From [Ruminococcus] torques ATCC 27756 (lineage in GTDB: Bacteria > Bacillota > Clostridia > Lachnospirales > Lachnospiraceae): a stretch of DNA of 64,000 nt. Shown piece after piece: positions 1 through 64,000 of this stretch (the stretch's first letter is position 1; each line of letters begins with the position of its first letter). The notes beneath the pieces are model-generated. The model was not told where the DNA came from. It saw only the letters and a list, made by a program, of their open reading frames with translations, and did not search any database. The position numbers were made by a program, and so were the translations under genes. The DNA is taken from NCBI RefSeq assembly GCF_000153925.1, contig NZ_DS264356.1, positions 64,713-128,712 of the forward strand. Reading direction: 5' to 3'.

Positions 1-566
1 TCACTCACCTGATCCATCACAAACAGAGCATCTTGTCCGTCGCTGTACACAGGCTCATGCAGACTCATCGGCATCTGAATCGCATCAAGCGCATAGACGA
101 TCTCTTCCTTGGCAATCCCAATCTCTTCTGCGATTTCCTGAACGGTCGGCTCTTTCATATGCCGCTTTATATAACCTTCTTTTGCATAAATTGCCTTATA
201 AGCTGTATCGCGCAATGATCTGCTCACACGGATCGGACTGTTATCCCGCAAATATCGTCTGATCTCCCCTATGATCATAGGTACTGCATATGTGGAAAAT
301 TTCACCATGCGCCCCGGATCAAAATGATCTACTGCTTTCATCAGTCCGACACATCCTATCTGGAACAGATCATCCGCATTTTCACTGCTGTTTTCAAAAC
401 GTTTGATCACACTTAGAACAAGCCGCAGATTCCCTTTAATATACTTTTCCCGGGCTTCTTCATCCCCTGCTTTTATCCGCTCAAAAAGTTCTTCTTTTTC
501 CTCTTCTTTAAGAAGCGGAAGCTTCGCTGTATTTACCCCGCAAAGTTCTACCTTATTTACTGTCAT
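1..566 (-). CDS. sigG: RNA polymerase sporulation sigma factor SigG (C-terminus cut by window edge)
   Basis: Forespore-specific sigma-70 family factor that directs late gene expression inside the developing spore. The 188 visible residues begin MTVNKVELCGV and contain region 2 motifs NLRLVLSVIKRF, DDLFQVGCVGLMKAVD and KFSTYAVPMIIGEIRRYLRD, then PIRVSRSLRDTAYKA. These match SigG rather than SigF or SigE as I remember them. The ATG at 566 has a GGGAGG ribosome site 9 bases upstream. Just before that site lies a 6-bp hairpin (582-596). A sigma-F/G-like promoter may lie further upstream (GTTTA ... GGAATAT on the minus strand), but the match is weak. The region 4 half of the gene lies beyond position 1. 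Confidence 0.93.
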   Translation of the reverse strand, partial: MTVNKVELCGVNTAKLPLLKEEEKEELFERIKAGDEEAREKYIKGNLRLVLSVIKRFENSSENADDLFQIGCVGLMKAVDHFDPGRMVKFSTYAVPMIIGEIRRYLRDNSPIRVSRSLRDTAYKAIYAKEGYIKRHMKEPTVQEIAEEIGIAKEEIVYALDAIQMPMSLHEPVYSDGQDALFVMDQVS

Positions 567-581
567 CACAACAATCCTCCC

Positions 582-596
582 AAGTAGTTTCTACTT
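582..596 (-). promoter_or_regulatory. small hairpin abutting the sigG ribosome site
   Basis: AAGTAG and CTACTT form a perfect 6-bp stem with a 3-base loop, ending directly against the GGGAGG ribosome site of sigG. It could tune ribosome access. The stem does not itself include the Shine-Dalgarno bases. Confidence 0.4.
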
Positions 597-705
597 AGAA
601 GAATTCTCATTCAATAAGAAAGATATTCCGATTCCCGCAAATTTTTATAAACTTTTAGTCCTTGACAAAATCATCTTTTTTTGTATTTCCCGTCACGCAG
701 ACCAT

Positions 706-2310
706 TTAGTCTTCCCATTTATCGGAAAGATTATTGATCTGTGTTTCAAATTTTGCCTTATCTTTATTAGAAAGTCCTTCATTTTTGTAAATAATATCAA
801 GCAGACGTCTGCCTGCTGCCACAAGCCGTTCAAAAGCAGAGTCTGATTTCCGCCGTGCCGCTTTCTTTGCTTTGACCGGAACGCGCACTCCTTCGTTCAC
901 GATCTCATTCTTCAAAAGGTCCGCTTCACAGCAAGGGTAAGGCGCCCATGCAGAATACCCGAACTTTTCCTCTACCGTATGTGCAAACTCTTCTGTCACC
1001 GTATCTTCTCCATGTACGACAAACACTCTCTCAATCGGACTGACAAACGCCCCAATCCATGAAAGCAGCCCGTTCATATCCGCATGACCGCTTACCCCGT
1101 GTAAGCTTTCGATATGCGCATGAACTTCAATCGGCTCTCCAAACAGTTTTACATTCTTTTCTCCTTCAATCAGACTTCGTCCGAGAGTTCCGTTTGCCTG
1201 ATATCCCACAAACAGGATCGTACATTCCGGACGCCAAAGATTATGCTTCAAATGATGACGGATACGACCTGCATCGCACATTCCCGATGCGGATATAATC
1301 ACTTTCGGTTTCTCGATAAAATTGATCATCTTGGAATCATCGCTCGTTGTCGATATGTGAAGCCCGGGAAATACAAGAGGATTTATTCCGGCATTGACAA
1401 GCTCCATTGCCTCTTTATCAAAACAATCCCGCATATTCATTGTAAATACTTTCGTCGCTTCGATCGCCAACGGACTATCCAGGTACACGTCAAAATCTTC
1501 GTATTCCGGAAGCAGATGCTTTTCTTTGATCTCACGGATAAAATAAAGCATCTCCTGTGTCCTTCCGACTGCAAAGGAAGGAATGACAACATTACCTCCT
1601 CTGTCAAATGTCTCCTTGATAATGCGGGTAAACTCTCCCAGATAATCCGGTTTCTCGGCAGTATGTATCCGGTTTCCGTAAGTAGACTCCACTACGATAT
1701 AATCTGCCGAATCTGTGTAGCTTGGATCTTTTATGATCGGCTGATCTACATTTCCGATATCCCCCGAAAAGACGATCTTCTTCGTCACATCACCTTCTGT
1801 TGCCCAGACTTCGATACTGGCCGATCCAAGCAGATGTCCGACATCGGTAAAACGAATCTGTATCCCATCGCAGATCGTGATCCTTTCCCCATACCCGCAC
1901 GGCACGAGCAGTTCAATCGCATCCAACGCATCCTGCATCACATACACGGGCTCAAATTCCGGTTTTCCTGCCCTTCTGCCTTTCCTGTTTCGCCATTCTG
2001 CCTCAAACTCCTGAATATGAGCGCTGTCACGAAGCATGATATTACATAGATCGGCAGTTGCAAATGTTGTGAAAATCTGACCTTTAAATCCGTTTTTTGC
2101 CAATTTCGGCAGCATTCCCGAATGATCGATATGTGCATGAGTCAAAAATACATAGTCAATCTCATTTTCCGGAATCGGAAGTCCCGGATTTTCATACAGA
2201 TCCGGTCCTTGTTCCATTCCGCAGTCTATCAAGATATTTTTTCCTGCCGCTTGAAGAAAATGACAGCTTCCCGTAACTTCATGAGCTGCCCCGACAAATG
2301 TAAGCTTCAT
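706..2310 (-). CDS. MBL-fold/beta-CASP hydrolase (CPSF/Ysh1-like RNase family)
   Basis: Predicted zinc-dependent metallo-beta-lactamase fold nuclease of the beta-CASP group, which acts on RNA in the cytoplasm. The 534-residue protein starts MKLTFVGAAHEVTGSCHFL, has the HAHIDHSGMLP zinc motif near residue 60, a second-shell GDIGN, and the beta-CASP part with GGNVVIPSFAVGRTQEML, ISASGMCDAGRI and SGHADMNGL near the C-terminus. Members of this family (COG1236) are common in clostridia but are distinct from RNase J. A GTG 21 bases upstream is in frame, but it overlaps the only purine-rich ribosome site, so the ATG at 2310 is preferred. The true RNA substrate cannot be read from sequence. Confidence 0.85.
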   Translation of the reverse strand: MKLTFVGAAHEVTGSCHFLQAAGKNILIDCGMEQGPDLYENPGLPIPENEIDYVFLTHAHIDHSGMLPKLAKNGFKGQIFTTFATADLCNIMLRDSAHIQEFEAEWRNRKGRRAGKPEFEPVYVMQDALDAIELLVPCGYGERITICDGIQIRFTDVGHLLGSASIEVWATEGDVTKKIVFSGDIGNVDQPIIKDPSYTDSADYIVVESTYGNRIHTAEKPDYLGEFTRIIKETFDRGGNVVIPSFAVGRTQEMLYFIREIKEKHLLPEYEDFDVYLDSPLAIEATKVFTMNMRDCFDKEAMELVNAGINPLVFPGLHISTTSDDSKMINFIEKPKVIISASGMCDAGRIRHHLKHNLWRPECTILFVGYQANGTLGRSLIEGEKNVKLFGEPIEVHAHIESLHGVSGHADMNGLLSWIGAFVSPIERVFVVHGEDTVTEEFAHTVEEKFGYSAWAPYPCCEADLLKNEIVNEGVRVPVKAKKAARRKSDSAFERLVAAGRRLLDIIYKNEGLSNKDKAKFETQINNLSDKWED

Positions 2311-2416
2311 AAGTCCACCATCCCTTTTCACTTTTCTTCTATTGTAACATCATTTGCAAAAATATAAAGTAAATTTCTGAAAAAACTCCTTCAAAAGCAT
2401 ACTTTATTTGTAAACT

Positions 2417-3031
2417 TTAATAGTATATGAGACCTTCCTCTTTAATTATGATATCCTTTCCTTTTATTTCCACTACGGAAACAGCACAGTTTTTCGGCAC
2501 TTTATATTTCCAAAAATCTTTTATCTGCATATTTCCTTTTATCCGGTTCAACAAAGCTGTCATGGCCGCTCCATGGGTTGAAATCAAAATATGACTGTCT
2601 TTCAAATCCTCCCGATCTGCAATTTCCGACAAAAAGCAGCCTGTTCTTTCATATAATTCACTGATCGACTCTGCTCCTTCAGAAGGAACATAGTTTTCCG
2701 TATCTGTAAAAAAGCGCTGAAACGCTTCGCTCCCCGGATCTGTGATTTCCCCACGGAACTTCATTCCTTCACACTTTCCGAAACAAATCTCCTCAATGCG
2801 TTTTTCTTCAACCAGAGGAATTTCTCTTTCCCCAAGTATGATCTGCGCCGTCTCTTTCGCCCGGATCAAAGGGCTTGTATAACAAAAATCGATGCGGACG
2901 TCCTTCATCCCTTCTGCAGTCGCTTCCGCAAGATACCTGCCCCTTTCATTCAACGGAATATCCGTACGTCCCTGAACTTTTCCCGCCTTATTCCAATCTG
3001 TTTCCCCATGACGAACAATATAAAGCAGCAT
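2417..3031 (-). CDS. histidine phosphatase family protein (phosphoglycerate-mutase-like)
   Basis: 204-residue cytosolic phosphatase of the histidine phosphatase superfamily. The catalytic RHG triplet is in VRHGETDWN at residues 7-15. The second Arg-Glu pair is in YTSPLIRAKETAQ, and the late His is in LISTHGAAMTALL. The length fits the CobC/GpmB-like phosphatases, which usually act on small phosphorylated metabolites. No cobalamin genes are nearby, so a CobC role is not supported. It sits alone, divergent from luxS, and the substrate is unknown. Confidence 0.85.
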   Translation of the reverse strand: MLLYIVRHGETDWNKAGKVQGRTDIPLNERGRYLAEATAEGMKDVRIDFCYTSPLIRAKETAQIILGEREIPLVEEKRIEEICFGKCEGMKFRGEITDPGSEAFQRFFTDTENYVPSEGAESISELYERTGCFLSEIADREDLKDSHILISTHGAAMTALLNRIKGNMQIKDFWKYKVPKNCAVSVVEIKGKDIIIKEEGLIYY

Positions 3032-3174
3032 TTCTTTTCTCTCCTTCTCTTTTTTCTTATCCGCTTTTTGTATATTGCAGATTTTTTATTATTTTTCACA
3101 TTTTCCCACTATGATCAATAGATCTTTTTTCCGATCCCTTACCCTTTTCCGCCTTCTTTTATCAACTTTCTCTC

Positions 3175-3203
3175 TTGTCTTTTTTCACGGTCATGTCTAT
3201 AAT
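3175..3203 (+). promoter_or_regulatory. luxS promoter
   Basis: A -35 TTGTCT (3175-3180) and a perfect -10 TATAAT (3198-3203) are separated by 17 bases, about 85 bases before the luxS start. No SAM riboswitch or T-box-like fold was recognised in the leader. The rest of the 255-base gap (3032-3286) is AT-rich and shows nothing else clear. Confidence 0.6.
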
Positions 3204-3286
3204 AACGATGTTGCATCATAACACTTACATAAAAGATTAAAAAATCAGGGCGTATGGCTCAACAAACATAAGAAAGGAACATCAAT

Positions 3287-3766
3287 ATGAATAAAATCAC
3301 AAGTTTTACGATCGATCACATCCGCCTCATTCCCGGAATCTATGTATCAAGAAAAGACTCTGTCAACGGTCATATCATCACGACATTTGACATCCGAATG
3401 ACAAGCCCGAATGATGAACCTGTCATGAATACTGCCGAAATCCACACAATCGAACATCTGGGCGCCACATTTCTCCGCAACCATGAAGTATATAAAGATC
3501 AGGTGATCTACTTTGGTCCTATGGGATGCAGAACCGGTTTCTATCTTCTTCTTGCAGATGATCTGACTTCTTCTGAGATCTTACCTCTTATGAAAGAAAT
3601 GTTTTCTTTTATCGCGTCTTTTAAGGGAGAAGTCCCTGGAGCATCTGCCAAAGACTGCGGAAATTATCTTGATATGAATCTTCCGATGGCAAACTTCCTT
3701 GCCCGAAAATTTCTTGAAGAAGTATTGACGGATATTCGGGAAGAACAACTGAATTATCCGGTCTGA
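3287..3766 (+). CDS. luxS: S-ribosylhomocysteine lyase LuxS
   Basis: Cleaves S-ribosylhomocysteine to homocysteine and DPD, the precursor of autoinducer-2, in the activated methyl cycle. At 159 residues it is the usual length. The metal site HTIEH (His53, His57) and Cys124 in AKDCGN are present, together with catalytic Cys81 in GPMGCRTGF. An AAGGAA ribosome site precedes the ATG. It is monocistronic: its own promoter lies upstream and a strong hairpin terminator follows. No pfs (SAH nucleosidase) gene is next to it. Confidence 0.97.
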   Translation: MNKITSFTIDHIRLIPGIYVSRKDSVNGHIITTFDIRMTSPNDEPVMNTAEIHTIEHLGATFLRNHEVYKDQVIYFGPMGCRTGFYLLLADDLTSSEILPLMKEMFSFIASFKGEVPGASAKDCGNYLDMNLPMANFLARKFLEEVLTDIREEQLNYPV

Positions 3767-3774
3767 TAAATATT

Positions 3775-3804
3775 AAATAAGCCGTTTTTTAACGGCTTAT
3801 TTTT
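3775..3804 (+). terminator. luxS terminator
   Basis: A perfect 12-bp stem (3775-3786 with 3791-3802) with a TTTT loop and a following T-run. The reverse orientation also ends in a T-rich arm, so it may serve the converging gene that ends at 3812. Confidence 0.88.
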
Positions 3805-3811
3805 ATATCTT

Positions 3812-4345
3812 TCATTTCTTTTTCAATATTTCCCGGCGAACATAGCAAAACACTGTCTCTTCCCCTTGTTCCGCAAGCATATGCAAAAGTTTTTCCAAAA
3901 GTTTCCTCGTATCTTTATGCATCATATCTCCCGCTTTTCCACTGTTATAATATATCAGTGGATCGCTGTCTTTGTATGCTGCTCCTTTATATACTTTACA
4001 TGCCGCGATCCGATCCATAAACATCTCTACGACGTATCTGACCGGCATCTTCATTCCTACCAGTTTCCCTTCTCCGTGAGAATCATAATCAAGCCAGTAT
4101 TCATAATGATGCTTATTTCTTCCTTTGTGATGAAGCCATGCAGAAGAATACCCTTTGTCTTCCCGTTCTGCATTATTCGGACTTCTTGTTCCCTGATAAT
4201 ACCTGCATCCGACTCGAAATTCCGTCCATCCATATTTAGACAAATCATGAAGAAGTCCCTGCCGATACAAACCTACGCGAAAACATTCCTGCATAACGAG
4301 AATTTTATGTTTTGTGATCGTTTGAAAATGTTTGATCGCTTTCAT
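3812..4345 (-). CDS. DUF5662-like protein of unknown function
   Basis: 177-residue soluble protein, highly basic near the N-terminus (MKAIKHFQTITKHK). It is rich in conserved-looking His, Asp and Tyr clusters: LLHDLSKYG, AWLHHKGRNKHHYEYWLDY and MPVRYVVEMFMDR. The HD and HHKGRNKHH patterns resemble a metal-binding all-alpha fold of the HD-phosphohydrolase kind. I place it in the DUF5662 family from memory of this pattern. The upstream gene's TAA stop (4351) is followed five bases later by this ATG (4345), with an AGGAG site inside that gene's end, so the two are translationally coupled. The biochemical role is unknown. Confidence 0.7.
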   Translation of the reverse strand: MKAIKHFQTITKHKILVMQECFRVGLYRQGLLHDLSKYGWTEFRVGCRYYQGTRSPNNAEREDKGYSSAWLHHKGRNKHHYEYWLDYDSHGEGKLVGMKMPVRYVVEMFMDRIAACKVYKGAAYKDSDPLIYYNSGKAGDMMHKDTRKLLEKLLHMLAEQGEETVFCYVRREILKKK

Positions 4346-4350
4346 ATTCT

Positions 4351-6189
4351 TTACTCCTGTCTGCATTTCTTTTCTTTTTCGGCATCAGACGTTACTATAT
4401 CTGTTTTTTCTGTTTCCGAAACAGATTTCTTCTCCGCGGTCTTACCTTTGGAGTGAAAATTTGTATTCCGTAACTCTGTTTTATCTTCCTCGCAGCTTAT
4501 AAGAACTGCAATACTCCGCTCTCTGATCTCGATACGTTTCTGATCTTCCAATTTTATACTCTTTGACAGAACGCCTCTGTCCGTATCCAACGCCAAATGC
4601 CAGCATTTTCCTTTTCCCGGAGATGGAAGCGCATAACTATGAGGAAGCCAGTGCATATTATAAGCGACAAAGCAATCACAGTCTCCAACGCCTGCTCCTG
4701 AATACATAACGCCCAACTGGCGGCTTGACACTTCGTTTTTTACCTGCCATGCATTTTCTCCGTGATAAGAGACATCCGGCATTCCACATGCCGTACGATC
4801 CATTCCTTTTAACGGTTCTTTCTGACACAAACACGGATGATTTTTCCGAAATGTAATCAACGCTTTTACGTAATCAAACAATCCTCTGTCAGACTTAAGC
4901 CTGCTCCAGTCAAGCCACCCCGTTGCATTATCCTGACAATAAACGTTATTATTTCCTTTCTGCGTATTGTAAAATTCATCTCCCGACAAAAGACACGGTG
5001 TTCCCTGCGCCAACAACAACAAAAGAAACGCATTTCTGATCTGACTTTTCCGCAGATTCACAACACTTCTTTTACGGCTCTGTCCCTCTGCGCCGCAATT
5101 CCAACTATAATTATAGTCAGGACCGTCTGTATTATTTTCTCCATTTTCTTCGTTATGTTTGCAGTCATATGATACAAGGTCTCTCAATGTAAAACCGGTC
5201 TGCGCTGTAATATAGTTACATTTTCCGTCCGAAGCGCTATTGTGACCAAGTGATGAGATCACATCATTAACCATATTCTCATCGCCTTTTAAAAAACGGC
5301 GCATCACATTTTGAAACCCGTCATCTTTGCGCATCAAACGAATACCTTTCAAAAAAGGATCTTTATTTAAAAGTTCCCATGAAACGATATAAGGATTGAC
5401 CACAAACCCGTCCACATGATACTCCATCATGTAAAAGCGCAGACACTCCGCCGCTTCTTGCTCGGAAATTCCCGCAGCAAACGGCATTTCCAAAACAACC
5501 TCTATGTCTGCCTTGTGACATGCTTTTACCATATCTTTCAACTCGCGCACAGCACATCCGTCCGAAGAATATGCCTCCTTCGGCGCAAAATAAAACGCCG
5601 GACCATATCCCCAATAATTAATCTTTGTTTTTGCACACTCATCAAACTCATAAATCGGCATGCACTGGATCTGGTTCACCCCAAGTTCTTTCAGATAAGG
5701 AATCTTTTCGATCACCCCTTGATACGTTCCTCTATGCAGCACTTTTGAGGAACTGTGCTTTGTAAAGCCCCTCACATGGATACTGTATGAAACTACTTCA
5801 TTCCATGGATGCCGAATCGGGCGATCTTCGCCCCAATCATAATCTGAAACTTGTATTTTCGCCCGTACGCCATGTTTATCATCGTTCTGCCGTTTTCCAA
5901 ATACTTCCCTTCCTGCAATTTCTTTTGCGTATGGATCTGTACATACCTTTCCATCGATCAAAAAGTTATATTCGTATTTTTCAGGATCAATTTCTTCTAC
6001 ACTTAGGAAACGTACCTCTCCTATGCCTTCTTCCTCCGGCATGTCAAAGCAGACTTCCGGCTTTGTGTTTCCTTCTCTGTAAAGCAGAAGTTCACACGTT
6101 TTTCCCATCGGAACCTGCACAGAAAAATTCACTTTTCTTTCTTTTGCAGCCGCTCCGAACGGAAGCGGACTTCCTTCTGTTTTTCTCAT
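4351..6189 (-). CDS. GlgX/isoamylase-like GH13 protein, catalytically degenerate
   Basis: 612-residue protein with an N-terminal CBM48-like beta-sandwich (about 1-125) and a GH13 barrel of the glycogen-debranching type. Recognisable family landmarks are PWNEVVSYSIHVRGFTKH, NYWGYGPAFYFAP, VMRRFLKGDENMV, NYITAQTGFTLRDLVSY and GTPCLLSGDEF. The active site is gone. Region I reads VVLEMPFAA where DVVYNH is usual. Region II reads VDGFVVNPY, so Asn265 replaces the nucleophile Asp. The stretch that should hold the acid Glu (IAEPWD...) is deleted between IRLM and RKDDGF. The region IV HD pair is Gln-Thr. The frame is intact over 1.8 kb, so this is a conserved pseudoenzyme rather than decay. It lies 15 bases after the sugar-binding lipoprotein gene, probably co-transcribed. 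Carbohydrate binding or regulation is inferred. Confidence 0.85.
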   Translation of the reverse strand: MRKTEGSPLPFGAAAKERKVNFSVQVPMGKTCELLLYREGNTKPEVCFDMPEEEGIGEVRFLSVEEIDPEKYEYNFLIDGKVCTDPYAKEIAGREVFGKRQNDDKHGVRAKIQVSDYDWGEDRPIRHPWNEVVSYSIHVRGFTKHSSSKVLHRGTYQGVIEKIPYLKELGVNQIQCMPIYEFDECAKTKINYWGYGPAFYFAPKEAYSSDGCAVRELKDMVKACHKADIEVVLEMPFAAGISEQEAAECLRFYMMEYHVDGFVVNPYIVSWELLNKDPFLKGIRLMRKDDGFQNVMRRFLKGDENMVNDVISSLGHNSASDGKCNYITAQTGFTLRDLVSYDCKHNEENGENNTDGPDYNYSWNCGAEGQSRKRSVVNLRKSQIRNAFLLLLLAQGTPCLLSGDEFYNTQKGNNNVYCQDNATGWLDWSRLKSDRGLFDYVKALITFRKNHPCLCQKEPLKGMDRTACGMPDVSYHGENAWQVKNEVSSRQLGVMYSGAGVGDCDCFVAYNMHWLPHSYALPSPGKGKCWHLALDTDRGVLSKSIKLEDQKRIEIRERSIAVLISCEEDKTELRNTNFHSKGKTAEKKSVSETEKTDIVTSDAEKEKKCRQE

Positions 6190-6204
6190 ATTCCGTTTCC
6201 TTTC

Positions 6205-7194
6205 TTACTGCCAGCCATCTGTTCCGTATATCTCTACATTCTCTTTATTTATAAAAAATGTTTCGATCAAAACCTCTTCTTCATAGGAACCGTCATCTAA
6301 AATTGCATCTGCGGTCTTTACGGCAATTTTTCCTTCAATAATCGGAGAGCGTGCTCCAATTCCCGCCATCGCTCCTTCCTGAGCCAAAAGCGCTGCCTTT
6401 GCCGCCGGAGAACCGCCAATACTATAGATGAGAATATCGTTTTTTCCACTCTCTTTCACAGTCGCGCGAACCGCTTCAGCCATCTGATCATCTGCACACA
6501 TAATAACTTCAACCTTTGTACCTGATGACAAAATTTCATTCAATTCTTTTGTCATCCCATCTGTCTGAGCGCCGTCAACACGCTTAACAACTTCAAATCC
6601 TCCGTTTTTGATCTTTTCTTCAAATCCTGAAATTCCTTCGCTTAAGTTTTGGTCTGCCTTATCCTCCACAATGACGAGCTTTCCTCCGTCAGGCATCTTC
6701 TCTTTCAAATCTTCTCCGCACACTTTTCCTGCATTATAATTGTCCGAACTGATAAACGCTTTCGCCAGGTCGCGTTCTTTCACTTGAGTTTCAAGTAAGA
6801 TAACCGGAATATCCGCTTTGTCCAGAGCTTCTAAAGCCGGTGTGACAGCATCAGGATCAGATGCCGTAAGAAAAACAACGTCTGCTCCCTTATCAATCAT
6901 CTCCATAAGCTGTTCATTTTGTTTCACCGGATCATTCCCCGCATCACGCACAATAAACTGCCCTTTGTTTTGTTCTGCCTGAACCCCGATAGCATCTTTC
7001 AAAGCCATATAAAACGGATCTTTGAGATCCGCACAACTGTATCCGTACAAATAATCTTTCGCAGGTTCCACAGACTCTTCGTCTTCTTCTACAACCGGAT
7101 TATCTTCGGGTGTTCCTACATTTTTCTTGCAGCCTGATAAAAAAAGAACGGCAAATACCGTCAGCAATATAAATTCGATCACTCTTTTTTTCAT
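6205..7194 (-). CDS. sugar-binding lipoprotein (periplasmic-binding-protein type 1, RbsB-like)
   Basis: 329-residue exported protein. The signal peptide MKKRVIEFILLTVFAVLFLSGCKK ends in lipobox LSGC with lipidated Cys22, followed by an acidic linker (about 26-47) and a Peripla_BP_4 fold with YGYSCADLKDPFYMAL, GADVVFLTASDPDAV and GTKVEVIMCADDQMAEAV. It should bind a monosaccharide-like ligand outside the membrane. No permease or ATPase gene is adjacent. The partner downstream is the dead GlgX-like protein, so it may sense rather than import, or share a distant transporter. An AGGAG ribosome site and a strong promoter (7236-7263) precede it. Confidence 0.85.
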   Translation of the reverse strand: MKKRVIEFILLTVFAVLFLSGCKKNVGTPEDNPVVEEDEESVEPAKDYLYGYSCADLKDPFYMALKDAIGVQAEQNKGQFIVRDAGNDPVKQNEQLMEMIDKGADVVFLTASDPDAVTPALEALDKADIPVILLETQVKERDLAKAFISSDNYNAGKVCGEDLKEKMPDGGKLVIVEDKADQNLSEGISGFEEKIKNGGFEVVKRVDGAQTDGMTKELNEILSSGTKVEVIMCADDQMAEAVRATVKESGKNDILIYSIGGSPAAKAALLAQEGAMAGIGARSPIIEGKIAVKTADAILDDGSYEEEVLIETFFINKENVEIYGTDGWQ

Positions 7195-7235
7195 GTCGTC
7201 TCCTCTTTACCGTATAGGTTTTTTGTTCTTATTTT

Positions 7236-7263
7236 ATTCTACCTTGTTTCAAATGAATGTCAA
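7236..7263 (-). promoter_or_regulatory. promoter of the sugar-binding lipoprotein operon
   Basis: On the minus strand, consensus -35 TTGACA (7258-7263) and -10 TAGAAT (7236-7241) with a 16-base spacer, about 40 bases before the lipoprotein start. Confidence 0.75.
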
Positions 7264-7280
7264 TACAATCACGTTGCTTC

Positions 7281-7309
7281 TTGCTTTTTCTCTTTCTTTC
7301 TGATACCAT
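7281..7309 (+). promoter_or_regulatory. candidate promoter of the DUF1292 gene
   Basis: TTGCTT (7281-7286) and TACCAT (7304-7309) are 17 bases apart, divergent from and just beyond the lipoprotein promoter. The -10 is imperfect. Confidence 0.4.
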
Positions 7310-7348
7310 CTTATAAAACACACGATATGCAGATAAGGAGAAAATCAT

Positions 7349-7657
7349 ATGAATGAAAATGAAGCAATCACAGTTACACTGACACTTGAAAATGATGAAG
7401 AACTGGAATGTGCCGTTCTTTCCATCTTTGAAGCCGAAGAAAGAGAATACATCGCCCTTCTTCCGCTTGACGAAAACGGAGACAATGACGATGGACAAGT
7501 ATTTCTTTATCGTTTCATCGACAATGGCGAAGACGCAGAGCCGGATCTGGAAAACATCGAAGACGATCAGGAATTTGAACGTGTTTCAAATGCATTTAAT
7601 GAGTTGATGGAAGAACAGGATTTTGCGGATATAGATCTCGACGAGCTTGAGGACTGA
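7349..7657 (+). CDS. DUF1292 domain-containing protein
   Basis: Very acidic 102-residue protein of the DUF1292/YrzB family, which is widespread in Firmicutes and has no firm function. The beta-rich core ITVTLTLENDEELECAVLSI is followed by EREYIALLPLDE and a VFLYRF strand. The C-terminus is a run of Asp and Glu. The family is often next to yrvK/yrrM-type or alaS-region genes. Here it is a single gene on the plus strand with an AAGGAG site 7 bases before the ATG and a terminator inside the end of the converging helicase gene. Confidence 0.88.
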   Translation: MNENEAITVTLTLENDEELECAVLSIFEAEEREYIALLPLDENGDNDDGQVFLYRFIDNGEDAEPDLENIEDDQEFERVSNAFNELMEEQDFADIDLDELED

Positions 7658-7676
7658 TCTTTTCATCCGCTCATCC

Positions 7677-9503
7677 CTATTCTAATAATTCATCTACAAA
7701 ACGGGAAGGACTTGTCTCTTTCCCGTTTTTTGTTTTTACATAAGATACTTTCAACACTTCTTTTGCCCTCGTCATACCGACATAAAACAGCCTTCTTTCC
7801 TCCTCTGTCTCAGCATCCGTCTTTGCTTTCTTATATGGCATCTTCCCCTCGTTTGCTTCTACGAGAAATACAGTATCAAACTCAAGTCCTTTGGCAGAAT
7901 GCAGTGTCATAAGATGAACCCCTTCTCTGTCTTCCTGTCTCTTCATCGACTTTAGCCGGAGCAAACGCGTATATTCTTCTATATGACGAAACCACTCTTC
8001 TATCGTTGCAAAAGGGCGCGCAGCCTCCTCCAGCTCTGCCAGCACTTCATTGAGATTCGCTCGATCGATTTTTCTCGTAAACGCATAATCTTTCAAAAAA
8101 TCATCATATCCGATCCGCTTTCGTATATAATTAATTCCCGCATATGGCGCTGTTTTTCGAAGCATTTTTACATCCCATTCAAATTGATCGATCCGATCCA
8201 GCATCCATTCTTTATCGCAATAAAATTTTCTCATTTCTTCAAAAGAAGGTTTCCCTGATGCAACACTGTCTCTTCCTATATATCGTTTCGGGCGGTTCAT
8301 AACTTGCAAAAGATCATTTCGTTCTATATTTCCAAGAGCCAGCCTGAAATAGGCGCAAATATCTTTTGCGATAAAATGGTCGTATAGATTCGGAAGCCGC
8401 TCTTTCATCTGAAACGGGATCTTCCGTTCCAGAAATTCTTCGGCAACCGGACGCGCATCTGTATGAATGCGGAAAAGGACTGCCATCTCTTCATACGAAA
8501 TCCCCAGTTCTGCACGTTTTTCTATCTCGTCCGCAACGTACTGCGCCTCTTCGTTCGGGTCTTTCACTTCCTGCACATGCACGCAGAATCCGTTTTCCTT
8601 TACAGACTGAAACTCTTTTAGAAACCTCTTTTCATTATGTCCTATCACCTTCATCGAGTTTTTTACAATATTTCCCGATGACCTATAATTTATATTCAAT
8701 ATGATCCTTTTTGCCTGAGGGTAATCTTCCGAAAATCGAAACATAAATTCCGAATCAGCTCCGCGGAAGCCGTAAATTGCCTGATCGTCGTCTCCGACTA
8801 CAAAAAGATTATTTTCCGGAAGAGCCAGCATACGAATCACATCGTATTGAACTCTGTTGATATCCTGAAACTCATCAACTAATATATACTTGAACTTTGT
8901 CTGCCATTGTTTCAATACATCAGGATGGCTTACAAACAAGTCTTTGCACAACACAAGCATATCATCAAAGTCCAGCTTCCTGACAGCTTTTCTTTGAGCT
9001 TCGTATTTTTCATATAATTCTCTGAATGTATCCTGTCTGCATTTCTTGGAAACAAACTGTCCTATTTTCAGCCCGTTATTTTTTACAAGTCCGATTTCTT
9101 CCGCAATATCATGCAGAAAATCTTCTTCCTCTGCCGCCTCTGTTCCGCAATCTTCCGATACTCTTCGAAGAATTCGATATTTTTCTTCTTCTGACAAAAT
9201 ATTATCCGGTCCAAGCCTGTATGCCCACTTTAAAATGCCGTAATAAATGCCATGAAACGTTCCGGCAGTAACCGGAACATTTGATTTTCCCATCAGGCTG
9301 CAAAGTCTGGATTTCATCTCTGCCGCCGCAAAACGGGTAAAAGTAACGACCAGAATCTCTTCCGGTCTTACTTCATATCTTTCGATCAAATATTTAATTC
9401 TGTTTACGATCGTCAGCGTTTTTCCGGATCCCGGTCCCGCCAACACCTGACACGGTCCTTTTCCGTGCATGATCGCTTCATTTTGTGCCTTATTAAATCC
9501 CAT
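7677..9503 (-). CDS. UvrD/PcrA-like superfamily 1 DNA helicase
   Basis: 608-residue ATP-dependent 3'-5' helicase. Motifs in order: Q-motif region FNKAQNEAIMHG, Walker A LAGPGSGKT (about 22-30), motif Ia VTFTRFAAAEMKSRL, Walker B ILVDEFQDIN, motif III VVGDDDQAIYGFRGAD, motif IV NINYRSSGNI, motif V HLMTLHSAKGLEFD and motif VI RRLFYVGMTRAKE. It is about 120-150 residues shorter than PcrA and lacks the long C-terminal tail that binds partners, so it is likely an accessory UvrD-type helicase. It follows gltX by 24 bases and probably shares its transcript. Confidence 0.9.
   Translation of the reverse strand: MGFNKAQNEAIMHGKGPCQVLAGPGSGKTLTIVNRIKYLIERYEVRPEEILVVTFTRFAAAEMKSRLCSLMGKSNVPVTAGTFHGIYYGILKWAYRLGPDNILSEEEKYRILRRVSEDCGTEAAEEEDFLHDIAEEIGLVKNNGLKIGQFVSKKCRQDTFRELYEKYEAQRKAVRKLDFDDMLVLCKDLFVSHPDVLKQWQTKFKYILVDEFQDINRVQYDVIRMLALPENNLFVVGDDDQAIYGFRGADSEFMFRFSEDYPQAKRIILNINYRSSGNIVKNSMKVIGHNEKRFLKEFQSVKENGFCVHVQEVKDPNEEAQYVADEIEKRAELGISYEEMAVLFRIHTDARPVAEEFLERKIPFQMKERLPNLYDHFIAKDICAYFRLALGNIERNDLLQVMNRPKRYIGRDSVASGKPSFEEMRKFYCDKEWMLDRIDQFEWDVKMLRKTAPYAGINYIRKRIGYDDFLKDYAFTRKIDRANLNEVLAELEEAARPFATIEEWFRHIEEYTRLLRLKSMKRQEDREGVHLMTLHSAKGLEFDTVFLVEANEGKMPYKKAKTDAETEEERRLFYVGMTRAKEVLKVSYVKTKNGKETSPSRFVDELLE
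7698..7737 (+). terminator. terminator of the DUF1292 gene, inside the 3' end of the helicase gene
   Basis: The AAACGGGAA arm (7699-7707) pairs with TTCCCGTTT (7720-7728), followed by a long T-rich run on the plus strand. It lies within the last codons of the converging helicase gene. Confidence 0.75.
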
Positions 9504-9527
9504 CTGATTCCTCGCTTTGACCGATGT

Positions 9528-11003
9528 TTATTCTGCCTCTGCAGTCTGGCTGAGTTTCTCGATCCCTGCACGAATTCTTTTAAGAGATTCTTCCTTTCCG
9601 AGAACTTCCATCAGTTCTGTTGCTCCGCCCGGTGTGTTCTGTTTGCCTGATACTGCAGTACGAAGCGGCCACATAACATAACCGATCTTATATTCTTTCT
9701 CTCCCGCAAAACTTTTGAGTGTCTCAAACAAAGAATCATTGTCAAACGCTTCCTGCGCTTCAAGAACCGGAAGCACTTCCCGCAAAAGCACGAGTCCTTT
9801 CTCAGGATCCGTTTTCATCTTCTTATGTCTGTATAATTCGTTATCATACTCCGGAACTTCCTCAAAGAAGTCAATTTGTTCGCAAATATCCGGAAGGATC
9901 TCGATTCTTGTTTTTACAAGCGCCGCAATCTTCTTCAGGTCATAGTCTTTCGTGACTGCCTTTTTTAAATACGGTTCTGCCAACTCATAAAATCTGTCAA
10001 AATCCATCGCCTTTAAATATTCGCCGTTCATCCATTTTAATTTTACCGTATCAAACACAGCGGGAGATTTACTCATATGGCGATAGTCAAACGCCTCTAC
10101 TAATTCCTCCAAAGAAAAGATCTCTCTGTTGTCAGAAGGACACCATCCAAGCAAAGCCACATAATTCACAACCGCTTCAGACACAAATCCCTGATCGATC
10201 AAATCCTCATAAGAAGCATGACCGCATCTTTTACTTAATTTTTTATGGTTTTCATCTGTGATAAGCGGACAGTGTACATAAACCGGAATTTCCCATCCAA
10301 ACGCCTCATAGAGACGATTGTATTTCGGCGCGGACGAAAGATATTCATTCCCACGTACGACATGTGTGATCCCCATAAGATGATCGTCTATTACATTTGC
10401 AAAGTTATATGTCGGAAATCCATCGGATTTAATCAGGATCATATCGTCCAACTCATTGTTCGGCACTGTAATATTCCCGTAAATCTCGTCATGGAATGTT
10501 GTCTCTCCCTCATTCGGAACATTCAGACGGATCACCCATGGTTTTCCTTCCGCAAGGTTTTTCTCCACTTCTTCTTTACTAAGGCCGAGACAATGCTTGT
10601 CATAAACAACAATATCTGTTCCGTCGTCAGAAACCGATGTTTTCAGACTTTCAAGACGCTCTTTATCACAGAAGCAGTAATAAGCGTCTCCCTGTTCTAC
10701 AAGCTGTTTCGCATAATCCAGATAAAGTCCGGATGCCTGTCTTTCACTTTGAACGTACGGACCGAATCCTCCGTCTTTATCAGGTCCTTCATCATGAAGA
10801 AGTCCTGTTTTTTCCATTGTTCTGTATATGATATCAAGCGCGCCTTCAACAAAACGCTCCTGGTCTGTATCTTCTACTCTTAAAATAAAATCTCCGCCTT
10901 CATGCTTTGCAATTAAATATGCATAAAGCGCTGTTCTTAAATTCCCCACATGCATTCTTCCGGTCGGACTGGGCGCAAATCTTGTTCTTACTTTATTTTC
11001 CAT
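9528..11003 (-). CDS. gltX: glutamyl-tRNA synthetase
   Basis: Class I aminoacyl-tRNA synthetase that charges tRNA-Glu. 491 residues, the usual length. The HIGH-type motif is in [19 protein letters not shown] at the N-terminus and the KMSKS-type motif reads KKLSKRCGH near residue 255. The C-terminal alpha-helical anticodon-binding domain is complete. It may also charge tRNA-Gln in a GatCAB-dependent organism. A good promoter is upstream; no T-box was seen. Confidence 0.97.
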
Positions 11004-11115
11004 GTTTTTTCTCCACTTCTATTTCTTCTATTTTCCTGCTCTGTGCAGTGTCCCGGCTCTGGCCGTTTCATTTTTCTGTCACAGAACCGTCTTCTGTATA
11101 AAACTTACAGGCAAC

Positions 11116-11144
11116 ATTATAAAACAACTGCAAAAAATGTTCAA
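11116..11144 (-). promoter_or_regulatory. gltX promoter
   Basis: Minus-strand -35 TTGAAC (11139-11144) and perfect -10 TATAAT (11116-11121) with a 17-base spacer, about 115 bases before the start codon. Confidence 0.75.
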
Positions 11145-11163
11145 GACGCTGTATACTTTCTTT

Positions 11164-12183
11164 TCACCGTCTCAGTTCAATATAAGACGGCAAACTCCTG
11201 ATTTCTAAAACGGAACAATCAGAAGCATCCAAGACGGAAATTCCCGCCCGGTCAAACGCTCCGTCCGCAATTTCTGTCACATGTGAAGGAACTTTATAAT
11301 TTCCCGTTCTTGCCGGAGGAAATGCCAAAAGACACGTTCCGTCTTTTGAAAATAAAACTCCGTCCTCTGTATAATATCCTGCGGAGGTCTCCATTTCAAT
11401 CCATCCAAGTGAAGTCAAATCTGTAAACGCACGTTCTTCAATCTCTGATATATTAGCAGGAATATAGATTTCTGAAATAATATCTTTACAGGAAGCGAAT
11501 GCTCCTGCCGCAATTCCCCTACATCCTTCTGAAGGAAGTATGAGATATCCGTCTTCCGAAATAACCGACAGATCAGAAATCCCGCAAATCATTCCTGACG
11601 CGTCTGTAACAAATCCGCCGCCTATTACTGTTTTATCTCCTACACCGCCTTCTTCTAAAGCCGGATCATCCGATATATTTTCATCGATTACCGGAATGTC
11701 TGACAATTCTCCGCTGATCGGCGGATCATTTGGCAGAATCGTCTCAATGATCGGAGCATCCGGTACGGTTTCTTCTCCAGGCAAAATGTTCGATATAGTT
11801 TCTTCAGCCATCAAAGCATCCGATATCGCATCTTCAACCGGTAAAACAACTGCCGCGCTGTTTCCCGTATTCAAATCTTCCGAGCGCTCCGATATAACCG
11901 CAGGCACAGTGAAAAGATCAGCTGAAACATCTGCCGAAATCTGAATCTCGGTTACCGAAATCATAAAAGAACCTGTTGTTCCTACTCCCGCCGCATATTC
12001 GGCGACAGCTCTTCCTGCCATATCTTTCAGCCGAACACTTCCGAAATTTATCGTCTCCATTCCCTGCCCCATCATACCGACAGTCAAAACGGCTGCCATA
12101 AGAAAAACGAAAAACAGTTTTCTTATTCTGTCATACACTGCCCTTAAATATCCTGTCTCATAAAACACACCACAAAATTCCAT
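11164..12183 (-). CDS. secreted or membrane-anchored LRR_5 (BspA-like) protein
   Basis: 339 residues. A hydrophobic segment at about 22-40 (KLFFVFLMAAVLTVGMMG) looks like an uncleaved signal or anchor. Residues about 95-180 are a low-complexity acidic, proline-rich stretch with degenerate 10-14-residue units of the type EETISNILPG. The C-terminal 150 residues are leucine-rich repeats of the BspA type, with landmarks GIAAGAFASCKDI, VTEIADGAF and IEERAFTDL. BspA-like proteins are usually surface adhesins. This one is short and ends in the middle of a repeat, without an anchor at the C-terminus. Function unknown. Confidence 0.65.
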   Translation of the reverse strand: MEFCGVFYETGYLRAVYDRIRKLFFVFLMAAVLTVGMMGQGMETINFGSVRLKDMAGRAVAEYAAGVGTTGSFMISVTEIQISADVSADLFTVPAVISERSEDLNTGNSAAVVLPVEDAISDALMAEETISNILPGEETVPDAPIIETILPNDPPISGELSDIPVIDENISDDPALEEGGVGDKTVIGGGFVTDASGMICGISDLSVISEDGYLILPSEGCRGIAAGAFASCKDIISEIYIPANISEIEERAFTDLTSLGWIEMETSAGYYTEDGVLFSKDGTCLLAFPPARTGNYKVPSHVTEIADGAFDRAGISVLDASDCSVLEIRSLPSYIELRR

Positions 12184-12250
12184 CTTTTAATATCCTCTCA
12201 TTCGCTTTGCTTTGGAAAAATTTCCCATTACTTCACTATGATAAAATACC

Positions 12251-12287
12251 AAAGAAAAAGGAATGCTGCAATCCCCTGCAACACTCC
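12251..12287 (-). terminator. purB terminator
   Basis: On the minus strand, GGAGTGTTGCA pairs with TGCAGCATTCC (12277-12287 with 12260-12270, two wobble pairs), followed by TTTTTCTTT. It lies 45 bases after the purB stop. Confidence 0.85.
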
Positions 12288-12331
12288 TTAGCACATTTCT
12301 ATATAATATTTTTTAATATGAACAGCATCAA

Positions 12332-13765
12332 TTATACATTGATCTCCGCTTTCATACCAAGCTCTTTTTCATTTTCCTGCAAAAGCGGATAAATGACATT
12401 TTTCAGATAAGCGTCAACCTGCTCTCTTGCACGTCCTACGTATTTTGCCGGATCCATCGTCTTTTTCAGATCTTCTAAGCTCATATTAAAGGCCTGATCT
12501 TCCGCAATCAACTCAAGAAGGTTATTGTCAAGACCGTTTTCTTTTACGTTCTTTCCTGCTTCCATCGAAAGCTCTCTGATACGCTCGTGAAGTTCCTGAC
12601 GATCTCCGCCTGCTTTCACCGCATCCATCATAATATTTTCCGTTGCCATAAACGGAAGTTCTGACATCAGACGTTTCTCAATTACCTTCGGATAAACGAC
12701 AAGCCCGTCAACAACATTCAGACAAAGATCAAGAATGCCGTCGATCGCAAGAAATCCTTCCGGTACACTGAGACGTTTATTCGCCGAATCATCCAATGTT
12801 CTTTCAAACCACTGTGTAGCGGATGTAATTGCCGGATTCAGTGCATCAATCATCACATATCTTGACAGTGATGCAATACGCTCGCTTCTCATCGGATTTC
12901 TCTTATATGCCATCGCCGAAGACCCTATCTGTGTCTTTTCAAACGGCTCTTCGATCTCTTTTAAGTGTTGGAGAAGACGAATGTCATTTGAAAACTTATG
13001 CGCACTTGCGGCGATTCCCGCCAGCACATTCAGCACTCTCGTATCCACTTTTCTTGAATATGTCTGACCGGAAACAGGGTAACAAGCTTTAAATCCCATC
13101 TTTTCCGCGATCATCGGATCGATCTTATCGATTGTTTCCTGATCTCCGTCAAAAAGCTCCAAAAAACTCGCCTGAGTTCCTGTTGTTCCCTTCGATCCGA
13201 GAAGTTTCAAGCTCCCGAGAACATAATCCAAATCTTCCAGATCCATCTCGAACTCCTGCATCCAAAGTGTCGCTCTCTTTCCGACTGTTGTCGGCTGAGC
13301 CGGCTGGAAATGTGTAAACGCAAGTGTCGGCTGACTTTTCTGCTCTTCTGCAAATTTTGCCAGCTCGGCAATTACATTGATCAGTTTTCTGCGTACAAGT
13401 TTCAACGCCTCGGACATCACGATAATATCTGTGTTATCTCCGACATAACAGGATGTCGCGCCAAGATGAATGATTCCTTTTGCTTTCGGGCACTGTACGC
13501 CATATGCATACACATGAGACATTACATCGTGACGTACGATCTTCTCCCGTTCTTTTGCCACATCGTAATTGATATCATCTGCATGACTTTTCAATTCTTC
13601 AATCTGCTCATCCGTAATATTGAGTCCTAATTCTTTTTCTGTCTCCGCCAGTGCGATCCAAAGTCTTCTCCATGTGCGGAACTTCTTATCCGGGGAGAAA
13701 ATATACTGCATTTCTCTGCTCGCATAGCGTTCGGAAAGAGGACTTACATAACGATCATTGCTCAT
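12332..13765 (-). CDS. purB: adenylosuccinate lyase
   Basis: Catalyses two fumarate-releasing steps of purine synthesis: SAICAR to AICAR and adenylosuccinate to AMP. 477 residues starting MSNDRYVSPLSERYASREM. The fumarase/aspartase signature is the flexible loop GSSAMAYKRNPMRSE. Other landmarks are GATSCYVGDNTD and THFQPAQPTTVGKRA. The ATG at 13765 has an AAGGAG site 9 bases upstream, so it is preferred over the in-frame start 30 bases earlier. It follows purC by 38 bases; the two form a small purine operon that ends at a strong terminator. Confidence 0.96.
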   Translation of the reverse strand: MSNDRYVSPLSERYASREMQYIFSPDKKFRTWRRLWIALAETEKELGLNITDEQIEELKSHADDINYDVAKEREKIVRHDVMSHVYAYGVQCPKAKGIIHLGATSCYVGDNTDIIVMSEALKLVRRKLINVIAELAKFAEEQKSQPTLAFTHFQPAQPTTVGKRATLWMQEFEMDLEDLDYVLGSLKLLGSKGTTGTQASFLELFDGDQETIDKIDPMIAEKMGFKACYPVSGQTYSRKVDTRVLNVLAGIAASAHKFSNDIRLLQHLKEIEEPFEKTQIGSSAMAYKRNPMRSERIASLSRYVMIDALNPAITSATQWFERTLDDSANKRLSVPEGFLAIDGILDLCLNVVDGLVVYPKVIEKRLMSELPFMATENIMMDAVKAGGDRQELHERIRELSMEAGKNVKENGLDNNLLELIAEDQAFNMSLEDLKKTMDPAKYVGRAREQVDAYLKNVIYPLLQENEKELGMKAEINV

Positions 13766-13803
13766 GTCTGGTTCTCTCCTTTTTGTATCATACAATCCTT
13801 TTC

Positions 13804-14511
13804 TTATTTGATGCCGATCCGTTTAAATACTTCCTGATAAGCATCTTCTACATTTCCCATATCTCTGCGGAAACGGTCTTTGTCAAGTTTTTCATGTGTT
13901 TCTTTATCCCAAAGACGGCATGTATCCGGTGAAATCTCATCTGCAAGAATAATATCTCCGTGATATCTTCCGAACTCGATCTTAAAGTCGATCAGATCGA
14001 TTCCCGCTTCGTCAAAGAACTTTTTCAAAACATCGTTTACTTTAAATGTATACTCTGTAATCTTATCGATCTCTTCTCTTGTAGCCGCTCCGATGGCAAT
14101 CGCAAAATAATCATTGATCAGCGGATCTCCGAGATCATCGTCTTTATAACTGAATTCCAAAGTCGGTGCGAGCAGTTTTCTTCCTTCTTCGATTCCCAGT
14201 CTCTTAGAAAAACTTCCTGCTGCCACATTACGCACGATTACTTCAAGCGGAACGATCTCCACTTTTTTCACGGCTGTCTCTCTATCGCTGAGTTCTTCTA
14301 CATAATGTGTCGGAACTCCTTCTTTTTCCAAAACCTGGAATACATAATTCGTCATACGGTTGTTGATCACGCCTTTTCCGACGATCGTTCCTTTTTTCTC
14401 CCCGTTAAAAGCTGTCGCATCATCTTTATAATCAACGATCACAACATCCGGATCCTCTGTGGCAAATACTTTTTTTGCTTTTCCTTCATAGAGCTGTTCT
14501 AATTTTTTCAT
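13804..14511 (-). CDS. purC: phosphoribosylaminoimidazole-succinocarboxamide synthase
   Basis: SAICAR synthetase, the purine pathway step just before PurB. 235 residues, typical for bacteria. Landmarks are [15 protein letters not shown] at the start, [17 protein letters not shown], and [30 protein letters not shown]. The ATG at 14511 is preceded by AGGTG at a good distance; a GTG three codons earlier is the alternative. The promoter at 14602-14630 drives purC-purB. No guanine riboswitch was seen in the roughly 80-base leader. Confidence 0.96.
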
Positions 14512-14601
14512 AACATCCACACCTGTCCTTTTCATTAATTTTTCAAATCTGGAGTGATTAGTATACGGCATGTCTTATTTTTAATACATCCCGCAAATCC
14601 G

Positions 14602-14630
14602 ATTATAATATAAGGCGGAGGGAAAATCAA
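14602..14630 (-). promoter_or_regulatory. purC-purB promoter, overlapping an inverted repeat
   Basis: Minus-strand -35 TTGATT (14625-14630) and perfect -10 TATAAT (14602-14607) with a 17-base spacer. Most of the spacer is one arm of the 11-bp hairpin at 14612-14645. Confidence 0.75.
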
Positions 14631-14645
14631 CATACCCTCCGCCTT
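14612..14645 (-). terminator. GC-rich hairpin between the amino-acid ABC and pur genes
   Basis: A perfect 11-bp inverted repeat (14612-14622 with 14635-14645). It could end upstream transcription, but it lacks a strong T-run on the minus strand. It overlaps the purC promoter, so it may also be an operator. Confidence 0.45.
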
Positions 14646-14695
14646 GTATTTCTGTCATCTCATTATTTTATTCATTGCCATTTAATAAGTTTTTC

Positions 14696-14730
14696 TTATA
14701 AACAAAGTATTATTTATTACTTTTTTATAA
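14696..14730 (-). terminator. AT-rich hairpin after the ABC ATPase gene
   Basis: TTATAAA-C-AAAGTA is matched by TACTTT-TTTATAA on the other side, within 20-50 bases of the ATPase gene stop. It is a likely weak terminator of the amino-acid transporter operon. Confidence 0.45.
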
Positions 14731-14747
14731 AAACATTATTTAGAAAC

Positions 14748-15533
14748 TCATCCATTAGTAAAACGAGACAAAAACTGCTTCGTTCTCTCTTCTTTCGGAT
14801 TTTCAAAAACTTCCTCCGGAGTCCCCTGTTCCAAAATACATCCTCCATCCATAAAAATCACCTGGCTGGACACATCTCTTGCAAACGCCATTTCATGTGT
14901 GACGATGATCATCGTCGTCTCCTGGTCTGCAAGACTTTGGATCACTTTCAACACTTCTCCCGTTAATTCAGGATCAAGCGCCGACGTCGGCTCATCAAAA
15001 CATAAGATATCCGGCTTTAACGCAAGGGCTCTGGCGATTGCGACACGCTGACACTGTCCGCCGGAAAGCTGATGTGGATAATTTTCCATACGATCCGCAA
15101 GTCCCATCTGGGTCAGAAGCCTCCTTGCCTCTTTTTCAATCTCCTCATGGATCTCTTTTTTATGTTGTTTATAATCCGGTTGTTCTTTTGCGAGAAGCTC
15201 TTTTGCCAACATTACATTTTTCAGAGCCGTATACTGCGGGAACAGATTAAACGATTGAAATACCAACCCGAAATGAAGCCGTTTTTTCCGAATTTCTCCC
15301 TCCTGTGAAGTTATGGGATCATGAATATCAAACAATGTTTCTCCGTTTACACTGATCGATCCACCGTCCGGTCTTTCCAGAAAATTCAAACACCTAAGCA
15401 GCGTCGTCTTTCCGCTTCCCGAAGAACCGATAATTGAAAGAACCTGTCCTTTCTCAAGAGAAAAGGTGATGTCTTTCAACACTTCCGTTCGATCAAAACT
15501 TTTACTCAAATGTTCTACTTCAAGAATTGCCAC
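14748..15533 (-). CDS. polar amino-acid ABC transporter, ATP-binding protein
   Basis: Cytosolic ATPase of a three-gene polar amino-acid importer (HisP/GlnQ type). 261 residues: Walker [12 protein letters not shown]-loop [11 protein letters not shown], signature [15 protein letters not shown], Walker [17 protein letters not shown] and the H-loop VTHEM. An AGGAGG site lies 8 bases before the GTG at 15533, so that start is chosen over the GTG at 15542, which overlaps the site. The upstream permease stop codon lies inside this ribosome site, so the genes are translationally coupled. Confidence 0.94.
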
Positions 15534-15545
15534 ACGCTCCACCTC

Positions 15546-16232
15546 CTACTTGAAATAATCCAGTTTCTTCTCAAGACGTCCCAGAAGCACTGTCAAAATA
15601 CCGTTAAAGATCAGATAATATACCGCTGTAAAAAAGAGCGGCCAGATGACTCCGGCAATTCCCTGCGATCCTTTCAGAAATGCCTGTCCTGCCCATATAA
15701 TTTCCTGAAGCGCAATAATGCGGGCAAGAGACGTATCTTTCACAAGAGTAATGATCTCATTAGACATCGGAGGTACGATCCGTTTTACCATCTGAAGCAA
15801 AGTTACCTTGAAAAAAATCTGACTTCGCGTCATGCCAAGCACAAGCCCCGCCTCTTCCTGACCATGCGGTACTCCCTGAATACCGCCTCTGTATATTTCT
15901 GAAAAATAACATGCGTAATTAAAAATAAATGCAACTGCCGCCGCAAGAAAACGTCCGGCTTCTCCCCCGCCCCAGATATTGTTTCCCATAACAAGTCCCG
16001 GAAAGAAATAGATGATCAAAAGCTGGATCATAAGGGGCGTTCCTCTTATGATCCACACAATAATCTTCGTCAGATAACTAAGCGGTTTAAACCGCGACAT
16101 CGATCCGAATGCAATGACAAGCCCAAGCGGAACCGCTCCGAGCAGTGTCACAAAAAACAACTTTAATGTCTGGAGAAATCCGATATTCAGTGATTTAAAC
16201 ACAATCGGAAACTGTTCTAATATCAAATCCAT
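15546..16232 (-). CDS. polar amino-acid ABC transporter, permease
   Basis: Membrane subunit of the HisM/GlnP family. 228 residues with about five hydrophobic segments. The EAA loop facing the ATPase reads GQEEAGLVLGMTRSQIFFKVTLLQ. The TLKLFFVTLLGAVPLGLVIA helix and the RGTPLMIQLLIIYF motif are typical of the family. It sits between the binding protein and the ATPase genes in the usual order. The exact amino acid cannot be told from the permease. Confidence 0.93.
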   Translation of the reverse strand: MDLILEQFPIVFKSLNIGFLQTLKLFFVTLLGAVPLGLVIAFGSMSRFKPLSYLTKIIVWIIRGTPLMIQLLIIYFFPGLVMGNNIWGGGEAGRFLAAAVAFIFNYACYFSEIYRGGIQGVPHGQEEAGLVLGMTRSQIFFKVTLLQMVKRIVPPMSNEIITLVKDTSLARIIALQEIIWAGQAFLKGSQGIAGVIWPLFFTAVYYLIFNGILTVLLGRLEKKLDYFK

Positions 16233-16259
16233 TTTTTGTCTACAACTCCGTCTTTTATC

Positions 16260-17075
16260 TTATTTCACAAGCATATCCTGAAGGTTATATTTTTCCGCAC
16301 ATTTCACTATGCTTTCGTCTTCATAACACTCTGCGAAGAAATCGTTCAGAGCTTTTGCAAGATCAGAACCTTTTCTGAATCCAACGCCGTACTCTTCCTC
16401 GCTTAATCTTACCGTATAAGCAAGATCCGCATAATTTGTTCCTTCTCCGATCATCGCCGTCGCCATCAGAAGATCGATCACAGCCGCATCCGACGTACCT
16501 GCCGCAACTTCCATCAACGCATCCGCCTGTGCTGTCACCGGAGTGAAATCAAGTCCGCGATTTTCCACTTCATCTTCTCCCGCGCTTCCCGATTCTACCG
16601 CAAACGACAGATCTGACAGGCTTTTCTCATCCTGATATTTATCTGCTTTATCCGCCGGAAGTACAACAACCTGTGCATTATTTAAGTATGCGTCTGTACA
16701 TTCCATAGAACTTGTAACTTCTTCGGTAAGCGTCATTCCGTTCCATACACAGTCGATCGTCTTCCCGTCAAGTTCTAAGATCTTATTATCCCAGTCAATC
16801 TCCACAAACTCTACATCTACGCCGAGGCTCTCTCCGAACGCCTTCGCCATATCCGCATCAAAACCGATCCATTCGCCTTCTTCATCCTGGTAATCCATCG
16901 GCTCAAAATTTGTGATTCCCACGACAAGCGTTCCTTTTTCCTTTACATAATCGAGATCGCTTTCTGAAGCTGCTTTCTTTCCCGAATCTTTCTTTGCATC
17001 ATCAGAACCACATCCTGCCAACACTGAAACAACAAGTCCCGCACACAACAAAACACTTAACACTCTTCTTTTCAT
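16260..17075 (-). CDS. polar amino-acid ABC transporter, substrate-binding lipoprotein
   Basis: 271-residue extracellular lipoprotein, SBP_bac_3 family. The signal peptide MKRRVLSVLLCAGLVVSVLAGC ends in lipobox LAGC. The mature part has LVVGITNFEPMDYQDEEGEW, GFDADMAKAFGESLGV and DCVWNGMTLTEEV, all typical of glutamine/cystine-type binding proteins. An AGGAGG-type site precedes the ATG at 17075. It is the first gene of the operon and has its own consensus promoter (17159-17187). Confidence 0.93.
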   Translation of the reverse strand: MKRRVLSVLLCAGLVVSVLAGCGSDDAKKDSGKKAASESDLDYVKEKGTLVVGITNFEPMDYQDEEGEWIGFDADMAKAFGESLGVDVEFVEIDWDNKILELDGKTIDCVWNGMTLTEEVTSSMECTDAYLNNAQVVVLPADKADKYQDEKSLSDLSFAVESGSAGEDEVENRGLDFTPVTAQADALMEVAAGTSDAAVIDLLMATAMIGEGTNYADLAYTVRLSEEEYGVGFRKGSDLAKALNDFFAECYEDESIVKCAEKYNLQDMLVK

Positions 17076-17158
17076 AGATAACCTCCACAACCAAACTTAT
17101 AGTTCTCGCTTTCTTTCTTTACTAATGAGTCACTGTACCACAGTAAAGTTACCTCTGT

Positions 17159-17187
17159 ATTCTAACATGGAGAACCCTCCGTGTCAA
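17159..17187 (-). promoter_or_regulatory. promoter of the amino-acid ABC operon, overlapping a hairpin
   Basis: Perfect -35 TTGACA (17182-17187) and -10 TAGAAT (17159-17164) with a 17-base spacer on the minus strand. The spacer carries one arm (ACGGAGGGT) of a hairpin whose other arm is ACCCTCTGTGT at about 17188-17200. Confidence 0.8.
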
Positions 17188-17247
17188 CACACAGAGGGTC
17201 TTTCTTCTCACCGATTGTAACAGACCAGATTGTAATCTGATCTGCCA
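17174..17247 (-). terminator. two hairpins after the TPR-like gene
   Basis: The first, next to the gene, pairs CAGATCAGATT with AATCTGGTCTG (about 17223-17246, one wobble). The second pairs ACCCTCTGTG with CACGGAGGGT (about 17174-17199). Neither has a long T-run; together they probably end the three-gene operon. Confidence 0.45.
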
Positions 17248-17254
17248 ATATATA

Positions 17255-18022
17255 TTATGCATGACTTCTTCTATGACTTCGTTTCCACTTTTCCATGATT
17301 CCGGGTTCCGGTTCTACAGACACCTCTTGGTTGATCTTATCTACTTCCCTGCGCATCTGGGCGTTTATTTCCATATATTCTTCGCTTTTTGTAATCAAAA
17401 TATGGTATTCTTCAAGCGACATATATTTGTACGACGCATAAAGATACGGCTTGATCAACGTCTTATCCCCGCAGATCTGATATGCACAATCATACATTTT
17501 CGCCGACTCTTGATAGAGGAACAAACGACCGTATGCCGCTCCGAGACTTGCATAAATCTTTCCGTAAAACTTCTCATCTACAGTCTCATCTTTTTCCCCG
17601 TTTAAAATAGCCTGATATACAAGAATCGCCTCTTCCACTTCCCCGCTTTCAAGAAGATTGTCGCCTTTAAATTTCTGCCGTTCAATATCTTTTTGATTTT
17701 TCAAATGTTCCAAAACATTCTGAATACGAATCATCTCCGGCTCACGATACAAACGAGACGATTTCAAAATAGTTAAAACAAACTTTTCAACCGAACCGTG
17801 CAGACGAAGAACGTCTCTTAACTCTGATGCAAGCGCCTTCATCTCCAGTTCCTCGTCAAGCCAGTCGCAAAGCTGCCCGTTCATAATCGTATAATCGATC
17901 AAATATAAATTATTACACAGATAGTAGCACAATTCTTCTATTGTAAAAATACGGCAATGGATGCGCGTAATCTCATACGGATGTGCCGCATGTCTGTCAT
18001 GACAAAGAATTAAATTTCCCAT
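17255..18022 (-). CDS. TPR-like protein, third gene of the DUF5717/DUF5716 operon
   Basis: 255 residues, no signal peptide or membrane segment. The N-terminal 60 residues (ITRIHCRIFTIEELCYYLCN...) are Cys/Tyr-rich and not recognised. A predicted helical middle is followed by TPR-like helices at about 120-215, with landmarks KGDNLLESGEVEEAILVYQA and GKIYASLGAAYGRLFLYQES. The very basic C-terminus ends KWKRSHRRSHA. The ATG at 18022 lies 5 bases after an AGGAGG site and inside the end of the Hsp70-fold gene (26-base overlap), so the two proteins are made together. Likely a partner or adaptor of that protein; function unknown. Confidence 0.7.
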   Translation of the reverse strand: MGNLILCHDRHAAHPYEITRIHCRIFTIEELCYYLCNNLYLIDYTIMNGQLCDWLDEELEMKALASELRDVLRLHGSVEKFVLTILKSSRLYREPEMIRIQNVLEHLKNQKDIERQKFKGDNLLESGEVEEAILVYQAILNGEKDETVDEKFYGKIYASLGAAYGRLFLYQESAKMYDCAYQICGDKTLIKPYLYASYKYMSLEEYHILITKSEEYMEINAQMRREVDKINQEVSVEPEPGIMEKWKRSHRRSHA

Positions 18023-19280
18023 CATTGCCTCCTAAATGTATCGTCTTCTCCGCATGGAAGTCTGTCGCCGGGAAGAAATCTCCAAATCCGGCATCCCTTA
18101 CGGAAATTCTGCATGTTTTTTCATCAAGAAACAGTGTCTCAAGCTGTAAACGCATGGAATACTCCGCCCTTTTCGGAAATCCGTCAAGAGACAGTGTTTC
18201 CGTTCTTACATTTCCCTGAACAAGAGACTCAATCCGAAGCTCGATGTCTTCTACGTCTTCCATGAGCACTTCCCACTGATTATTCGACTCATACCAGTGG
18301 TTCCCCCATGAAACGATCGGATACCACATCTCCTGGCCTCCAACCCGCATATTGACCGTAATCTGATCCGTCAGTTTATCTTCTGACAGATATACCGGAT
18401 TTTCAATATGCATATACAACTTTCTATACGCTGTATAACAAGCGCCCTTACTGTAGAGATTATTACCGATAAATGCTCGCCGCCCGTTGCACAGCACTCG
18501 CAAAGATTTCGGATACCAGTCGTTTTCAAAACCTTCTCCTGTCAAAAATACAGAGGAAACAATCCGTTTGTCAAATACGCTCTCTATAAATTTGCTGAAC
18601 ATTGCATCCGCTTCTTTTGCCTTATCTTCATTCAAGACAGGATATACCATCGCAAGTTCCTTCATGTGAGCGCTTGCCACTTCATCTACTGTAACAAACG
18701 TCGTTTTTCCGCCTCCCAGCCCCGGCCGAAGCCTCCTAAGCATATACGCTTTGATCTCATTTCTGTCACAGCAAAACAGCGCTGCGTCATACTGCCACAA
18801 TTCCTTCGGCTGATAAAACAGGTAATTGCAAAAACTCTCCTTGTAATCCTGGATAAAAATATTACGTTTATCAATATTCATCCGTACGGCGATTCCTCTG
18901 AGCATCTGCGCCATTTCTTCCGAAAGAGACGGAACTGTAAAAACAATACCGTCGATCTCCGGAAATGACTGAAGCGACATCTGAATAAATTGAGATAAAA
19001 GCCACACTGCGTCGTATGTTTCTTCTCCAAACTCGATCTTATCCCCAGCAAGACTTTTGCTTAGAAGTCTCGTTGCGGTAAATCCGTCTTTGATCGTAAC
19101 AAGTCTTTTCGCTTCTTTTCCATACGCCCACGTGTCTCGCAGTTTTCCTATGATAAGCGGAATCTGATAATTGTCCGTATCCACTTCCAGCGTATCCGGC
19201 TCCAAGTCTTTTTCGTTATAAAAACTGATCTGACATGTTTTTTCATTTATCTCATATCCGATGATACTTCCCTGTCCCAT
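17997..19280 (-). CDS. Hsp70/actin-fold protein with degenerate nucleotide site (DUF5716-like)
   Basis: 427 residues. Residues 1-290 align by eye with the DnaK nucleotide-binding domain: phosphate-1 strand GSIIGYEINEKTCQISFYN at the start, WAYGKEAKR (51-59) like DnaK VGQPAKR, and GIVFTVPSLSEEMAQMLRGI (111-130) like the DnaK VITVPAYF segment followed by its helix. The adenosine-motif region is VFLTGEGFENDW (244-255). The phosphate-2 loop, usually DLGGGT, is replaced by ALFCCDRNEIKAYML (167-181), so ATP hydrolysis is doubtful. The C-terminal 130 residues are predicted beta-rich, in the place of a substrate domain. I associate it with DUF5716. It is the middle gene of a three-gene operon, with an AGGAGG site before the ATG. 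Confidence 0.75.
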   Translation of the reverse strand: MGQGSIIGYEINEKTCQISFYNEKDLEPDTLEVDTDNYQIPLIIGKLRDTWAYGKEAKRLVTIKDGFTATRLLSKSLAGDKIEFGEETYDAVWLLSQFIQMSLQSFPEIDGIVFTVPSLSEEMAQMLRGIAVRMNIDKRNIFIQDYKESFCNYLFYQPKELWQYDAALFCCDRNEIKAYMLRRLRPGLGGGKTTFVTVDEVASAHMKELAMVYPVLNEDKAKEADAMFSKFIESVFDKRIVSSVFLTGEGFENDWYPKSLRVLCNGRRAFIGNNLYSKGACYTAYRKLYMHIENPVYLSEDKLTDQITVNMRVGGQEMWYPIVSWGNHWYESNNQWEVLMEDVEDIELRIESLVQGNVRTETLSLDGFPKRAEYSMRLQLETLFLDEKTCRISVRDAGFGDFFPATDFHAEKTIHLGGNDGKFNSLS

Positions 19281-19307
19281 GAAAAAACAACCTCCTATTG
19301 TTTAATC

Positions 19308-22300
19308 TTACGCCTGTTCTTTTGTAAAAATCTGCGCTGCAGCCGCATCTTCTCTTGCATATGCCTGAATTTTTTTCTTGCGCTCACTTTCGTTTTTCTC
19401 GATCAGGATATCATTCAGTCTTCCATAGCGCCCCGGTTCTCCCTGAACAGTTTCCCGCACACAAAGTTCCTTATCACTTCTGTAAGAGTTTCCGTCGATC
19501 GTCTCTTTAAAATAATATTTTAACTTTTCATTTGCAAAAAGAACAAACTTTTTCACATAAATATTTTCATACATCGGAGTAAGCACTTCCGTCGAATAAT
19601 CGGACGATTCTTCTCCTCCTTTTTGCAGGCTGTAATAAAGCATTACCCTGCTTCCCTTCTGACCTTTATACTCGATCAGTGTTTTATCCCAAAGCTGCAG
19701 TTCGATCAGCCAGTCTTTTTCATATGAAAGAAAGAACGGAAAATAAATCTGCTTTCCACACAATTCCTGAAGGAATTTCTTTAACGTCTTTCTTGTCTGC
19801 GGACTGTACTCTCTCGTCGAATAGTATTTTAATACCGCTACTTTGCATATATCGATCGTATCCTCGCCCTTTTCATATTCACGGCAGATGATATCGATCA
19901 CACTCCTGCTGATTTTTCTTTCTTCCACCACATATTCTCTCGACATATACACAAGATACGCCTGCTGAAGCCTGAAATATGCACCTTCCGCATAATACTG
20001 CTCAAACACCTGCGCTTCCTGAAATAATTCTTCCGAAAAGAGCATCTGTGTCAGGATCCTCTCTGCCAGCTTATGCGTATGTACTTCATAATCCCGCGCC
20101 TCTCTCCAAAGCATCTTCATATCAGATGTCGCGCCGCAGTAATAGCTTGCCAAATACGTCAGGATCACCTTGTCATATTGACCTTTTTTAAACAATTCAA
20201 AGCAGACATATGTAAGAAAATCATCATTCTCATAATTATTCTCTCTGATCGTTTTGCTGCAAAGTCCCAAAAGTTCATCTTCTTCGTAATTTTCAACTCC
20301 GTTTTCTCTGACGATCTCTGTCGTCAGTTCCTGAACTTCTTCTTCCTCCCGCGTTCTTCTCAGGCCGTTAATATATTTCCTGCACATATCCATATAGCGA
20401 AGCTCATAAAAAAGTCTCTGACTCTCATATGGGATAGAATCTGTATAATGCCTTCCGTCTTTTGACTCCCACACAAGCCGATCGGTTTTCGCATACAAGA
20501 ATACACGCGCTCCGTTTTCCGTATACGGTGATTTCTGAGTAATCGTGCCGTCATCTGCAATAACATGAATAAATTTCATATTCGGCACTTTCGTCGTAAT
20601 CCGGTATGCATGACATACATCATAAAGCGCTTTTACCCTTTCAGGATTCATAGATGCCTCTACTACAAACCGTTTATAAATGATACGAAGCTGTTCGTCA
20701 ACATTTCTCCGGTCAAGCTGATTCCATGCAAACGCTTCCATCTCGTCTCTGTAATGAGCGTAAATCTCGCTGCTTTCATCTTCATATGTGATCAAGTTTG
20801 AATATAAAAATGCGCATTTATGGTAATCCAATGAATTTCCGTGCATAAAATACAAATATACCGATCTCGGAAGCGCTTTGTGAAAATCCGCCGGAACAAC
20901 CGAAGCCATATAATATTCATAAAGCTGAGCAATCTTAAGCTCTGCTTCCACCGCTTTTTCATACCACTGAAAATAACAGCTTTCCACACAGTTTCCTTTG
21001 ATCAGAAGAGTACAGATCGCCGTCAGTATCATCGATTCCTTATACATCTTATAAGAACCGACAAGAACCGCATATAACTGTTTGTCAAAAACTTTCATCT
21101 GACTTGCAAGATTTGCAGTGTAAAGCGCCAGTTCTCTTGTCATCAGTTTATGTTTGACTGCAAACAGAAGAACCCGAACTTCAAACATTCCGAGCTTTTT
21201 CAGAGAAGAACTCTTTTCCCTGTAACATTTAAACGCCTGTAAATAGAACCAGACGCTATGCGACTTTTCATCATAAAACTGTTTTTCCAAAGCCCGAAGA
21301 CGTTCACTGTATATTTTATACTCCGAATCCACTTCCACAAGCATACACAAAATCTTCCAACTATCCGGATGCTTCATAAATGACTTGGAAAGCTCTTCCG
21401 CAACCTTTCGCTGCCCGATCGTGTCATTTGACAAAAGCGTTGTCAAATACAAATAATATGAACTAAGTTCCACATCCTTACCGATGGCAAAGCGATTATA
21501 ATTATATGATTCGAGAAGCCATTTCGCCTCTTCCAAACGTTTTCCGATCAGACAGATATGTGCATGCGCAAGAAGATAGAATTCATTTCTGTCATCAACT
21601 TCCCTCAGATGGCTGATCCGACGGATTGCTTCCTCGACCCATTCGTTCAGTTCCAGTTTTCCACTTTCATATTTTAAATAGTTTTTAACAATTCCCGCAA
21701 ACTCTCTGTCGTTTGCACGATAATCCTCATCTCTGCTTATATCTTTTTCTACGACAACCTCATAGGTAAGAGTCTCGTACGGAGATTCTAATATGATCCT
21801 GCCGAAATTACTTCCCGGATGAAGTGCTTCCACATTCAGAAAATATTCCAGCCGGTATGAATTTCCGATAAACTCTTCCGTCGTTACACGGGTATGTTCA
21901 ACAGAGAGGAATTCCCCTTCTGTATGTACGTCGATTTCTAAATATCCCCACGTATTTTTTCTGATAGTAAACGTCTCTTTCCGCGCCTCTGAAAGCGACA
22001 TAAACGCCCGGCTTTCCTCCTCAAGTGTCAGGAATATCTTCTCTTTTTGCTTACATCCTACGAGAAATTCTTCCAAAGCCTGCTGATCCAGTTCCCATTT
22101 CCGCATATTTTCATAAAGCGCCTGGATCCGCTTATCTTCGTATTTCAGTATTTCGTAAAAATCTCTGGAGCGAAACAGCTTTACTGCCTCAGCCGCATCC
22201 CGAAAAGACAGCTTCTTAAAATCGTCAAGACTTTGTATCTTCCCATAGCTCGTCATAACATACGGTTTCTCGATAATCGCGGTAAATGCGACATCATACT

Positions 22301-22616
22301 CGCCGCCGTTGCAAACGATCGTAAACTTCCCATGTTCGACATGCCCCGGCATCAACCCGCTGCCGTCATATGTATAATATATATTGACAGGATTCCCGTC
22401 GAAACCTTGTTCGTCACACTGCACACGATAAGAAGAGGGATAGACAAGACCTCTGATCGTTCCTTCCCCCTGATTTTTCAATGAAAAACTTCCTCTGTAT
22501 TTTTCCCCTTCTCCGACTCTCATTACAATATGTGTTTCCGGAAATATAATTTCCGGCTGCGGAATATGAAAGTCGCCTTTGGCAAATCGTTTGATCTTAT
22601 TCTTCAAATCTGTCAC
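19308..22616 (-). CDS. large beta-sandwich/alpha-solenoid protein (DUF5717-like), first gene of the operon
   Basis: 1102 residues with no signal peptide, so probably cytosolic. Two beta-sandwich modules can be seen at about 20-115 (GSFSLKNQGEGTIRGLVYPS) and about 210-300 (SFGRIILESPYETLTYEVVV type). These look like the Ig-like beta domains that accompany some bacterial Hsp70-fold proteins. From about 310 to 1000 the chain is a long helical repeat region rich in Tyr, Leu and Glu, TPR-like. A beta-rich tail follows. I associate it with DUF5717. The start is uncertain: GTG at 22616, or TTG at 22607, which has AGGTG at better spacing. It is the largest partner of the Hsp70-fold and TPR-like proteins; function unknown. 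Confidence 0.75.
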   Translation of the reverse strand: MTDLKNKIKRFAKGDFHIPQPEIIFPETHIVMRVGEGEKYRGSFSLKNQGEGTIRGLVYPSSYRVQCDEQGFDGNPVNIYYTYDGSGLMPGHVEHGKFTIVCNGGEYDVAFTAIIEKPYVMTSYGKIQSLDDFKKLSFRDAAEAVKLFRSRDFYEILKYEDKRIQALYENMRKWELDQQALEEFLVGCKQKEKIFLTLEEESRAFMSLSEARKETFTIRKNTWGYLEIDVHTEGEFLSVEHTRVTTEEFIGNSYRLEYFLNVEALHPGSNFGRIILESPYETLTYEVVVEKDISRDEDYRANDREFAGIVKNYLKYESGKLELNEWVEEAIRRISHLREVDDRNEFYLLAHAHICLIGKRLEEAKWLLESYNYNRFAIGKDVELSSYYLYLTTLLSNDTIGQRKVAEELSKSFMKHPDSWKILCMLVEVDSEYKIYSERLRALEKQFYDEKSHSVWFYLQAFKCYREKSSSLKKLGMFEVRVLLFAVKHKLMTRELALYTANLASQMKVFDKQLYAVLVGSYKMYKESMILTAICTLLIKGNCVESCYFQWYEKAVEAELKIAQLYEYYMASVVPADFHKALPRSVYLYFMHGNSLDYHKCAFLYSNLITYEDESSEIYAHYRDEMEAFAWNQLDRRNVDEQLRIIYKRFVVEASMNPERVKALYDVCHAYRITTKVPNMKFIHVIADDGTITQKSPYTENGARVFLYAKTDRLVWESKDGRHYTDSIPYESQRLFYELRYMDMCRKYINGLRRTREEEEVQELTTEIVRENGVENYEEDELLGLCSKTIRENNYENDDFLTYVCFELFKKGQYDKVILTYLASYYCGATSDMKMLWREARDYEVHTHKLAERILTQMLFSEELFQEAQVFEQYYAEGAYFRLQQAYLVYMSREYVVEERKISRSVIDIICREYEKGEDTIDICKVAVLKYYSTREYSPQTRKTLKKFLQELCGKQIYFPFFLSYEKDWLIELQLWDKTLIEYKGQKGSRVMLYYSLQKGGEESSDYSTEVLTPMYENIYVKKFVLFANEKLKYYFKETIDGNSYRSDKELCVRETVQGEPGRYGRLNDILIEKNESERKKKIQAYAREDAAAAQIFTKEQA

Positions 22617-22633
22617 CTACTCATCATTTTTGC

Positions 22634-22687
22634 AGCAGTCCGGGCATGAACGTATCGCGGACTGCTGTCTTTTGCCCTCGGACAAAA
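22634..22687 (-). promoter_or_regulatory. structured 5' leader of the DUF5717-like operon
   Basis: Two inverted repeats lie between the promoter and the start: CTTTTG with CAAAAG (about 22669-22687), and a perfect 9-bp AGCAGTCCG with CGGACTGCT (22634-22642 with 22658-22666). No T-run follows the second, so it is not a terminator; it sits about 20 bases before the ribosome site. Confidence 0.5.
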
Positions 22688-22701
22688 GTACGCTACTATG
22701 A

Positions 22702-22731
22702 ATTATAACATTGTTCTGTCTCTTCTTGCAA
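22702..22731 (-). promoter_or_regulatory. promoter of the DUF5717-like operon
   Basis: Minus-strand -35 TTGCAA (22726-22731) and perfect -10 TATAAT (22702-22707), 18-base spacer. It drives the three genes ending at 17255. Confidence 0.7.
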
Positions 22732-22750
22732 TGGGGTATTAAAAGAATTT

Positions 22751-22784
22751 CAGAGATATTGTATACAAGTATACGATATCTCTG
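22751..22784. repeat. 34-base near-perfect palindrome upstream of the operon promoter
   Basis: Two 16-base arms (22751-22766 and 22769-22784) differ at one position and have a 2-base centre. It includes the 10-base palindrome TTGTATACAA, which resembles GntR-type operators. It lies 20 bases upstream of the -35 box and 31 bases after the GNAT gene stop. It may be an operator, a terminator, or both. Confidence 0.6.
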
Positions 22785-22815
22785 TTTGGCTAAAATGCTC
22801 TGTTTTCAAACGATT

Positions 22816-23265
22816 TTACTTCAAGGGAGCATCTTTGATCATCTGCGCATATTCCAAAGGCTTGTATCCAAGTTTTTTATACAGAGCTACGGCTCTTGTA
22901 TTATCTTCTTCCACTTCAAGCCTCATCCTTGTCACCGCCGAGCCTTTCACCTTATCAAGATATGCAAAAAATTCCCTTCCGATCCCTTTGGAACGAAACG
23001 CTTCCCGCACATACACTTCTTCAATCCACCAAACCATTCCTCCCGCTTCCTGAGAATAAGTTTTCGCGATCAGCCCGTATCCCGCCGCTTCGTTTTCACA
23101 TTCAAAAAGAAATATCTCGGCATAGACATCAGAGCGAAGCGCCTCATCTGCAGTCCGTTCAAAATAGGTGTCCGGAACCGGATGTAATACGGCATCCGAA
23201 TGATAAAACTCTCTCGCCATCTCCATATAAGTCTTTTTGTCTTCTGATCTCATTTTTCTTATCAT
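22816..23265 (-). CDS. GNAT family N-acetyltransferase
   Basis: 149-residue acetyl-CoA-dependent acetyltransferase. The acetyl-CoA loop is VREAFRSKGIGREFF (RxxGxG type) at about residue 88. The C-terminal motif NTRAVALYKKLGYKPLEY is typical of the fold. The acceptor is unknown. The ATG lies one base after the TAA of the transglutaminase gene, so it is translationally coupled as the last gene of the MoxR operon. Confidence 0.88.
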   Translation of the reverse strand: MIRKMRSEDKKTYMEMAREFYHSDAVLHPVPDTYFERTADEALRSDVYAEIFLFECENEAAGYGLIAKTYSQEAGGMVWWIEEVYVREAFRSKGIGREFFAYLDKVKGSAVTRMRLEVEEDNTRAVALYKKLGYKPLEYAQMIKDAPLK

Positions 23266-23266
23266 T

Positions 23267-25186
23267 TTACTTTCTCCTTTTCTTTTTCTTTTTCATAAAA
23301 CTTGCACCTTTTTCACAAAAAGGCGTTTCAATGCAATAAATATATTTTAGAAGCAGCCGCATTCCGGGATTCATCCGCCTTTTTGCCTCAGCATAAAACT
23401 TCCGATACAATTTATAGGATTCTTTCCATATTCTCCGGTCTTTTGTCGGATAATAAAACAAAATGCGCCGCACTTCTTCATAAAAACTATTCCACTCTTC
23501 TTCCGAAATCTGAGGATACTGTTTTTTCAGATGTTTCAACCAAACTTCCGAATAATCATCTGTATCCGAATGCCTGTTTCCGAAAATCTGCTTCTTTGGT
23601 TTTTCCGTCAGTCTTGCAACTTTAACTACATCGTCATACATTGTAAGAATACCGATTCCGCCCCGAGTCGTCCCAATCTTTCTCCTGTGACGTTTTCCTC
23701 TGACTACAGCCTGAATAAAAACGCCTCCAAACGCAGCCCCCGCCACAAAAACAACACACACAATCAACCGAAAAACCTGATTGCTTTTAAAACTGTTTTC
23801 TTTCTTTTGTTTTGCCGCATCCGCTCCCTGCATCTCGTTTCTTGAAGATGCCGGCGTATGTTCCATTGTGATCCACTCTCCTGTTTTCTCATCATATACT
23901 TCACACCATGCATGTCCCATTGTTCCGTCAACCTGCGCCTCATAAGTTCCGTTTTCTTTTTCTTTAAACGCAGAAGCCGGAACTACCAAACCTTCCACAT
24001 AAATCGACTGGTAGCCGCACATCCTGTAAAGTAAAGCTGCTGTTGTGGCAAAATGTACACAAAATCCCTTTTTATTTTCAAACAGAAAATACTCTGCAAA
24101 ATCCCATTTTGCAGGCGTTTTCCCAGGATTCGTATCATAAACTATATTCGACAAAGCTTCGTCAATCTGATTTTTCACAGCAGAAAACGAACTCTTATCC
24201 CATCCTTCGCACATTTTTTGCATACGGGTAAGTTCCGAAGGATACTGTAAAAATAGCTCCTCTTTTTCTTCTTCAAAATAATACTTTGAAGAATACACTA
24301 CCTCTTCTAGTTTTTCATTTGTCCACGCACTGTCCTCATAAGTCGTCCCCCACCTATCATAAAGGTATGTTTTCTTTTTCTCAAGCACAACACATGTAGA
24401 CACTTCCGAAGACGGCTTAAAAGAAGAAATAGCTTTGAGATCGTCCATTTTTCCGCCCGACGTCATATTGTCATTTTTTCCGTTTTGTTGTGTCGGATCA
24501 TTTTCCGGCCGGAAAGGATTTTTTTCTTCTATATCTTCTCTGTCATGCTTGCTTTCAGCATCTGTTTTTTCTTCATCTAACTTTTTGCCGTCTTTTTTAT
24601 TTTTTATTTTTTCAGCCAGTTCTTCTGCTTTTCCGATTACGTTCTCTCTGATTTTCTGTCTCGTTTCCTGATAAAATCCATTCTCGTCTACTCTGATCTG
24701 ATCGATCTGTTTTCCCGCAAAAACAGAAATTCCCGCAGCAATCCCAAAGACCGCCGAAATCAAAACAAGTGAACGAAAAACCTGTTTAGCTTTGCATCCT
24801 TCCATTGCACAGCACGTTCCATACAATACCGCGGCAAAAACCAACATCCACGACGCCCATGGCGGCGGAAATTTTCGCGCGCATGCAGCAGATATAAACG
24901 GTGCAAAAATAACCAAATAAGCAATTACGCGCAGCCTCCTTACTTTGAATGCCGCAATCAACAAAATAAATACCGCAAAACTCACGGCAATCTCTGCAAA
25001 AATGATTTCTTTTCGTCCTATTTGATTTGCCAGCGCTTCCAAATCAAATACAGATAAAAATGCATTCCGCCATAATAAGACTGCACAAACAGCACTAAGC
25101 GCTTTCACAAAATTTATTTCCGGATTTTTCTTTTCCACATCGGCATCCCCACTTTTATAAACGAAGAAACAACTCTTCTTTCCCAT
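23267..25186 (-). CDS. membrane transglutaminase-like protein (TgpA type)
   Basis: About 639 residues. Several hydrophobic helices lie in the first 150 residues, followed by a charged linker (Lys/Glu/Asp-rich, about 175-240) and an extracellular transglutaminase-core domain with GFCVHFATTAALLYRMCGY (catalytic Cys), TMGHAWCEVYDE (His) and WITMEHTPAS, where Glu stands in the place of the usual Asp. One more membrane helix (VFRLIVCVVFVAGAAFGGVF) precedes a cytosolic basic tail ending in KKKKKRRK. The start is uncertain: ATG 25210, ATG 25186 or GTG 25138; all have weak ribosome sites. It overlaps the DUF58 gene end. With MoxR and DUF58 it forms the widespread envelope-associated trio. Confidence 0.82.
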   Translation of the reverse strand: MGKKSCFFVYKSGDADVEKKNPEINFVKALSAVCAVLLWRNAFLSVFDLEALANQIGRKEIIFAEIAVSFAVFILLIAAFKVRRLRVIAYLVIFAPFISAACARKFPPPWASWMLVFAAVLYGTCCAMEGCKAKQVFRSLVLISAVFGIAAGISVFAGKQIDQIRVDENGFYQETRQKIRENVIGKAEELAEKIKNKKDGKKLDEEKTDAESKHDREDIEEKNPFRPENDPTQQNGKNDNMTSGGKMDDLKAISSFKPSSEVSTCVVLEKKKTYLYDRWGTTYEDSAWTNEKLEEVVYSSKYYFEEEKEELFLQYPSELTRMQKMCEGWDKSSFSAVKNQIDEALSNIVYDTNPGKTPAKWDFAEYFLFENKKGFCVHFATTAALLYRMCGYQSIYVEGLVVPASAFKEKENGTYEAQVDGTMGHAWCEVYDEKTGEWITMEHTPASSRNEMQGADAAKQKKENSFKSNQVFRLIVCVVFVAGAAFGGVFIQAVVRGKRHRRKIGTTRGGIGILTMYDDVVKVARLTEKPKKQIFGNRHSDTDDYSEVWLKHLKKQYPQISEEEWNSFYEEVRRILFYYPTKDRRIWKESYKLYRKFYAEAKRRMNPGMRLLLKYIYCIETPFCEKGASFMKKKKKRRK

Positions 25187-26207
25187 CTTTTTTAATCTGC
25201 CCCTGTCCATCGATCGTAACTATACTGCTAAACTCTGCCCCTTTAAAACGCTCCCTCATATAGGAATCTCTTTTCTCTGTATTTCCGCACGGCTTTATAT
25301 CGATCAATTCCCATACCATCTGACAGCAGCTTTCTTCATCTTTCACTTTCACAGTCACAATCTGTTCTGTATCCTCTTCATACCACGCAGCCAGATGAAT
25401 ACATTTTTCTTCAACAAGAGTGATCGATAATGATGCTGCTGTCTTTAGCATTTTAGAAAAACCGTTCGCAGTACATTCTTTTTCTCTGATGTCAAACCAG
25501 ATCAGTACGGCACATCCTAAAGGAAACGCCCTCTCTTTTGCTACAAGCTCTTCTTTCGCGGCAGTCAGTTTCCAATGAATATCTTTTAAAGAATCTTCTC
25601 TTCGATACTCTCTCACCTGATAAATTTCAGAAGGATCATCTCCCTTTTTCTCACAGGAATATTCTTCCGCATCTGTTTGAAATTCTCTCGTCTTTCTTGT
25701 GATCTCAACAGGCATCAGTTCAAATTCAGGCATGATCTTCACAAATACTGTTTCAGCCTCTCTTCTCCTGATATAAAAAATACAAAGGGGATCATAAATT
25801 CTTATTTCATTCAACGTAATTTCCATACTGCCACAAATATTCCCCGGCAGCTCATACCAAAATGTTCTGACATTTTCCGCCTGTATCACTCCCCGTATCC
25901 GCTTCTGTTTCTTTTTTTCTTCAATCTTGTTTCCCACAAGGATCACAGCTTCATACCGCATATTCCATGCGGATTGATTTTTTACGGTAATCCCGGCTTT
26001 TATCGTCTTTCCTTCTTCACCCATCGAAGGAATACGCGTCATATCTGTTCCGACTTTTCCTCGCTGGATCATCAAAAACCAAAATGATAAAAGCGGATAC
26101 ATTATAACAAATATAAGAAGTCCTGAGATTACAGTATCGTTATACATAAAAAATAAATATATCGTAAGTATAAGAACTGCCAGATATCCGATTATTCTTT
26201 TTACCAT
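25155..26207 (-). CDS. DUF58 domain-containing membrane protein
   Basis: 350 residues. Two membrane helices at the N-terminus (about 5-45: IIGYLAVLILTIYLFFMY, VISGLLIFVIMYPLLSFWFL) are followed by a beta domain and the DUF58 signature DDPSEIYQVREYRREDSLKDIHWKLTAA, where the EYRxGDxxrxIxWK pattern is clear. A vWA-like region (AVLIWFDIRE) follows. DUF58 proteins are encoded with MoxR ATPases across bacteria and are thought to take part in surface protein or complex assembly. The start is 11 bases after the MoxR stop, with GAGG upstream. Confidence 0.9.
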   Translation of the reverse strand: MVKRIIGYLAVLILTIYLFFMYNDTVISGLLIFVIMYPLLSFWFLMIQRGKVGTDMTRIPSMGEEGKTIKAGITVKNQSAWNMRYEAVILVGNKIEEKKKQKRIRGVIQAENVRTFWYELPGNICGSMEITLNEIRIYDPLCIFYIRRREAETVFVKIMPEFELMPVEITRKTREFQTDAEEYSCEKKGDDPSEIYQVREYRREDSLKDIHWKLTAAKEELVAKERAFPLGCAVLIWFDIREKECTANGFSKMLKTAASLSITLVEEKCIHLAAWYEEDTEQIVTVKVKDEESCCQMVWELIDIKPCGNTEKRDSYMRERFKGAEFSSIVTIDGQGQIKKDGKEELFLRL

Positions 26208-26217
26208 CTGTTCATCC

Positions 26218-27171
26218 TCAATATTTCTGTCTCATTGTCGGAGTCGGAACACTCTCCAGAACCCGCCGGATCAGTTCTTCTTTTTTTATATGGCCTACCT
26301 TCGCTTTCATATTCAGAATGATCCGATGCTCTGTGACACACGGAAATATTTCCTGTACATCGGAAGGAACGACATATTCCCGTCCATTCAGCCACGCACA
26401 TGCTTTCGCCATAGCTGTCAACGCGACAGTTCCGCGAGGACTTAAACCTAACTCTGTCCATTCATTTTCCCTTGTTGCTTTTGCAAGTTCCACAATATAA
26501 CCGAAAATCCGGTCATGTACAAAAACCTCCTTAACTTCTCTTTGCATTTCGATCAATTCCTCTGCATTGACAACCGGATCGATTCGTTCTCTCGTTTTTT
26601 CTATTGACTGTTCCCGTTTCAAAATCTCAATTTCCTCTTCTGCCGTCGGATAGCCCATACTCACACAGATCATAAAACGATCAAGCTGTGACTCCGGCAG
26701 AAGCTGAGTTCCGGCGGAACCTACCGGATTTTCAGTCGCGATCACAATAAACGGCTCTCCTGTCCTGTGAGTTTTTCCATCAACCGTTACCTGATGCTCT
26801 TCCATTACTTCCAAAAGCGCGGACTGCGTCTTTGGCGACGTTCTGTTTATCTCATCTGCCAAAAGAAGATTGCATATAGCTGCACCCGGCTGATACACAA
26901 ATGTCCCTGATGCTTTATCATATATCGTAAATCCACTCAGATCTGCCGGAAGTACGTCCGGCGTAAACTGCACCCGATTCACCTTAAGTCCCATTGCATG
27001 CGAGAACGAAAGCGCCAGCGTCGTCTTTCCCGTTCCCGGAATGTCTTCGATCAGAACATGACCTCCGGCAAGAATTGCTGTCATAACTTTTCTTAAAATA
27101 TCTGTTTTCCCAACGACTGATTTCTCCACTTCCCCTATAACTGACCGCGCTCGACATCTGTTTTCTTCCAT
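26218..27171 (-). CDS. MoxR-family AAA+ ATPase
   Basis: 317-residue chaperone-like ATPase. Walker A is IPGTGKTTLA, Walker B ICNLLLADEINRTSPKTQSALLE with the MoxR sensor region VIATENPVGSAGTQLLPESQLDRF, and the C-terminal lid begins LSPRGTVALTAMAKACAW. MoxR proteins remodel or mature partner complexes, usually the DUF58/vWA proteins encoded next to them. It is the first gene of a four-gene operon and has a good promoter (27242-27270). Confidence 0.94.
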   Translation of the reverse strand: MEENRCRARSVIGEVEKSVVGKTDILRKVMTAILAGGHVLIEDIPGTGKTTLALSFSHAMGLKVNRVQFTPDVLPADLSGFTIYDKASGTFVYQPGAAICNLLLADEINRTSPKTQSALLEVMEEHQVTVDGKTHRTGEPFIVIATENPVGSAGTQLLPESQLDRFMICVSMGYPTAEEEIEILKREQSIEKTRERIDPVVNAEELIEMQREVKEVFVHDRIFGYIVELAKATRENEWTELGLSPRGTVALTAMAKACAWLNGREYVVPSDVQEIFPCVTEHRIILNMKAKVGHIKKEELIRRVLESVPTPTMRQKY

Positions 27172-27241
27172 AAGTTATTCTCCCCGATCTTATTCGCTTT
27201 TGCCTCTATATTTGCACACGTTTATTATCCTGTTTCATCTA

Positions 27242-27270
27242 CTTATAATCTACTCTATGTACAATATCAA
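27242..27270 (-). promoter_or_regulatory. MoxR operon promoter
   Basis: Minus-strand -35 TTGATA (27265-27270) and -10 TATAAG (27242-27247), 17-base spacer. Confidence 0.65.
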
Positions 27271-27333
27271 AATCAACCGTTATACAGAATTTTCCGGTAA
27301 AAATGTGACAGTTCACCTGCCCATTCATAAAAA

Positions 27334-27365
27334 TGCGGCGAAAATGACCGCTGTCATCTTCGCCG
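27334..27365 (-). terminator. terminator of the ketose operon
   Basis: A 13-base stem (27353-27365 with 27336-27348, one mismatch), with a T-rich run on the minus strand after it. It ends the seven-gene operon that begins at 34685. Confidence 0.8.
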
Positions 27366-27375
27366 TATATATCGT

Positions 27376-28260
27376 TTATTCTTTGATTCCTCTTTCTCTT
27401 AAATAAGCCGTCTCTTCTCTGTAGAAGTCCAGACACTTTTCAGGAGTCGTATGAGGTTCCATCGTACAAAAACCTGTATATCCGTCTTTTTCAAGCCTCC
27501 GCAAAAGTCCGTCTATGTTCACCGCTCCGTCAGATGCATATGGATAATAGATATCATTTCCCGCAAACATCCCCGTCATTTTCCCTCCTCTGCACTGCTT
27601 TTCGTGTCCGAATTCAGGATGATAAAAACAACCGTTTTTTATATGTACATGAACAATATACTCCTTCAAAACTTCATATGCATACGGAAAACCTTCATAT
27701 CCCGCCTGATAATAGTTGGTCGCATCAAAATTTGTTTTAAAATATTCCGAATTCATATGCTCTACAATCGTTTTCATCCCTTCGGGACTTTGAGTAATAT
27801 CATGAGCCTCATTTTCCAAAGCCAGATAGATTTTCCTATGCTTCGCTTTCCTGATCGCCCGCCCATAATACTTTTCCAATTCAGAAAAAGAAATTTCCGG
27901 ACCCATTGCGACATGATAACAATAATGATTTACAACTTTTGCTCCCAGCTCATAAGCTATCTCAACAGCTCGTTCTAATTCTCTCGAAAAAAGTTCCGGA
28001 TCTTTCGCCAATTCTTTATCAAATCCTGCTCCAAAGCATACACACGCTGCTTTTATTTGATATTTCTCCAGTATCTTTTTTGCTTGTTCCACATCTCTGT
28101 TTGCATACAAACGTTTATGCAGAAGTGTTTTTCCGACTTTTACAGGAATATTTTCCGGCCATATTTCGATAAAATGAATCCCGTTTTTTTGAAATAAAGA
28201 TAAAATTTCGTCTAATTCCATCACACTTCCAAGCGTCTCTCCGGATATTGCTGCTTTCAT
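27376..28260 (-). CDS. sugar phosphate isomerase/epimerase family TIM-barrel protein
   Basis: 294-residue protein of the xylose-isomerase-like TIM barrel (AP_endonuc_2) family. Likely metal ligands can be seen in KIYLALENEAHD (Glu), FKTNFDATNYYQAGY (Asp), YIVHVHIKNG (His) and GFCTMEPHTTP (Glu). It differs clearly from the allulose epimerase-like protein at the head of the operon, so the locus has two epimerase/isomerase steps. The ATG at 28260 has AGGTG upstream and follows the binding-protein gene by 12 bases. Substrate unknown; it could be an IolE/IolI-like or hexulose isomerase. Confidence 0.8.
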   Translation of the reverse strand: MKAAISGETLGSVMELDEILSLFQKNGIHFIEIWPENIPVKVGKTLLHKRLYANRDVEQAKKILEKYQIKAACVCFGAGFDKELAKDPELFSRELERAVEIAYELGAKVVNHYCYHVAMGPEISFSELEKYYGRAIRKAKHRKIYLALENEAHDITQSPEGMKTIVEHMNSEYFKTNFDATNYYQAGYEGFPYAYEVLKEYIVHVHIKNGCFYHPEFGHEKQCRGGKMTGMFAGNDIYYPYASDGAVNIDGLLRRLEKDGYTGFCTMEPHTTPEKCLDFYREETAYLRERGIKE

Positions 28261-28272
28261 AAGACTCACCTG

Positions 28273-29250
28273 CTATTTCATATATTCTTTTACATTCTCT
28301 TTTGTAACAAGCACAGACGGTACTTTATACTCTGCATCCACCTTTTTCCCTGCTTTCAGATCTTCAAGCATTTCAAACGCTTTTTCAATCTCTGCCTTGG
28401 AATCAACATAGATCGTCGCTGCCATTTCTCCTGAATCAACTGCTTTTAATCCTTCATTTGTTGCGTCCAGACCGTAAACTTTAATCTGTTCCGATTTTCC
28501 CGCCGATTTCAATACAGACACTACTCCGAGAGCCATTCCATCATTGTTGCAGACGATTGCGTCAATTTCTTTTCCTGAAGCCAGCCAGTTTTCTGCCAAA
28601 GGCGCAGCATCCGTAGCTCCCCAGTTGCCTGCCCCTTCAAATACAACTTCTACATTCGGGTATTTTTCAAGAACAGCGTCATAACCACCGCAGATCTGAT
28701 TTGTCGTATCCTGCCCAAGCGTTCCTGTCATAATCGCAATTTTAGCATCTTCTCCACAATCCTTAATAACCTGTTCCATTTTCAATTCCCCGCCTTGTCT
28801 TACATCTACATGAATCAGAGATGTGACCAAGTCGGTTGCCGACACATTATTATGGATAACAAACACCGGAATTCCCGCGTCATGAGCCTCTTTCAACCCT
28901 GTCGTCAACCCGTCCACGCTGCACGGTTCAACGAGAATAGCTTCCGCGTTTTCAGAAATAGCCGTCTCAATCTGAGATACTTGTTTCGTAGCATCAAGAT
29001 CAGCATCCATCAACTGCACTTCATACCCTGCTGCCTCTCCGACCTCTTTAAAATTTTCTGCCATTCCGACCATAAACTCATTCTGTTGGTTACTTACTGT
29101 CATAAACACTTTTCCGGATTCTTCTTTTTTCCCTTCTGTCTGTTCTGCTTTCTTATCCGAACCTCCGCCGGATTCACTTGTACAGCCCGCAAAAGCCATC
29201 ATACACATAGACACACATACTGCCACTGCCAACATCTTTTTCTTCATCAT
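28273..29250 (-). CDS. sugar ABC transporter substrate-binding lipoprotein (RbsB family)
   Basis: 325 residues. Lipoprotein signal with lipobox FAGC near residue 22, then a Gly/Ser/Lys/Glu linker and a Peripla_BP_4 fold: VFMTVSNQQNEFMVGMAENF, DADLDATKQVSQIETAISEN, EAILVEPCSVDGL and DAIVCNNDGMALGVV. It binds the sugar for the permease and ATPase encoded upstream. An AGGAGG site precedes two adjacent ATG codons; the first is used here. The operon context suggests a rare ketose or a related polyol. Confidence 0.92.
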   Translation of the reverse strand: MMKKKMLAVAVCVSMCMMAFAGCTSESGGGSDKKAEQTEGKKEESGKVFMTVSNQQNEFMVGMAENFKEVGEAAGYEVQLMDADLDATKQVSQIETAISENAEAILVEPCSVDGLTTGLKEAHDAGIPVFVIHNNVSATDLVTSLIHVDVRQGGELKMEQVIKDCGEDAKIAIMTGTLGQDTTNQICGGYDAVLEKYPNVEVVFEGAGNWGATDAAPLAENWLASGKEIDAIVCNNDGMALGVVSVLKSAGKSEQIKVYGLDATNEGLKAVDSGEMAATIYVDSKAEIEKAFEMLEDLKAGKKVDAEYKVPSVLVTKENVKEYMK

Positions 29251-29273
29251 TTTTCCTCCTTAAAACTCATTTT

Positions 29274-30233
29274 TTAATTTTTCTTTTTCTTTCCTCTTAA
29301 ATCCAAAAATACGGCGAGTAAAATAATAATTCCTTTAATGATATTTTGATAAAACGAATTTACTCCCATAATATCAAAACTGTTTTGAATAATCGTTAAA
29401 ATCATTGCCCCGACAACCATGCCAAGAACATTTCCCGATCCTCCGGTCATGCTGACACCGCCGATTACTGCCGCCGAAATAGCGTTCATTTCATACCCTT
29501 CCGCCACAGTGCCATTCCCCGACGTAATTCTTGAACAAATCAAAATTCCTGCAATTCCCGATAAAATTCCGCAAAAAACATAAACAAACAACTTTACTTT
29601 TGCAGTGGACACACCGCTTAACCTCGCTGCATCTTCATTTCCTCCCACTGCATAAATCCGTCTTCCCAAAACAGTTTTACTCAGGATAATATGTCCCGCT
29701 AAAACAGTGATCACAAGGAAAATCACAAGTGAAGGTACTCCTAAAACTCTTGAATTCGCAATCATATTAAACTCTTCAGATAGTCCGAAGATCGGAGTTC
29801 CGTTTGTAAAAACAAGGGGAATCCCTCTTGCAATCGTCATCATGCCCAACGTCATAATAAACGGCGGAAATCCAATGTATGATACACCGATTCCATTTAT
29901 AAGTCCGCACAGCGCCCCAAGTCCGACTCCAACTAAAATAACCAGAGCAATCGGCATATTTTTTTCTGCCACAGCTACAGATGCAGCCATTGTTCCCGAT
30001 AACGCCATTACAGATCCGACGGAAAGATCAATCCCTCCTGTGATCAAAACAAATGTCATCCCTACGCCGATTACCCCTGTAATAGACGCCTGCTTTATAA
30101 TATTCAGAAGATTCTGCCCTCTGAAAAAGCTTGGACTGATAACAGATAAAATAAGGATCAGAATAATCATAACCCAGAGTATTGCCGTCTTTTTTACAAA
30201 TTCCATAACAGAATTTTTACTTAAAACTTTCAT
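29274..30233 (-). CDS. sugar ABC transporter permease (RbsC family)
   Basis: 319 residues and about eight to ten hydrophobic segments. The family signature GGIDLSVGSVMALSGTMAA is at about 66-84, and AVGGNEDAARLSGVSTAKVK, the cytosolic coupling loop, at about 196-215. The C-terminus GKKKKN is basic. It overlaps the ATPase gene by 4 bases (30230-30233), so the two subunits are coupled. A single permease gene implies a homodimer in the membrane, as for ribose transporters. Confidence 0.93.
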   Translation of the reverse strand: MKVLSKNSVMEFVKKTAILWVMIILILILSVISPSFFRGQNLLNIIKQASITGVIGVGMTFVLITGGIDLSVGSVMALSGTMAASVAVAEKNMPIALVILVGVGLGALCGLINGIGVSYIGFPPFIMTLGMMTIARGIPLVFTNGTPIFGLSEEFNMIANSRVLGVPSLVIFLVITVLAGHIILSKTVLGRRIYAVGGNEDAARLSGVSTAKVKLFVYVFCGILSGIAGILICSRITSGNGTVAEGYEMNAISAAVIGGVSMTGGSGNVLGMVVGAMILTIIQNSFDIMGVNSFYQNIIKGIIILLAVFLDLRGKKKKN

Positions 30234-31729
30234 TCTTTTTCCTCCTTTCTGTATCCCGATGCAAGAGTCATAATATTTTCCTGCGTCATCTCTTTTCCTC
30301 GCAATTCTCCGGTCTGTTCTCCTTCATGCAACACAATAATTCTTTGACTTAACCCGATCAACTCCGGCATTTCCGACGAAATAATAATGATTCCCTTTCC
30401 CTTACAGGCTAATTCCTCTATAATCTTATATATCTCTGCTTTTGCGCCAACATCAATTCCTCTTGTCGGTTCATCAAAAATGATAATATCAGGATCATTT
30501 AAAAGCCATTTTGAAAGAACAACTTTTTGCATATTCCCACCCGAAAGACTTCCGACAATCTGATCCATTCCCGTAACTTTTGTGTTCATACGGCTGATCA
30601 TTTCCTCCGCAGCTTTTCTTCCCAACTTTCTTCTATAAAATCCAAATTTGGAAAGACTGCTCTCAATTACAGAAACCGCATTATCCTCGACTGATGCCGT
30701 CAAATTCAAACCGTAACGTTTCCTATCTTCGGTCACAAGCGCTATTTTTTGCCTGATTGCATCTTTCGGACTTTGTATTCTGACAGGAACTCCGCCTATT
30801 TCAATCTCACCTTCTTCCAGTTTCGCCGCTCCGAAAACAGCCATCATCAATTCTGTTCTTCCGGCTCCCATCAATCCGGCAATTCCAAGTTTTTCACCTT
30901 TCCGAAGTTCAAAATCAATCTTTTTAAACTCGCCTTTCCGTGAAGCATGTTTTACTTTAAGGATCACTTCGCCGATTTTACTCTTACTTTCCGGATAAAT
31001 TTCCGTGATCTCACGCCCTACCATAGCTTTGATCAGATCATTCGGACAAAGATCTTTTGTCTTTTTTGAAAATACATACTGTCCGTCTCTAAGCACTGTA
31101 ATGCGATCCGATATTTCAAACAATTCATCCATTTTATGAGAAATATAAATGATCCCTGTTCCCTGTTCTTTAAGCATTTTTATATTTTGAAATAATTTCT
31201 CCACTTCCGCTTCTGTAATTGCAGAAGTAGGTTCATCCATGATAATAATTCTTGCCCCATAAGAAAGTGCTTTCGCAATTTCCACCATCTGCATTTCAGA
31301 AACACTTAATTCTCTCATCAGTACAGACGGTTCCAGATCGATTCCCAACATATCCAAATATCTTTTTGACTCTTTTTCCTGCTCTTTTTTAGACGTAAAG
31401 ATCCATTTTCTTTTTTCTTTCCCAAGAAATATATTTTCAGCAACAGACATATCCGGAATCGGATTGAGTTCTTGATGAATCATGGCAACTCCGGCTTTGA
31501 GCGCCTGATCCGGATTTGTGTACGCTTCATCTGATCCCAAAACAGAAAGACTTCCCGAATCCTTTTTATACATACCCATTAATATTTTCATTAGTGTAGA
31601 TTTTCCTGCTCCGTTTTCTCCGATCAAGGCATGAACTTCTCCGGCAAAAAGATCAAACTGCACATTCTTCAGGACATTATTCGTCCCAAAAGACTTACAG
31701 ATTTCTTTCATTTCCAGTAATTTTTCCAT
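30230..31729 (-). CDS. sugar ABC transporter ATP-binding protein (RbsA/MglA family, two ATPase domains)
   Basis: 499 residues holding two fused nucleotide-binding domains. The first has Walker A GENGAGKSTLMKIL, signature ELSVSEMQMVEIAKAL and Walker B IIIMDEPTSAI. The second has GLMGAGRTELMMAVFGA in place of a standard Walker A, as usual in this family, and LSGGNMQKVVLSKWL with IIIFDEPTRGIDVGAK. An AGGGAC-type site precedes the ATG. It powers the adjoining ribose-type importer. Confidence 0.95.
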   Translation of the reverse strand: MEKLLEMKEICKSFGTNNVLKNVQFDLFAGEVHALIGENGAGKSTLMKILMGMYKKDSGSLSVLGSDEAYTNPDQALKAGVAMIHQELNPIPDMSVAENIFLGKEKRKWIFTSKKEQEKESKRYLDMLGIDLEPSVLMRELSVSEMQMVEIAKALSYGARIIIMDEPTSAITEAEVEKLFQNIKMLKEQGTGIIYISHKMDELFEISDRITVLRDGQYVFSKKTKDLCPNDLIKAMVGREITEIYPESKSKIGEVILKVKHASRKGEFKKIDFELRKGEKLGIAGLMGAGRTELMMAVFGAAKLEEGEIEIGGVPVRIQSPKDAIRQKIALVTEDRKRYGLNLTASVEDNAVSVIESSLSKFGFYRRKLGRKAAEEMISRMNTKVTGMDQIVGSLSGGNMQKVVLSKWLLNDPDIIIFDEPTRGIDVGAKAEIYKIIEELACKGKGIIIISSEMPELIGLSQRIIVLHEGEQTGELRGKEMTQENIMTLASGYRKEEKE

Positions 31730-31747
31730 AAGTCCCTCCTAAACAGC

Positions 31748-32866
31748 TTAAAATTCTTCTGCAAAATCCGGTATTTCTACTTCTGCTCCGCCATGGTCTG
31801 CTGATTCCTGTGCGCAAATACCGGCCGCCGTATAATTTGCCGAGCGAACCGCATCCATATACGGCTGTCTTCCCTCTACGATCGCATTCACAAATTCATT
31901 GCAAAGATGAGGATGAGAACCTCCATGCCCGCTTCCTTGTATAAAGGACGGCTGATTTGGATCTTTAATAGCTGAACGCAACGTATACTTTTGAATCTCT
32001 TTTGGCAAAAGTTCCGCTGTGTCCGGAGCTGTAAACTTTGTAAAATCATCAATGCCTGTGAAAATAGTATGTCCTTCGTCTACCGTCGGCTCCCACTCAA
32101 ACGACATTTTATCTCCGTAAACATCAAAACACTCTCTTACCTGACGTACTGTCTCGAAAAGACATCTATGTGCCTCTGCTACGATATCGCTGTTTCTCAA
32201 TCTAAATGTAGCGGTTTCTACCGCATACGGACACCCGTAATGTTCAGCTCTTTCTTTATTTACCCTTCCGCTTCCAAGACACCGCACACTCTTAGCTGTT
32301 GTACCGGCCAGATCCAGAATCGGTGACAGTACATGCGTGCCATACCAAAACGGCGGAAATCCCTGCCAGTAGTCTCCCCAGCCTTCCAGAGACATGTTCT
32401 GCATATGATCACCTTTTAAATACTGAATTTTTCCAAGTTCACCATTTTCTTTTAATCTCTTTACATAAAGGTATTCTCTTGTATAAAGCGAAGTTTCCAT
32501 CATCGTATAGATTTTTCCAACTTCCCTGGATGTTTTTACAATCTCTCTCAACTCATCCAAAGATGTCGCCATCGGAACTGTACATGCAGTATGTTTCCCG
32601 GCTCTTAGCGCTTTGATCGACTGAGGATAGTGTTCTTTAATCGGCGTCACAATATGAATCGCATCCAATTCTTCATGTGAAATCATATCATCATAATTTG
32701 TAAATCTTAATTCTTCCGGAATTCCGAGTTCTTCCCCCACTTTATTTAAAGTTTCGGGATTCCTTGTACAGATCGCCACTTTATCAACAAGCGGATGATC
32801 ACAGTAAATCGCCGCAAATTCTTTTCCAAATCCAAGTCCCGCTACTCCGATATTTACTTTTTTCAT
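31748..32866 (-). CDS. Gfo/Idh/MocA family oxidoreductase
   Basis: 372-residue NAD(P)-dependent sugar or polyol dehydrogenase. The Rossmann motif GVAGLGFGKEFAAIYCDH is at the N-terminus, HIVTPIKEHYPQSIKALRAG follows with the usual cofactor-loop EHY, and GKHTACTVPMATS stands where EKP is common, so the canonical catalytic Lys of this motif is not evident. The C-terminal part is the alpha/beta substrate domain. The second ATG (32866) is chosen because AGGAGG abuts the first. The kinase gene stop is 3 bases upstream. Likely oxidises a ketose or polyol taken up by the transporter; the exact substrate is unknown. Confidence 0.85.
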   Translation of the reverse strand: MKKVNIGVAGLGFGKEFAAIYCDHPLVDKVAICTRNPETLNKVGEELGIPEELRFTNYDDMISHEELDAIHIVTPIKEHYPQSIKALRAGKHTACTVPMATSLDELREIVKTSREVGKIYTMMETSLYTREYLYVKRLKENGELGKIQYLKGDHMQNMSLEGWGDYWQGFPPFWYGTHVLSPILDLAGTTAKSVRCLGSGRVNKERAEHYGCPYAVETATFRLRNSDIVAEAHRCLFETVRQVRECFDVYGDKMSFEWEPTVDEGHTIFTGIDDFTKFTAPDTAELLPKEIQKYTLRSAIKDPNQPSFIQGSGHGGSHPHLCNEFVNAIVEGRQPYMDAVRSANYTAAGICAQESADHGGAEVEIPDFAEEF

Positions 32867-32868
32867 TT

Positions 32869-33804
32869 TCATTCCTCCTTTATCATCTTATCTATCGCTT
32901 CCACGCTGATCTTTCCTTCCATAGGACCAAACGCCGCTGTATTAATCGCACCTGCTGCTGCTGCCATTTTCGCCGCCTCTTCAATTCTCTTTCCTTCACA
33001 CAGTCCGCAGATAAACGCCGCGTCAAAACTATCTCCGGCTCCGGTTGCATCTACAGGCTGAATTCTGTAAATTCCTGTTTCAACCGTTTTTTCCTTCGTA
33101 TAAATCTTTGACCCCCGCGAACCTTGCTTTAATGCCAATATTTCAAGCTCAGGATTTTTAAAGCATTCTTCAACAGCTTCTTCCACTGTTTCTTTTCCTG
33201 TCAACAAAAGAAGTTCTTCCTCCCCGGGCAAAAAAACATTCGTCAACCGCATCAGATTCTCCAGAATTTTATCCGTCTCTTTTTCCCCTATTAATTCTTT
33301 TCTGATATTCGGATCAAAAGAAACCTTCGCCCCTATTTTTTTTGCCGTTTGTGCCGCTTTTAAAATTTCTTTTGCAAACTCTATATCAGCAAACAAAGAA
33401 CAGCCCATTACATGAAAATACCGAACTCCATCCAGCACATCCTTCTGCGGCGCTTTCGCTTCAACAGCCGGAGTATTCCCCATATGAAAAATAAATTTTC
33501 GGGAGCCATCATCAAAATATGTTACAATCGCACATCCTGTAGCTTTTTTTGGATTTTCAATCACATGCGACACATCGACTCCGTCACTTTTCAATCTGTC
33601 CAACAGACATTTTCCAAAATCGTCTTTGCCTACTCCTCCGATAATTCCGCCCTTATGTCCGAGTCTCGCCACTGTATCAATAAAAATCGCCGGTGCTCCG
33701 CTCGGATAAGGTCCTCGAAAAACTCCTGCTTTATCCAGTGGCTCATTTTCTTTCTCCCGCATAATTTCCACGATCATTTCACCCATCGTCCAAATTTCTG
33801 CCAT
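32869..33804 (-). CDS. PfkB-family carbohydrate kinase
   Basis: 311-residue ribokinase-fold sugar kinase. The N-terminal glycine motif is HKGGIIGGVGKDDFG (about 44-58), and the C-terminal anion hole with the catalytic base is PVDATGAGDSFDAAFICGL. The substrate is probably fructose or a similar ketose, fitting an upstream allulose-to-fructose epimerase. The ATG at 33804 has GAGG at a good distance; an in-frame TTG 18 bases earlier overlaps the ribosome site and is rejected. Its start lies 15 bases after the epimerase gene stop. Confidence 0.9.
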   Translation of the reverse strand: MAEIWTMGEMIVEIMREKENEPLDKAGVFRGPYPSGAPAIFIDTVARLGHKGGIIGGVGKDDFGKCLLDRLKSDGVDVSHVIENPKKATGCAIVTYFDDGSRKFIFHMGNTPAVEAKAPQKDVLDGVRYFHVMGCSLFADIEFAKEILKAAQTAKKIGAKVSFDPNIRKELIGEKETDKILENLMRLTNVFLPGEEELLLLTGKETVEEAVEECFKNPELEILALKQGSRGSKIYTKEKTVETGIYRIQPVDATGAGDSFDAAFICGLCEGKRIEEAAKMAAAAGAINTAAFGPMEGKISVEAIDKMIKEE

Positions 33805-33818
33805 TTCATATCCTCTCC

Positions 33819-34685
33819 TCAAAACGTAAATTCATGTTTCAAAAATGTTAAAGATTCTTTTATATAGCGATCCAGCATTTTCTCATCTGCATTCCCACTT
33901 AAATCTCTCCACACTTTACAGTCCCGAGCGACCTCTCCTCCTTGAAGAAGAAACGGTTCCATAACGACGCCTTTCTCATATCCGATATCTCTTAGCGCCC
34001 GTCCGATATCTCTCCAAGGAAGGGATCCCATTCCCGGAAGCTTTCTGTTTGATTCTCCCACATGCAGATGGCCCAATTTTCTTCCTGCAAGCCGGATAGC
34101 CTCCGGAATATTATCTTCTTCGATATTCATATGAAATGTATCAAGAAGGAGATTAACGTTTTCACTTCCGACTCTCCTGCAGTATTCCAATCCTTCCCTG
34201 CAATCTGTGATAATATAAGTTTCATATCGATTCAAAACTTCCTGACAGCATTCGATTCCCAATGATTCCGCAGCTTCTGCAACCTCTTTCATCCCCTCGA
34301 TGCTTCTCTCCCAGGCAGCTTCCTTATCCGTTATTTCAAATTGACACGGCCAATAAGAATACATTGCTCCAACAAGTGATTTAGATCCTACTTTTTCCAT
34401 TGCTTTTAATATATCGATCAAATAGTTTACTCCCGCTTTTCGTATATCCGGATCAGGAGAAGCAAGATCTTTATCTTTTGCCGGTCCGATATTTGCCGTC
34501 AATACCATATCCATATCTTTCGCCGCGCGCCTCAATTCTGAAAGTTCATAATCTGACATTTCCAACAAGTGAGGAGCACCCATTTCCAAAATGTCAAATC
34601 CGATGTCTGAAACTCGTTTTAATGTTTTCAAATAATCACATTGCCATTTTGTTCCCCAATAAGAATATAATGTTCCAAATTTCAT
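33819..34685 (-). CDS. D-allulose (D-psicose) 3-epimerase-like protein
   Basis: 288-residue TIM-barrel epimerase. The order of motifs closely matches clostridial D-psicose 3-epimerase as I remember it: GTLYSYWGTKW, DIGFDILEMGAP, LASPDPDIRKAG, GAMYSYWPCQF, CQEVLNRYETY (metal Glu), NLLLDTFHMNIEEDNI (Asp), GHLHVGESNRKLPG (His), GVVMEPFLLQGG (Glu), VWRDLSGNADEKMLDRYI. It should interconvert D-allulose and D-fructose; D-tagatose is an alternative substrate. It is the first gene of the operon, transcribed from 34733-34761. The second of two close ATG codons is chosen, because AGGAGG touches the first. Confidence 0.88.
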   Translation of the reverse strand: MKFGTLYSYWGTKWQCDYLKTLKRVSDIGFDILEMGAPHLLEMSDYELSELRRAAKDMDMVLTANIGPAKDKDLASPDPDIRKAGVNYLIDILKAMEKVGSKSLVGAMYSYWPCQFEITDKEAAWERSIEGMKEVAEAAESLGIECCQEVLNRYETYIITDCREGLEYCRRVGSENVNLLLDTFHMNIEEDNIPEAIRLAGRKLGHLHVGESNRKLPGMGSLPWRDIGRALRDIGYEKGVVMEPFLLQGGEVARDCKVWRDLSGNADEKMLDRYIKESLTFLKHEFTF

Positions 34686-34703
34686 CTTCATCCTCCTTCT
34701 TTT

Positions 34704-34718
34704 TCGTGCTCGTGCACG
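34704..34718. promoter_or_regulatory. operator 1, downstream of the ketose operon promoter
   Basis: TCGTGCTCGTGCACG lies just after the predicted start of the minus-strand operon. The core TCGTGCTCGTG recurs in opposite orientation at 34874-34884 next to the regulator promoter. The pair is the likely binding site of the divergent LacI-family protein. Confidence 0.7.
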
Positions 34719-34732
34719 TTTTTCTTGTATTT

Positions 34733-34761
34733 ATAGTACCATGTTCATTTTATTGTTTCAA
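34733..34761 (-). promoter_or_regulatory. ketose operon promoter
   Basis: Minus-strand -35 TTGAAA (34756-34761) and -10 TACTAT (34733-34738), 17-base spacer. Operator 1 follows at about +10 to +25. Confidence 0.7.
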
Positions 34762-34862
34762 TACTATATATTCACCATTTTTTCACTGTATTTTTTGTGC
34801 ATTTTTTACATTTATATTGAGTTGTATGTTACATATATTTTTTTTGCACAAACTCTTATTTT

Positions 34863-34890
34863 TTGTAACTAGACACGAGCACGATATTAT
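34863..34890 (+). promoter_or_regulatory. regulator gene promoter with operator 2 in the spacer
   Basis: TTGTAA (34863-34868) and TATTAT (34885-34890) are 16 bases apart. Operator 2, CACGAGCACGA (34874-34884), fills the spacer, so the regulator should repress itself. The region between the two promoters (34762-34862) is very AT-rich and shows nothing else. Confidence 0.6.
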
Positions 34891-34939
34891 GTTATATTAT
34901 TAGCAGTAAAAATGGTATTATATGGGAGGTGATTATTAC

Positions 34940-35977
34940 ATGGCGGTAACCGTAAAACAAATTGCAGAGCTGGCAAACGTTTCTCGAGGTACTGTAGACC
35001 GGGTACTAAACAATCGTTCCGGAGTCAGCGAGGCAACGCGCCAAAAAGTTTTGAAAATCGCAAAAGAACTGCACTATGAACCGAACTTCCTTGCCAAAGC
35101 GTTAGTATCTAAAAAGGAATCCTTAAAAATCGGGGTCATCTTAACACCGGATTATAACCCCTTTATCCATGATATTATTTCGGGAATCAACCGTGCCAAG
35201 AAGGAATTTTCTGCTTTTGGAATCGAAGTAATCATCAAACTGATGACCAGTCTTGATCCTTCCGAAGAAATCCGGATTATTAACGATTTAACTGAAAACG
35301 GAGTCAGCGGAATGGCAGTCTTTCCTCTGGATCACCCAAATGTTTACGCCCTTCTTAACTCCCTTATCGAAAAAGGAATCGCCGTAATCACCTTTAACTC
35401 TCCTGCTCCCGAAGTAAAAAGTTTATGCTTTATCGGACAGGATCATTATAAAGGCGGAAGAACCGCAGCCGGATTAATGTGTAAGATTCTTCCGAAAGAT
35501 GCCAGAATAGGAATCATTATCAGCAGTACAAAACTTTCATGCCATCAGCAAAGACTGCTTGGTTTTCAAAATAAAATCTCGGAAACACGACCGGATATCA
35601 AAATCGTCGGCATTTCTGAAAATCAAGATAAAAAAGAAGATGCCTTTCGCATCACCTTAGAATACTGTAACAAACTTCCCGATCTGGACGGAATCTATAT
35701 TACAGGCGGCGGTATAGCCGGAGTGGGAAGCGCCTTGGATATCATAGATGATTCTGAGAATATCCATGTGATCTGTCACGATCTTACAGAAGGCTCCATT
35801 CACTTGCTCCAAACACAGGTTGTTGATTTCGTATTGGGACAAGAACCGGTAAACCAAGGATATTTATTGATCAAAACTTTATTTGAATATTTAGTTAAAA
35901 ATATTACTCCGCATAAGATCATCGACATTCCGGTCACAATTTCCACCGATGAATCTTACAAAAAAGAAGAACCTTAA
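34940..35977 (+). CDS. LacI-family transcriptional regulator of the ketose operon
   Basis: 345 residues. The N-terminal helix-turn-helix and hinge helix are VKQIAELANVSRGTVDRVLN and YEPNFLAKALVSKK. A periplasmic-binding-protein-like effector domain follows (LKIGVILTPDYNPFIHDIIS, DLDGIYITGGGIAGVGSALD). Related proteins often bind the sugar carried by the neighbouring importer. An ATG 18 bases earlier lies before the GGGAGGTGAT ribosome site, so the ATG at 34940 is used. It is divergent from the operon and flanked by paired operators; it likely represses both directions until the sugar is present. Confidence 0.92.
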   Translation: MAVTVKQIAELANVSRGTVDRVLNNRSGVSEATRQKVLKIAKELHYEPNFLAKALVSKKESLKIGVILTPDYNPFIHDIISGINRAKKEFSAFGIEVIIKLMTSLDPSEEIRIINDLTENGVSGMAVFPLDHPNVYALLNSLIEKGIAVITFNSPAPEVKSLCFIGQDHYKGGRTAAGLMCKILPKDARIGIIISSTKLSCHQQRLLGFQNKISETRPDIKIVGISENQDKKEDAFRITLEYCNKLPDLDGIYITGGGIAGVGSALDIIDDSENIHVICHDLTEGSIHLLQTQVVDFVLGQEPVNQGYLLIKTLFEYLVKNITPHKIIDIPVTISTDESYKKEEP

Positions 35978-36018
35978 AACAGATGTTTTTTCTTTTACAT
36001 TTTGATCCCAATACAAAA

Positions 36019-36060
36019 AAGAGTTCAGCAGTATGATAGTATCATCTGTTCTGAACTCTT
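36019..36060. terminator. bidirectional terminator between the LacI regulator and thrS
   Basis: Outer 10-bp stem (36019-36028 with 36051-36060) plus an inner 6-bp stem ATGATA/TATCAT. A-rich on one side and T-rich on the other, so it can work both ways between converging genes. Confidence 0.85.
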
Positions 36061-36078
36061 CTTAATTTATTTTATGAT

Positions 36079-38004
36079 TTATTTATCCTGCACTGTCTCT
36101 CTGAGTTTCTTTGCTGCAACTTCTTCTTTAATCTGTTCTATAAACTCTTCCAGACCACACTGACCTTCATCTCCGGCAAATCTGCTTCTTACAGATACTT
36201 TGCCTTCCTCTTCTTCCTTCGCTCCTACAACGAGCATATACGGAATCTTTTTCATCTGTGCCTCGCGGATCTTATATCCGATCTTCTCCGCACGACTGTC
36301 AATTTCTGCGCGAATACCCGCCTCCTTCAGATCTTCAAGCACTTTACCTGCATAATCAAGATATTTGTCAGAGATCGGAAGAACTTTCACCTGTACCGGA
36401 GCAAGCCATGTCGGGAATGCGCCCGCAAAATGCTCGATCAGAATTCCGATGAAACGTTCGATAGAACCGAATACAACGCGGTGGATCATAATCGGTCTGT
36501 GCTTCTCTCCGTCCGCTCCTGTATACTCAAGTTCAAATCGAAGCGGAAGCTGGAAGTCAAGCTGGATCGTACCGCACTGCCACGTTCTTCCGATAGAATC
36601 TTCCAGATGGAAGTCGATCTTCGGACCGTAAAAAGCTCCGTCCCCTTCATTTACAATATACGGAAGTCCGATATCATCAAGCGCGCTTCTAAGAGCATCT
36701 GTCGCCATTTCCCAATCTTCATCACTTCCCATACTGTCGTCCGGCCGTGTAGAAAGCTCGACATGATACTTAAATCCAAACAAACTATACACTTCGTCGA
36801 TCAGTTTTACAACGCCTTTGATCTCATCTTTAATCTGTTCCGGCGTCATGAAAATATGCGCATCATCTTGTGTAAAACAGCGAACTCTCATTAATCCGTG
36901 GAGCTGACCTGATTTTTCATGACGGTGCACAAGTCCCAACTCTCCCATACGGATCGGAAGATCACGGTAAGAACGCGGCTCTGACTCATACACAAGAATT
37001 CCGCCCGGACAGTTCATCGGTTTAATTGCGAAATCTTCCTCATCAACTACTGTTGTATACATATTTTCTTTATAATGATCCCAGTGACCTGATGTTTCCC
37101 ATAAATGGCGACTTAACATAATCGGCGTATTAATTTCTACATATCCCGCTCTGCGGTGAATCTCTCTCCAGTAATCAAGCAGTGTGTTTTTCAGAACCAT
37201 ACCGTTCGGAAGGAAAAACGGAAATCCCGGTCCTTCTTCGCGCATCATAAACAGACCGAGTTCTTTTCCAAGTTTTCTGTGATCACGCTTTTTCGCTTCC
37301 TCAATCATCGTCAGATATTCTTCAAGCTCTGCCTTTTTGGAAAAAGCAGTTCCGTAAATTCTCTGAAGCATTTTATTATGTTCGTCGCCTCTCCAATAAG
37401 CGCCTGCAAGACTTGTTAATTTAAATGCTTTCACCGGTTTTGTTGTCATAAGATGCGGACCTGCGCACAGATCGGTAAATTCTCCCTGTGAATAGAAACT
37501 GATCGTTTCGCCTTCCGGAAGATCTTCGATCAATTCTACTTTATAAGGCTCATTTTTTTCTTTAAAATACGCAATCGCTTCTTCTCTTGGCATTGTATAC
37601 TGTTTGATCTCAAGATTCTCTTTTACGATCTTCTTCATCTCAGCCTCGATCTTATCAAGATCCTCTGCTGTAAGCGGAGTCTCCTTGTCTATATCATAAT
37701 AAAATCCGTCTGCGATCGACGGTCCGATCGCAAGTTTCGCATCGGGATACAGCCTTTTAATCGCCTGCGCCATAATATGAGATGCTGTATGACGAAAAGC
37801 TCCTTTTCCTTTTTCATCGTTAAATGTCAAAATATTCAATTCACAATCTTTGTCAACAACAGTTCTTAAATCAACTTCCTCTCCGTCAATTTCCCCTGCC
37901 GTAGCAACTCTTGCCAACCCTTCACTAATATCAAGCGCAATTTCATAAACACTCATCGGCTGTGCATATTCTTTGCTTGATCCGTCTTTTAATGTGATCT
38001 TCAT
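36079..38004 (-). CDS. thrS: threonyl-tRNA synthetase
   Basis: Class II synthetase, 641 residues. N-terminal TGS domain (MKITLKDGSSKEYAQPMSVY), editing domain with HTASHIMAQAIKRLYPDAKL, and the catalytic core with motif 2 region FAIKPMNCPGGILVYESEPRS, zinc ligands in MNCPG, HRHEKSGQLHGLMRVRCFTQ and motif 3 RVVFGSIERFIGILIEHF. The C-terminal anticodon domain (VQVKVLPISDKYLDYA) is complete. It is controlled by the T-box leader upstream (38050-38373). Confidence 0.98.
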   Translation of the reverse strand: MKITLKDGSSKEYAQPMSVYEIALDISEGLARVATAGEIDGEEVDLRTVVDKDCELNILTFNDEKGKGAFRHTASHIMAQAIKRLYPDAKLAIGPSIADGFYYDIDKETPLTAEDLDKIEAEMKKIVKENLEIKQYTMPREEAIAYFKEKNEPYKVELIEDLPEGETISFYSQGEFTDLCAGPHLMTTKPVKAFKLTSLAGAYWRGDEHNKMLQRIYGTAFSKKAELEEYLTMIEEAKKRDHRKLGKELGLFMMREEGPGFPFFLPNGMVLKNTLLDYWREIHRRAGYVEINTPIMLSRHLWETSGHWDHYKENMYTTVVDEEDFAIKPMNCPGGILVYESEPRSYRDLPIRMGELGLVHRHEKSGQLHGLMRVRCFTQDDAHIFMTPEQIKDEIKGVVKLIDEVYSLFGFKYHVELSTRPDDSMGSDEDWEMATDALRSALDDIGLPYIVNEGDGAFYGPKIDFHLEDSIGRTWQCGTIQLDFQLPLRFELEYTGADGEKHRPIMIHRVVFGSIERFIGILIEHFAGAFPTWLAPVQVKVLPISDKYLDYAGKVLEDLKEAGIRAEIDSRAEKIGYKIREAQMKKIPYMLVVGAKEEEEGKVSVRSRFAGDEGQCGLEEFIEQIKEEVAAKKLRETVQDK

Positions 38005-38049
38005 CTTTTTCTTCCTTTCTTTTTGTTATTCTTCCCTGTCCGCAAACAT

Positions 38050-38349
38050 AAAAGAAGCACTCCATACGGAATGCCTCTTATCTATGAATCTATGCTGCAC
38101 GGAAACACTCCACACAGGGACGGGAAAACTCCCGCGGTTCCACCCTGTTTGTCTTCGTCAGAAAACCATCTTAATTCATGTGATGATAACGGAATCACCG
38201 TGCCGTATTAAGGCCGCTCCGAGGTGGTATTCAGTCAGCCGGAACATCAGGATCTTCACACCATACAGATCCCTCTCTGAGATGACCGGACAGCTTACTG
38301 TCCTCTTCAACACTTTCATAATCATTTTTACTTTACAACGGCTATTTTA
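38050..38349 (-). promoter_or_regulatory. T-box leader of thrS (threonine specifier ACC)
   Basis: Read on the minus strand. The T-box core AGGGTGGAACCGCG is complete at 38133-38146. A specifier-loop region GAATACCACCT (38222-38232) offers ACC, a Thr codon, at 38226-38228. A terminator stem GCATTCC with GGAGTGC (38057-38074) is followed by TTCTTTT. Uncharged tRNA-Thr should favour the antiterminator and switch thrS on. Confidence 0.93.
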
Positions 38350-38373
38350 CATCAAAATAAGAATGTCTGTCAA
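38344..38373 (-). promoter_or_regulatory. thrS promoter
   Basis: Perfect -35 TTGACA (38368-38373) and -10 TAAAAT (38344-38349), 18-base spacer, just ahead of the T-box. Confidence 0.8.
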
Positions 38374-38395
38374 GCCTGAAACTGCTTCTAAACGC

Positions 38396-38463
38396 AGAAA
38401 GCACCTTCCTTGCTGCAAGTTTTGTCTTTGCAAACTCAACCTCAACACAAAGTGGTGCTTTCT
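38396..38463. terminator. long inverted repeat between the ApgM-like gene and thrS
   Basis: AGAAAGCACC (38396-38405) pairs with GGTGCTTTCT (38454-38463), 48 bases apart. It can end the minus-strand transcript after the ApgM-like gene, although the T-run is stronger on plus. Confidence 0.45.
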
Positions 38464-38493
38464 TTTTCTCTGCTTATTTTCCTGCAAAATCAA

Positions 38494-39699
38494 TTATTCA
38501 CGTTCCAAAAGATGATCGATCAAACGATCTCCTTTTTCTCTGAAGATCCCCGTTTTCTGTGCCGTCCGTTCAGAATACTCATCCTGTCCTTTTACTGCAT
38601 TTGTGCTGTCATACAACATATACGGAACAGGATCACCTGTATGAGTACGCACGCGCACAGGCGTCGGATGATCCGGAAGAATCAGCATCCTGTAATCTTC
38701 ACCCGCCTGCTCAAGTCCTTCTGCCACAGGACCGATCACAAGGTCGTCTATCAATTCAATCGCTTTGATCTTATCATCCGTACTTCCCTGATGTCCCATC
38801 TCGTCCGGCGCTTCAATATGTACATAAACAAAATCATAGCCGTCCTCTGTAAGCGCTTTCACCGCAGCTTCAGCCTTTCCTCCATAATTTGTATGGAGTC
38901 CGCCATTTGCTCCTTCTACCGTAATATTATCCATTTCTGCGCCTACTGCAATTCCTTTTAACAGATCGACAGCAGAGATCATTGCGCCTTTTACTTTGTT
39001 TTTTTCTTCAAACGAAGTCAGCGCAGGACGCGTTCCCGCTCCCCAAAACCATGCTGAATTGGCTGGGTTTTTCCCTTCTTCCCTGCGTTTTATATTGATC
39101 GGATGATCTTTTAATATATCGTAGCTTTTCACCATCATTTCCCGAAGCACTTCATCTTCCGGGAGATATCCGCCGATCTTCTTTGTCAAAATATCATGAG
39201 GCGGCGTCAATTCTGTCACATGTCCGTTATTCTGGATCAGCAGGTGACGGTAGCTCGTTCCTACATAAAAATGATATCCGTCTTTTGCAAGCCCTTTACT
39301 TAATGCTTCCATAAGAACTGCCGCATCCTCTGTCGATATTTCTCCCGAACTGTGATCAAGAATCGTGCGTTCTTCATAACAATCTTCATCCTCTGTCAAT
39401 GTAACAAGGTTGCACCGAAAAGACACATCCAAGTCCCCCATCTGCGCGCCGATACTCAAAGCTTCTAACGGAGAACGTCCTGAATAATACTTCTTCGGAT
39501 CATATCCGATCACCGACAGGTTTGCAGTATCGCTTCCCGGAGACATTCCTTTCGGAACTGTCTGAACCATCCCGATCTCCGCGTTTTTTGCCAGACGATC
39601 CATATTCAGAGTCTTTGCCGCTTCAAGCGGTGTTTTCCCTGACAGAGACTCCAGTGGTTCATCTGCCATTCCGTCACATAAAATAACGATATATTTCAT
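38494..39699 (-). CDS. ApgM-like cofactor-independent phosphoglycerate mutase family protein; possible homoserine kinase analogue
   Basis: 401-residue member of the alkaline-phosphatase-like superfamily (COG3635). Landmarks: MKYIVILCDGMADEPLESL, PGSDTANLSVIGYDPKKYYSGR (the GSDTAN Ser is the usual nucleophile), HIEAPDEMGHQGS and LILPDHPTP for metal binding. Archaeal homologues are phosphoglycerate mutases. In bacteria, copies next to threonine genes have been proposed as a stand-in for homoserine kinase. Here it starts 20 bases after the hom gene, which fits that proposal. No thrB or thrC is in the window. The ATG at 39699 has GAGG upstream; the upstream in-frame start would begin inside hom. 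Confidence 0.85.
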   Translation of the reverse strand: MKYIVILCDGMADEPLESLSGKTPLEAAKTLNMDRLAKNAEIGMVQTVPKGMSPGSDTANLSVIGYDPKKYYSGRSPLEALSIGAQMGDLDVSFRCNLVTLTEDEDCYEERTILDHSSGEISTEDAAVLMEALSKGLAKDGYHFYVGTSYRHLLIQNNGHVTELTPPHDILTKKIGGYLPEDEVLREMMVKSYDILKDHPINIKRREEGKNPANSAWFWGAGTRPALTSFEEKNKVKGAMISAVDLLKGIAVGAEMDNITVEGANGGLHTNYGGKAEAAVKALTEDGYDFVYVHIEAPDEMGHQGSTDDKIKAIELIDDLVIGPVAEGLEQAGEDYRMLILPDHPTPVRVRTHTGDPVPYMLYDSTNAVKGQDEYSERTAQKTGIFREKGDRLIDHLLERE

Positions 39700-39718
39700 A
39701 ATTTTCGTCCTCTTTATT

Positions 39719-40936
39719 TTACTCTTCAACACGGATCATATGAAGGATTCCCTCAAATTTCTCCGCGATCTTTCTGTATGCTCCCTCTGTCATCACTTCT
39801 GTTATGATACCGAACTCATTTTCAAGACCTTCCGCTCTCACAAAAGTCACTGCTCCAAATGCCGCTTCTGTTTCTTCCCGACGCATTTTTTCGTCGCCGC
39901 TGATCCGTACAAAGAAACGTTTTTCCGTATCCTCTATCGGAAGAAGTTCCAGCTTTTCATTTTTCCACATTGTCATAATATTTCTGTGAAGATGTTTTGC
40001 TTCATCTACAACATCCGCTACAACAGCGCTCGCCGTAGGAAGTTTTCCTGCTCCGCTTCCGTAAAACATTGCGTCTCCAAGCATATTTCCGTTTACAAAC
40101 ACTGCGTTGAACACACCGTTTACGCTATAAAGCGGATGTTCATTTCCAAGAAGCGCCGGAGCAACGATCGCATGGAGGTGGTCGCCGTCACGCTTACTCG
40201 ATGCAAGAAGTTTGATCGTCATTTTCATCTCTTTTGCATACATCATATCTTCTTTTGTTATCTGCGTGATACCTTCTGTGTAAATATCTTCAAAATCAAC
40301 CTGATGTCCTGAAATAAGAGAAGAAAGAATCGCGATTTTCCGGCATGCGTCATATCCTTCTACATCAGCCTCAGGATTGCGCTCCGCAAAGCCGTTATCC
40401 TGCGCTTCTTTAAGCACTTCGTCGTACTGAGCACCTTCATAAAACATCTTCGTAAGCATATAGTTTGTCGTTCCGTTCAAAATTCCGGTAATCTCCTCAA
40501 TGCGGTCTGCCGTCAGCGAAGAATTTAACGCGCGGATAATCGGGATACCTCCTCCTACACTTGCTTCAAACAGGAAATTGATCTCCCGCTCTCTTGCGAT
40601 AGACAGAAGAGTCGCGCCATGCTTTGCCACAAGCGCTTTGTTGGATGTCGCCACGCTCTTTCCCGCTTCCAGACACCGTTTTACAAATGTATACGCCGGT
40701 TCTACTCCACCCATTACTTCCACTACGATTTGAACTTCCGGATCATTAATGATCACATCAATGTCATGCACTATCTTTTCCTGTATCGGATCTCCCGGAA
40801 AATCTCTCAGATCAAGAACATATTTGACACTGATTTCATCTCCTGCTCTCTGATTGATAACATCCTTATTTTTTTCGAGCACTTCTACAACTCCCGAACC
40901 GACTGTGCCATATCCCAATACCGCTATACTTATCAT
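39719..40936 (-). CDS. hom: homoserine dehydrogenase
   Basis: Reduces aspartate semialdehyde to homoserine, the branch point to threonine and methionine. 405 residues. The NAD(P) motif is ISIAVLGYGTVGSGVVEVL; the catalytic region is EASVGGGIPIIRALNSSLTA, with GILNGTTNYML and DVEGYDACRKIAILSSL. A C-terminal ACT-like domain (KRFFVRISGDEKM...) suggests threonine feedback. An AAGGAA site precedes the ATG. Followed at once by the ApgM-like gene. Confidence 0.96.
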   Translation of the reverse strand: MISIAVLGYGTVGSGVVEVLEKNKDVINQRAGDEISVKYVLDLRDFPGDPIQEKIVHDIDVIINDPEVQIVVEVMGGVEPAYTFVKRCLEAGKSVATSNKALVAKHGATLLSIAREREINFLFEASVGGGIPIIRALNSSLTADRIEEITGILNGTTNYMLTKMFYEGAQYDEVLKEAQDNGFAERNPEADVEGYDACRKIAILSSLISGHQVDFEDIYTEGITQITKEDMMYAKEMKMTIKLLASSKRDGDHLHAIVAPALLGNEHPLYSVNGVFNAVFVNGNMLGDAMFYGSGAGKLPTASAVVADVVDEAKHLHRNIMTMWKNEKLELLPIEDTEKRFFVRISGDEKMRREETEAAFGAVTFVRAEGLENEFGIITEVMTEGAYRKIAEKFEGILHMIRVEE

Positions 40937-40999
40937 CCTATTCTTCCTTTCCTATCCCTTTTTCTGTTCGTAACATTTCACAAAACCACTATTAGCCAA

Positions 41000-41032
41000 A
41001 ACAGGCTTCCGATCACTGCTCGGATGCCTGTT
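41000..41032 (-). terminator. hairpin overlapping the prfB stop codon
   Basis: 13-base arms (41020-41032 and 41000-41012, one mismatch), with the prfB stop at 41013-41015 in the loop. A short T-run follows on minus, so part of the transcription may run on into hom. Confidence 0.6.
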
Positions 41033-42132
41033 CTGTATTTGCACTTAAATATGCGTTGATAAACGGATCGATATTTCCGTCCATCACTCCGCCTACGTTA
41101 CTTACTTCCGCATTTGTACGGTGATCTTTCACCATCGTATACGGCTGCATGACATAGGAACGGATCTGATTTCCAAAATTAATATCCCTTACTTCTCCGC
41201 GGATATCAGACATTTTTTCCGCCTGTTCCTGCTGCTTCATCAAATAAAGCTTTGATTTGAGCATCTGCATCGCTTTATCCTTGTTCATATGCTGAGAGCG
41301 TTCATTCTGACACTGAACTACGATTCCGGTCGGAAGATGCGTAATACGCACTGCCGAGGACGTCTTATTTATATGCTGACCTCCCGCGCCGCTGGAACGA
41401 TATGTGTCGATCTTCAGATCATCGTCATTGATCTCTATATCGATATCTTCCTCTATATCCGGAATCACATCACAGGATGCAAATGATGTCTGACGCTTTC
41501 CTGCCGAATTAAACGGAGAAATACGCACGAGACGGTGTACTCCTTTTTCCGAGCGAAGATATCCGTATGCATTCTCGCCCTTCACCTCAAAAGTCACGCC
41601 TTTTACTCCTGCCACATCTCCCTCAAGATAATCCAGCTCTTCGATACTGTACCCTTTCTTTTCCGCCCACCTCGTATACATACGGTAGAGCATTCCGGTC
41701 CAGTCACAAGATTCTGTACCGCCCGCCCCGGCATGAAGCGTCACGATCGCATTATCTCTGTCATATGGTCCTGTAAGAAGTGTCCCGATACGCAATTCTT
41801 CAAACGTCTCTTCAAACTGCTGCAATTCTTCTTCAATCTCTTCCGCTGTTTCCTCGCTGTCTTCTTCCTCGCTCATCTCAATCAGAAGCATCATATCCTC
41901 ATAATCTGAATACAGCTTTTCGATTTCTTTTACAGAGTCCTGCAGCCCTTTTAATTCTTTCATTACTTGTTGGGAAACTTCCGGATCATCCCAAAATCCC
42001 GGTTCTTCCAAACGCTTCTCCAACTCTTCAACCCGCAGCTTCTTAGAAGCTAAGTCAAAGTGAATCCCTCAAATCTTTCAGCGGTTCTTCATATGCGCTT
42101 AGTCTTAACTTCAGTTCATCTAACAAAACCAC
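41013..42132 (-). CDS. prfB: peptide chain release factor 2, with programmed +1 frameshift
   Basis: RF2 recognises UGA and UAA stop codons. It is encoded in two frames. The first 25 codons run from GTG 42132 to CTT 42058 (VVLLDELKLRLSAYEEPLKD then LRDSL), where an in-frame TGA (42055-42057) follows. The site reads CTTTGAC, with an internal AGGG ahead of it. A +1 shift continues as DLASKKLRVEELEKRLEE to 41013, giving about 372 residues. The peptidyl-hydrolysis motif is YRSSGAGGQHINKT (GGQ). The GTG start has GAGGTG six bases upstream. Annotation programs often report only the second frame from about 42023. Confidence 0.93.
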
Positions 42133-42215
42133 CTTGATCACCTCTTTCATTTATTATACAAATCCTGTCTTATCTTTTATTATACGGATTCTATTGTTTT
42201 TTATAATACCGTCTA

Positions 42216-44792
42216 TTACACCGGTTTTCTTCCACAGCATTGTTTGTATTTTTTCCCGCTTCCGCAAGGACATGGATCGTTCGGATAAACTTTCTTATCT
42301 TCCCGCTTTTTCGGAGCGCGTACGGAAGTGTCATCCTTATTTGTTCCTGTAACTTTCGCTACCTCTTCTCTTTCTACTTTCTGCTCGACACGAACATTGA
42401 ACAGTGTACGGATCGTTGTCTCGGCGATCATATTTGTCATCTCGCCAAACATATTATACCCTGTCATCTTATACTCAACAAGCGGATCTCTCTGTCCGTA
42501 TGCCTGAAGACCGATTCCCTGACGAAGCTGATCCATATCGTCGATATGATCCATCCATCTTGCATCGATTACTTTTAGAAGTACGACACGCTCTAACTCT
42601 CGGATCTGTTCTGCTTCCGGGAATTCCGCTTCTTTCACTTCATACGCTTTCACCGCACGTTCTTTCAAGAGATGTTTCAGCTCTTTTTGACGCATATCAA
42701 TACATTCTTTCTCTGACGGAAGCTCCATCATCGGAATAATCTTATGCAAGTTCAGCTCCAGACCTTTTACATCCCAGTCTTCTGCTGCCGCTTCCGGAGA
42801 GGCGAAACGGTCTGTAATATTTTCAACATATTCTGTGATCATATTATAGACGGTATCTCTCATGCTCTCGCCGTCGAGAACCCTTCTTCTCTCTCCGTAA
42901 ATGATCTCTCTTTGCTCGTTCATAACCTGATCATACTCAAGCAGATTTTTACGGATACCGAAGTTGTTTGTCTCCAGTTTTTTCTGTGCTGTCTCTATCG
43001 CATTGGAAAGCATCTTATGCTCCAACTGTTCCCCGTCTGCAACACCCAGCGCATTAAAAGCTCCCATAAGACGGTCCGAACCGAACAGACGAAGAAGATC
43101 ATCTTCCAGTGAAATATAAAATCTTGATTCACCCGGATCTCCCTGACGACCGGAACGTCCTCTAAGCTGATTGTCAATACGTCTTGACTCATGCCTTTCC
43201 GTACCGATAATCTTTAATCCGCCTGCCGCTCTCGCATCTTCATCAAGTTTAATATCCGTACCACGACCTGCCATGTTCGTCGCGATCGTTACGGCGCCGT
43301 GAACACCTGCATCCGCTACGATCTCTGCTTCCTGCTCGTGATATTTCGCATTCAGAACGTTATGTTTGATTCCTTCTTTTTTCAGCATACCGCTCAAAAG
43401 TTCGGACACTTCTATCGTGATCGTTCCGACAAGAACCGGCTGACCTGTAGCATGAGCTCTCTTTACTTCTTCAACGACAGCATGATATTTTTCTGCTTTT
43501 GTTTTATATACCGCATCTTCAAGGTCTTTTCTCTGAACCGGTTTGTTTGTCGGGATTTCTATAACGTCCATTCCGTAAATATCACGGAACTCTTTTTCTT
43601 CTGTAAGAGCCGTACCTGTCATACCGCTCTTCTTCTCAAATTTATTAAACAAGTTCTGGAATGTGATCGTCGCAAGCGTCTTGCTCTCTCTGCGCACTTT
43701 TACGTGTTCCTTCGCCTCAATCGCCTGATGCAGCCCGTCCGAATAACGTCTTCCCGGCATGATACGTCCTGTAAATTCATCGACGATCATAACCTCTCCT
43801 TCTGCATTCACAACATAGTCCTGATCTTTAAACATCAGATTATGCGCGCGCAAAGCAAGGATAATATTATGCTGGATCTCCAGATTTTCCGGATCGGCAA
43901 GATTTTCAATATGGAAGAATTTCTCTACTTTCTTAACTCCGTCTTCTGTCAGGTTAATTGCCTTTTCCTTTTCATTGACAATAAAATCACCCGTCTCTTC
44001 GATATCCTCTCCCATAATCGCATTCATCTTGGAGAATTCTCCGCTTGCCTCGCCACGTTCAAGCTGACGGGCAAGAATATCACACGCTTCATAAAGCTTT
44101 GTCGATTTTCCGCTCTGCCCGGAAATAATAAGCGGCGTTCTCGCCTCGTCGATCAAAACAGAGTCAACCTCATCGATGATCGCAAAATTCAGACCTCTTT
44201 GTACGAGCTGTTCTTTATATATGACCATGTTGTCACGCAGATAGTCAAATCCGAGTTCATTATTCGTTACATAAGTAATATCGCAGTCATATGCCGCACG
44301 GCGCTCTTTATTGTCCATTCCGTTTAAAATAACACCGACTGTCAATCCAAGAAATTCATGTACTTTTCCCATCCATTCAGCGTCACGTTTTGCCAGATAA
44401 TCATTGACCGTAACGATATGGACGCCTTTTCCTGAAAGTGCGTTCAGATAAGCCGGAAGTGTAGACACAAGCGTCTTACCTTCACCTGTACGCATCTCGG
44501 CAATACGACCCTGGTGCAGAATAATACCACCGATAAGCTGTACTCTGTAATGACGCATACCGATACTTCTCCATGCTGCCTCTCTTACAACGGCATAAGC
44601 CTCAGGAAGAATGTCGTCAAGCGTCTCTCCTTCATTCAGTCTGTCCTTAAACTCCTTTGTTTTTCCTTTCAGTTCCTCATCTGACAGCGCCTCCATCGCA
44701 GGAGCAAGAGCTTCGATCCGGTCTACGATCGGATAAATTCTTTTCAGCTCATTATGGCTGTGGGTTCCGAAAATCTTTTCTATAATACCCAT
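42216..44792 (-). CDS. secA: preprotein translocase ATPase SecA
   Basis: Motor of the Sec export pathway, working at the inner face of the membrane with SecYEG. 858 residues. Walker [24 protein letters not shown]-like [19 protein letters not shown], the preprotein crosslinking region, and helicase domain 2 with [16 protein letters not shown] and [20 protein letters not shown]. The C-terminal zinc-binding SEC-C motif [17 protein letters not shown] is intact. The AAGGAG site lies 13 bases before the ATG, further than usual. A good promoter and a leader hairpin precede it. Confidence 0.97.
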
Positions 44793-44822
44793 ATTCTGTA
44801 ATTAACTCCTTATATAAATTTA

Positions 44823-44844
44823 GCATCGGTAATAGCTCCGATGC
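44823..44844 (-). promoter_or_regulatory. hairpin near the 5' end of the secA transcript
   Basis: A 7-bp stem GCATCGG/CCGATGC (44823-44829 with 44838-44844), about 10 bases after the predicted start and 18 bases before the ribosome site. It could stabilise the message or tune translation. Confidence 0.4.
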
Positions 44845-44858
44845 CACCACTATTCTTC

Positions 44859-44887
44859 ATTTTAACACTAACCAAAGCGTAATTCAA
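44859..44887 (-). promoter_or_regulatory. secA promoter
   Basis: Minus-strand -35 TTGAAT (44882-44887) and -10 TAAAAT (44859-44864), 17-base spacer, 67 bases before the secA ATG. Confidence 0.7.
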
Positions 44888-45076
44888 TACTCAAAAATTG
44901 TTTTGACAACCATACGCGCACCGCCTTTTACGCACAAAAACGATACTCTTATATCGGAAATAATGATCCCATTCAGAATCATTCAATCACCGGAAGTACC
45001 AAAAGGCACATTCCGGGAGTGCAAGCGGTCGCCAAGGTCACGGGCAAGCCCGGACTTTGGCTTATCGCCATTGCAA
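44888..45076. other. intergenic region between the GH89 gene and secA with a complex inverted repeat
   Basis: No convincing gene. At 45033-45062 an imperfect 29-base palindrome (CCAAGGTCACGGGC, then GCCCGGACTTTGG) is much richer in G and C than its surroundings. A plus-strand frame crosses the region without a ribosome site or recognisable product. Confidence 0.4.
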
Positions 45077-45112
45077 AAAGCACAGAACCCATTCCAAAGG
45101 CTCTGTGCTTTT
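45077..45112 (-). terminator. GH89 gene terminator
   Basis: 14-base arms (45099-45112 with 45077-45090, with one bulge or mismatch) flanked by A and T runs: AAAAGCACAGA ... TCTGTGCTTTTT on minus. It lies about 60 bases after the stop. Confidence 0.85.
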
Positions 45113-45169
45113 CTCATTCATCCGCACACAATATTTGATTATCCTGTGCTGATTTTTTTATGCATTGCT

Positions 45170-48100
45170 CTATGCTCTTTTTCTTCTTCTGAAAATAACA
45201 ACTGCGGAAGCTACCAGCATGAACGCCCAGAACATGATCGGTGTCTGATCGCCTGTCTGAACTGCCTGACCTTTCTGTGAATCCGGATTTTTATCCTCAT
45301 CTTCCTTAACGTCATCTTTTTTCACAAGCAGTTTCTCTGCATCTTTTAACGCTTTTAACATATCTTCAACGTCTTTTGCCGTCGCTTTCTTGTCTTCCAA
45401 TACCGCTTTTGCTTTTTCCAAAACGTCTTTATATGCTTTCACTGACGCATCCGTATATCCGCTTAAGTCTTTCTTTTCAGCCGCTTTGATCGCTTCTTTC
45501 AATGCTTCTAACTGCTCTTTGCTCGGCTTTTTGTCTTCTTCCTGCGGATTGTCTTTCTCTACGAGAAGCTTGTCTGCATCTTTTAATGTTTTCAGCATAT
45601 CTTCAACCTCTGTTGCTGTTGTTTCTTTATCTGACAACATTGTTTTTGCTTTTTCCACAACATCTTTATATGCTTCGACAGACGCATCCGTATATCCGCT
45701 TAAATCTTTCTTTTCAGCCGCTTTGATCGCTTTCTTTAATTCCTCTAACTTTTCTTTGCTCGGCTTCATTTCCAAATCAACGGCAGCTTTCTGCAGTTTA
45801 GCCAAAGCGTCGTCTACCTCTTTTTGTGCCGCCTTCTCATCTTTAAGAACTTCCTGCGCTTTATCATATGCCGCCTTAAAAGCATTCCATGTCGAAGGAG
45901 TATACTCTTCTTCTTTATCTGCGTATTTCTTTGCGAAATCTACATAACTCTGAAGCGCAGTCTTATCCACTTTATCCGGACTCGGTTTTGCAGTCAGTCC
46001 GCTGATCGCAGTTTCAAGATCCGTCTTCGCCTGATCTACTTCTGTCTGTGAAGCATCCGCGTTTTTAAGTACCGTTTCAGCCGCTGTCAGCGCTTGCGTA
46101 TACTTCGCTGCGGATTCTTCCGTATATCCCGAAAGATCCCCGTACGCTTTTTTCGCCTCATCAACCGAAGCCTGCAGTTTTGTGAAATCTGCACGTTTTA
46201 CAAGTCCGTTTACCGCTGTCTCAAGCGCTGTGCGAGCCGCCTCGATATCCGCATCAAGCGCATTTTCATTTTTCAAGACTTCATTTGCCGCATCCAATGC
46301 GCTCTTAAACGGCTGCCATGTGGACGGAGTATAGTCTTTTTCAGTCTTATCGCTCACTGCATCGACCAATACTTTCAGGCTTGTCGTGTCACCTATAAAG
46401 TCAAGCATATGTACGATTTCAAGCAATTCTGTGTACGCTTCGTCAACCTGCTCCTGTGACGCTTTTTCATTATCTTTCACCTGAACTGCTTTCGCAAGCG
46501 CTGCATCTAACGCTTTTTTCACTTCAGGAACGACATGTTCATATTCCGGTTTTTCTTTCGCGCTCTGTGCGTATCCGATCAAAAATTCAAGGAACTGCTT
46601 ATTTACCTGTTCCGGCTGCGGTTCTTCTTTTTTCGGAGCCATTATACGGATTTCTGCCGCAGATGCAAAGTTCTTTCCTGCCTGATCTGACAATGTTCTC
46701 ACTGCATATAATCTAACGTTTGTCGCCTCTGTCTGATCAAACTGAGCCCATTTCCATCCTGAATCATTTGTCCATGTTCCTGTCGCCACTTCATGATAAG
46801 ACTGTCCGTTATCATTGCTTACCTCAATACGGTATTCAACGATCACACCGTTCACCGCGCCGTTTCTTGGAAGTATACGCAGTCCGTTGACAGTCTTGCT
46901 CTCTCCCAGGGCAATATCGATCCACAGATTATTCTGGTCGTCGCCTTCATATTTACTGTGCCAAAGCGTTGACACGTCTTTATCCAGAACATATGATGCG
47001 GGTCCTTCTTTCCCTGTCTGCGGCTGCGCGCTTCCTGCCGTAGCAGTCATCCCTTCTGTCGGAAGGTCAAACTCATCATTTGCCGCCGGATTTTTTACAG
47101 AGTAGTTTTCTAAAATTTCTGCTCCGAGTGTTTTCAGATCCTGCGGTGTCGCAGTTGTCGGATACTCTTTATTGCTGCGTACCCATTCCCATTCCCACTC
47201 AAACCAGTCGATATTACTCTCATAATCCGTTCCCGAAAGCTCGTTTGTTCTTGCTGTGATCCAGCGCTGCCATCTTGCTTTATAGAAATCACCGATCAAG
47301 CCTGACCACTGACGGTTAGAGTAATCTTTCAGACCGCCTTTTTCCGCCTGATTTTTCGATCCCCATGTAGTAACGAGCGCTTTTGCATTGAACTCATACA
47401 GTTCTTTTGTAAAGTCATCCGCATTATTTGCAAGCGCTTTTGCCTGCTCTACCCATCTTCCGAGAAGGAAGTATTCGCTTGTTCCCGTTACTTTTTCCAT
47501 GTCTTCGATCACTGACATGAATTTTTCCGAATATGTTTTAAAGCTGTCCAGATCTTTTGCGCTGAACGCTGCAGACATACCTTTTTGATATTCCTGAGCG
47601 CTGTTGGAAAGTACCTGCTGCAAAACATTTGCCAGATCGTACTGATATCCTGCGCTGTCTTTCAGCTTATCATAATCAGCTAACAGAAGCGCTGCCGCTT
47701 CTTCAAGATCGCCTTTTTCATAGCTGATCACCGCGTTGCCCCATGTAGAAGCCGCCCCGATCGTAAGATTCGGTCTTGCATTTACAACTGACTCCGGCGC
47801 ACCCTGTCCAAGGCCGTTTAAGCTCGCCTTATATACTGTTTCTTTCAAAATATCCCATGCCTGATTTGCCGACTCACTCTCTGCTCCGTATCTTCTCGTC
47901 GCATAATCATCAAGCCATGTGTCAAGATCGATCACTTCCATCTTCTGTGACGCATCATCCTGCCAGATCGTCTCGAACAAGAAATCATACAATACCGGGT
48001 TATTTACACTCGCCTCAGGAGTGATTCCGATTCCCGCGATATATTTCGTCTCATTAAATACTTTCGGAATATTATTTGCAAGGTTGTCAAGATGTCCGTG

Positions 48101-50761
48101 CAGTCCGAGACGTCCTCCGAAGTTATTCAGCATACAGAACAGCCACGGAGTCTTGTCAAATTCTTCCTCGTCTCCATATGCTTCCGCGCCGGGACGTCCT
48201 TCATCATAATGCGGGTCTTTCTCTGCGTACAAGTCAAGAATCAGCGCATGATCTGTTCCCTTTTCCACTCTGTCAAGACCGTTTAACAATGCAGTTGTCG
48301 GATTACCCTGCCATGACTGGATGATCCAAACCGCATCTTTGTCTGCCGTGATCATTTCAGTTAATACTTTTTCCGAAATGTCGGACGCATTCATACCGCC
48401 TGTAATGCCGCCTTCGTGGAACGGGTCTGTCGCATAATAGTTGCTTACGTCTCCGTAAACTTCTTTCTGACACTGATAGAATTTCTTCGCATATTTTTCA
48501 AATGTAGAAGAAGTTGTCTTTAACATCGTCGGACGCTGGAAGGAACACCACTCGCCCTGCTCGATCACTTCTGCATTTTTGTCATAATCGTGAATATTTG
48601 TCGGAACCATTCCGCTGTAACCTTGCAGTACAGGCTGCATTCCGAGTTTTCTCATAATAAGCTGATTCTTTCTTGCCAGCTCTGTTCTCTCTTCAAACCA
48701 CGAGTCATGCACCGGGCCTCCGAAACCGGAAAGGTTCGCCATATATGCCCACGCATAATATGCAGGTCCTGCAATAAAGTCTTTAATATCTTCGTGAGAA
48801 TATCCAAGTTCTCCTAAAAATCTTCTCCATACTTCTTCCTGCGCTGTCGCGTCAAGAACGACGTTCACGCCGTTTAACGCCAGCCAGTCTAACTCGTCAC
48901 GCCATTCCTGCTCTCCCCAGAACGCCATAGAATAAGAAAGCGTACAGTAGTTATAAGAGTAGCGGACTTCCGCCTTCGTCTCTTTAAATACTTTTTCTGT
49001 CACAACAGGTTTATTTTCCGGCATATCTGCCTGATCTCCCACTTGTGAAAGATTTACCTGACAGAAATATTTCAGATAATGGTTCAGTCCTGTCGCAAGA
49101 GAAACACCGTCGTTTCCTTTGATTTTCACCTGATCTCCATCCATGGAAAGTTCAAAGTAATCATAACCGTTCTTTTTCGGATTCTCCGCAAGTTCAAGCT
49201 TAAACCAGTCTTTGTAAGCTTTTCCGAGTCTTCTTTCGATAATACCGTAAACTTCGTTTTTCGTATCATTTTCTGTAATCTCTACATTATATTCTGACTC
49301 TTCATATTTTACTGTATTGATCTCAGGTCTTTTCTGAACTTCTGACTTGCTCTCTTTTCCTGTCACACGGACTTCGTTCAGTACAGCCGCCGTAGACGCG
49401 GAATTATATTCCATATAAACGCGGACGATTCTCGCTTCTTTTCCTTCCGCCTGGTAAACTTCTCCCTTTTCAGCATCACAGGAATCTTTTGATGTCTTCT
49501 CTGCCAGTTTATCAAAATCTCTTCCGTCCATACTTGTATAGATCGTATACTGAGAATATCCATTCTCCGGTGTATATACTTCTACCGTATCAAGGTTATA
49601 ATTTTTCTCCAGATCAATATCTACATAAGACGGATAATATGCGCCGGTCCACTGTGTCTTTTTGCTTCCGTCCGTAATATTTTTCGCCGTATTTTTTCCA
49701 GACGGCGTATGTACCGGTTTCTTAAATGCGATACTGCCTGTATCCTGTACTTCGATCTCGCTTCCGTACACCTCAAACTCTGCCACTGCCGGCCATCCGT
49801 TCTGCGTTCCGCCCTGTGTCTTACAAGAATGCATAACAATCTTCACTTCTGAATACTGCGCGGCATTAAACTTATAAACCTGCGCATAATTATCTGTACG
49901 GTTTGCCTTCTGGTGATCTGCAATCTTCGTATAATCGCTGTCTCCTGCTTTCTTCGCCAGGATGCTGTACTCGAACGCGAAATCAACACTGTCCGTATCT
50001 CCCACATGCTCAAAAGCAATGCGGAACGCATCCATCGTTCTTGCCTCGTCAAAATTCAAAGCGATGTACTTCTCTGAAGTCTGCGCTTCATTGTGGAACT
50101 TATACAATGTTTTGTCGTTTCCGTCAACAAGGTTTGCTGATCCTTCAGATTGATTTTCGTTTCCGTCTGTTGTGATCTTCGCCTGATTTGCAATGTTATT
50201 GTAATCAGACACTTTTTCTTCCTGCTCTTCAAACACTTCCACTTCCTGAACCGACGGCCAGAACGCGCCCTGACTTCCATCAGAATTCTGCGGATCGGAA
50301 AGCGTTACATAAATATGCGTTGCCGACTTCGGCACGTCCGCTGTAAACTCTTCTTTTGAATCTACCGTCATTCTCTTGCTTCCGAAATCAATCAAATCCG
50401 TTGTAATGCCGTTCTGTGCATACTGAACTGTCACAAGCGCCGTTCTTCCTGTACTGTTATCCCCGTCTTCGCCAAGTTCTACAGCCACTTTTGAAATACT
50501 GCGTCCTTTATCCAACTGGATCACAGCCGTTGCAGGCCACGTTCCTTGTGTCTGCCAGCTTGTTTTCGGATCACCGTCATTGATGTTTCCGATTACATAA
50601 CTTCCATTCTCACCGTTCTGCGTACTTACCGTACCGTTAACGGCAACATTGACAAGCGTTGTCTTCGCCTCTGCTTTTTGCGGAGCTATGCCCGCAAATG
50701 CGCTAATAACCATGCAGGAAGCAAGAATCGATGATACGATCTTTCTAATCTTCTTTTGCAT
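45170..50761 (-). CDS. cell-surface GH89 alpha-N-acetylglucosaminidase with CBM32-like and FIVAR modules
   Basis: 1863 residues. A signal peptide (about 1-33, ending AEAKT) is followed by three F5/8C-CBM32-like modules (about 35-180, 185-340, 345-475) and the GH89/NAGLU catalytic part (about 480-1225). Proposed catalytic acids are Glu783 in YATDPFHEGG and Glu916 in GIGITPEAS. A fourth CBM32-like module (about 1240-1380) is followed by about six FIVAR modules (1390-1820). The last two are close copies with a 237-base period. The tail is a sorting-like VQTGD, hydrophobic helix and RRRKRA. It should release terminal alpha-GlcNAc from gastric-type mucin or similar glycans, at the wall. Single gene with its own regulated promoter and terminator. 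Confidence 0.93.
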   Translation of the reverse strand: MQKKIRKIVSSILASCMVISAFAGIAPQKAEAKTTLVNVAVNGTVSTQNGENGSYVIGNINDGDPKTSWQTQGTWPATAVIQLDKGRSISKVAVELGEDGDNSTGRTALVTVQYAQNGITTDLIDFGSKRMTVDSKEEFTADVPKSATHIYVTLSDPQNSDGSQGAFWPSVQEVEVFEEQEEKVSDYNNIANQAKITTDGNENQSEGSANLVDGNDKTLYKFHNEAQTSEKYIALNFDEARTMDAFRIAFEHVGDTDSVDFAFEYSILAKKAGDSDYTKIADHQKANRTDNYAQVYKFNAAQYSEVKIVMHSCKTQGGTQNGWPAVAEFEVYGSEIEVQDTGSIAFKKPVHTPSGKNTAKNITDGSKKTQWTGAYYPSYVDIDLEKNYNLDTVEVYTPENGYSQYTIYTSMDGRDFDKLAEKTSKDSCDAEKGEVYQAEGKEARIVRVYMEYNSASTAAVLNEVRVTGKESKSEVQKRPEINTVKYEESEYNVEITENDTKNEVYGIIERRLGKAYKDWFKLELAENPKKNGYDYFELSMDGDQVKIKGNDGVSLATGLNHYLKYFCQVNLSQVGDQADMPENKPVVTEKVFKETKAEVRYSYNYCTLSYSMAFWGEQEWRDELDWLALNGVNVVLDATAQEEVWRRFLGELGYSHEDIKDFIAGPAYYAWAYMANLSGFGGPVHDSWFEERTELARKNQLIMRKLGMQPVLQGYSGMVPTNIHDYDKNAEVIEQGEWCSFQRPTMLKTTSSTFEKYAKKFYQCQKEVYGDVSNYYATDPFHEGGITGGMNASDISEKVLTEMITADKDAVWIIQSWQGNPTTALLNGLDRVEKGTDHALILDLYAEKDPHYDEGRPGAEAYGDEEEFDKTPWLFCMLNNFGGRLGLHGHLDNLANNIPKVFNETKYIAGIGITPEASVNNPVLYDFLFETIWQDDASQKMEVIDLDTWLDDYATRRYGAESESANQAWDILKETVYKASLNGLGQGAPESVVNARPNLTIGAASTWGNAVISYEKGDLEEAAALLLADYDKLKDSAGYQYDLANVLQQVLSNSAQEYQKGMSAAFSAKDLDSFKTYSEKFMSVIEDMEKVTGTSEYFLLGRWVEQAKALANNADDFTKELYEFNAKALVTTWGSKNQAEKGGLKDYSNRQWSGLIGDFYKARWQRWITARTNELSGTDYESNIDWFEWEWEWVRSNKEYPTTATPQDLKTLGAEILENYSVKNPAANDEFDLPTEGMTATAGSAQPQTGKEGPASYVLDKDVSTLWHSKYEGDDQNNLWIDIALGESKTVNGLRILPRNGAVNGVIVEYRIEVSNDNGQSYHEVATGTWTNDSGWKWAQFDQTEATNVRLYAVRTLSDQAGKNFASAAEIRIMAPKKEEPQPEQVNKQFLEFLIGYAQSAKEKPEYEHVVPEVKKALDAALAKAVQVKDNEKASQEQVDEAYTELLEIVHMLDFIGDTTSLKVLVDAVSDKTEKDYTPSTWQPFKSALDAANEVLKNENALDADIEAARTALETAVNGLVKRADFTKLQASVDEAKKAYGDLSGYTEESAAKYTQALTAAETVLKNADASQTEVDQAKTDLETAISGLTAKPSPDKVDKTALQSYVDFAKKYADKEEEYTPSTWNAFKAAYDKAQEVLKDEKAAQKEVDDALAKLQKAAVDLEMKPSKEKLEELKKAIKAAEKKDLSGYTDASVEAYKDVVEKAKTMLSDKETTATEVEDMLKTLKDADKLLVEKDNPQEEDKKPSKEQLEALKEAIKAAEKKDLSGYTDASVKAYKDVLEKAKAVLEDKKATAKDVEDMLKALKDAEKLLVKKDDVKEDEDKNPDSQKGQAVQTGDQTPIMFWAFMLVASAVVIFRRRKRA
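45320..45775. repeat. tandem duplication of a FIVAR-coding unit
   Basis: Two copies with a 237-base (79-residue) period; for example GACGCATCCGTATATCCGCT occurs at 45444 and 45681. The encoded units share IKAAEKKDLSGYTDASV. A recent duplication at the surface-exposed end of the GH89 protein. Confidence 0.85.
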
Positions 50762-50859
50762 TCTTCCACTCCTTTATCAATAATATCAGACCGAAGCGGC
50801 AGATCTGTTTTCGATGTCATTGCAGATTTCTGCATAAAATGCTGCGCGAATACAGGCAG

Positions 50860-50908
50860 AAAAAAAGATCCGATATTCTCCGGCATAATGCATAGAAAAT
50901 ATCTGATC
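50860..50908 (-). terminator. intrinsic terminator inside the GH89 leader (attenuator)
   Basis: On the minus strand, GATCAGATATTTTC (50908-50895) pairs with GAGAATATCGGATC (50880-50867) with one mismatch and one wobble, followed by seven T (50866-50860). It lies after the promoter and 99 bases before the start codon. Expression would therefore need antitermination. Confidence 0.8.
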
Positions 50909-50949
50909 TTATCTGTTCAAAGCCGCCATCTATGTCTTTGCTCTTTATC

Positions 50950-50978
50950 AGAATAGCAAATTTTCTCAAAAATGTCAA
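50950..50978 (-). promoter_or_regulatory. GH89 gene promoter
   Basis: Perfect -35 TTGACA (50973-50978) and -10 TATTCT (50950-50955), 17-base spacer. The leader is about 180 bases long. Confidence 0.8.
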
Positions 50979-50982
50979 TTTA

Positions 50983-51010
50983 TACATTTGTATTGCTTGT
51001 TGTACATTTG
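50983..51010. promoter_or_regulatory. direct repeats upstream of the GH89 promoter
   Basis: Two copies of CAAATGTA (50983-50990 and 51003-51010, plus strand TACATTTG) are spaced exactly 20 bases, two helix turns, just upstream of the -35. This is the usual arrangement for an activator. The rest of 51011-51109 is AT-rich and shows nothing clear. Confidence 0.6.
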
Positions 51011-51109
51011 CACCGCTTATATCATGCTCTTTTCTATCTATTAATACCAAACAGACCTTTCAAAATATACCATTTTTTCTCAAATAGTCACCTGTTATGC
51101 ATCTTTTCA

Positions 51110-51883
51110 TCAGTTATATTTGTTCACAATTTTTCTATATGAAACAGTTCCTCCGAAAAGATCGAGGGCGCTTCCTATCGTAAAGTCAAGTTGTCCGCCG
51201 CCCAAACTCCGAAACCGTTCCAAATCGTCTTCCGAACTGATTCCTCCGGCGTATGTAATCGGAATTTTTCCCCATTGCCCAAGCATATGTACAAGTTGTT
51301 CTTCCATTCCCGATCGTTTTCCCTCTACATCAACGCCGTGGATCAAAAACTCATCACAATAAGAAGATAATTCCTCAAGAACAGCGGCGTTCAAACGTAG
51401 ATTCGTATATTTTTGCCAACGATCTGTAACTACATAATAATCTTCACCTTGTTTTCGGCAGCTCAAATCGAGCACGATATGCTCTTTTCCTACGGCATGA
51501 ACAAGCTTCTTTAGATTTTCTCTGCAAAATTCTCCTCCGCGAAACACATACGATGTGACGATCACATGGCTCGCTCCGCATTCTATATATTCATATGCAT
51601 TCTCGTCTGTAATCCCTCCTCCTATCTGCAGTCCTTTCGGATAAACACGAAGAGCCTCTTTCGCCTGTTGTTTTGTCTGTTCATAATATTCTGACTGCCG
51701 GCTGTTTAAAAGAATAATATGACCTCCTCTCAGACAATCTTCCTTATACATATTCGCATAAAATGCGGCGTTTAAATCAGATGCGAAATTCGTCTTTGCC
51801 ATGTTCCCCTCATCTTTTAAACTTCCACCGACAATCTGTTTTACTTTTCCGTTATGAATATCAATGCACGGTCTGAATTTCAT
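51110..51883 (-). CDS. HisA homologue of the eukaryotic (HIS6) type
   Basis: 257-residue TIM barrel, ProFAR isomerase of histidine synthesis by similarity. The motifs follow yeast HIS6 rather than bacterial HisA: MKFRPCIDIHNGKVKQIVGG, MAKTNFASDLNAAFYANMYK, LQIGGGITDENA, SHVIVTSYVF, IVLDLSCRKQGEDYYVV, NEFLIHGVDVEG-like DEFLIHGVDVEGKRSG, and ALDLFGGTVSYRKIV. Putative catalytic Asp residues lie in CIDIHNG and GVDVEG. No other his gene is nearby. Either it serves histidine synthesis from outside a his operon, or it has another phosphoribosyl substrate. An AAGGAG site precedes the ATG. Confidence 0.85.
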   Translation of the reverse strand: MKFRPCIDIHNGKVKQIVGGSLKDEGNMAKTNFASDLNAAFYANMYKEDCLRGGHIILLNSRQSEYYEQTKQQAKEALRVYPKGLQIGGGITDENAYEYIECGASHVIVTSYVFRGGEFCRENLKKLVHAVGKEHIVLDLSCRKQGEDYYVVTDRWQKYTNLRLNAAVLEELSSYCDEFLIHGVDVEGKRSGMEEQLVHMLGQWGKIPITYAGGISSEDDLERFRSLGGGQLDFTIGSALDLFGGTVSYRKIVNKYN

Positions 51884-51922
51884 CTGCCCTTCTCCTTATG
51901 TATTGTTTACACTATTACAAGA

Positions 51923-51960
51923 TCGACCGCAGACATAAAGTTCCTTCTCTCTGCGGTCGA
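51923..51960 (-). terminator. terminator after the repeat-rich lipoprotein gene
   Basis: Perfect 11-bp stem (51923-51933 with 51950-51960). Only a short T-run follows on minus. It lies 47 bases after the lipoprotein stop. Confidence 0.65.
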
Positions 51961-52006
51961 ATCAATCCCGATTATTTTATAACTGTTCTTATCATGCGAC
52001 AAAAAA

Positions 52007-52402
52007 CTATCTCATAGAGTCATCGGCATTTCCTGTTGCATCTCCCTGATCTGTATTTTTCATACGGTCGCCTTCTTTTTTCGCTCCGTTTTCATCAGTC
52101 AGATCATCCGCCGCATTGTCAACACCGTCTGTGACATCGTCTGTCACATCGTCAATTCCGTCTGTGACATCATCTGTTACGTCATCAACTCCCTGAGTCA
52201 CATCATTTACCGCATCATCAAGAATACCGTCTCCTTTTTTATCTGACTTGTCCGACGCATCGTTGCGATCGTTGTCTCTGTCTTTATCCGTTGTCGTCTG
52301 ATCCGCCGCATTATCTGTTTTATCTTTGCCCGCACATGCTGTCATGCCAAACAAAGTGAACACACAGAGCGTCAGCAAAATGAGTTGTTTCATTTTTTTC
52401 AT
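52007..52402 (-). CDS. small Asp/Thr-rich repeat lipoprotein
   Basis: 131 residues. The lipoprotein signal MKKMKQLILLTLCVFTLFGM is followed by lipobox MTAC (Cys23). The mature part is highly charged: Lys/Asp-rich to about 62, then four to five copies of an 8-12-residue unit of the type DDVTDDVTDGID, then NDENG... to the end. No enzyme motif. The repeats predict an amphipathic or disordered Ca-binding-like stalk, but this is inference. A GGGAG site precedes the ATG. It lies upstream of hisA-like and downstream of the sigma factor gene. Confidence 0.75.
   Translation of the reverse strand: MKKMKQLILLTLCVFTLFGMTACAGKDKTDNAADQTTTDKDRDNDRNDASDKSDKKGDGILDDAVNDVTQGVDDVTDDVTDGIDDVTDDVTDGVDNAADDLTDENGAKKEGDRMKNTDQGDATGNADDSMR
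52120..52210. repeat. short in-gene repeats, VTDG units of the lipoprotein
   Basis: Units based on GTCTGTGACATC and GTCACATCGTC recur with 12-, 24- and 36-base steps within the coding sequence. They could change length by slippage. Confidence 0.6.
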
Positions 52403-52490
52403 AAGAATATCTCCCTTTCCATAAATATTGTTGTAGTTCTAATATCTGCAATATTTTCAATATTTATACATTCGGGATTTTTTCTTTTTG

Positions 52491-53312
52491 CTACAGAGCC
52501 TTTTTCCTCAGTTTTTCCATCGCTTTTGATTCAATCTGACGCACACGCTCTCTTGTTATACCAAGACTTTCACCGATTTCTTCTAATGTATATGTGCGGT
52601 CTTTCCCCAATCCAAACCGAAGGCTGATCACTTCTTTCTCTCTGTCGTTCAAAGTTTCAAGAAGTTCTTGTACTTCTTCTTTCCTGACAAGAACGTCCAT
52701 CGCATCTTCCGGCGTCGTCTCAGATCTGTCTTCTACAAAATCTCCAAGACTGTCCTCGCCATCTTCCCCTACCGGAGTTTCCAAAGATACCGGATTTCGA
52801 ATATAAGAAAGAATATTTTTCACTTCCTCTTCTGTCCGGTCGCCAAGCTTCTTTGCAATCTCCCCCGGTTCTGCTTCTCTTCCGAATTCCTGCTGCAGTT
52901 CTTTTGCTGCTTTTTGCACCCGTTTTATATTTTCCGCAACGTGAACCGGAACTCGAATTTCTCTTGACTGCTGATCGATGGCTCTTGTAATTGCCTCTTT
53001 GATCCACCATGACGCGTAAGTTGAAAAACGGTTATCTTTCGTATAGTCATACTTTTCGGCAGCATGCATCAATCCGATATTTCCTTCCTGAATCAGATCC
53101 ATTAACGGCAAACCTCTTCCCGTATAATGTTTTGCGATAGAAACGACGAGACGAAGATTCCCTTCTTCCAGTCTCGCTCTTGCGGATTCGTCTCCGTCTG
53201 AGATTCTTCTGCCCAATTCTTTTTCTTCCGTCTCGTCCAACAGAGGAATCTCCCCTATCTCATTCAAATAGATCCGAAGCGGTTCTGACTCCTGAATTTC
53301 TTCTTTTCCCAT
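52491..53312 (-). CDS. sigma-70 family factor, primary-like without region 1.1
   Basis: 273 residues. Region 1.2 begins [17 protein letters not shown], region 2 includes [20 protein letters not shown] and [19 protein letters not shown] then [17 protein letters not shown], region 3 [13 protein letters not shown] and region 4 [20 protein letters not shown] with the helix-turn-helix [19 protein letters not shown]. These are near-consensus RpoD motifs, but the protein is about 100 residues shorter than RpoD because region 1.1 is missing. It may be a group 2 (alternative, primary-like) factor. No dnaG gene, the usual rpoD neighbour, is adjacent. Start at 53312 with GAGG upstream. Confidence 0.88.
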
Positions 53313-53377
53313 ACAAACCTCACTTTTATTTATCTGTTTTATATTCTCTTTATGTTCTGTTATATATCCGATACCTG

Positions 53378-55351
53378 CTATCGTTTTTCTCTGAGCTCAC
53401 CGTTTCTGTATGCGACAAGCAGTCGTTCAAGATCTTTTACCTGACGTTTGAGTTCCTCACCGATATCCGTATCTCCGACTAAAAGCCTCTCCCTGACTCT
53501 TTTCACTATCATCGTTTCGGAATGGATATCTTTTTCCTTTGCGATCGCCGACTCTGTAGATTCAAACGGCTCGTGCGCAACAAGCAGAAGTCCATATGAA
53601 TTAAAGATCAAAGTATAACCTGCAATTCCGGTTTCTTTCTGATACGCTTTGGAAAATCCGCCGTCGATCACAAGCACTTTCCCGCCGCATTTCACGGGAT
53701 TTTCCCCGTCTTTTCGTTTCACCGGAACATGTCCGTTGACAATATGAGACACCGCCGGGTCTAACCCAAACTCTTCCAATATCTGATTGATAACTTTTTC
53801 ATTTTCAAGCAGGGAGTAATACGGATTCTTTTTCTCTATGTGAGTTTCCGCATCTTGCAGAAAATACCGTTCAAAAGTTGCCATCTTATCTTTTCCGAAA
53901 AGCGGAGAATCAGGATGCAGCCATATATACCACATGATGTCCTTTCCATCCTGCCTTTCATTCTCATCAAGAGCAAAAAAGCCTTTTCTCACATAAGAAT
54001 CCAGAACATCATAAAGTTCTTTTCCACCGTAAGACTTGCCGAAAAGCCGAATTTCTTTCAATTTTCCGTCTTCTGTGAGCGGAACACATCCGTGATAGAG
54101 AAGATTATCATTGTAAACTTTATACAAACTTCCCTTGTTCAGCAAAAACCTCATATGCCTTTGAAGCTTCTCACAGTGCAGAAACGCCTTTTCAAGCCGC
54201 TTCATGATCTCCTCTTCCTCTTGAGTAAAAGCGTACGGATCTTTCGGATCGACTGTAGGAAACGCCGTATCCAAAAGCGGATATTTCTTTCCGTCCAGTT
54301 CAATCGTACCTTTTTCAAAATCAATTCTGTGCAAAAGCGCCCTGTTTTCTAAATGAAATGCTTTCTGCCGACGGATGATCTGCCCTTCCACTTTAAATTG
54401 AATGATGGAGATTGCTTTATGAATCCTCATATTCATTTGCATCTCATCAGGATCTATCCCTTCAACCGCTTTTAACCGAAAACAAATACACGGATCATCC
54501 CCGTAAATCCGAAGGGCAAATGCTGCCAGAGGAAGAAGATTGATCCCATATCCATCCTCCAAAATATCGAGATTTCCGTAACGTGCACAGATGCGGATCA
54601 CATTCGCAATACAGCCCCATTGTCCCGCAGCCGCTCCCATCCAAAGTATATCATGATTTCCCCACTGAATATCGACAGAGTGATAAGACATCAGTTTATC
54701 CATAATAATATGAGGACCGGGACCTCTGTCATAAATATCGCCGACAATATGCAGATGATCTACAACGAGCCTTTGGATCAACTCTGAAATTGCCTCGATA
54801 AAATCTTCTGCTCTTCCGATCCGTATAATCGTTGAAATAATCTCATTATAATATGATTCCTTATCATGTACCTCCGCTTTCTCCGTGATCAGTTCCTCGA
54901 TCACATAAGCAAAATTTGGGGGAAGCGCCTTTCTTACTTTCGACCGCGTATACTTGCTCGCCGCTCTTTTGGCAACTTCGATCAAACGATATAGATGTAC
55001 TTTATACCAGTCTTCCATATTCGTCTCTGTCTGCCGGATCAGGTCCATCTTTGCTCTCGGATAATAGATCAGCGTTGCCAAAGATTTCTTATCTGCGGCA
55101 CTCATCGTATTTCCGAACACATCCTCGATCTTTCTTCGGACAGATCCGGATCCGTTTTTTAAAACATGAGAAAAAGCCTCATACTCACCGTGTACATCTG
55201 TCAGAAAATGTTCTGTTCCTTTCGGCAGATTCAAAATCGCCTGAAGATTGATGATCTCCGTCGATGCCGCCGCGATTGTCGGATATAAGTCTGACAATCG
55301 GGTCAAATACCGTTTCTGGAGTTCTTTCAGTTCTTTATATTCTTCTTTCAT
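53378..55351 (-). CDS. fbp: fructose-1,6-bisphosphatase, class 3
   Basis: Gluconeogenic phosphatase of the Firmicutes type, 657 residues. The metallophosphatase core has [34 protein letters not shown] and [20 protein letters not shown]. The C-terminal part has [20 protein letters not shown] and [20 protein letters not shown]. The ATG at 55351 starts [16 protein letters not shown] and has a G-rich site upstream; an in-frame start 51 bases earlier is less likely. It follows dapB, with no overlap. Confidence 0.95.
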
Positions 55352-55414
55352 GCTTGTCTGCCCCCTTGTTCCACAATACACCGCACAATTTATATCTCTC
55401 ATGTACGTCGGATG

Positions 55415-56173
55415 TCACAATCCGACCACATCGCTCATATCATACATACCGCTTTCTTTTCCGGCAAGGAATTTTGCCGCCTCGACAGCGCCTTTTCCGA
55501 ATACGCTTCTCGAGTATGCCGTATGTTTAAATTCGATCACTTCGTCTGTTCCCGCAAAGATCACCTCATGTTCCCCTACGATCGTACCTCCGCGAAGAGC
55601 TGAAATTCCGATTTCTTTTGCATCACGTTTCTGGCGGACAGTGCTTCTGTCATATACATAATGATATTCGTTTCCAAGCGCTTCATTCACCGAATCCGCA
55701 AGTGCAAGCGCTGTTCCGCTCGGGGCATCCAGTTTCTGATTGTGATGTTTTTCCACAAGTTCAATATCATATCCCGCCGGAGCAAGCACTTTTGCCGCAT
55801 CTTTTAAAAGTTTTAAAAGGAGATTAATTCCAAGAGACATATTCGCCGACTTTAACACCGCCGTCTTCTCTGCCGCCTTCTCTGCTTTTGCAAGCTGCTC
55901 TTCCGAAAGTCCTGTCGTGCAAAGCACAACCGGAAGTTTCTTATCCACGCAATAATCCAAAAGCGAATCCACTGCTCCCGCATTTGAAAAATCGATCACA
56001 ACATCTGCGTCTTCCGTACATTTTTCCACCGAATCAAATACCGGATAATCATTCGGCGTTTCTGTATATGTGTCAACACCTGCCGTAATAACGGCATTTT
56101 CATCATTTTTTACGATCTCCGTGATCATCCTTCCCATTTTTCCGTTGCATCCATGCATCATTATTTTAATCAT
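55415..56173 (-). CDS. dapB: 4-hydroxy-tetrahydrodipicolinate reductase
   Basis: Reduces the DapA product on the way to lysine and diaminopimelate. 252 residues. The NAD(P)H motif is IKIMMHGCNGKMGRMITEIV; the catalytic motif is ELVEKHHNQKLDAPSGTALALA, with His and Lys in HHNQKLDAPSGTA. The C-terminal EVIFAGTDEVIEFKHTAYSR and RSVFGKGAVEAAKFL are typical. AGGAGG precedes the ATG. No dapA is adjacent. Confidence 0.97.
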   Translation of the reverse strand: MIKIMMHGCNGKMGRMITEIVKNDENAVITAGVDTYTETPNDYPVFDSVEKCTEDADVVIDFSNAGAVDSLLDYCVDKKLPVVLCTTGLSEEQLAKAEKAAEKTAVLKSANMSLGINLLLKLLKDAAKVLAPAGYDIELVEKHHNQKLDAPSGTALALADSVNEALGNEYHYVYDRSTVRQKRDAKEIGISALRGGTIVGEHEVIFAGTDEVIEFKHTAYSRSVFGKGAVEAAKFLAGKESGMYDMSDVVGL

Positions 56174-56280
56174 TTTATTTTCCTCCTGCCTGTATCATTT
56201 CACGTTTCAAAAACAATCGTTCACTACAAGTTTTTTTCCTGCGGCTCATTATTGAATCAAAAACGGATTTTTCTCTACTC

Positions 56281-56332
56281 AAAAAAGGATATCACATTTG
56301 AGTTCGCATCTCAACATATGATATCCTTTTCA
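56281..56332. terminator. double-stem hairpin upstream of dapB
   Basis: Outer 12-bp stem (56283-56294 with 56319-56330) and inner TTGAG/CTCAA stem. A-run and T-run flank both sides, so it can end the minus-strand transcript of the 169-residue gene. Confidence 0.75.
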
Positions 56333-56445
56333 CAAAGTTTCTCGTAACAATTCAGCCACGATAAGCGCACAGTGCGGTTTTACGAATGGCGTGGGCTGAA
56401 CTGTTACAGTTTCTCGATAACCGGTTCGTCAGATCATACCCGTCT

Positions 56446-56955
56446 TTATTCCTCATGCAAAGATAAAATCTCTGTAATATTTGACAGGTCGATTTCCGGA
56501 TCGATCACCTTGAAACCTATCGTAACTTTTGTCACGTTACAGCCGGCTACATTGAATTTATTATACCATGATATAACTCCATGATATGACGATGCAGGTG
56601 CATTCCCCTTTTCAATACACTTCGTATGGATCAGATTGTTTTTTAACACCTCATATTCAAAAGAGTCTATCATTAAATAATTGCTGTCATAATAAACCGA
56701 AAACTTAGACTCCATATCAAATATATATTTATCGGCAAATTCAAAATAAATCTTCTCTGTCCGGTTATCCTTCGCCTCATATTGTATGGAACAAACTCTG
56801 CTCTCATTATGATCAATAAATAAATCTTTTTTAGAACTTTCCTTTTTTAAGATACTTTGTAAATCAGTCTGCTTAAAACTAAGTATCGAATATCCCGCGC
56901 ATATCAATAAAACAAATACTGCGGCTATTGACAATAATTTGATTTTATCTTTCAT
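56446..56955 (-). CDS. small membrane-anchored protein of unknown function
   Basis: 169 residues. One N-terminal membrane helix (LLSIAAVFVLLICAGYSIL, about 6-24) is followed by an extracellular domain predicted to be beta-rich: DNRTEKIYFEFADKYIFDM, SFEYEVLKNNLIHTKCI, and GVISWYNKFNVAGCNV. Two or three Cys residues could pair. No known family was recognised. It is more AT-rich than its neighbours, which may point to transfer. Its promoter region includes a run of nine G (56992-57000). GAGGAA precedes the ATG. Confidence 0.65.
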   Translation of the reverse strand: MKDKIKLLSIAAVFVLLICAGYSILSFKQTDLQSILKKESSKKDLFIDHNESRVCSIQYEAKDNRTEKIYFEFADKYIFDMESKFSVYYDSNYLMIDSFEYEVLKNNLIHTKCIEKGNAPASSYHGVISWYNKFNVAGCNVTKVTIGFKVIDPEIDLSNITEILSLHEE

Positions 56956-56985
56956 GTGAAGTTCCTCATAAACCTTTCAAGACAA

Positions 56986-57018
56986 CTTATCGGGGGGGGG
57001 CAGCTACACAACAGTCAA
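56986..57018 (-). promoter_or_regulatory. candidate promoter with a homopolymer in the spacer
   Basis: On the minus strand, TTGACT (57013-57018) and GATAAG (56986-56991) are 21 bases apart. Nine of those bases are a C9 run (G9 on plus, 56992-57000). Loss of three or four C would bring the boxes to 17-18 bases. Confidence 0.4.
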
Positions 57019-57020
57019 AG

Positions 57021-57054
57021 CGCCCGCAAAACAGTGCGAACAGTTTTGCGGGCG
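57021..57054 (-). terminator. hpf terminator
   Basis: Perfect 12-bp GC-rich stem (57021-57032 with 57043-57054) with a 10-base loop, 50 bases after the hpf stop. A short T-run follows on minus. Confidence 0.75.
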
Positions 57055-57103
57055 TTCTGTACGTTAATTCTGTTTACTGATGAAAAATGACAATTCGGTC
57101 AGT

Positions 57104-57661
57104 TTATGAAAATTCCGGCTCGATCAGTCCGAAAGATCCGTCCTTTCTTTTGTATACAACATTTACTTCATCTGTTTCTGCGTTTGAGAAAACGAAAAAG
57201 CTATGTCCGAGCAGTTCCATCTGGATGCAGGCATCTTCAGGGAACATCGGTTTAATACCAAACTTTTTCGTGCGGACGATGCGGATTTCATCGTCATCAG
57301 ATGACTCGTCGTCGGATTCGATAAACTCTTTTTTAATGCTTCCTGACGGAACAGCAGCAGTAGGATGTCCCTGGCTTTTCGCAACAAGTTTGTTTTTATA
57401 TTTACGAAGCTGCCGTTCAATAACCTCTTCTACAAGGTCGATCGACACATACATGTCGCTGCTCGTCTGCTCGGAGCGGATGATAGATCCTTTTACAGGA
57501 ATCGTCACTTCGATTTTCTGACGTCCTTTTTCCACGCTAAGCGTTACGATGATTTCTGTTTCAGGAGTGAAATACCTCTCAAGTTTTCCTAACTTTTGTT
57601 CGATAGCCTCTTTAAGCCCCGGTGTTACTTCAATGTTTTTTCCGCTGATGATAAAATTCAT
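57104..57661 (-). CDS. hpf: ribosome hibernation promoting factor, long form
   Basis: 185 residues. The N-terminal HPF/RaiA domain MNFIISGKNIEVTPGLKEAI binds the 30S decoding region. The C-terminal domain (IRIVRTKKFGIKPMFPEDAC, QMELLGHSFFVFSNAETDEV) makes ribosome dimers. An acidic linker joins them. This long form is typical of Firmicutes. The ATG at 57661 has AAAGGAG 9 bases upstream; the earlier in-frame start has none. It follows typA by 88 bases, so the two may share a transcript. Confidence 0.95.
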   Translation of the reverse strand: MNFIISGKNIEVTPGLKEAIEQKLGKLERYFTPETEIIVTLSVEKGRQKIEVTIPVKGSIIRSEQTSSDMYVSIDLVEEVIERQLRKYKNKLVAKSQGHPTAAVPSGSIKKEFIESDDESSDDDEIRIVRTKKFGIKPMFPEDACIQMELLGHSFFVFSNAETDEVNVVYKRKDGSFGLIEPEFS

Positions 57662-57749
57662 GCTGTTCAACTCCTTTTTGTATATACTTAACATAAACAT
57701 GTGTAAAAAGGATGTTTATATTATGAAAATATTATAACACAGAACAGCT

Positions 57750-59642
57750 CTAATGTATATAATAAATCGTTTTGAATTCTGTAAATTCTTCAAATTTCAT
57801 TAAATTTTCATAATTTATTTCATCATACTTCTCTTCCGCATCCTTGAATCCAGGATTTTTTTTGCGGATACGCAGCGTCTTCGGCGTCACCTCCAAAAGC
57901 TCGTCGGTGTCGATAAAATCAAGAGCCTGCTCAAGACTTAAAATTTTAGGCGGAGTCAGTCTCAAAGCTTCATCTGCGCTGGAGGAACGTGTATTTGTCA
58001 GATGCTTTGTCTTACATACGTTCAACTCAATATCATCTGTTTTTCCATTCTGGCCGATCACCATACCTGAATAAACCTTTTCTCCCGGTCCGATAAACAA
58101 AGTTCCGCGTTCCTGCGCGCTGTATAAACCATAAGTTACAGATTCACCTGTCTCAAATGCGATAAGCGATCCCTGCTTACGATACTGGATATCGCCTTTG
58201 TACGGCTCATATCCGTCGAAGCTTGTATTAATGATACCGTTTCCTTTTGTATCTGTCATAAATTCTCCGCGATATCCGATCAATCCTCTGGACGGAATGG
58301 AAAACTCAAGACGTGTGTAACCGCCGTTGGAAACCCCCATATTGCGAAGTTCTCCTTTTCTTTGGCCGAGTTTTTCGATTACAACTCCTGTAAATTCATC
58401 CGGCACATCAATATAAGCTGTCTCGATCGGCTCAAGTTTCTTTCCGTTTTCATCCGTATGATAGAGAACTTCCGCTTTGCTTACTGCAAACTCATATCCT
58501 TCGCGGCGCATATTTTCAATCAAAACGGACAAATGAAGTTCTCCGCGTCCCGACACTTTAAAACTGTCTGTATTTTCCATTTCTTCCACTCGAAGACTTA
58601 CGTCTGTGTTCAGCTCTTTAAACAGGCGGTCACGCAGATGGCGGGAAGTTACATATTTTCCTTCCTGTCCGGCAAAAGGACTGTCGTTTACAATAAACTG
58701 CATCGCAATCGTCGGTTCTGAAATTTTCTGGAAAGGAATTGCCTCTGCTTTTTCAGGAGAACAAAGCGTATCTCCGATCGATATATCAGAAATACCGGAA
58801 ATAGCGACGATCGATCCGATCGTTGCACTTTTAACTTCTGTTTTGCTCAATCCGTCAAATTCATATAATTTACTGATCTTTACTTTCTGCTGTTTGTCCG
58901 GATCATGGTGATTGACAAGTATCATATCCTGATTCACACTGATCGTTCCGTTATCCACTTTTCCGATACCGATACGTCCGACATATTCGTTGTAATCGAT
59001 CGTGCTGATCAGCACCTGCGTCGGAGCTTCAGGATCTCCTTCCGGAGCGGGAATATATTCGAGGATCGTTTCAAATAACGGTTTCATGTCCTGCTGCGGA
59101 TCAGACAGATCAAGGCATGCAACTCCTGCTTTGGCGGATGCATATACAAACGGGCACTCAAGCTGATCGTCAGATGCGCCAAGATCGATGAAAAGTTCAA
59201 GAACTTCGTCGATTACATCGTCAGGTCTTGCTTCGGGACGGTCGATCTTGTTGATGCAGACAATGACAGGAAGGCTTAATTCAAGCGCTTTTCTTAATAC
59301 AAATTTTGTCTGCGGCATTGCGCCTTCAAATGCGTCGACAACGAGGATCACGCCGTTGACCATTTTCAGCACACGTTCTACTTCTCCGCCAAAATCCGCA
59401 TGTCCCGGCGTATCGATAATGTTGATCTTTGTTCCTTTATAATGAACTGCCGTATTTTTGGACAGGATCGTGATCCCACGTTCCCGCTCAATATCGTTCG
59501 AGTCCATAACACGTTCCGCCACTTCCTGATTTTCACGGAAAACACCGCTTTGTTTTAAAAGCTCGTCAACCAATGTCGTCTTTCCGTGGTCAACATGGGC
59601 GATGATGGCAATGTTTCTTACATCTTCACGTTTTGTCTTCAT
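57750..59642 (-). CDS. typA: ribosome-binding GTPase TypA/BipA
   Basis: Translational GTPase that acts on the ribosome, mainly in stress and assembly. 630 residues. G1 IAHVDHGKTTLVDELL, G2 RGITILSKNTAV, G3 DTPGHADFGGEVERVL, G4 INKIDRPEARP; domains II and III and the TypA-specific C-terminal domain (RSSSADEALRLTPPKILSLE) follow. The length is slightly above the usual 605-615 because of a C-terminal extension. Promoter at 59716-59743. Confidence 0.96.
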   Translation of the reverse strand: MKTKREDVRNIAIIAHVDHGKTTLVDELLKQSGVFRENQEVAERVMDSNDIERERGITILSKNTAVHYKGTKINIIDTPGHADFGGEVERVLKMVNGVILVVDAFEGAMPQTKFVLRKALELSLPVIVCINKIDRPEARPDDVIDEVLELFIDLGASDDQLECPFVYASAKAGVACLDLSDPQQDMKPLFETILEYIPAPEGDPEAPTQVLISTIDYNEYVGRIGIGKVDNGTISVNQDMILVNHHDPDKQQKVKISKLYEFDGLSKTEVKSATIGSIVAISGISDISIGDTLCSPEKAEAIPFQKISEPTIAMQFIVNDSPFAGQEGKYVTSRHLRDRLFKELNTDVSLRVEEMENTDSFKVSGRGELHLSVLIENMRREGYEFAVSKAEVLYHTDENGKKLEPIETAYIDVPDEFTGVVIEKLGQRKGELRNMGVSNGGYTRLEFSIPSRGLIGYRGEFMTDTKGNGIINTSFDGYEPYKGDIQYRKQGSLIAFETGESVTYGLYSAQERGTLFIGPGEKVYSGMVIGQNGKTDDIELNVCKTKHLTNTRSSSADEALRLTPPKILSLEQALDFIDTDELLEVTPKTLRIRKKNPGFKDAEEKYDEINYENLMKFEEFTEFKTIYYIH

Positions 59643-59715
59643 AAATATACACTCTTTCTTTATTTTCCCCTGCTAAGGGAGTGATTTATAGTTATAGTTT
59701 TACTGCAACTGTTAT

Positions 59716-59743
59716 ATTTTATCATAAAATTTTCATTTTACAA
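59716..59743 (-). promoter_or_regulatory. typA promoter
   Basis: Minus-strand -35 TTGTAA (59738-59743) and -10 TAAAAT (59716-59721), 16-base spacer. The rest of the divergent gap up to 59891 shows only a small GCCGG...CCGGC hairpin near 59848-59866. Confidence 0.6.
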
Positions 59744-59891
59744 GAACGCATGTCGAAATTTTGTGTCGAACGATTCTGTATGAAATCAGTTCTAAACAAG
59801 ATGAAAAAAACATAAATTTAGTAGTGACTCAAAAATACAAGCAGTGCCGGACAGATACCCCGGCGATAAGAGGAGAGGAGAATTACAGAGC

Positions 59892-60521
59892 ATGTCAGAT
59901 AAGATTATTGAGAACAATCAGGTAACGGTTATAGGATCGGTGGCTTCGGAATTTACATACAGCCATGAAGTATTCGGAGAAGGATTTTATATGGTAGATA
60001 TTCTCGTGAAACGGCTGAGCAATTCCAGTGACAGGATCCCGGTCATGGTCTCGGAACGACTCATCGATGTAACGCAAGATTACAAAGGCAGAAGCATTAT
60101 GGTGTCAGGACAATTCCGGTCATATAACCGTCATGAAGAACAGAAAAACAGACTTGTTCTTTCAGTGTTTGCACGGGAAATGGAGTTCATCGAAGAAGAA
60201 CCGGACGGCGCAAAGACAAATCATATTTTACTGGAAGGATATATGTGCAAGACACCGGTATATCGAAAAACCCCTTTAGGACGTGAGATTGCGGATCTGC
60301 TTCTTGCCGTAAACCGCCCTTACGGGAAATCAGATTATATCCCTTGTATCTGCTGGGGAAGAAACGCACGGTACGCATCGAACTTCGATGTAGGAGAACA
60401 TGTGCGTATACTGGGAAGGATCCAAAGCAGAGAATATGTAAAGAAATTATCCGAAACAGAAACAGAGACAAGAACGGCATATGAAGTGTCAGTGAGCAAA
60501 CTGGAATGTATTGATGAGTAA
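59892..60521 (+). CDS. single-stranded DNA-binding-like protein with two OB folds
   Basis: 209 residues forming two tandem SSB-like OB domains: about 1-105 (NNQVTVIGSVASEFTYSHEV, VMVSERLIDV, GQFRSYNRHEEQKNRLVLSV) and about 110-209 (NHILLEGYMCKTPVYRKTPL, GREIADLLLAVNRPYGKSDY, IPCICWGRNARYA, GRIQSREYVKK). The second resembles bacterial SSB (GREIADLxLAVNR...YIPC). There is no acidic SSB tail DDDIPF, so it is not the main replication SSB. The ATG at 59892 is preceded by GAGGAGA. Its function may be in repair or conjugation; unknown. Confidence 0.8.
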   Translation: MSDKIIENNQVTVIGSVASEFTYSHEVFGEGFYMVDILVKRLSNSSDRIPVMVSERLIDVTQDYKGRSIMVSGQFRSYNRHEEQKNRLVLSVFAREMEFIEEEPDGAKTNHILLEGYMCKTPVYRKTPLGREIADLLLAVNRPYGKSDYIPCICWGRNARYASNFDVGEHVRILGRIQSREYVKKLSETETETRTAYEVSVSKLECIDE

Positions 60522-60572
60522 TCTCATCATTTAGCAAATCCGGGCTTTTGCTCGTTGCCTATACAAATAAGG

Positions 60573-60618
60573 AACGCTGCTTACAGGCAGACTGTCGCCT
60601 GTAAGCAGCGTTCTTTTT
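60573..60618 (+). terminator. terminator of the SSB-like gene
   Basis: Perfect 16-bp stem (60573-60588 with 60597-60612) followed by CTTTTTT. It directly abuts the converging YigZ-family gene stop. Confidence 0.92.
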
Positions 60619-61271
60619 TATTGTTCAAAAATTTTTATTCCTTCTTCTGTCTCCGCAAACCAGCACTGCTCCGTTTTTTCCGTCATCGCCTGTCCGTTCG
60701 TGCCTTCCATCAGCTCTTTCATCAGAAATCCCTCTTCGTCATCCGGCACAAGAACTGTAAGTTCTACTTTATCTGTATACACTGTATCAAGAACGGATAA
60801 TCCCCTTTGTCCTAAAATATACTGAATTTTTCCAAGTCCCGTATAGTCTGTAATAATTTTCAGTTTAAACCCATGTATCTTGGTTATAATAACCGTATGA
60901 GCAAGCGCCTCTGCCGCCGCCGACGTATACGCTCTTACAAGACCGCCTGTTCCGAGAAGCGTGCCGCCAAAGTATCTGGTGACAACAACAAATACATCTG
61001 TCAGTTTTTTCCCTCTTAACACTTCCAGTATCGGCTTCCCCGCCGTTCCTGCCGGTTCTCCGTCATCGCTCATTCTCTCTGCCGCCGGATTTCTTCCGAT
61101 TACATATGCCCAGCAGTGATGTCTGGCATCCCAGTGTTTTTTTCGGATTTCTTCCAAATGCGCAAACGCCTCTTCTTCATTTGAAACCGGAAATACCTCT
61201 GCTATAAAACGGGATTTTTTTTCCACAATTTCTCCTGTTCCTTCTGTATATACCGTATGATAACACTCCAT
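60618..61271 (-). CDS. YigZ/IMPACT family protein
   Basis: 217 residues. N-terminal IMPACT domain (UPF0029): EIVEKKSRFIAEVFPVSNEE, HWDARHHCWAYVIGRN, MSDDGEPAGTAGKPILEVL and VVVTRYFGGTLLGTGGLVRA. The C-terminal DUF1949 domain follows. Family members bind the ribosome or translation factors, or have unknown roles. The ATG at 61271 has AAGGAG 9 bases upstream, inside an earlier in-frame start, so it is preferred. Confidence 0.9.
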   Translation of the reverse strand: MECYHTVYTEGTGEIVEKKSRFIAEVFPVSNEEEAFAHLEEIRKKHWDARHHCWAYVIGRNPAAERMSDDGEPAGTAGKPILEVLRGKKLTDVFVVVTRYFGGTLLGTGGLVRAYTSAAAEALAHTVIITKIHGFKLKIITDYTGLGKIQYILGQRGLSVLDTVYTDKVELTVLVPDDEEGFLMKELMEGTNGQAMTEKTEQCWFAETEEGIKIFEQ

Positions 61272-61433
61272 TTTTATCTTCTCCTTTTTCATAAAACAGT
61301 TCCATACCTTTTCTACTATAGCAAAGACATGGAACATGTACAACCATTATGCGGATCTCTCGCCTGTACGAACGTGAAGATACTGATATTATGATTAAAA
61401 TTCTTTATAAAATATGAAGATTTCATTTTTTTC

Positions 61434-61462
61434 TTTATTTAAAAGACCTTATTTGATATAAT
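61434..61462 (+). promoter_or_regulatory. PBP gene promoter
   Basis: Perfect -10 TATAAT (61457-61462) with a weak -35 TTTATT (61434-61439) at 17 bases, 30 bases before the start codon. Confidence 0.5.
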
Positions 61463-61491
61463 CATAGAAGTTGAAAAGGAGGATGTTATTC

Positions 61492-64000
61492 GTGAACTAC
61501 GGAAAAAATAATCTTTCAAAGAGAAAATCATCAATCTCTTCGAAAAAGAAAATGAAAAAGAAACGCGTAGGAGTTCGTTTTTTTAAAGCAGTTATCACCT
61601 GTATGCTTCTGCTTGTCGTTATAGGGCTTGTCGGCGGTATAATTTTTGCAAAAAAAATCATTGACAACACCCCGGACGTATCTGCCGAAGACATTCAGCC
61701 GAAAGGATTTACAACAACGATTGTCGATCAAAACGGCACAGTCATCGACACTCTGAAAGATTCTGATTCAAACCGTGTCTACCGTACTTATGACGAGATC
61801 ACGGCAAAAACAGATTTTCTTCCGCATGCATTTGTGGCGATCGAGGACGAACGTTTCTATGAACATAACGGAATCGATATTCAGGGAATTTTAAGAGCCG
61901 GCGTCGTCGGAGTCATGAACGGTTTTGATTTTACCGAAGGAGCCAGTACCCTGACACAGCAGCTTATCAAAAACAACGTATTTGATTTTGTCAACGAAAA
62001 AACATTTTTTGACAGAGTGGAACGTAAATTACAAGAGCAGTATCTCGCTCTCGCATTTGAAAAAGAGATGAACAAAAACGAGATATTAGAAGCCTATCTT
62101 AACACGATCAACCTCGGTCAGGGATGTCTCGGAGTACAGACGGCATCTACAAGATATTTCAACAAAGATGTGGCGGATCTGACCCTTTCGGAATGTGCGG
62201 TCATTGCCGCGATCACACAGAACCCGACAGAGTACGATCCTGTAACGAATCCGGAATCTAACGCCAAACGCCGTGAAAAAGTTCTCGGCAACATGCTTGA
62301 ACAAAAATACATCGATCAGGCGCAGTACGACGAAGCGCTTGCCGACCCTGTGTATGACCGCATTTTACAGACAGCCGCGATCACCGAAGATACAACGCCT
62401 TACTCTTATTTTACAGATGCCTTGATCGAAGATGTCATTCAAGATCTTATGGACGAGAAAGGTTACTCGGAAACACAGGCTTATAACCTTCTCTACAGCG
62501 AAGGATTGACTATCAAGTCTACTCAGGATCTGGCGATCCAACAGATCTGTGACGAAGAAGCCTCCAATGATGCTTATTATCCGATCGTAGAATACGGTAT
62601 CACAGACTACGCACTGACAATCCACCGTGCGGACGGATCTGCCGAAAACTACAGTAAGGAAAACTTAAAGCAGTATCTGATCTCTGTACGAGGCTCTGCC
62701 GCTCCGTTTGTTTTCAGTTCGGAAGATGAAGCGAAAGCTTCTATCGAACAATATAAAGGCACTCTCGGTATTAATACAGATGCAGGCGATATTGTAGACG
62801 AACGTTTAAACATTACGCTTCAGCCTCAGGTTTCCGTCGTATTAATGGATCAATATACAGGACATGTAAAAGCCATTGTCGGCGGACGCGGAGCAAAGAC
62901 GACCAGCTTATCTTTAAACCGCGCCACAGCTTCCCCAAAACAGCCGGGATCTTGTTTTAAAGTTTTATCCACTTATGCCCCAGGATTAAACGAGTGCGGC
63001 ATGACTCTTGCAACAACGATCAAAGACGAGCCGTACCGGTACGCCAGCGGACAGCCGGTAAACAACTGGGATAACAAATACATCGGAAGCGCCCGCGTAC
63101 GCTATGCTATCGAACACTCCATGAATGTTTGCGCCGTACGCACTCTGACCGAGACAGTCGGACTTGAAAAGGGATACAAATATCTCGAAAACTTCGGTTT
63201 TACGACGCTTGTAAATAATGATCCGAACTATCCGGGTATGTCGGATATCGCACAGGCTACCGCCCTCGGAGGTATTACAAGAGGTGTTTACAATATTGAA
63301 ATGACCGCCGCTTATGCCGCGATCGCAAATAGCGGAATTTATACCGAACCGCTCCTTTATACAGAAATTCTTGATCACGACGGCAACGTCCTGATCGATA
63401 ATTCAAAACCTATAACACGTCGTGTTTTAAAAGAATCGACAGCATTTCTTCTGACAAGCGCTATGCAGGACGTAATCAACCGTGGAACCGGAACGCCTGC
63501 AAGACTTAACAACATGCCTGCAGCAGGTAAAACAGGTACAACGGAAAACAGTACTGATCTCTGGTTATCCGCATATACGCCTTACTACACCTGTTCTGTA
63601 TGGACCGGATATGACGAGGATAAAACACTGGAACAATTTTGGAATCAGTCATGGCACGAAGTAATATGGAAGCACATTATGGATCGCATCCACGCAGAAT
63701 TAGAATATAAAAACTTCACTCCTCCTGCTTCTGTTGTACAAAGAACAATCTGTACCCAGACAGGAAAACTTGCAGTGAACGGATGTCCTTCCATCACAGA
63801 GTATTTTGATAAAGACACTTTGACAAAAGAAACTTGTCCGGGACACGGAAAGACAGATGACGAAAGTAAAGATGACGAGAACAACGAGGATAATTCGACA
63901 AACAACAATTCAGGCAGCTCCGAAAACTTAGGAAATACAAACGGAGATGATGGCGATGATGTGGATCCGATTCCGCCTACGCCGGATCCCGAACCGAATC
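61492..64000 (+). CDS. class A penicillin-binding protein (PBP1a type), C-terminus cut by window edge
   Basis: Bifunctional peptidoglycan synthase. The visible 836 residues hold a basic N-terminus, one membrane helix (about 28-51), and a GT51 glycosyltransferase domain with Glu118 in AIEDERFYEHNGID, GASTLTQQLIKN and NEILEAYLNTINLGQG. The transpeptidase domain has SxxK Ser487 in QPGSCFKVL, SMN at 543-545, and KTGT at 680-683. A Cys follows the active Ser, where Thr or Ser is usual. After about 790 the chain becomes a Asp/Asn/Pro-rich tail that continues past the window. The GTG at 61492 is 9 bases after AGGAGG; an ATG nine bases earlier touches the site and is rejected. Confidence 0.92.
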   Translation, partial: MNYGKNNLSKRKSSISSKKKMKKKRVGVRFFKAVITCMLLLVVIGLVGGIIFAKKIIDNTPDVSAEDIQPKGFTTTIVDQNGTVIDTLKDSDSNRVYRTYDEITAKTDFLPHAFVAIEDERFYEHNGIDIQGILRAGVVGVMNGFDFTEGASTLTQQLIKNNVFDFVNEKTFFDRVERKLQEQYLALAFEKEMNKNEILEAYLNTINLGQGCLGVQTASTRYFNKDVADLTLSECAVIAAITQNPTEYDPVTNPESNAKRREKVLGNMLEQKYIDQAQYDEALADPVYDRILQTAAITEDTTPYSYFTDALIEDVIQDLMDEKGYSETQAYNLLYSEGLTIKSTQDLAIQQICDEEASNDAYYPIVEYGITDYALTIHRADGSAENYSKENLKQYLISVRGSAAPFVFSSEDEAKASIEQYKGTLGINTDAGDIVDERLNITLQPQVSVVLMDQYTGHVKAIVGGRGAKTTSLSLNRATASPKQPGSCFKVLSTYAPGLNECGMTLATTIKDEPYRYASGQPVNNWDNKYIGSARVRYAIEHSMNVCAVRTLTETVGLEKGYKYLENFGFTTLVNNDPNYPGMSDIAQATALGGITRGVYNIEMTAAYAAIANSGIYTEPLLYTEILDHDGNVLIDNSKPITRRVLKESTAFLLTSAMQDVINRGTGTPARLNNMPAAGKTGTTENSTDLWLSAYTPYYTCSVWTGYDEDKTLEQFWNQSWHEVIWKHIMDRIHAELEYKNFTPPASVVQRTICTQTGKLAVNGCPSITEYFDKDTLTKETCPGHGKTDDESKDDENNEDNSTNNNSGSSENLGNTNGDDGDDVDPIPPTPDPEPN

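Follow-up and report, generated by a model that had tools for sequence, protein, structure and literature searches.

A conserved three-gene operon of Lachnospiraceae encodes a divergent Hsp70 homologue and may be the remnant of a larger Hsp70 operon

The window analysed here, a 64,000-nucleotide stretch of the [Ruminococcus] torques ATCC 27756 genome, carries three closely spaced genes on the minus strand, and the open reading frames bear out the coordinates of the original prediction. The first gene, delineated from open reading frames, Pfam matches and predicted structure, encodes a DUF5717 protein (19308..22616, 1102 aa), the second a DUF5716 protein (17997..19280, 427 aa) and the third a TPR partner (17255..18025, 256 aa). 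The DUF5717 gene has an alternative TTG start at 22607, which yields a protein of 1099 aa and may be the true one, given that near-identical database copies mostly have this length. Genes 1 and 2 are separated by 27 bases, and genes 2 and 3, both preceded by AGGAGG ribosome sites, overlap by 26 or 29 bases according to the ATG used; the 255 residues and the 26-base overlap previously ascribed to gene 3 hold if translation begins at the second ATG, at 18022. Hydropathy indicated no transmembrane segments in any of the three proteins. By sequence, the closest named relatives of the locus belong mostly to Mediterraneibacter. In 75 of 80 relatives' loci the three genes are adjacent (tblastn), arguing that the linkage is not due to chance; in three of the exceptions (L164, L165 and L168) the DUF5717 alignment alone stops short, L171 runs out at the end of the locus and in L190 the TPR protein is unmatched. 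Likewise, 37 of 40 chosen Lachnospiraceae loci have the genes in order or fused, so that the conserved neighbourhood, proposed beforehand as a check, was indeed found.

The operon is preceded by a putative sigma-70 type promoter on the minus strand (22702..22731; TTGCAA-18-TATAAT with TG before the -10 element). The match by itself proves nothing, because the 19 promoter-like sites in 6.5 kb are close to the number found in shuffled sequence (mean 14.3, sd 4.0). It is the conservation that bears out this element of the original prediction: in an alignment of the window with the upstream regions of 67 relatives, mostly Mediterraneibacter, the letters TTGC, TATAAT and AGGTG are common to at least 90% of the rows, and a stretch AGTAGCG, 3' of the -10 element, to at least 60%. 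A separate promoter-like site lies ahead of the next gene (17187-17159). Upstream of the promoter is a near-perfect palindrome (22751..22784, minus strand) containing GTATAC-TT-GTATAC, the inner part of which is partly conserved in the relatives; it is possibly a candidate operator of some regulator or the terminator of the upstream gene. Just upstream on the same strand are a GNAT gene (22816-23265) and genes for MoxR AAA+, DUF58-like and transglutaminase proteins (23267-27171); among the 40 Lachnospiraceae loci, MoxR, DUF58 and transglutaminase labels occur near the operon only in L112. Elsewhere in the window, positions 45170-50761 encode a protein of 1863 aa, perhaps a surface glycan-degrading enzyme, in which NAGLU (alpha-N-acetylglucosaminidase) domains occur together with F5/8 type C (three) and FIVAR (four) stretches, and positions 11164-12183, adjoining a glutamyl-tRNA synthetase gene, a protein of 339 aa whose match to BspA-type leucine-rich repeats falls just short of the Pfam cut-off.

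The DUF5717 protein matches PF18984 (DUF5717_N) over residues 5-750 (E 6e-213) and PF18983 (DUF5717) over residues 798-1097 (E 4e-102). In its predicted structure (pLDDT 85.6, pTM 0.47), two PapD/MSP-like beta sandwiches (approximately residues 22-117 and 195-293) are followed by an alpha solenoid (297-668), a beta module (670-734), a further solenoid stretch (739-972), another beta module (979-1053) and C-terminal helices. The beta modules and the long helical region expected from sequence are thus present in the model, but their number had been given as two, and the model contains two more. A fold search with the beta sandwiches returned mainly PapD/MSP/ASH types as the best rows, although the sandwiches may be of another Ig-like type.

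The DUF5716 protein matches PF18980 (DUF5716_C) over the whole length of the model (residues 112-416, E 3e-103), and the names DUF5716 and DUF5717, given in the original prediction, were therefore right. DUF5716_C is the sole Pfam family matched at E<=1, and PF00012 does not match over the cut-off; by contrast, the homologue from locus L033, in another family of the order, scores 116 bits against PF18980 and also passes PF00012, at 53 bits. Evidence for the fold comes from the predicted structure of a fused DUF5716-TPR homologue, rather than of the window's own protein: residues 7-422 of this model superpose on residues 2-504 of DnaK, with an actin-like NBD followed colinearly by SBD-beta. The SBD-beta region could be aligned through the Lachnospiraceae DUF5716 family. 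The SBD-alpha lid is absent, as the 427-aa chain stops soon after SBD-beta; in the fused model, SBD-beta is over by approximately residue 420, and the helices from 460 onwards belong to the TPR part. A DnaK fold in order had been proposed for this protein, and structure prediction, named beforehand as the check on its actin/Hsp70 fold, together with the alignments, recovers it through the fused homologue.

The ATP-binding motifs present a different picture. The phosphate-1 (GxDxGTT) and phosphate-2 (DxGGG[TS]) motifs are found in none of the 67 DUF5716 proteins examined (45 Lachnospiraceae rows and 22 from other families), compared to 59 of 60 operon-encoded Hsp70s. Across the same set, the connect-1 Glu is kept in 0/45 Lachnospiraceae and 1/22 other-family proteins, the phosphate-2 Thr in 1/45 and 0/22, respectively, and the adenosine Ser in none of the 67; in the window's protein, the key ATP positions are occupied by E, N, K, C, R and Y. 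What is retained is the first Gly and the Asp of GxDxG in 21-22 of the 22 other-family proteins, and the Asp in 33 of the 45 Lachnospiraceae rows. By fold and descent the protein belongs to the Hsp70 superfamily, although the canonical ATPase motifs, a PF00012 match and the lid are lacking. Taken together, alignments and model show DUF5716 to be a divergent Hsp70 homologue in which the NBD fold and SBD-beta are predicted to persist, but the lid is missing, as are the phosphate-1, phosphate-2, connect-1 and adenosine motifs. Residual nucleotide binding is possible despite the loss of the classical motifs.

The TPR partner consists of a conserved N-terminal domain (PY..., EELCYY) and degenerate TPRs and has no Pfam match over the cut-off. 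Its assignment follows from a Lachnospiraceae profile that matches, over 201 columns (E 2e-32), a longer homologue in other families which is an unmistakable TPR protein. Among the 145 Lachnospiraceae genomes with DUF5716, five have open frames of 690-727 aa, and in all five a single frame encodes DUF5716 and, after it, the TPR protein; in a protein search, at least 65 clusters (P0121-P0185, 687-727 aa), 65 of the 120 matches listed of 190, are such fusions. One-frame fusion is strong evidence that the two proteins associate physically, and its frequency suggests that the TPR protein is a permanent partner of DUF5716; the contact itself is predicted from gene fusion and gene order. Overall, the analysis supports the original reading of the coupled genes as encoding an Hsp70-fold protein and its partners.

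The operon is a near-constant feature of Lachnospiraceae, a family prominent in the gut. With one genome sampled per genus, PF18980 was detected in 145 of 150 Lachnospiraceae genomes, 143 of which gave a single match. Within the genus it was present in 36 of 37 genomes, counting the window's own, and outside the family in 11 of 24. Three of the five misses retain DUF5717, the other two (G089 and G151) gave neither protein, and one genome (G080) has DUF5716 with DUF5717 not found. The lack of both proteins in G089 and G151 indicates that the core is dispensable in places, unless those assemblies miss genes. DUF5717 was found in 121 of 246 genomes sampled across the order, where all 33 own-family rows listed are positive and the 20 no-match rows shown include none from the family (105 more no-match rows are unlisted), and, over the cut-off, in 5 of 398 genomes of the phylum, all own-family.

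In other families of the order, the same three proteins are encoded within an eight-gene operon whose other products are three motif-intact Hsp70s, of which one carries vWA, and a coiled-coil protein with a GrpE domain at its C-terminal end. We typed 28 such loci in 27 genomes. In 16, a contiguous run HspA - GrpE coiled coil - DUF5716 - HspB - Hsp-vWA is preceded by DUF5717 and followed by the TPR gene, and L210 shows this arrangement too, except that a 412-aa protein without a Pfam match stands in for DUF5716 and a 308-aa unlabelled gene for the TPR gene. Four loci (L037, L041, L042 and L226) are partial, being cut by contig ends, the genes are dispersed in four more from one family (L039, L040, L221 and L222), and three (L043, L214 and L224) are reduced operons. 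L043 and L224, from one family, encode the two DUF5717 domains and DUF5716, either on their own or alongside HspA and a short GrpE coiled coil, forms that we read as intermediate stages or alternative outcomes in the reduction of the large operon. In L033, HspA, HspB and Hsp-vWA match PF00012 with 263, 215 and 309 bits, the last also matching VWA, and the coiled-coil protein matches GrpE at residues 480-627 (42.5 bits); in the seven L033 operon proteins scanned, neither a GTPase nor a J-domain was listed (for the TPR protein, among the best 25 of 26 families). The Hsp70-vWA fusions with intact ATP motifs, for instance L033:6787-8862 and L036:11518-13677, form one clade.

In a quick tree with long branches, HspA, HspB and Hsp-vWA each form one clade separate from the own-genome DnaK, and eight Lachnospiraceae DUF5716 rows (the window and 7 of the 45) join the DUF5716 of L032 (SH-aLRT 99). 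A divergent CobD/HisC-like aminotransferase gene is located upstream in both kinds of locus (26 loci, 24 divergent), which supports one ancestral locus. The GrpE coiled-coil profile found 11 of 13 other-family genomes, namely, nine already known, eight of which supplied profile rows and hence match by construction, plus G607 and G777, where the match lies on contigs other than that of DUF5717; it was not found in G740 and G651, nor in any of 53 Lachnospiraceae genomes, own included. In the window's own genome, PF00012 matches only DnaK and one 334-aa frame (53 bits). These absences suggest that the motor part was most likely lost in Lachnospiraceae, on grounds of parsimony. We infer that the large operon came first, as a dedicated Hsp70 machine of which Lachnospiraceae shed the ATP-driven part while keeping an ATP-free core almost universally; the direction from large to small follows from parsimony over genomes rather than from a rooted species tree, and the DUF5716 branches are long.

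As a whole, the observations are best explained by a locked, Ssz1-like Hsp70 core that is the remnant of the eight-gene Hsp70 machine (probability approximately 0.45). DUF5716 would act like yeast Ssz1, that is, as a locked Hsp70 within a permanent complex, its lid-less SBD-beta making fast, low-affinity contacts with clients. The TPR protein would hold DUF5716, and the DUF5717 rod would place it at the target, from which clients would be passed to an active Hsp70, formerly HspA, HspB or Hsp-vWA and now the cell's own DnaK. Ssz1 is described as handing clients to Ssb (PMC7083937).

The strongest competitor, though unlikely on balance, is a pure structural scaffold, in which the actin/Hsp70 fold would serve merely as a docking block and the complex, without clients, would organise an assembly at or near the membrane by way of a neighbouring coiled-coil/TM-hairpin protein, perhaps membrane-linked in some genera. 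FtsA, PilM and GspL provide precedents for such use of actin folds. The loss of ATP motifs in all 67 DUF5716 proteins and the large solenoid and beta modules of DUF5717 agree with a scaffold, as does a linked gene for a coiled-coil protein, mostly of approximately 400 aa and with one or two predicted transmembrane segments, which lies 3' of the operon in 19 loci, including five outside Lachnospiraceae, and could point to a membrane-bound structural role instead. Its profile matched 54 of 120 Lachnospiraceae genomes (one per genus), in 51 of them within 3 kb of DUF5716; of the remaining three matches, one is on another contig and two are weak. However, this membrane protein is absent from most sampled genera, with no match in the window's genome, the SBD-beta fold, needless for a pure scaffold, is kept in the modelled member and aligned through the family, and the motif-intact Hsp70s and GrpE domain of the large operon indicate a chaperone origin. 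Regarding the linked family itself (alignment A1; coiled-coil/TM/coiled-coil), one member is L093:11478-12701, and in L216 it shares a single frame with a sequence that, judged by eye, resembles glutamyl-tRNA synthetase.

It appears improbable that DUF5716 is a still active Hsp70 with altered motifs, served by the GrpE and J-proteins of DnaK: the intact fold and the retained GxDxG residues would fit, but the near-complete loss of the connect-1, phosphate-2 and adenosine residues and the substitutions in the window's protein speak against it. Slightly less probable still is a defence or conflict system akin to the HSP70-GrpE-FNIII/TPR theme of GAP1-N2 GTPase-centric systems, with which similar parts are shared (Kaur et al., 2020; PMC7159879): HSP70 and GrpE, another protein with an HSP70 domain, TPR with beta-sandwich repeats, and vWA. 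Such a role is unlikely because the core is near-universal, nearly always as a single match per genome and unlike patchy defence genes, because GAP1-N2 is absent from the operon (it occurs in 1 of 15 genomes holding the system or part of it, on a different contig) and because the three window proteins match no PADLOC model at E<=0.1; moreover, the seven L033 operon proteins scanned include no GTPase, and a variable effector was not seen. An accidental neighbourhood of three functionally unrelated genes, for which only the incomplete sets in G080, G089 and G151 could be adduced, is practically negated by the conserved adjacency and order, the fused clusters and the colinear larger operon.

Returning to the locked Hsp70 core, a bacterial Hsp70 that has lost the ATP motifs and kept its partners and operon would allow the function of the Hsp70 fold to be examined in the absence of an ATP cycle, with the eight-gene relatives as the matched ATP-driven form. 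Hsp110 is among the proteins used to study this question. Eukaryotic Ssz1 is another (PMC7083937). If the genes prove essential, they would point to a core process of common gut bacteria that has gone unrecognised. More broadly, the order probably carries an undescribed dedicated chaperone machine in one operon, which combines a PapD/MSP-like solenoid rod, a TPR protein and a GrpE-domain coiled coil with four Hsp70s, three of them motif-intact (one vWA-fused) and one degenerate. Of this machine, Lachnospiraceae would have lost the motor and kept an ATP-independent Hsp70 core in almost every sampled genus, probably in a basic role.

Literature searches returned nothing on DUF5717, the term DUF5716 only in an irrelevant context and no description of the eight-gene machine. 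Pfam holds the same families, DUF5716_C, DUF5717_N and DUF5717, as being of unknown function; the present analysis relates them to Hsp70 and to the eight-gene operon. The eukaryotic Ssz1-Zuo1 complex RAC shares the lid-less SBD-beta, but its partner is a J-protein, on whose J-domain it depends, rather than a TPR protein and a solenoid/beta rod; Ssz1 still binds ATP through its NBD, whereas DUF5716 has lost more motifs, and RAC is ribosome-associated; the present system is bacterial. DUF5716 probably originated separately from Ssz1, since it adjoins and matches the HspB-type Hsp70s. The DnaK-GrpE system likewise has an Hsp70 fold, a GrpE domain and a substrate beta domain, but here HspA, HspB and Hsp-vWA form their own clades, GrpE is fused to a long coiled coil, one Hsp70 to vWA, DnaJ is unmatched in the L033 operon and DUF5716 lacks ATP motifs. 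The closest published system is the HSP70-GrpE theme of GAP1-N2 neighbourhoods, which combine HSP70 and GrpE, a second HSP70-domain protein in a subset, and beta-sandwich repeats linked with TPR or DnaJ (Kaur et al., 2020; PMC7159879). Here, HSP70 and GrpE genes occur together in the large operon found outside Lachnospiraceae, a pair that is missing from the window, DUF5717 with its beta sandwiches and solenoid may or may not correspond to the FNIII-repeat protein, and three motif-intact Hsp70s accompany a degenerate one that is near-universal in Lachnospiraceae; the parts are thus shared, but the set is not.
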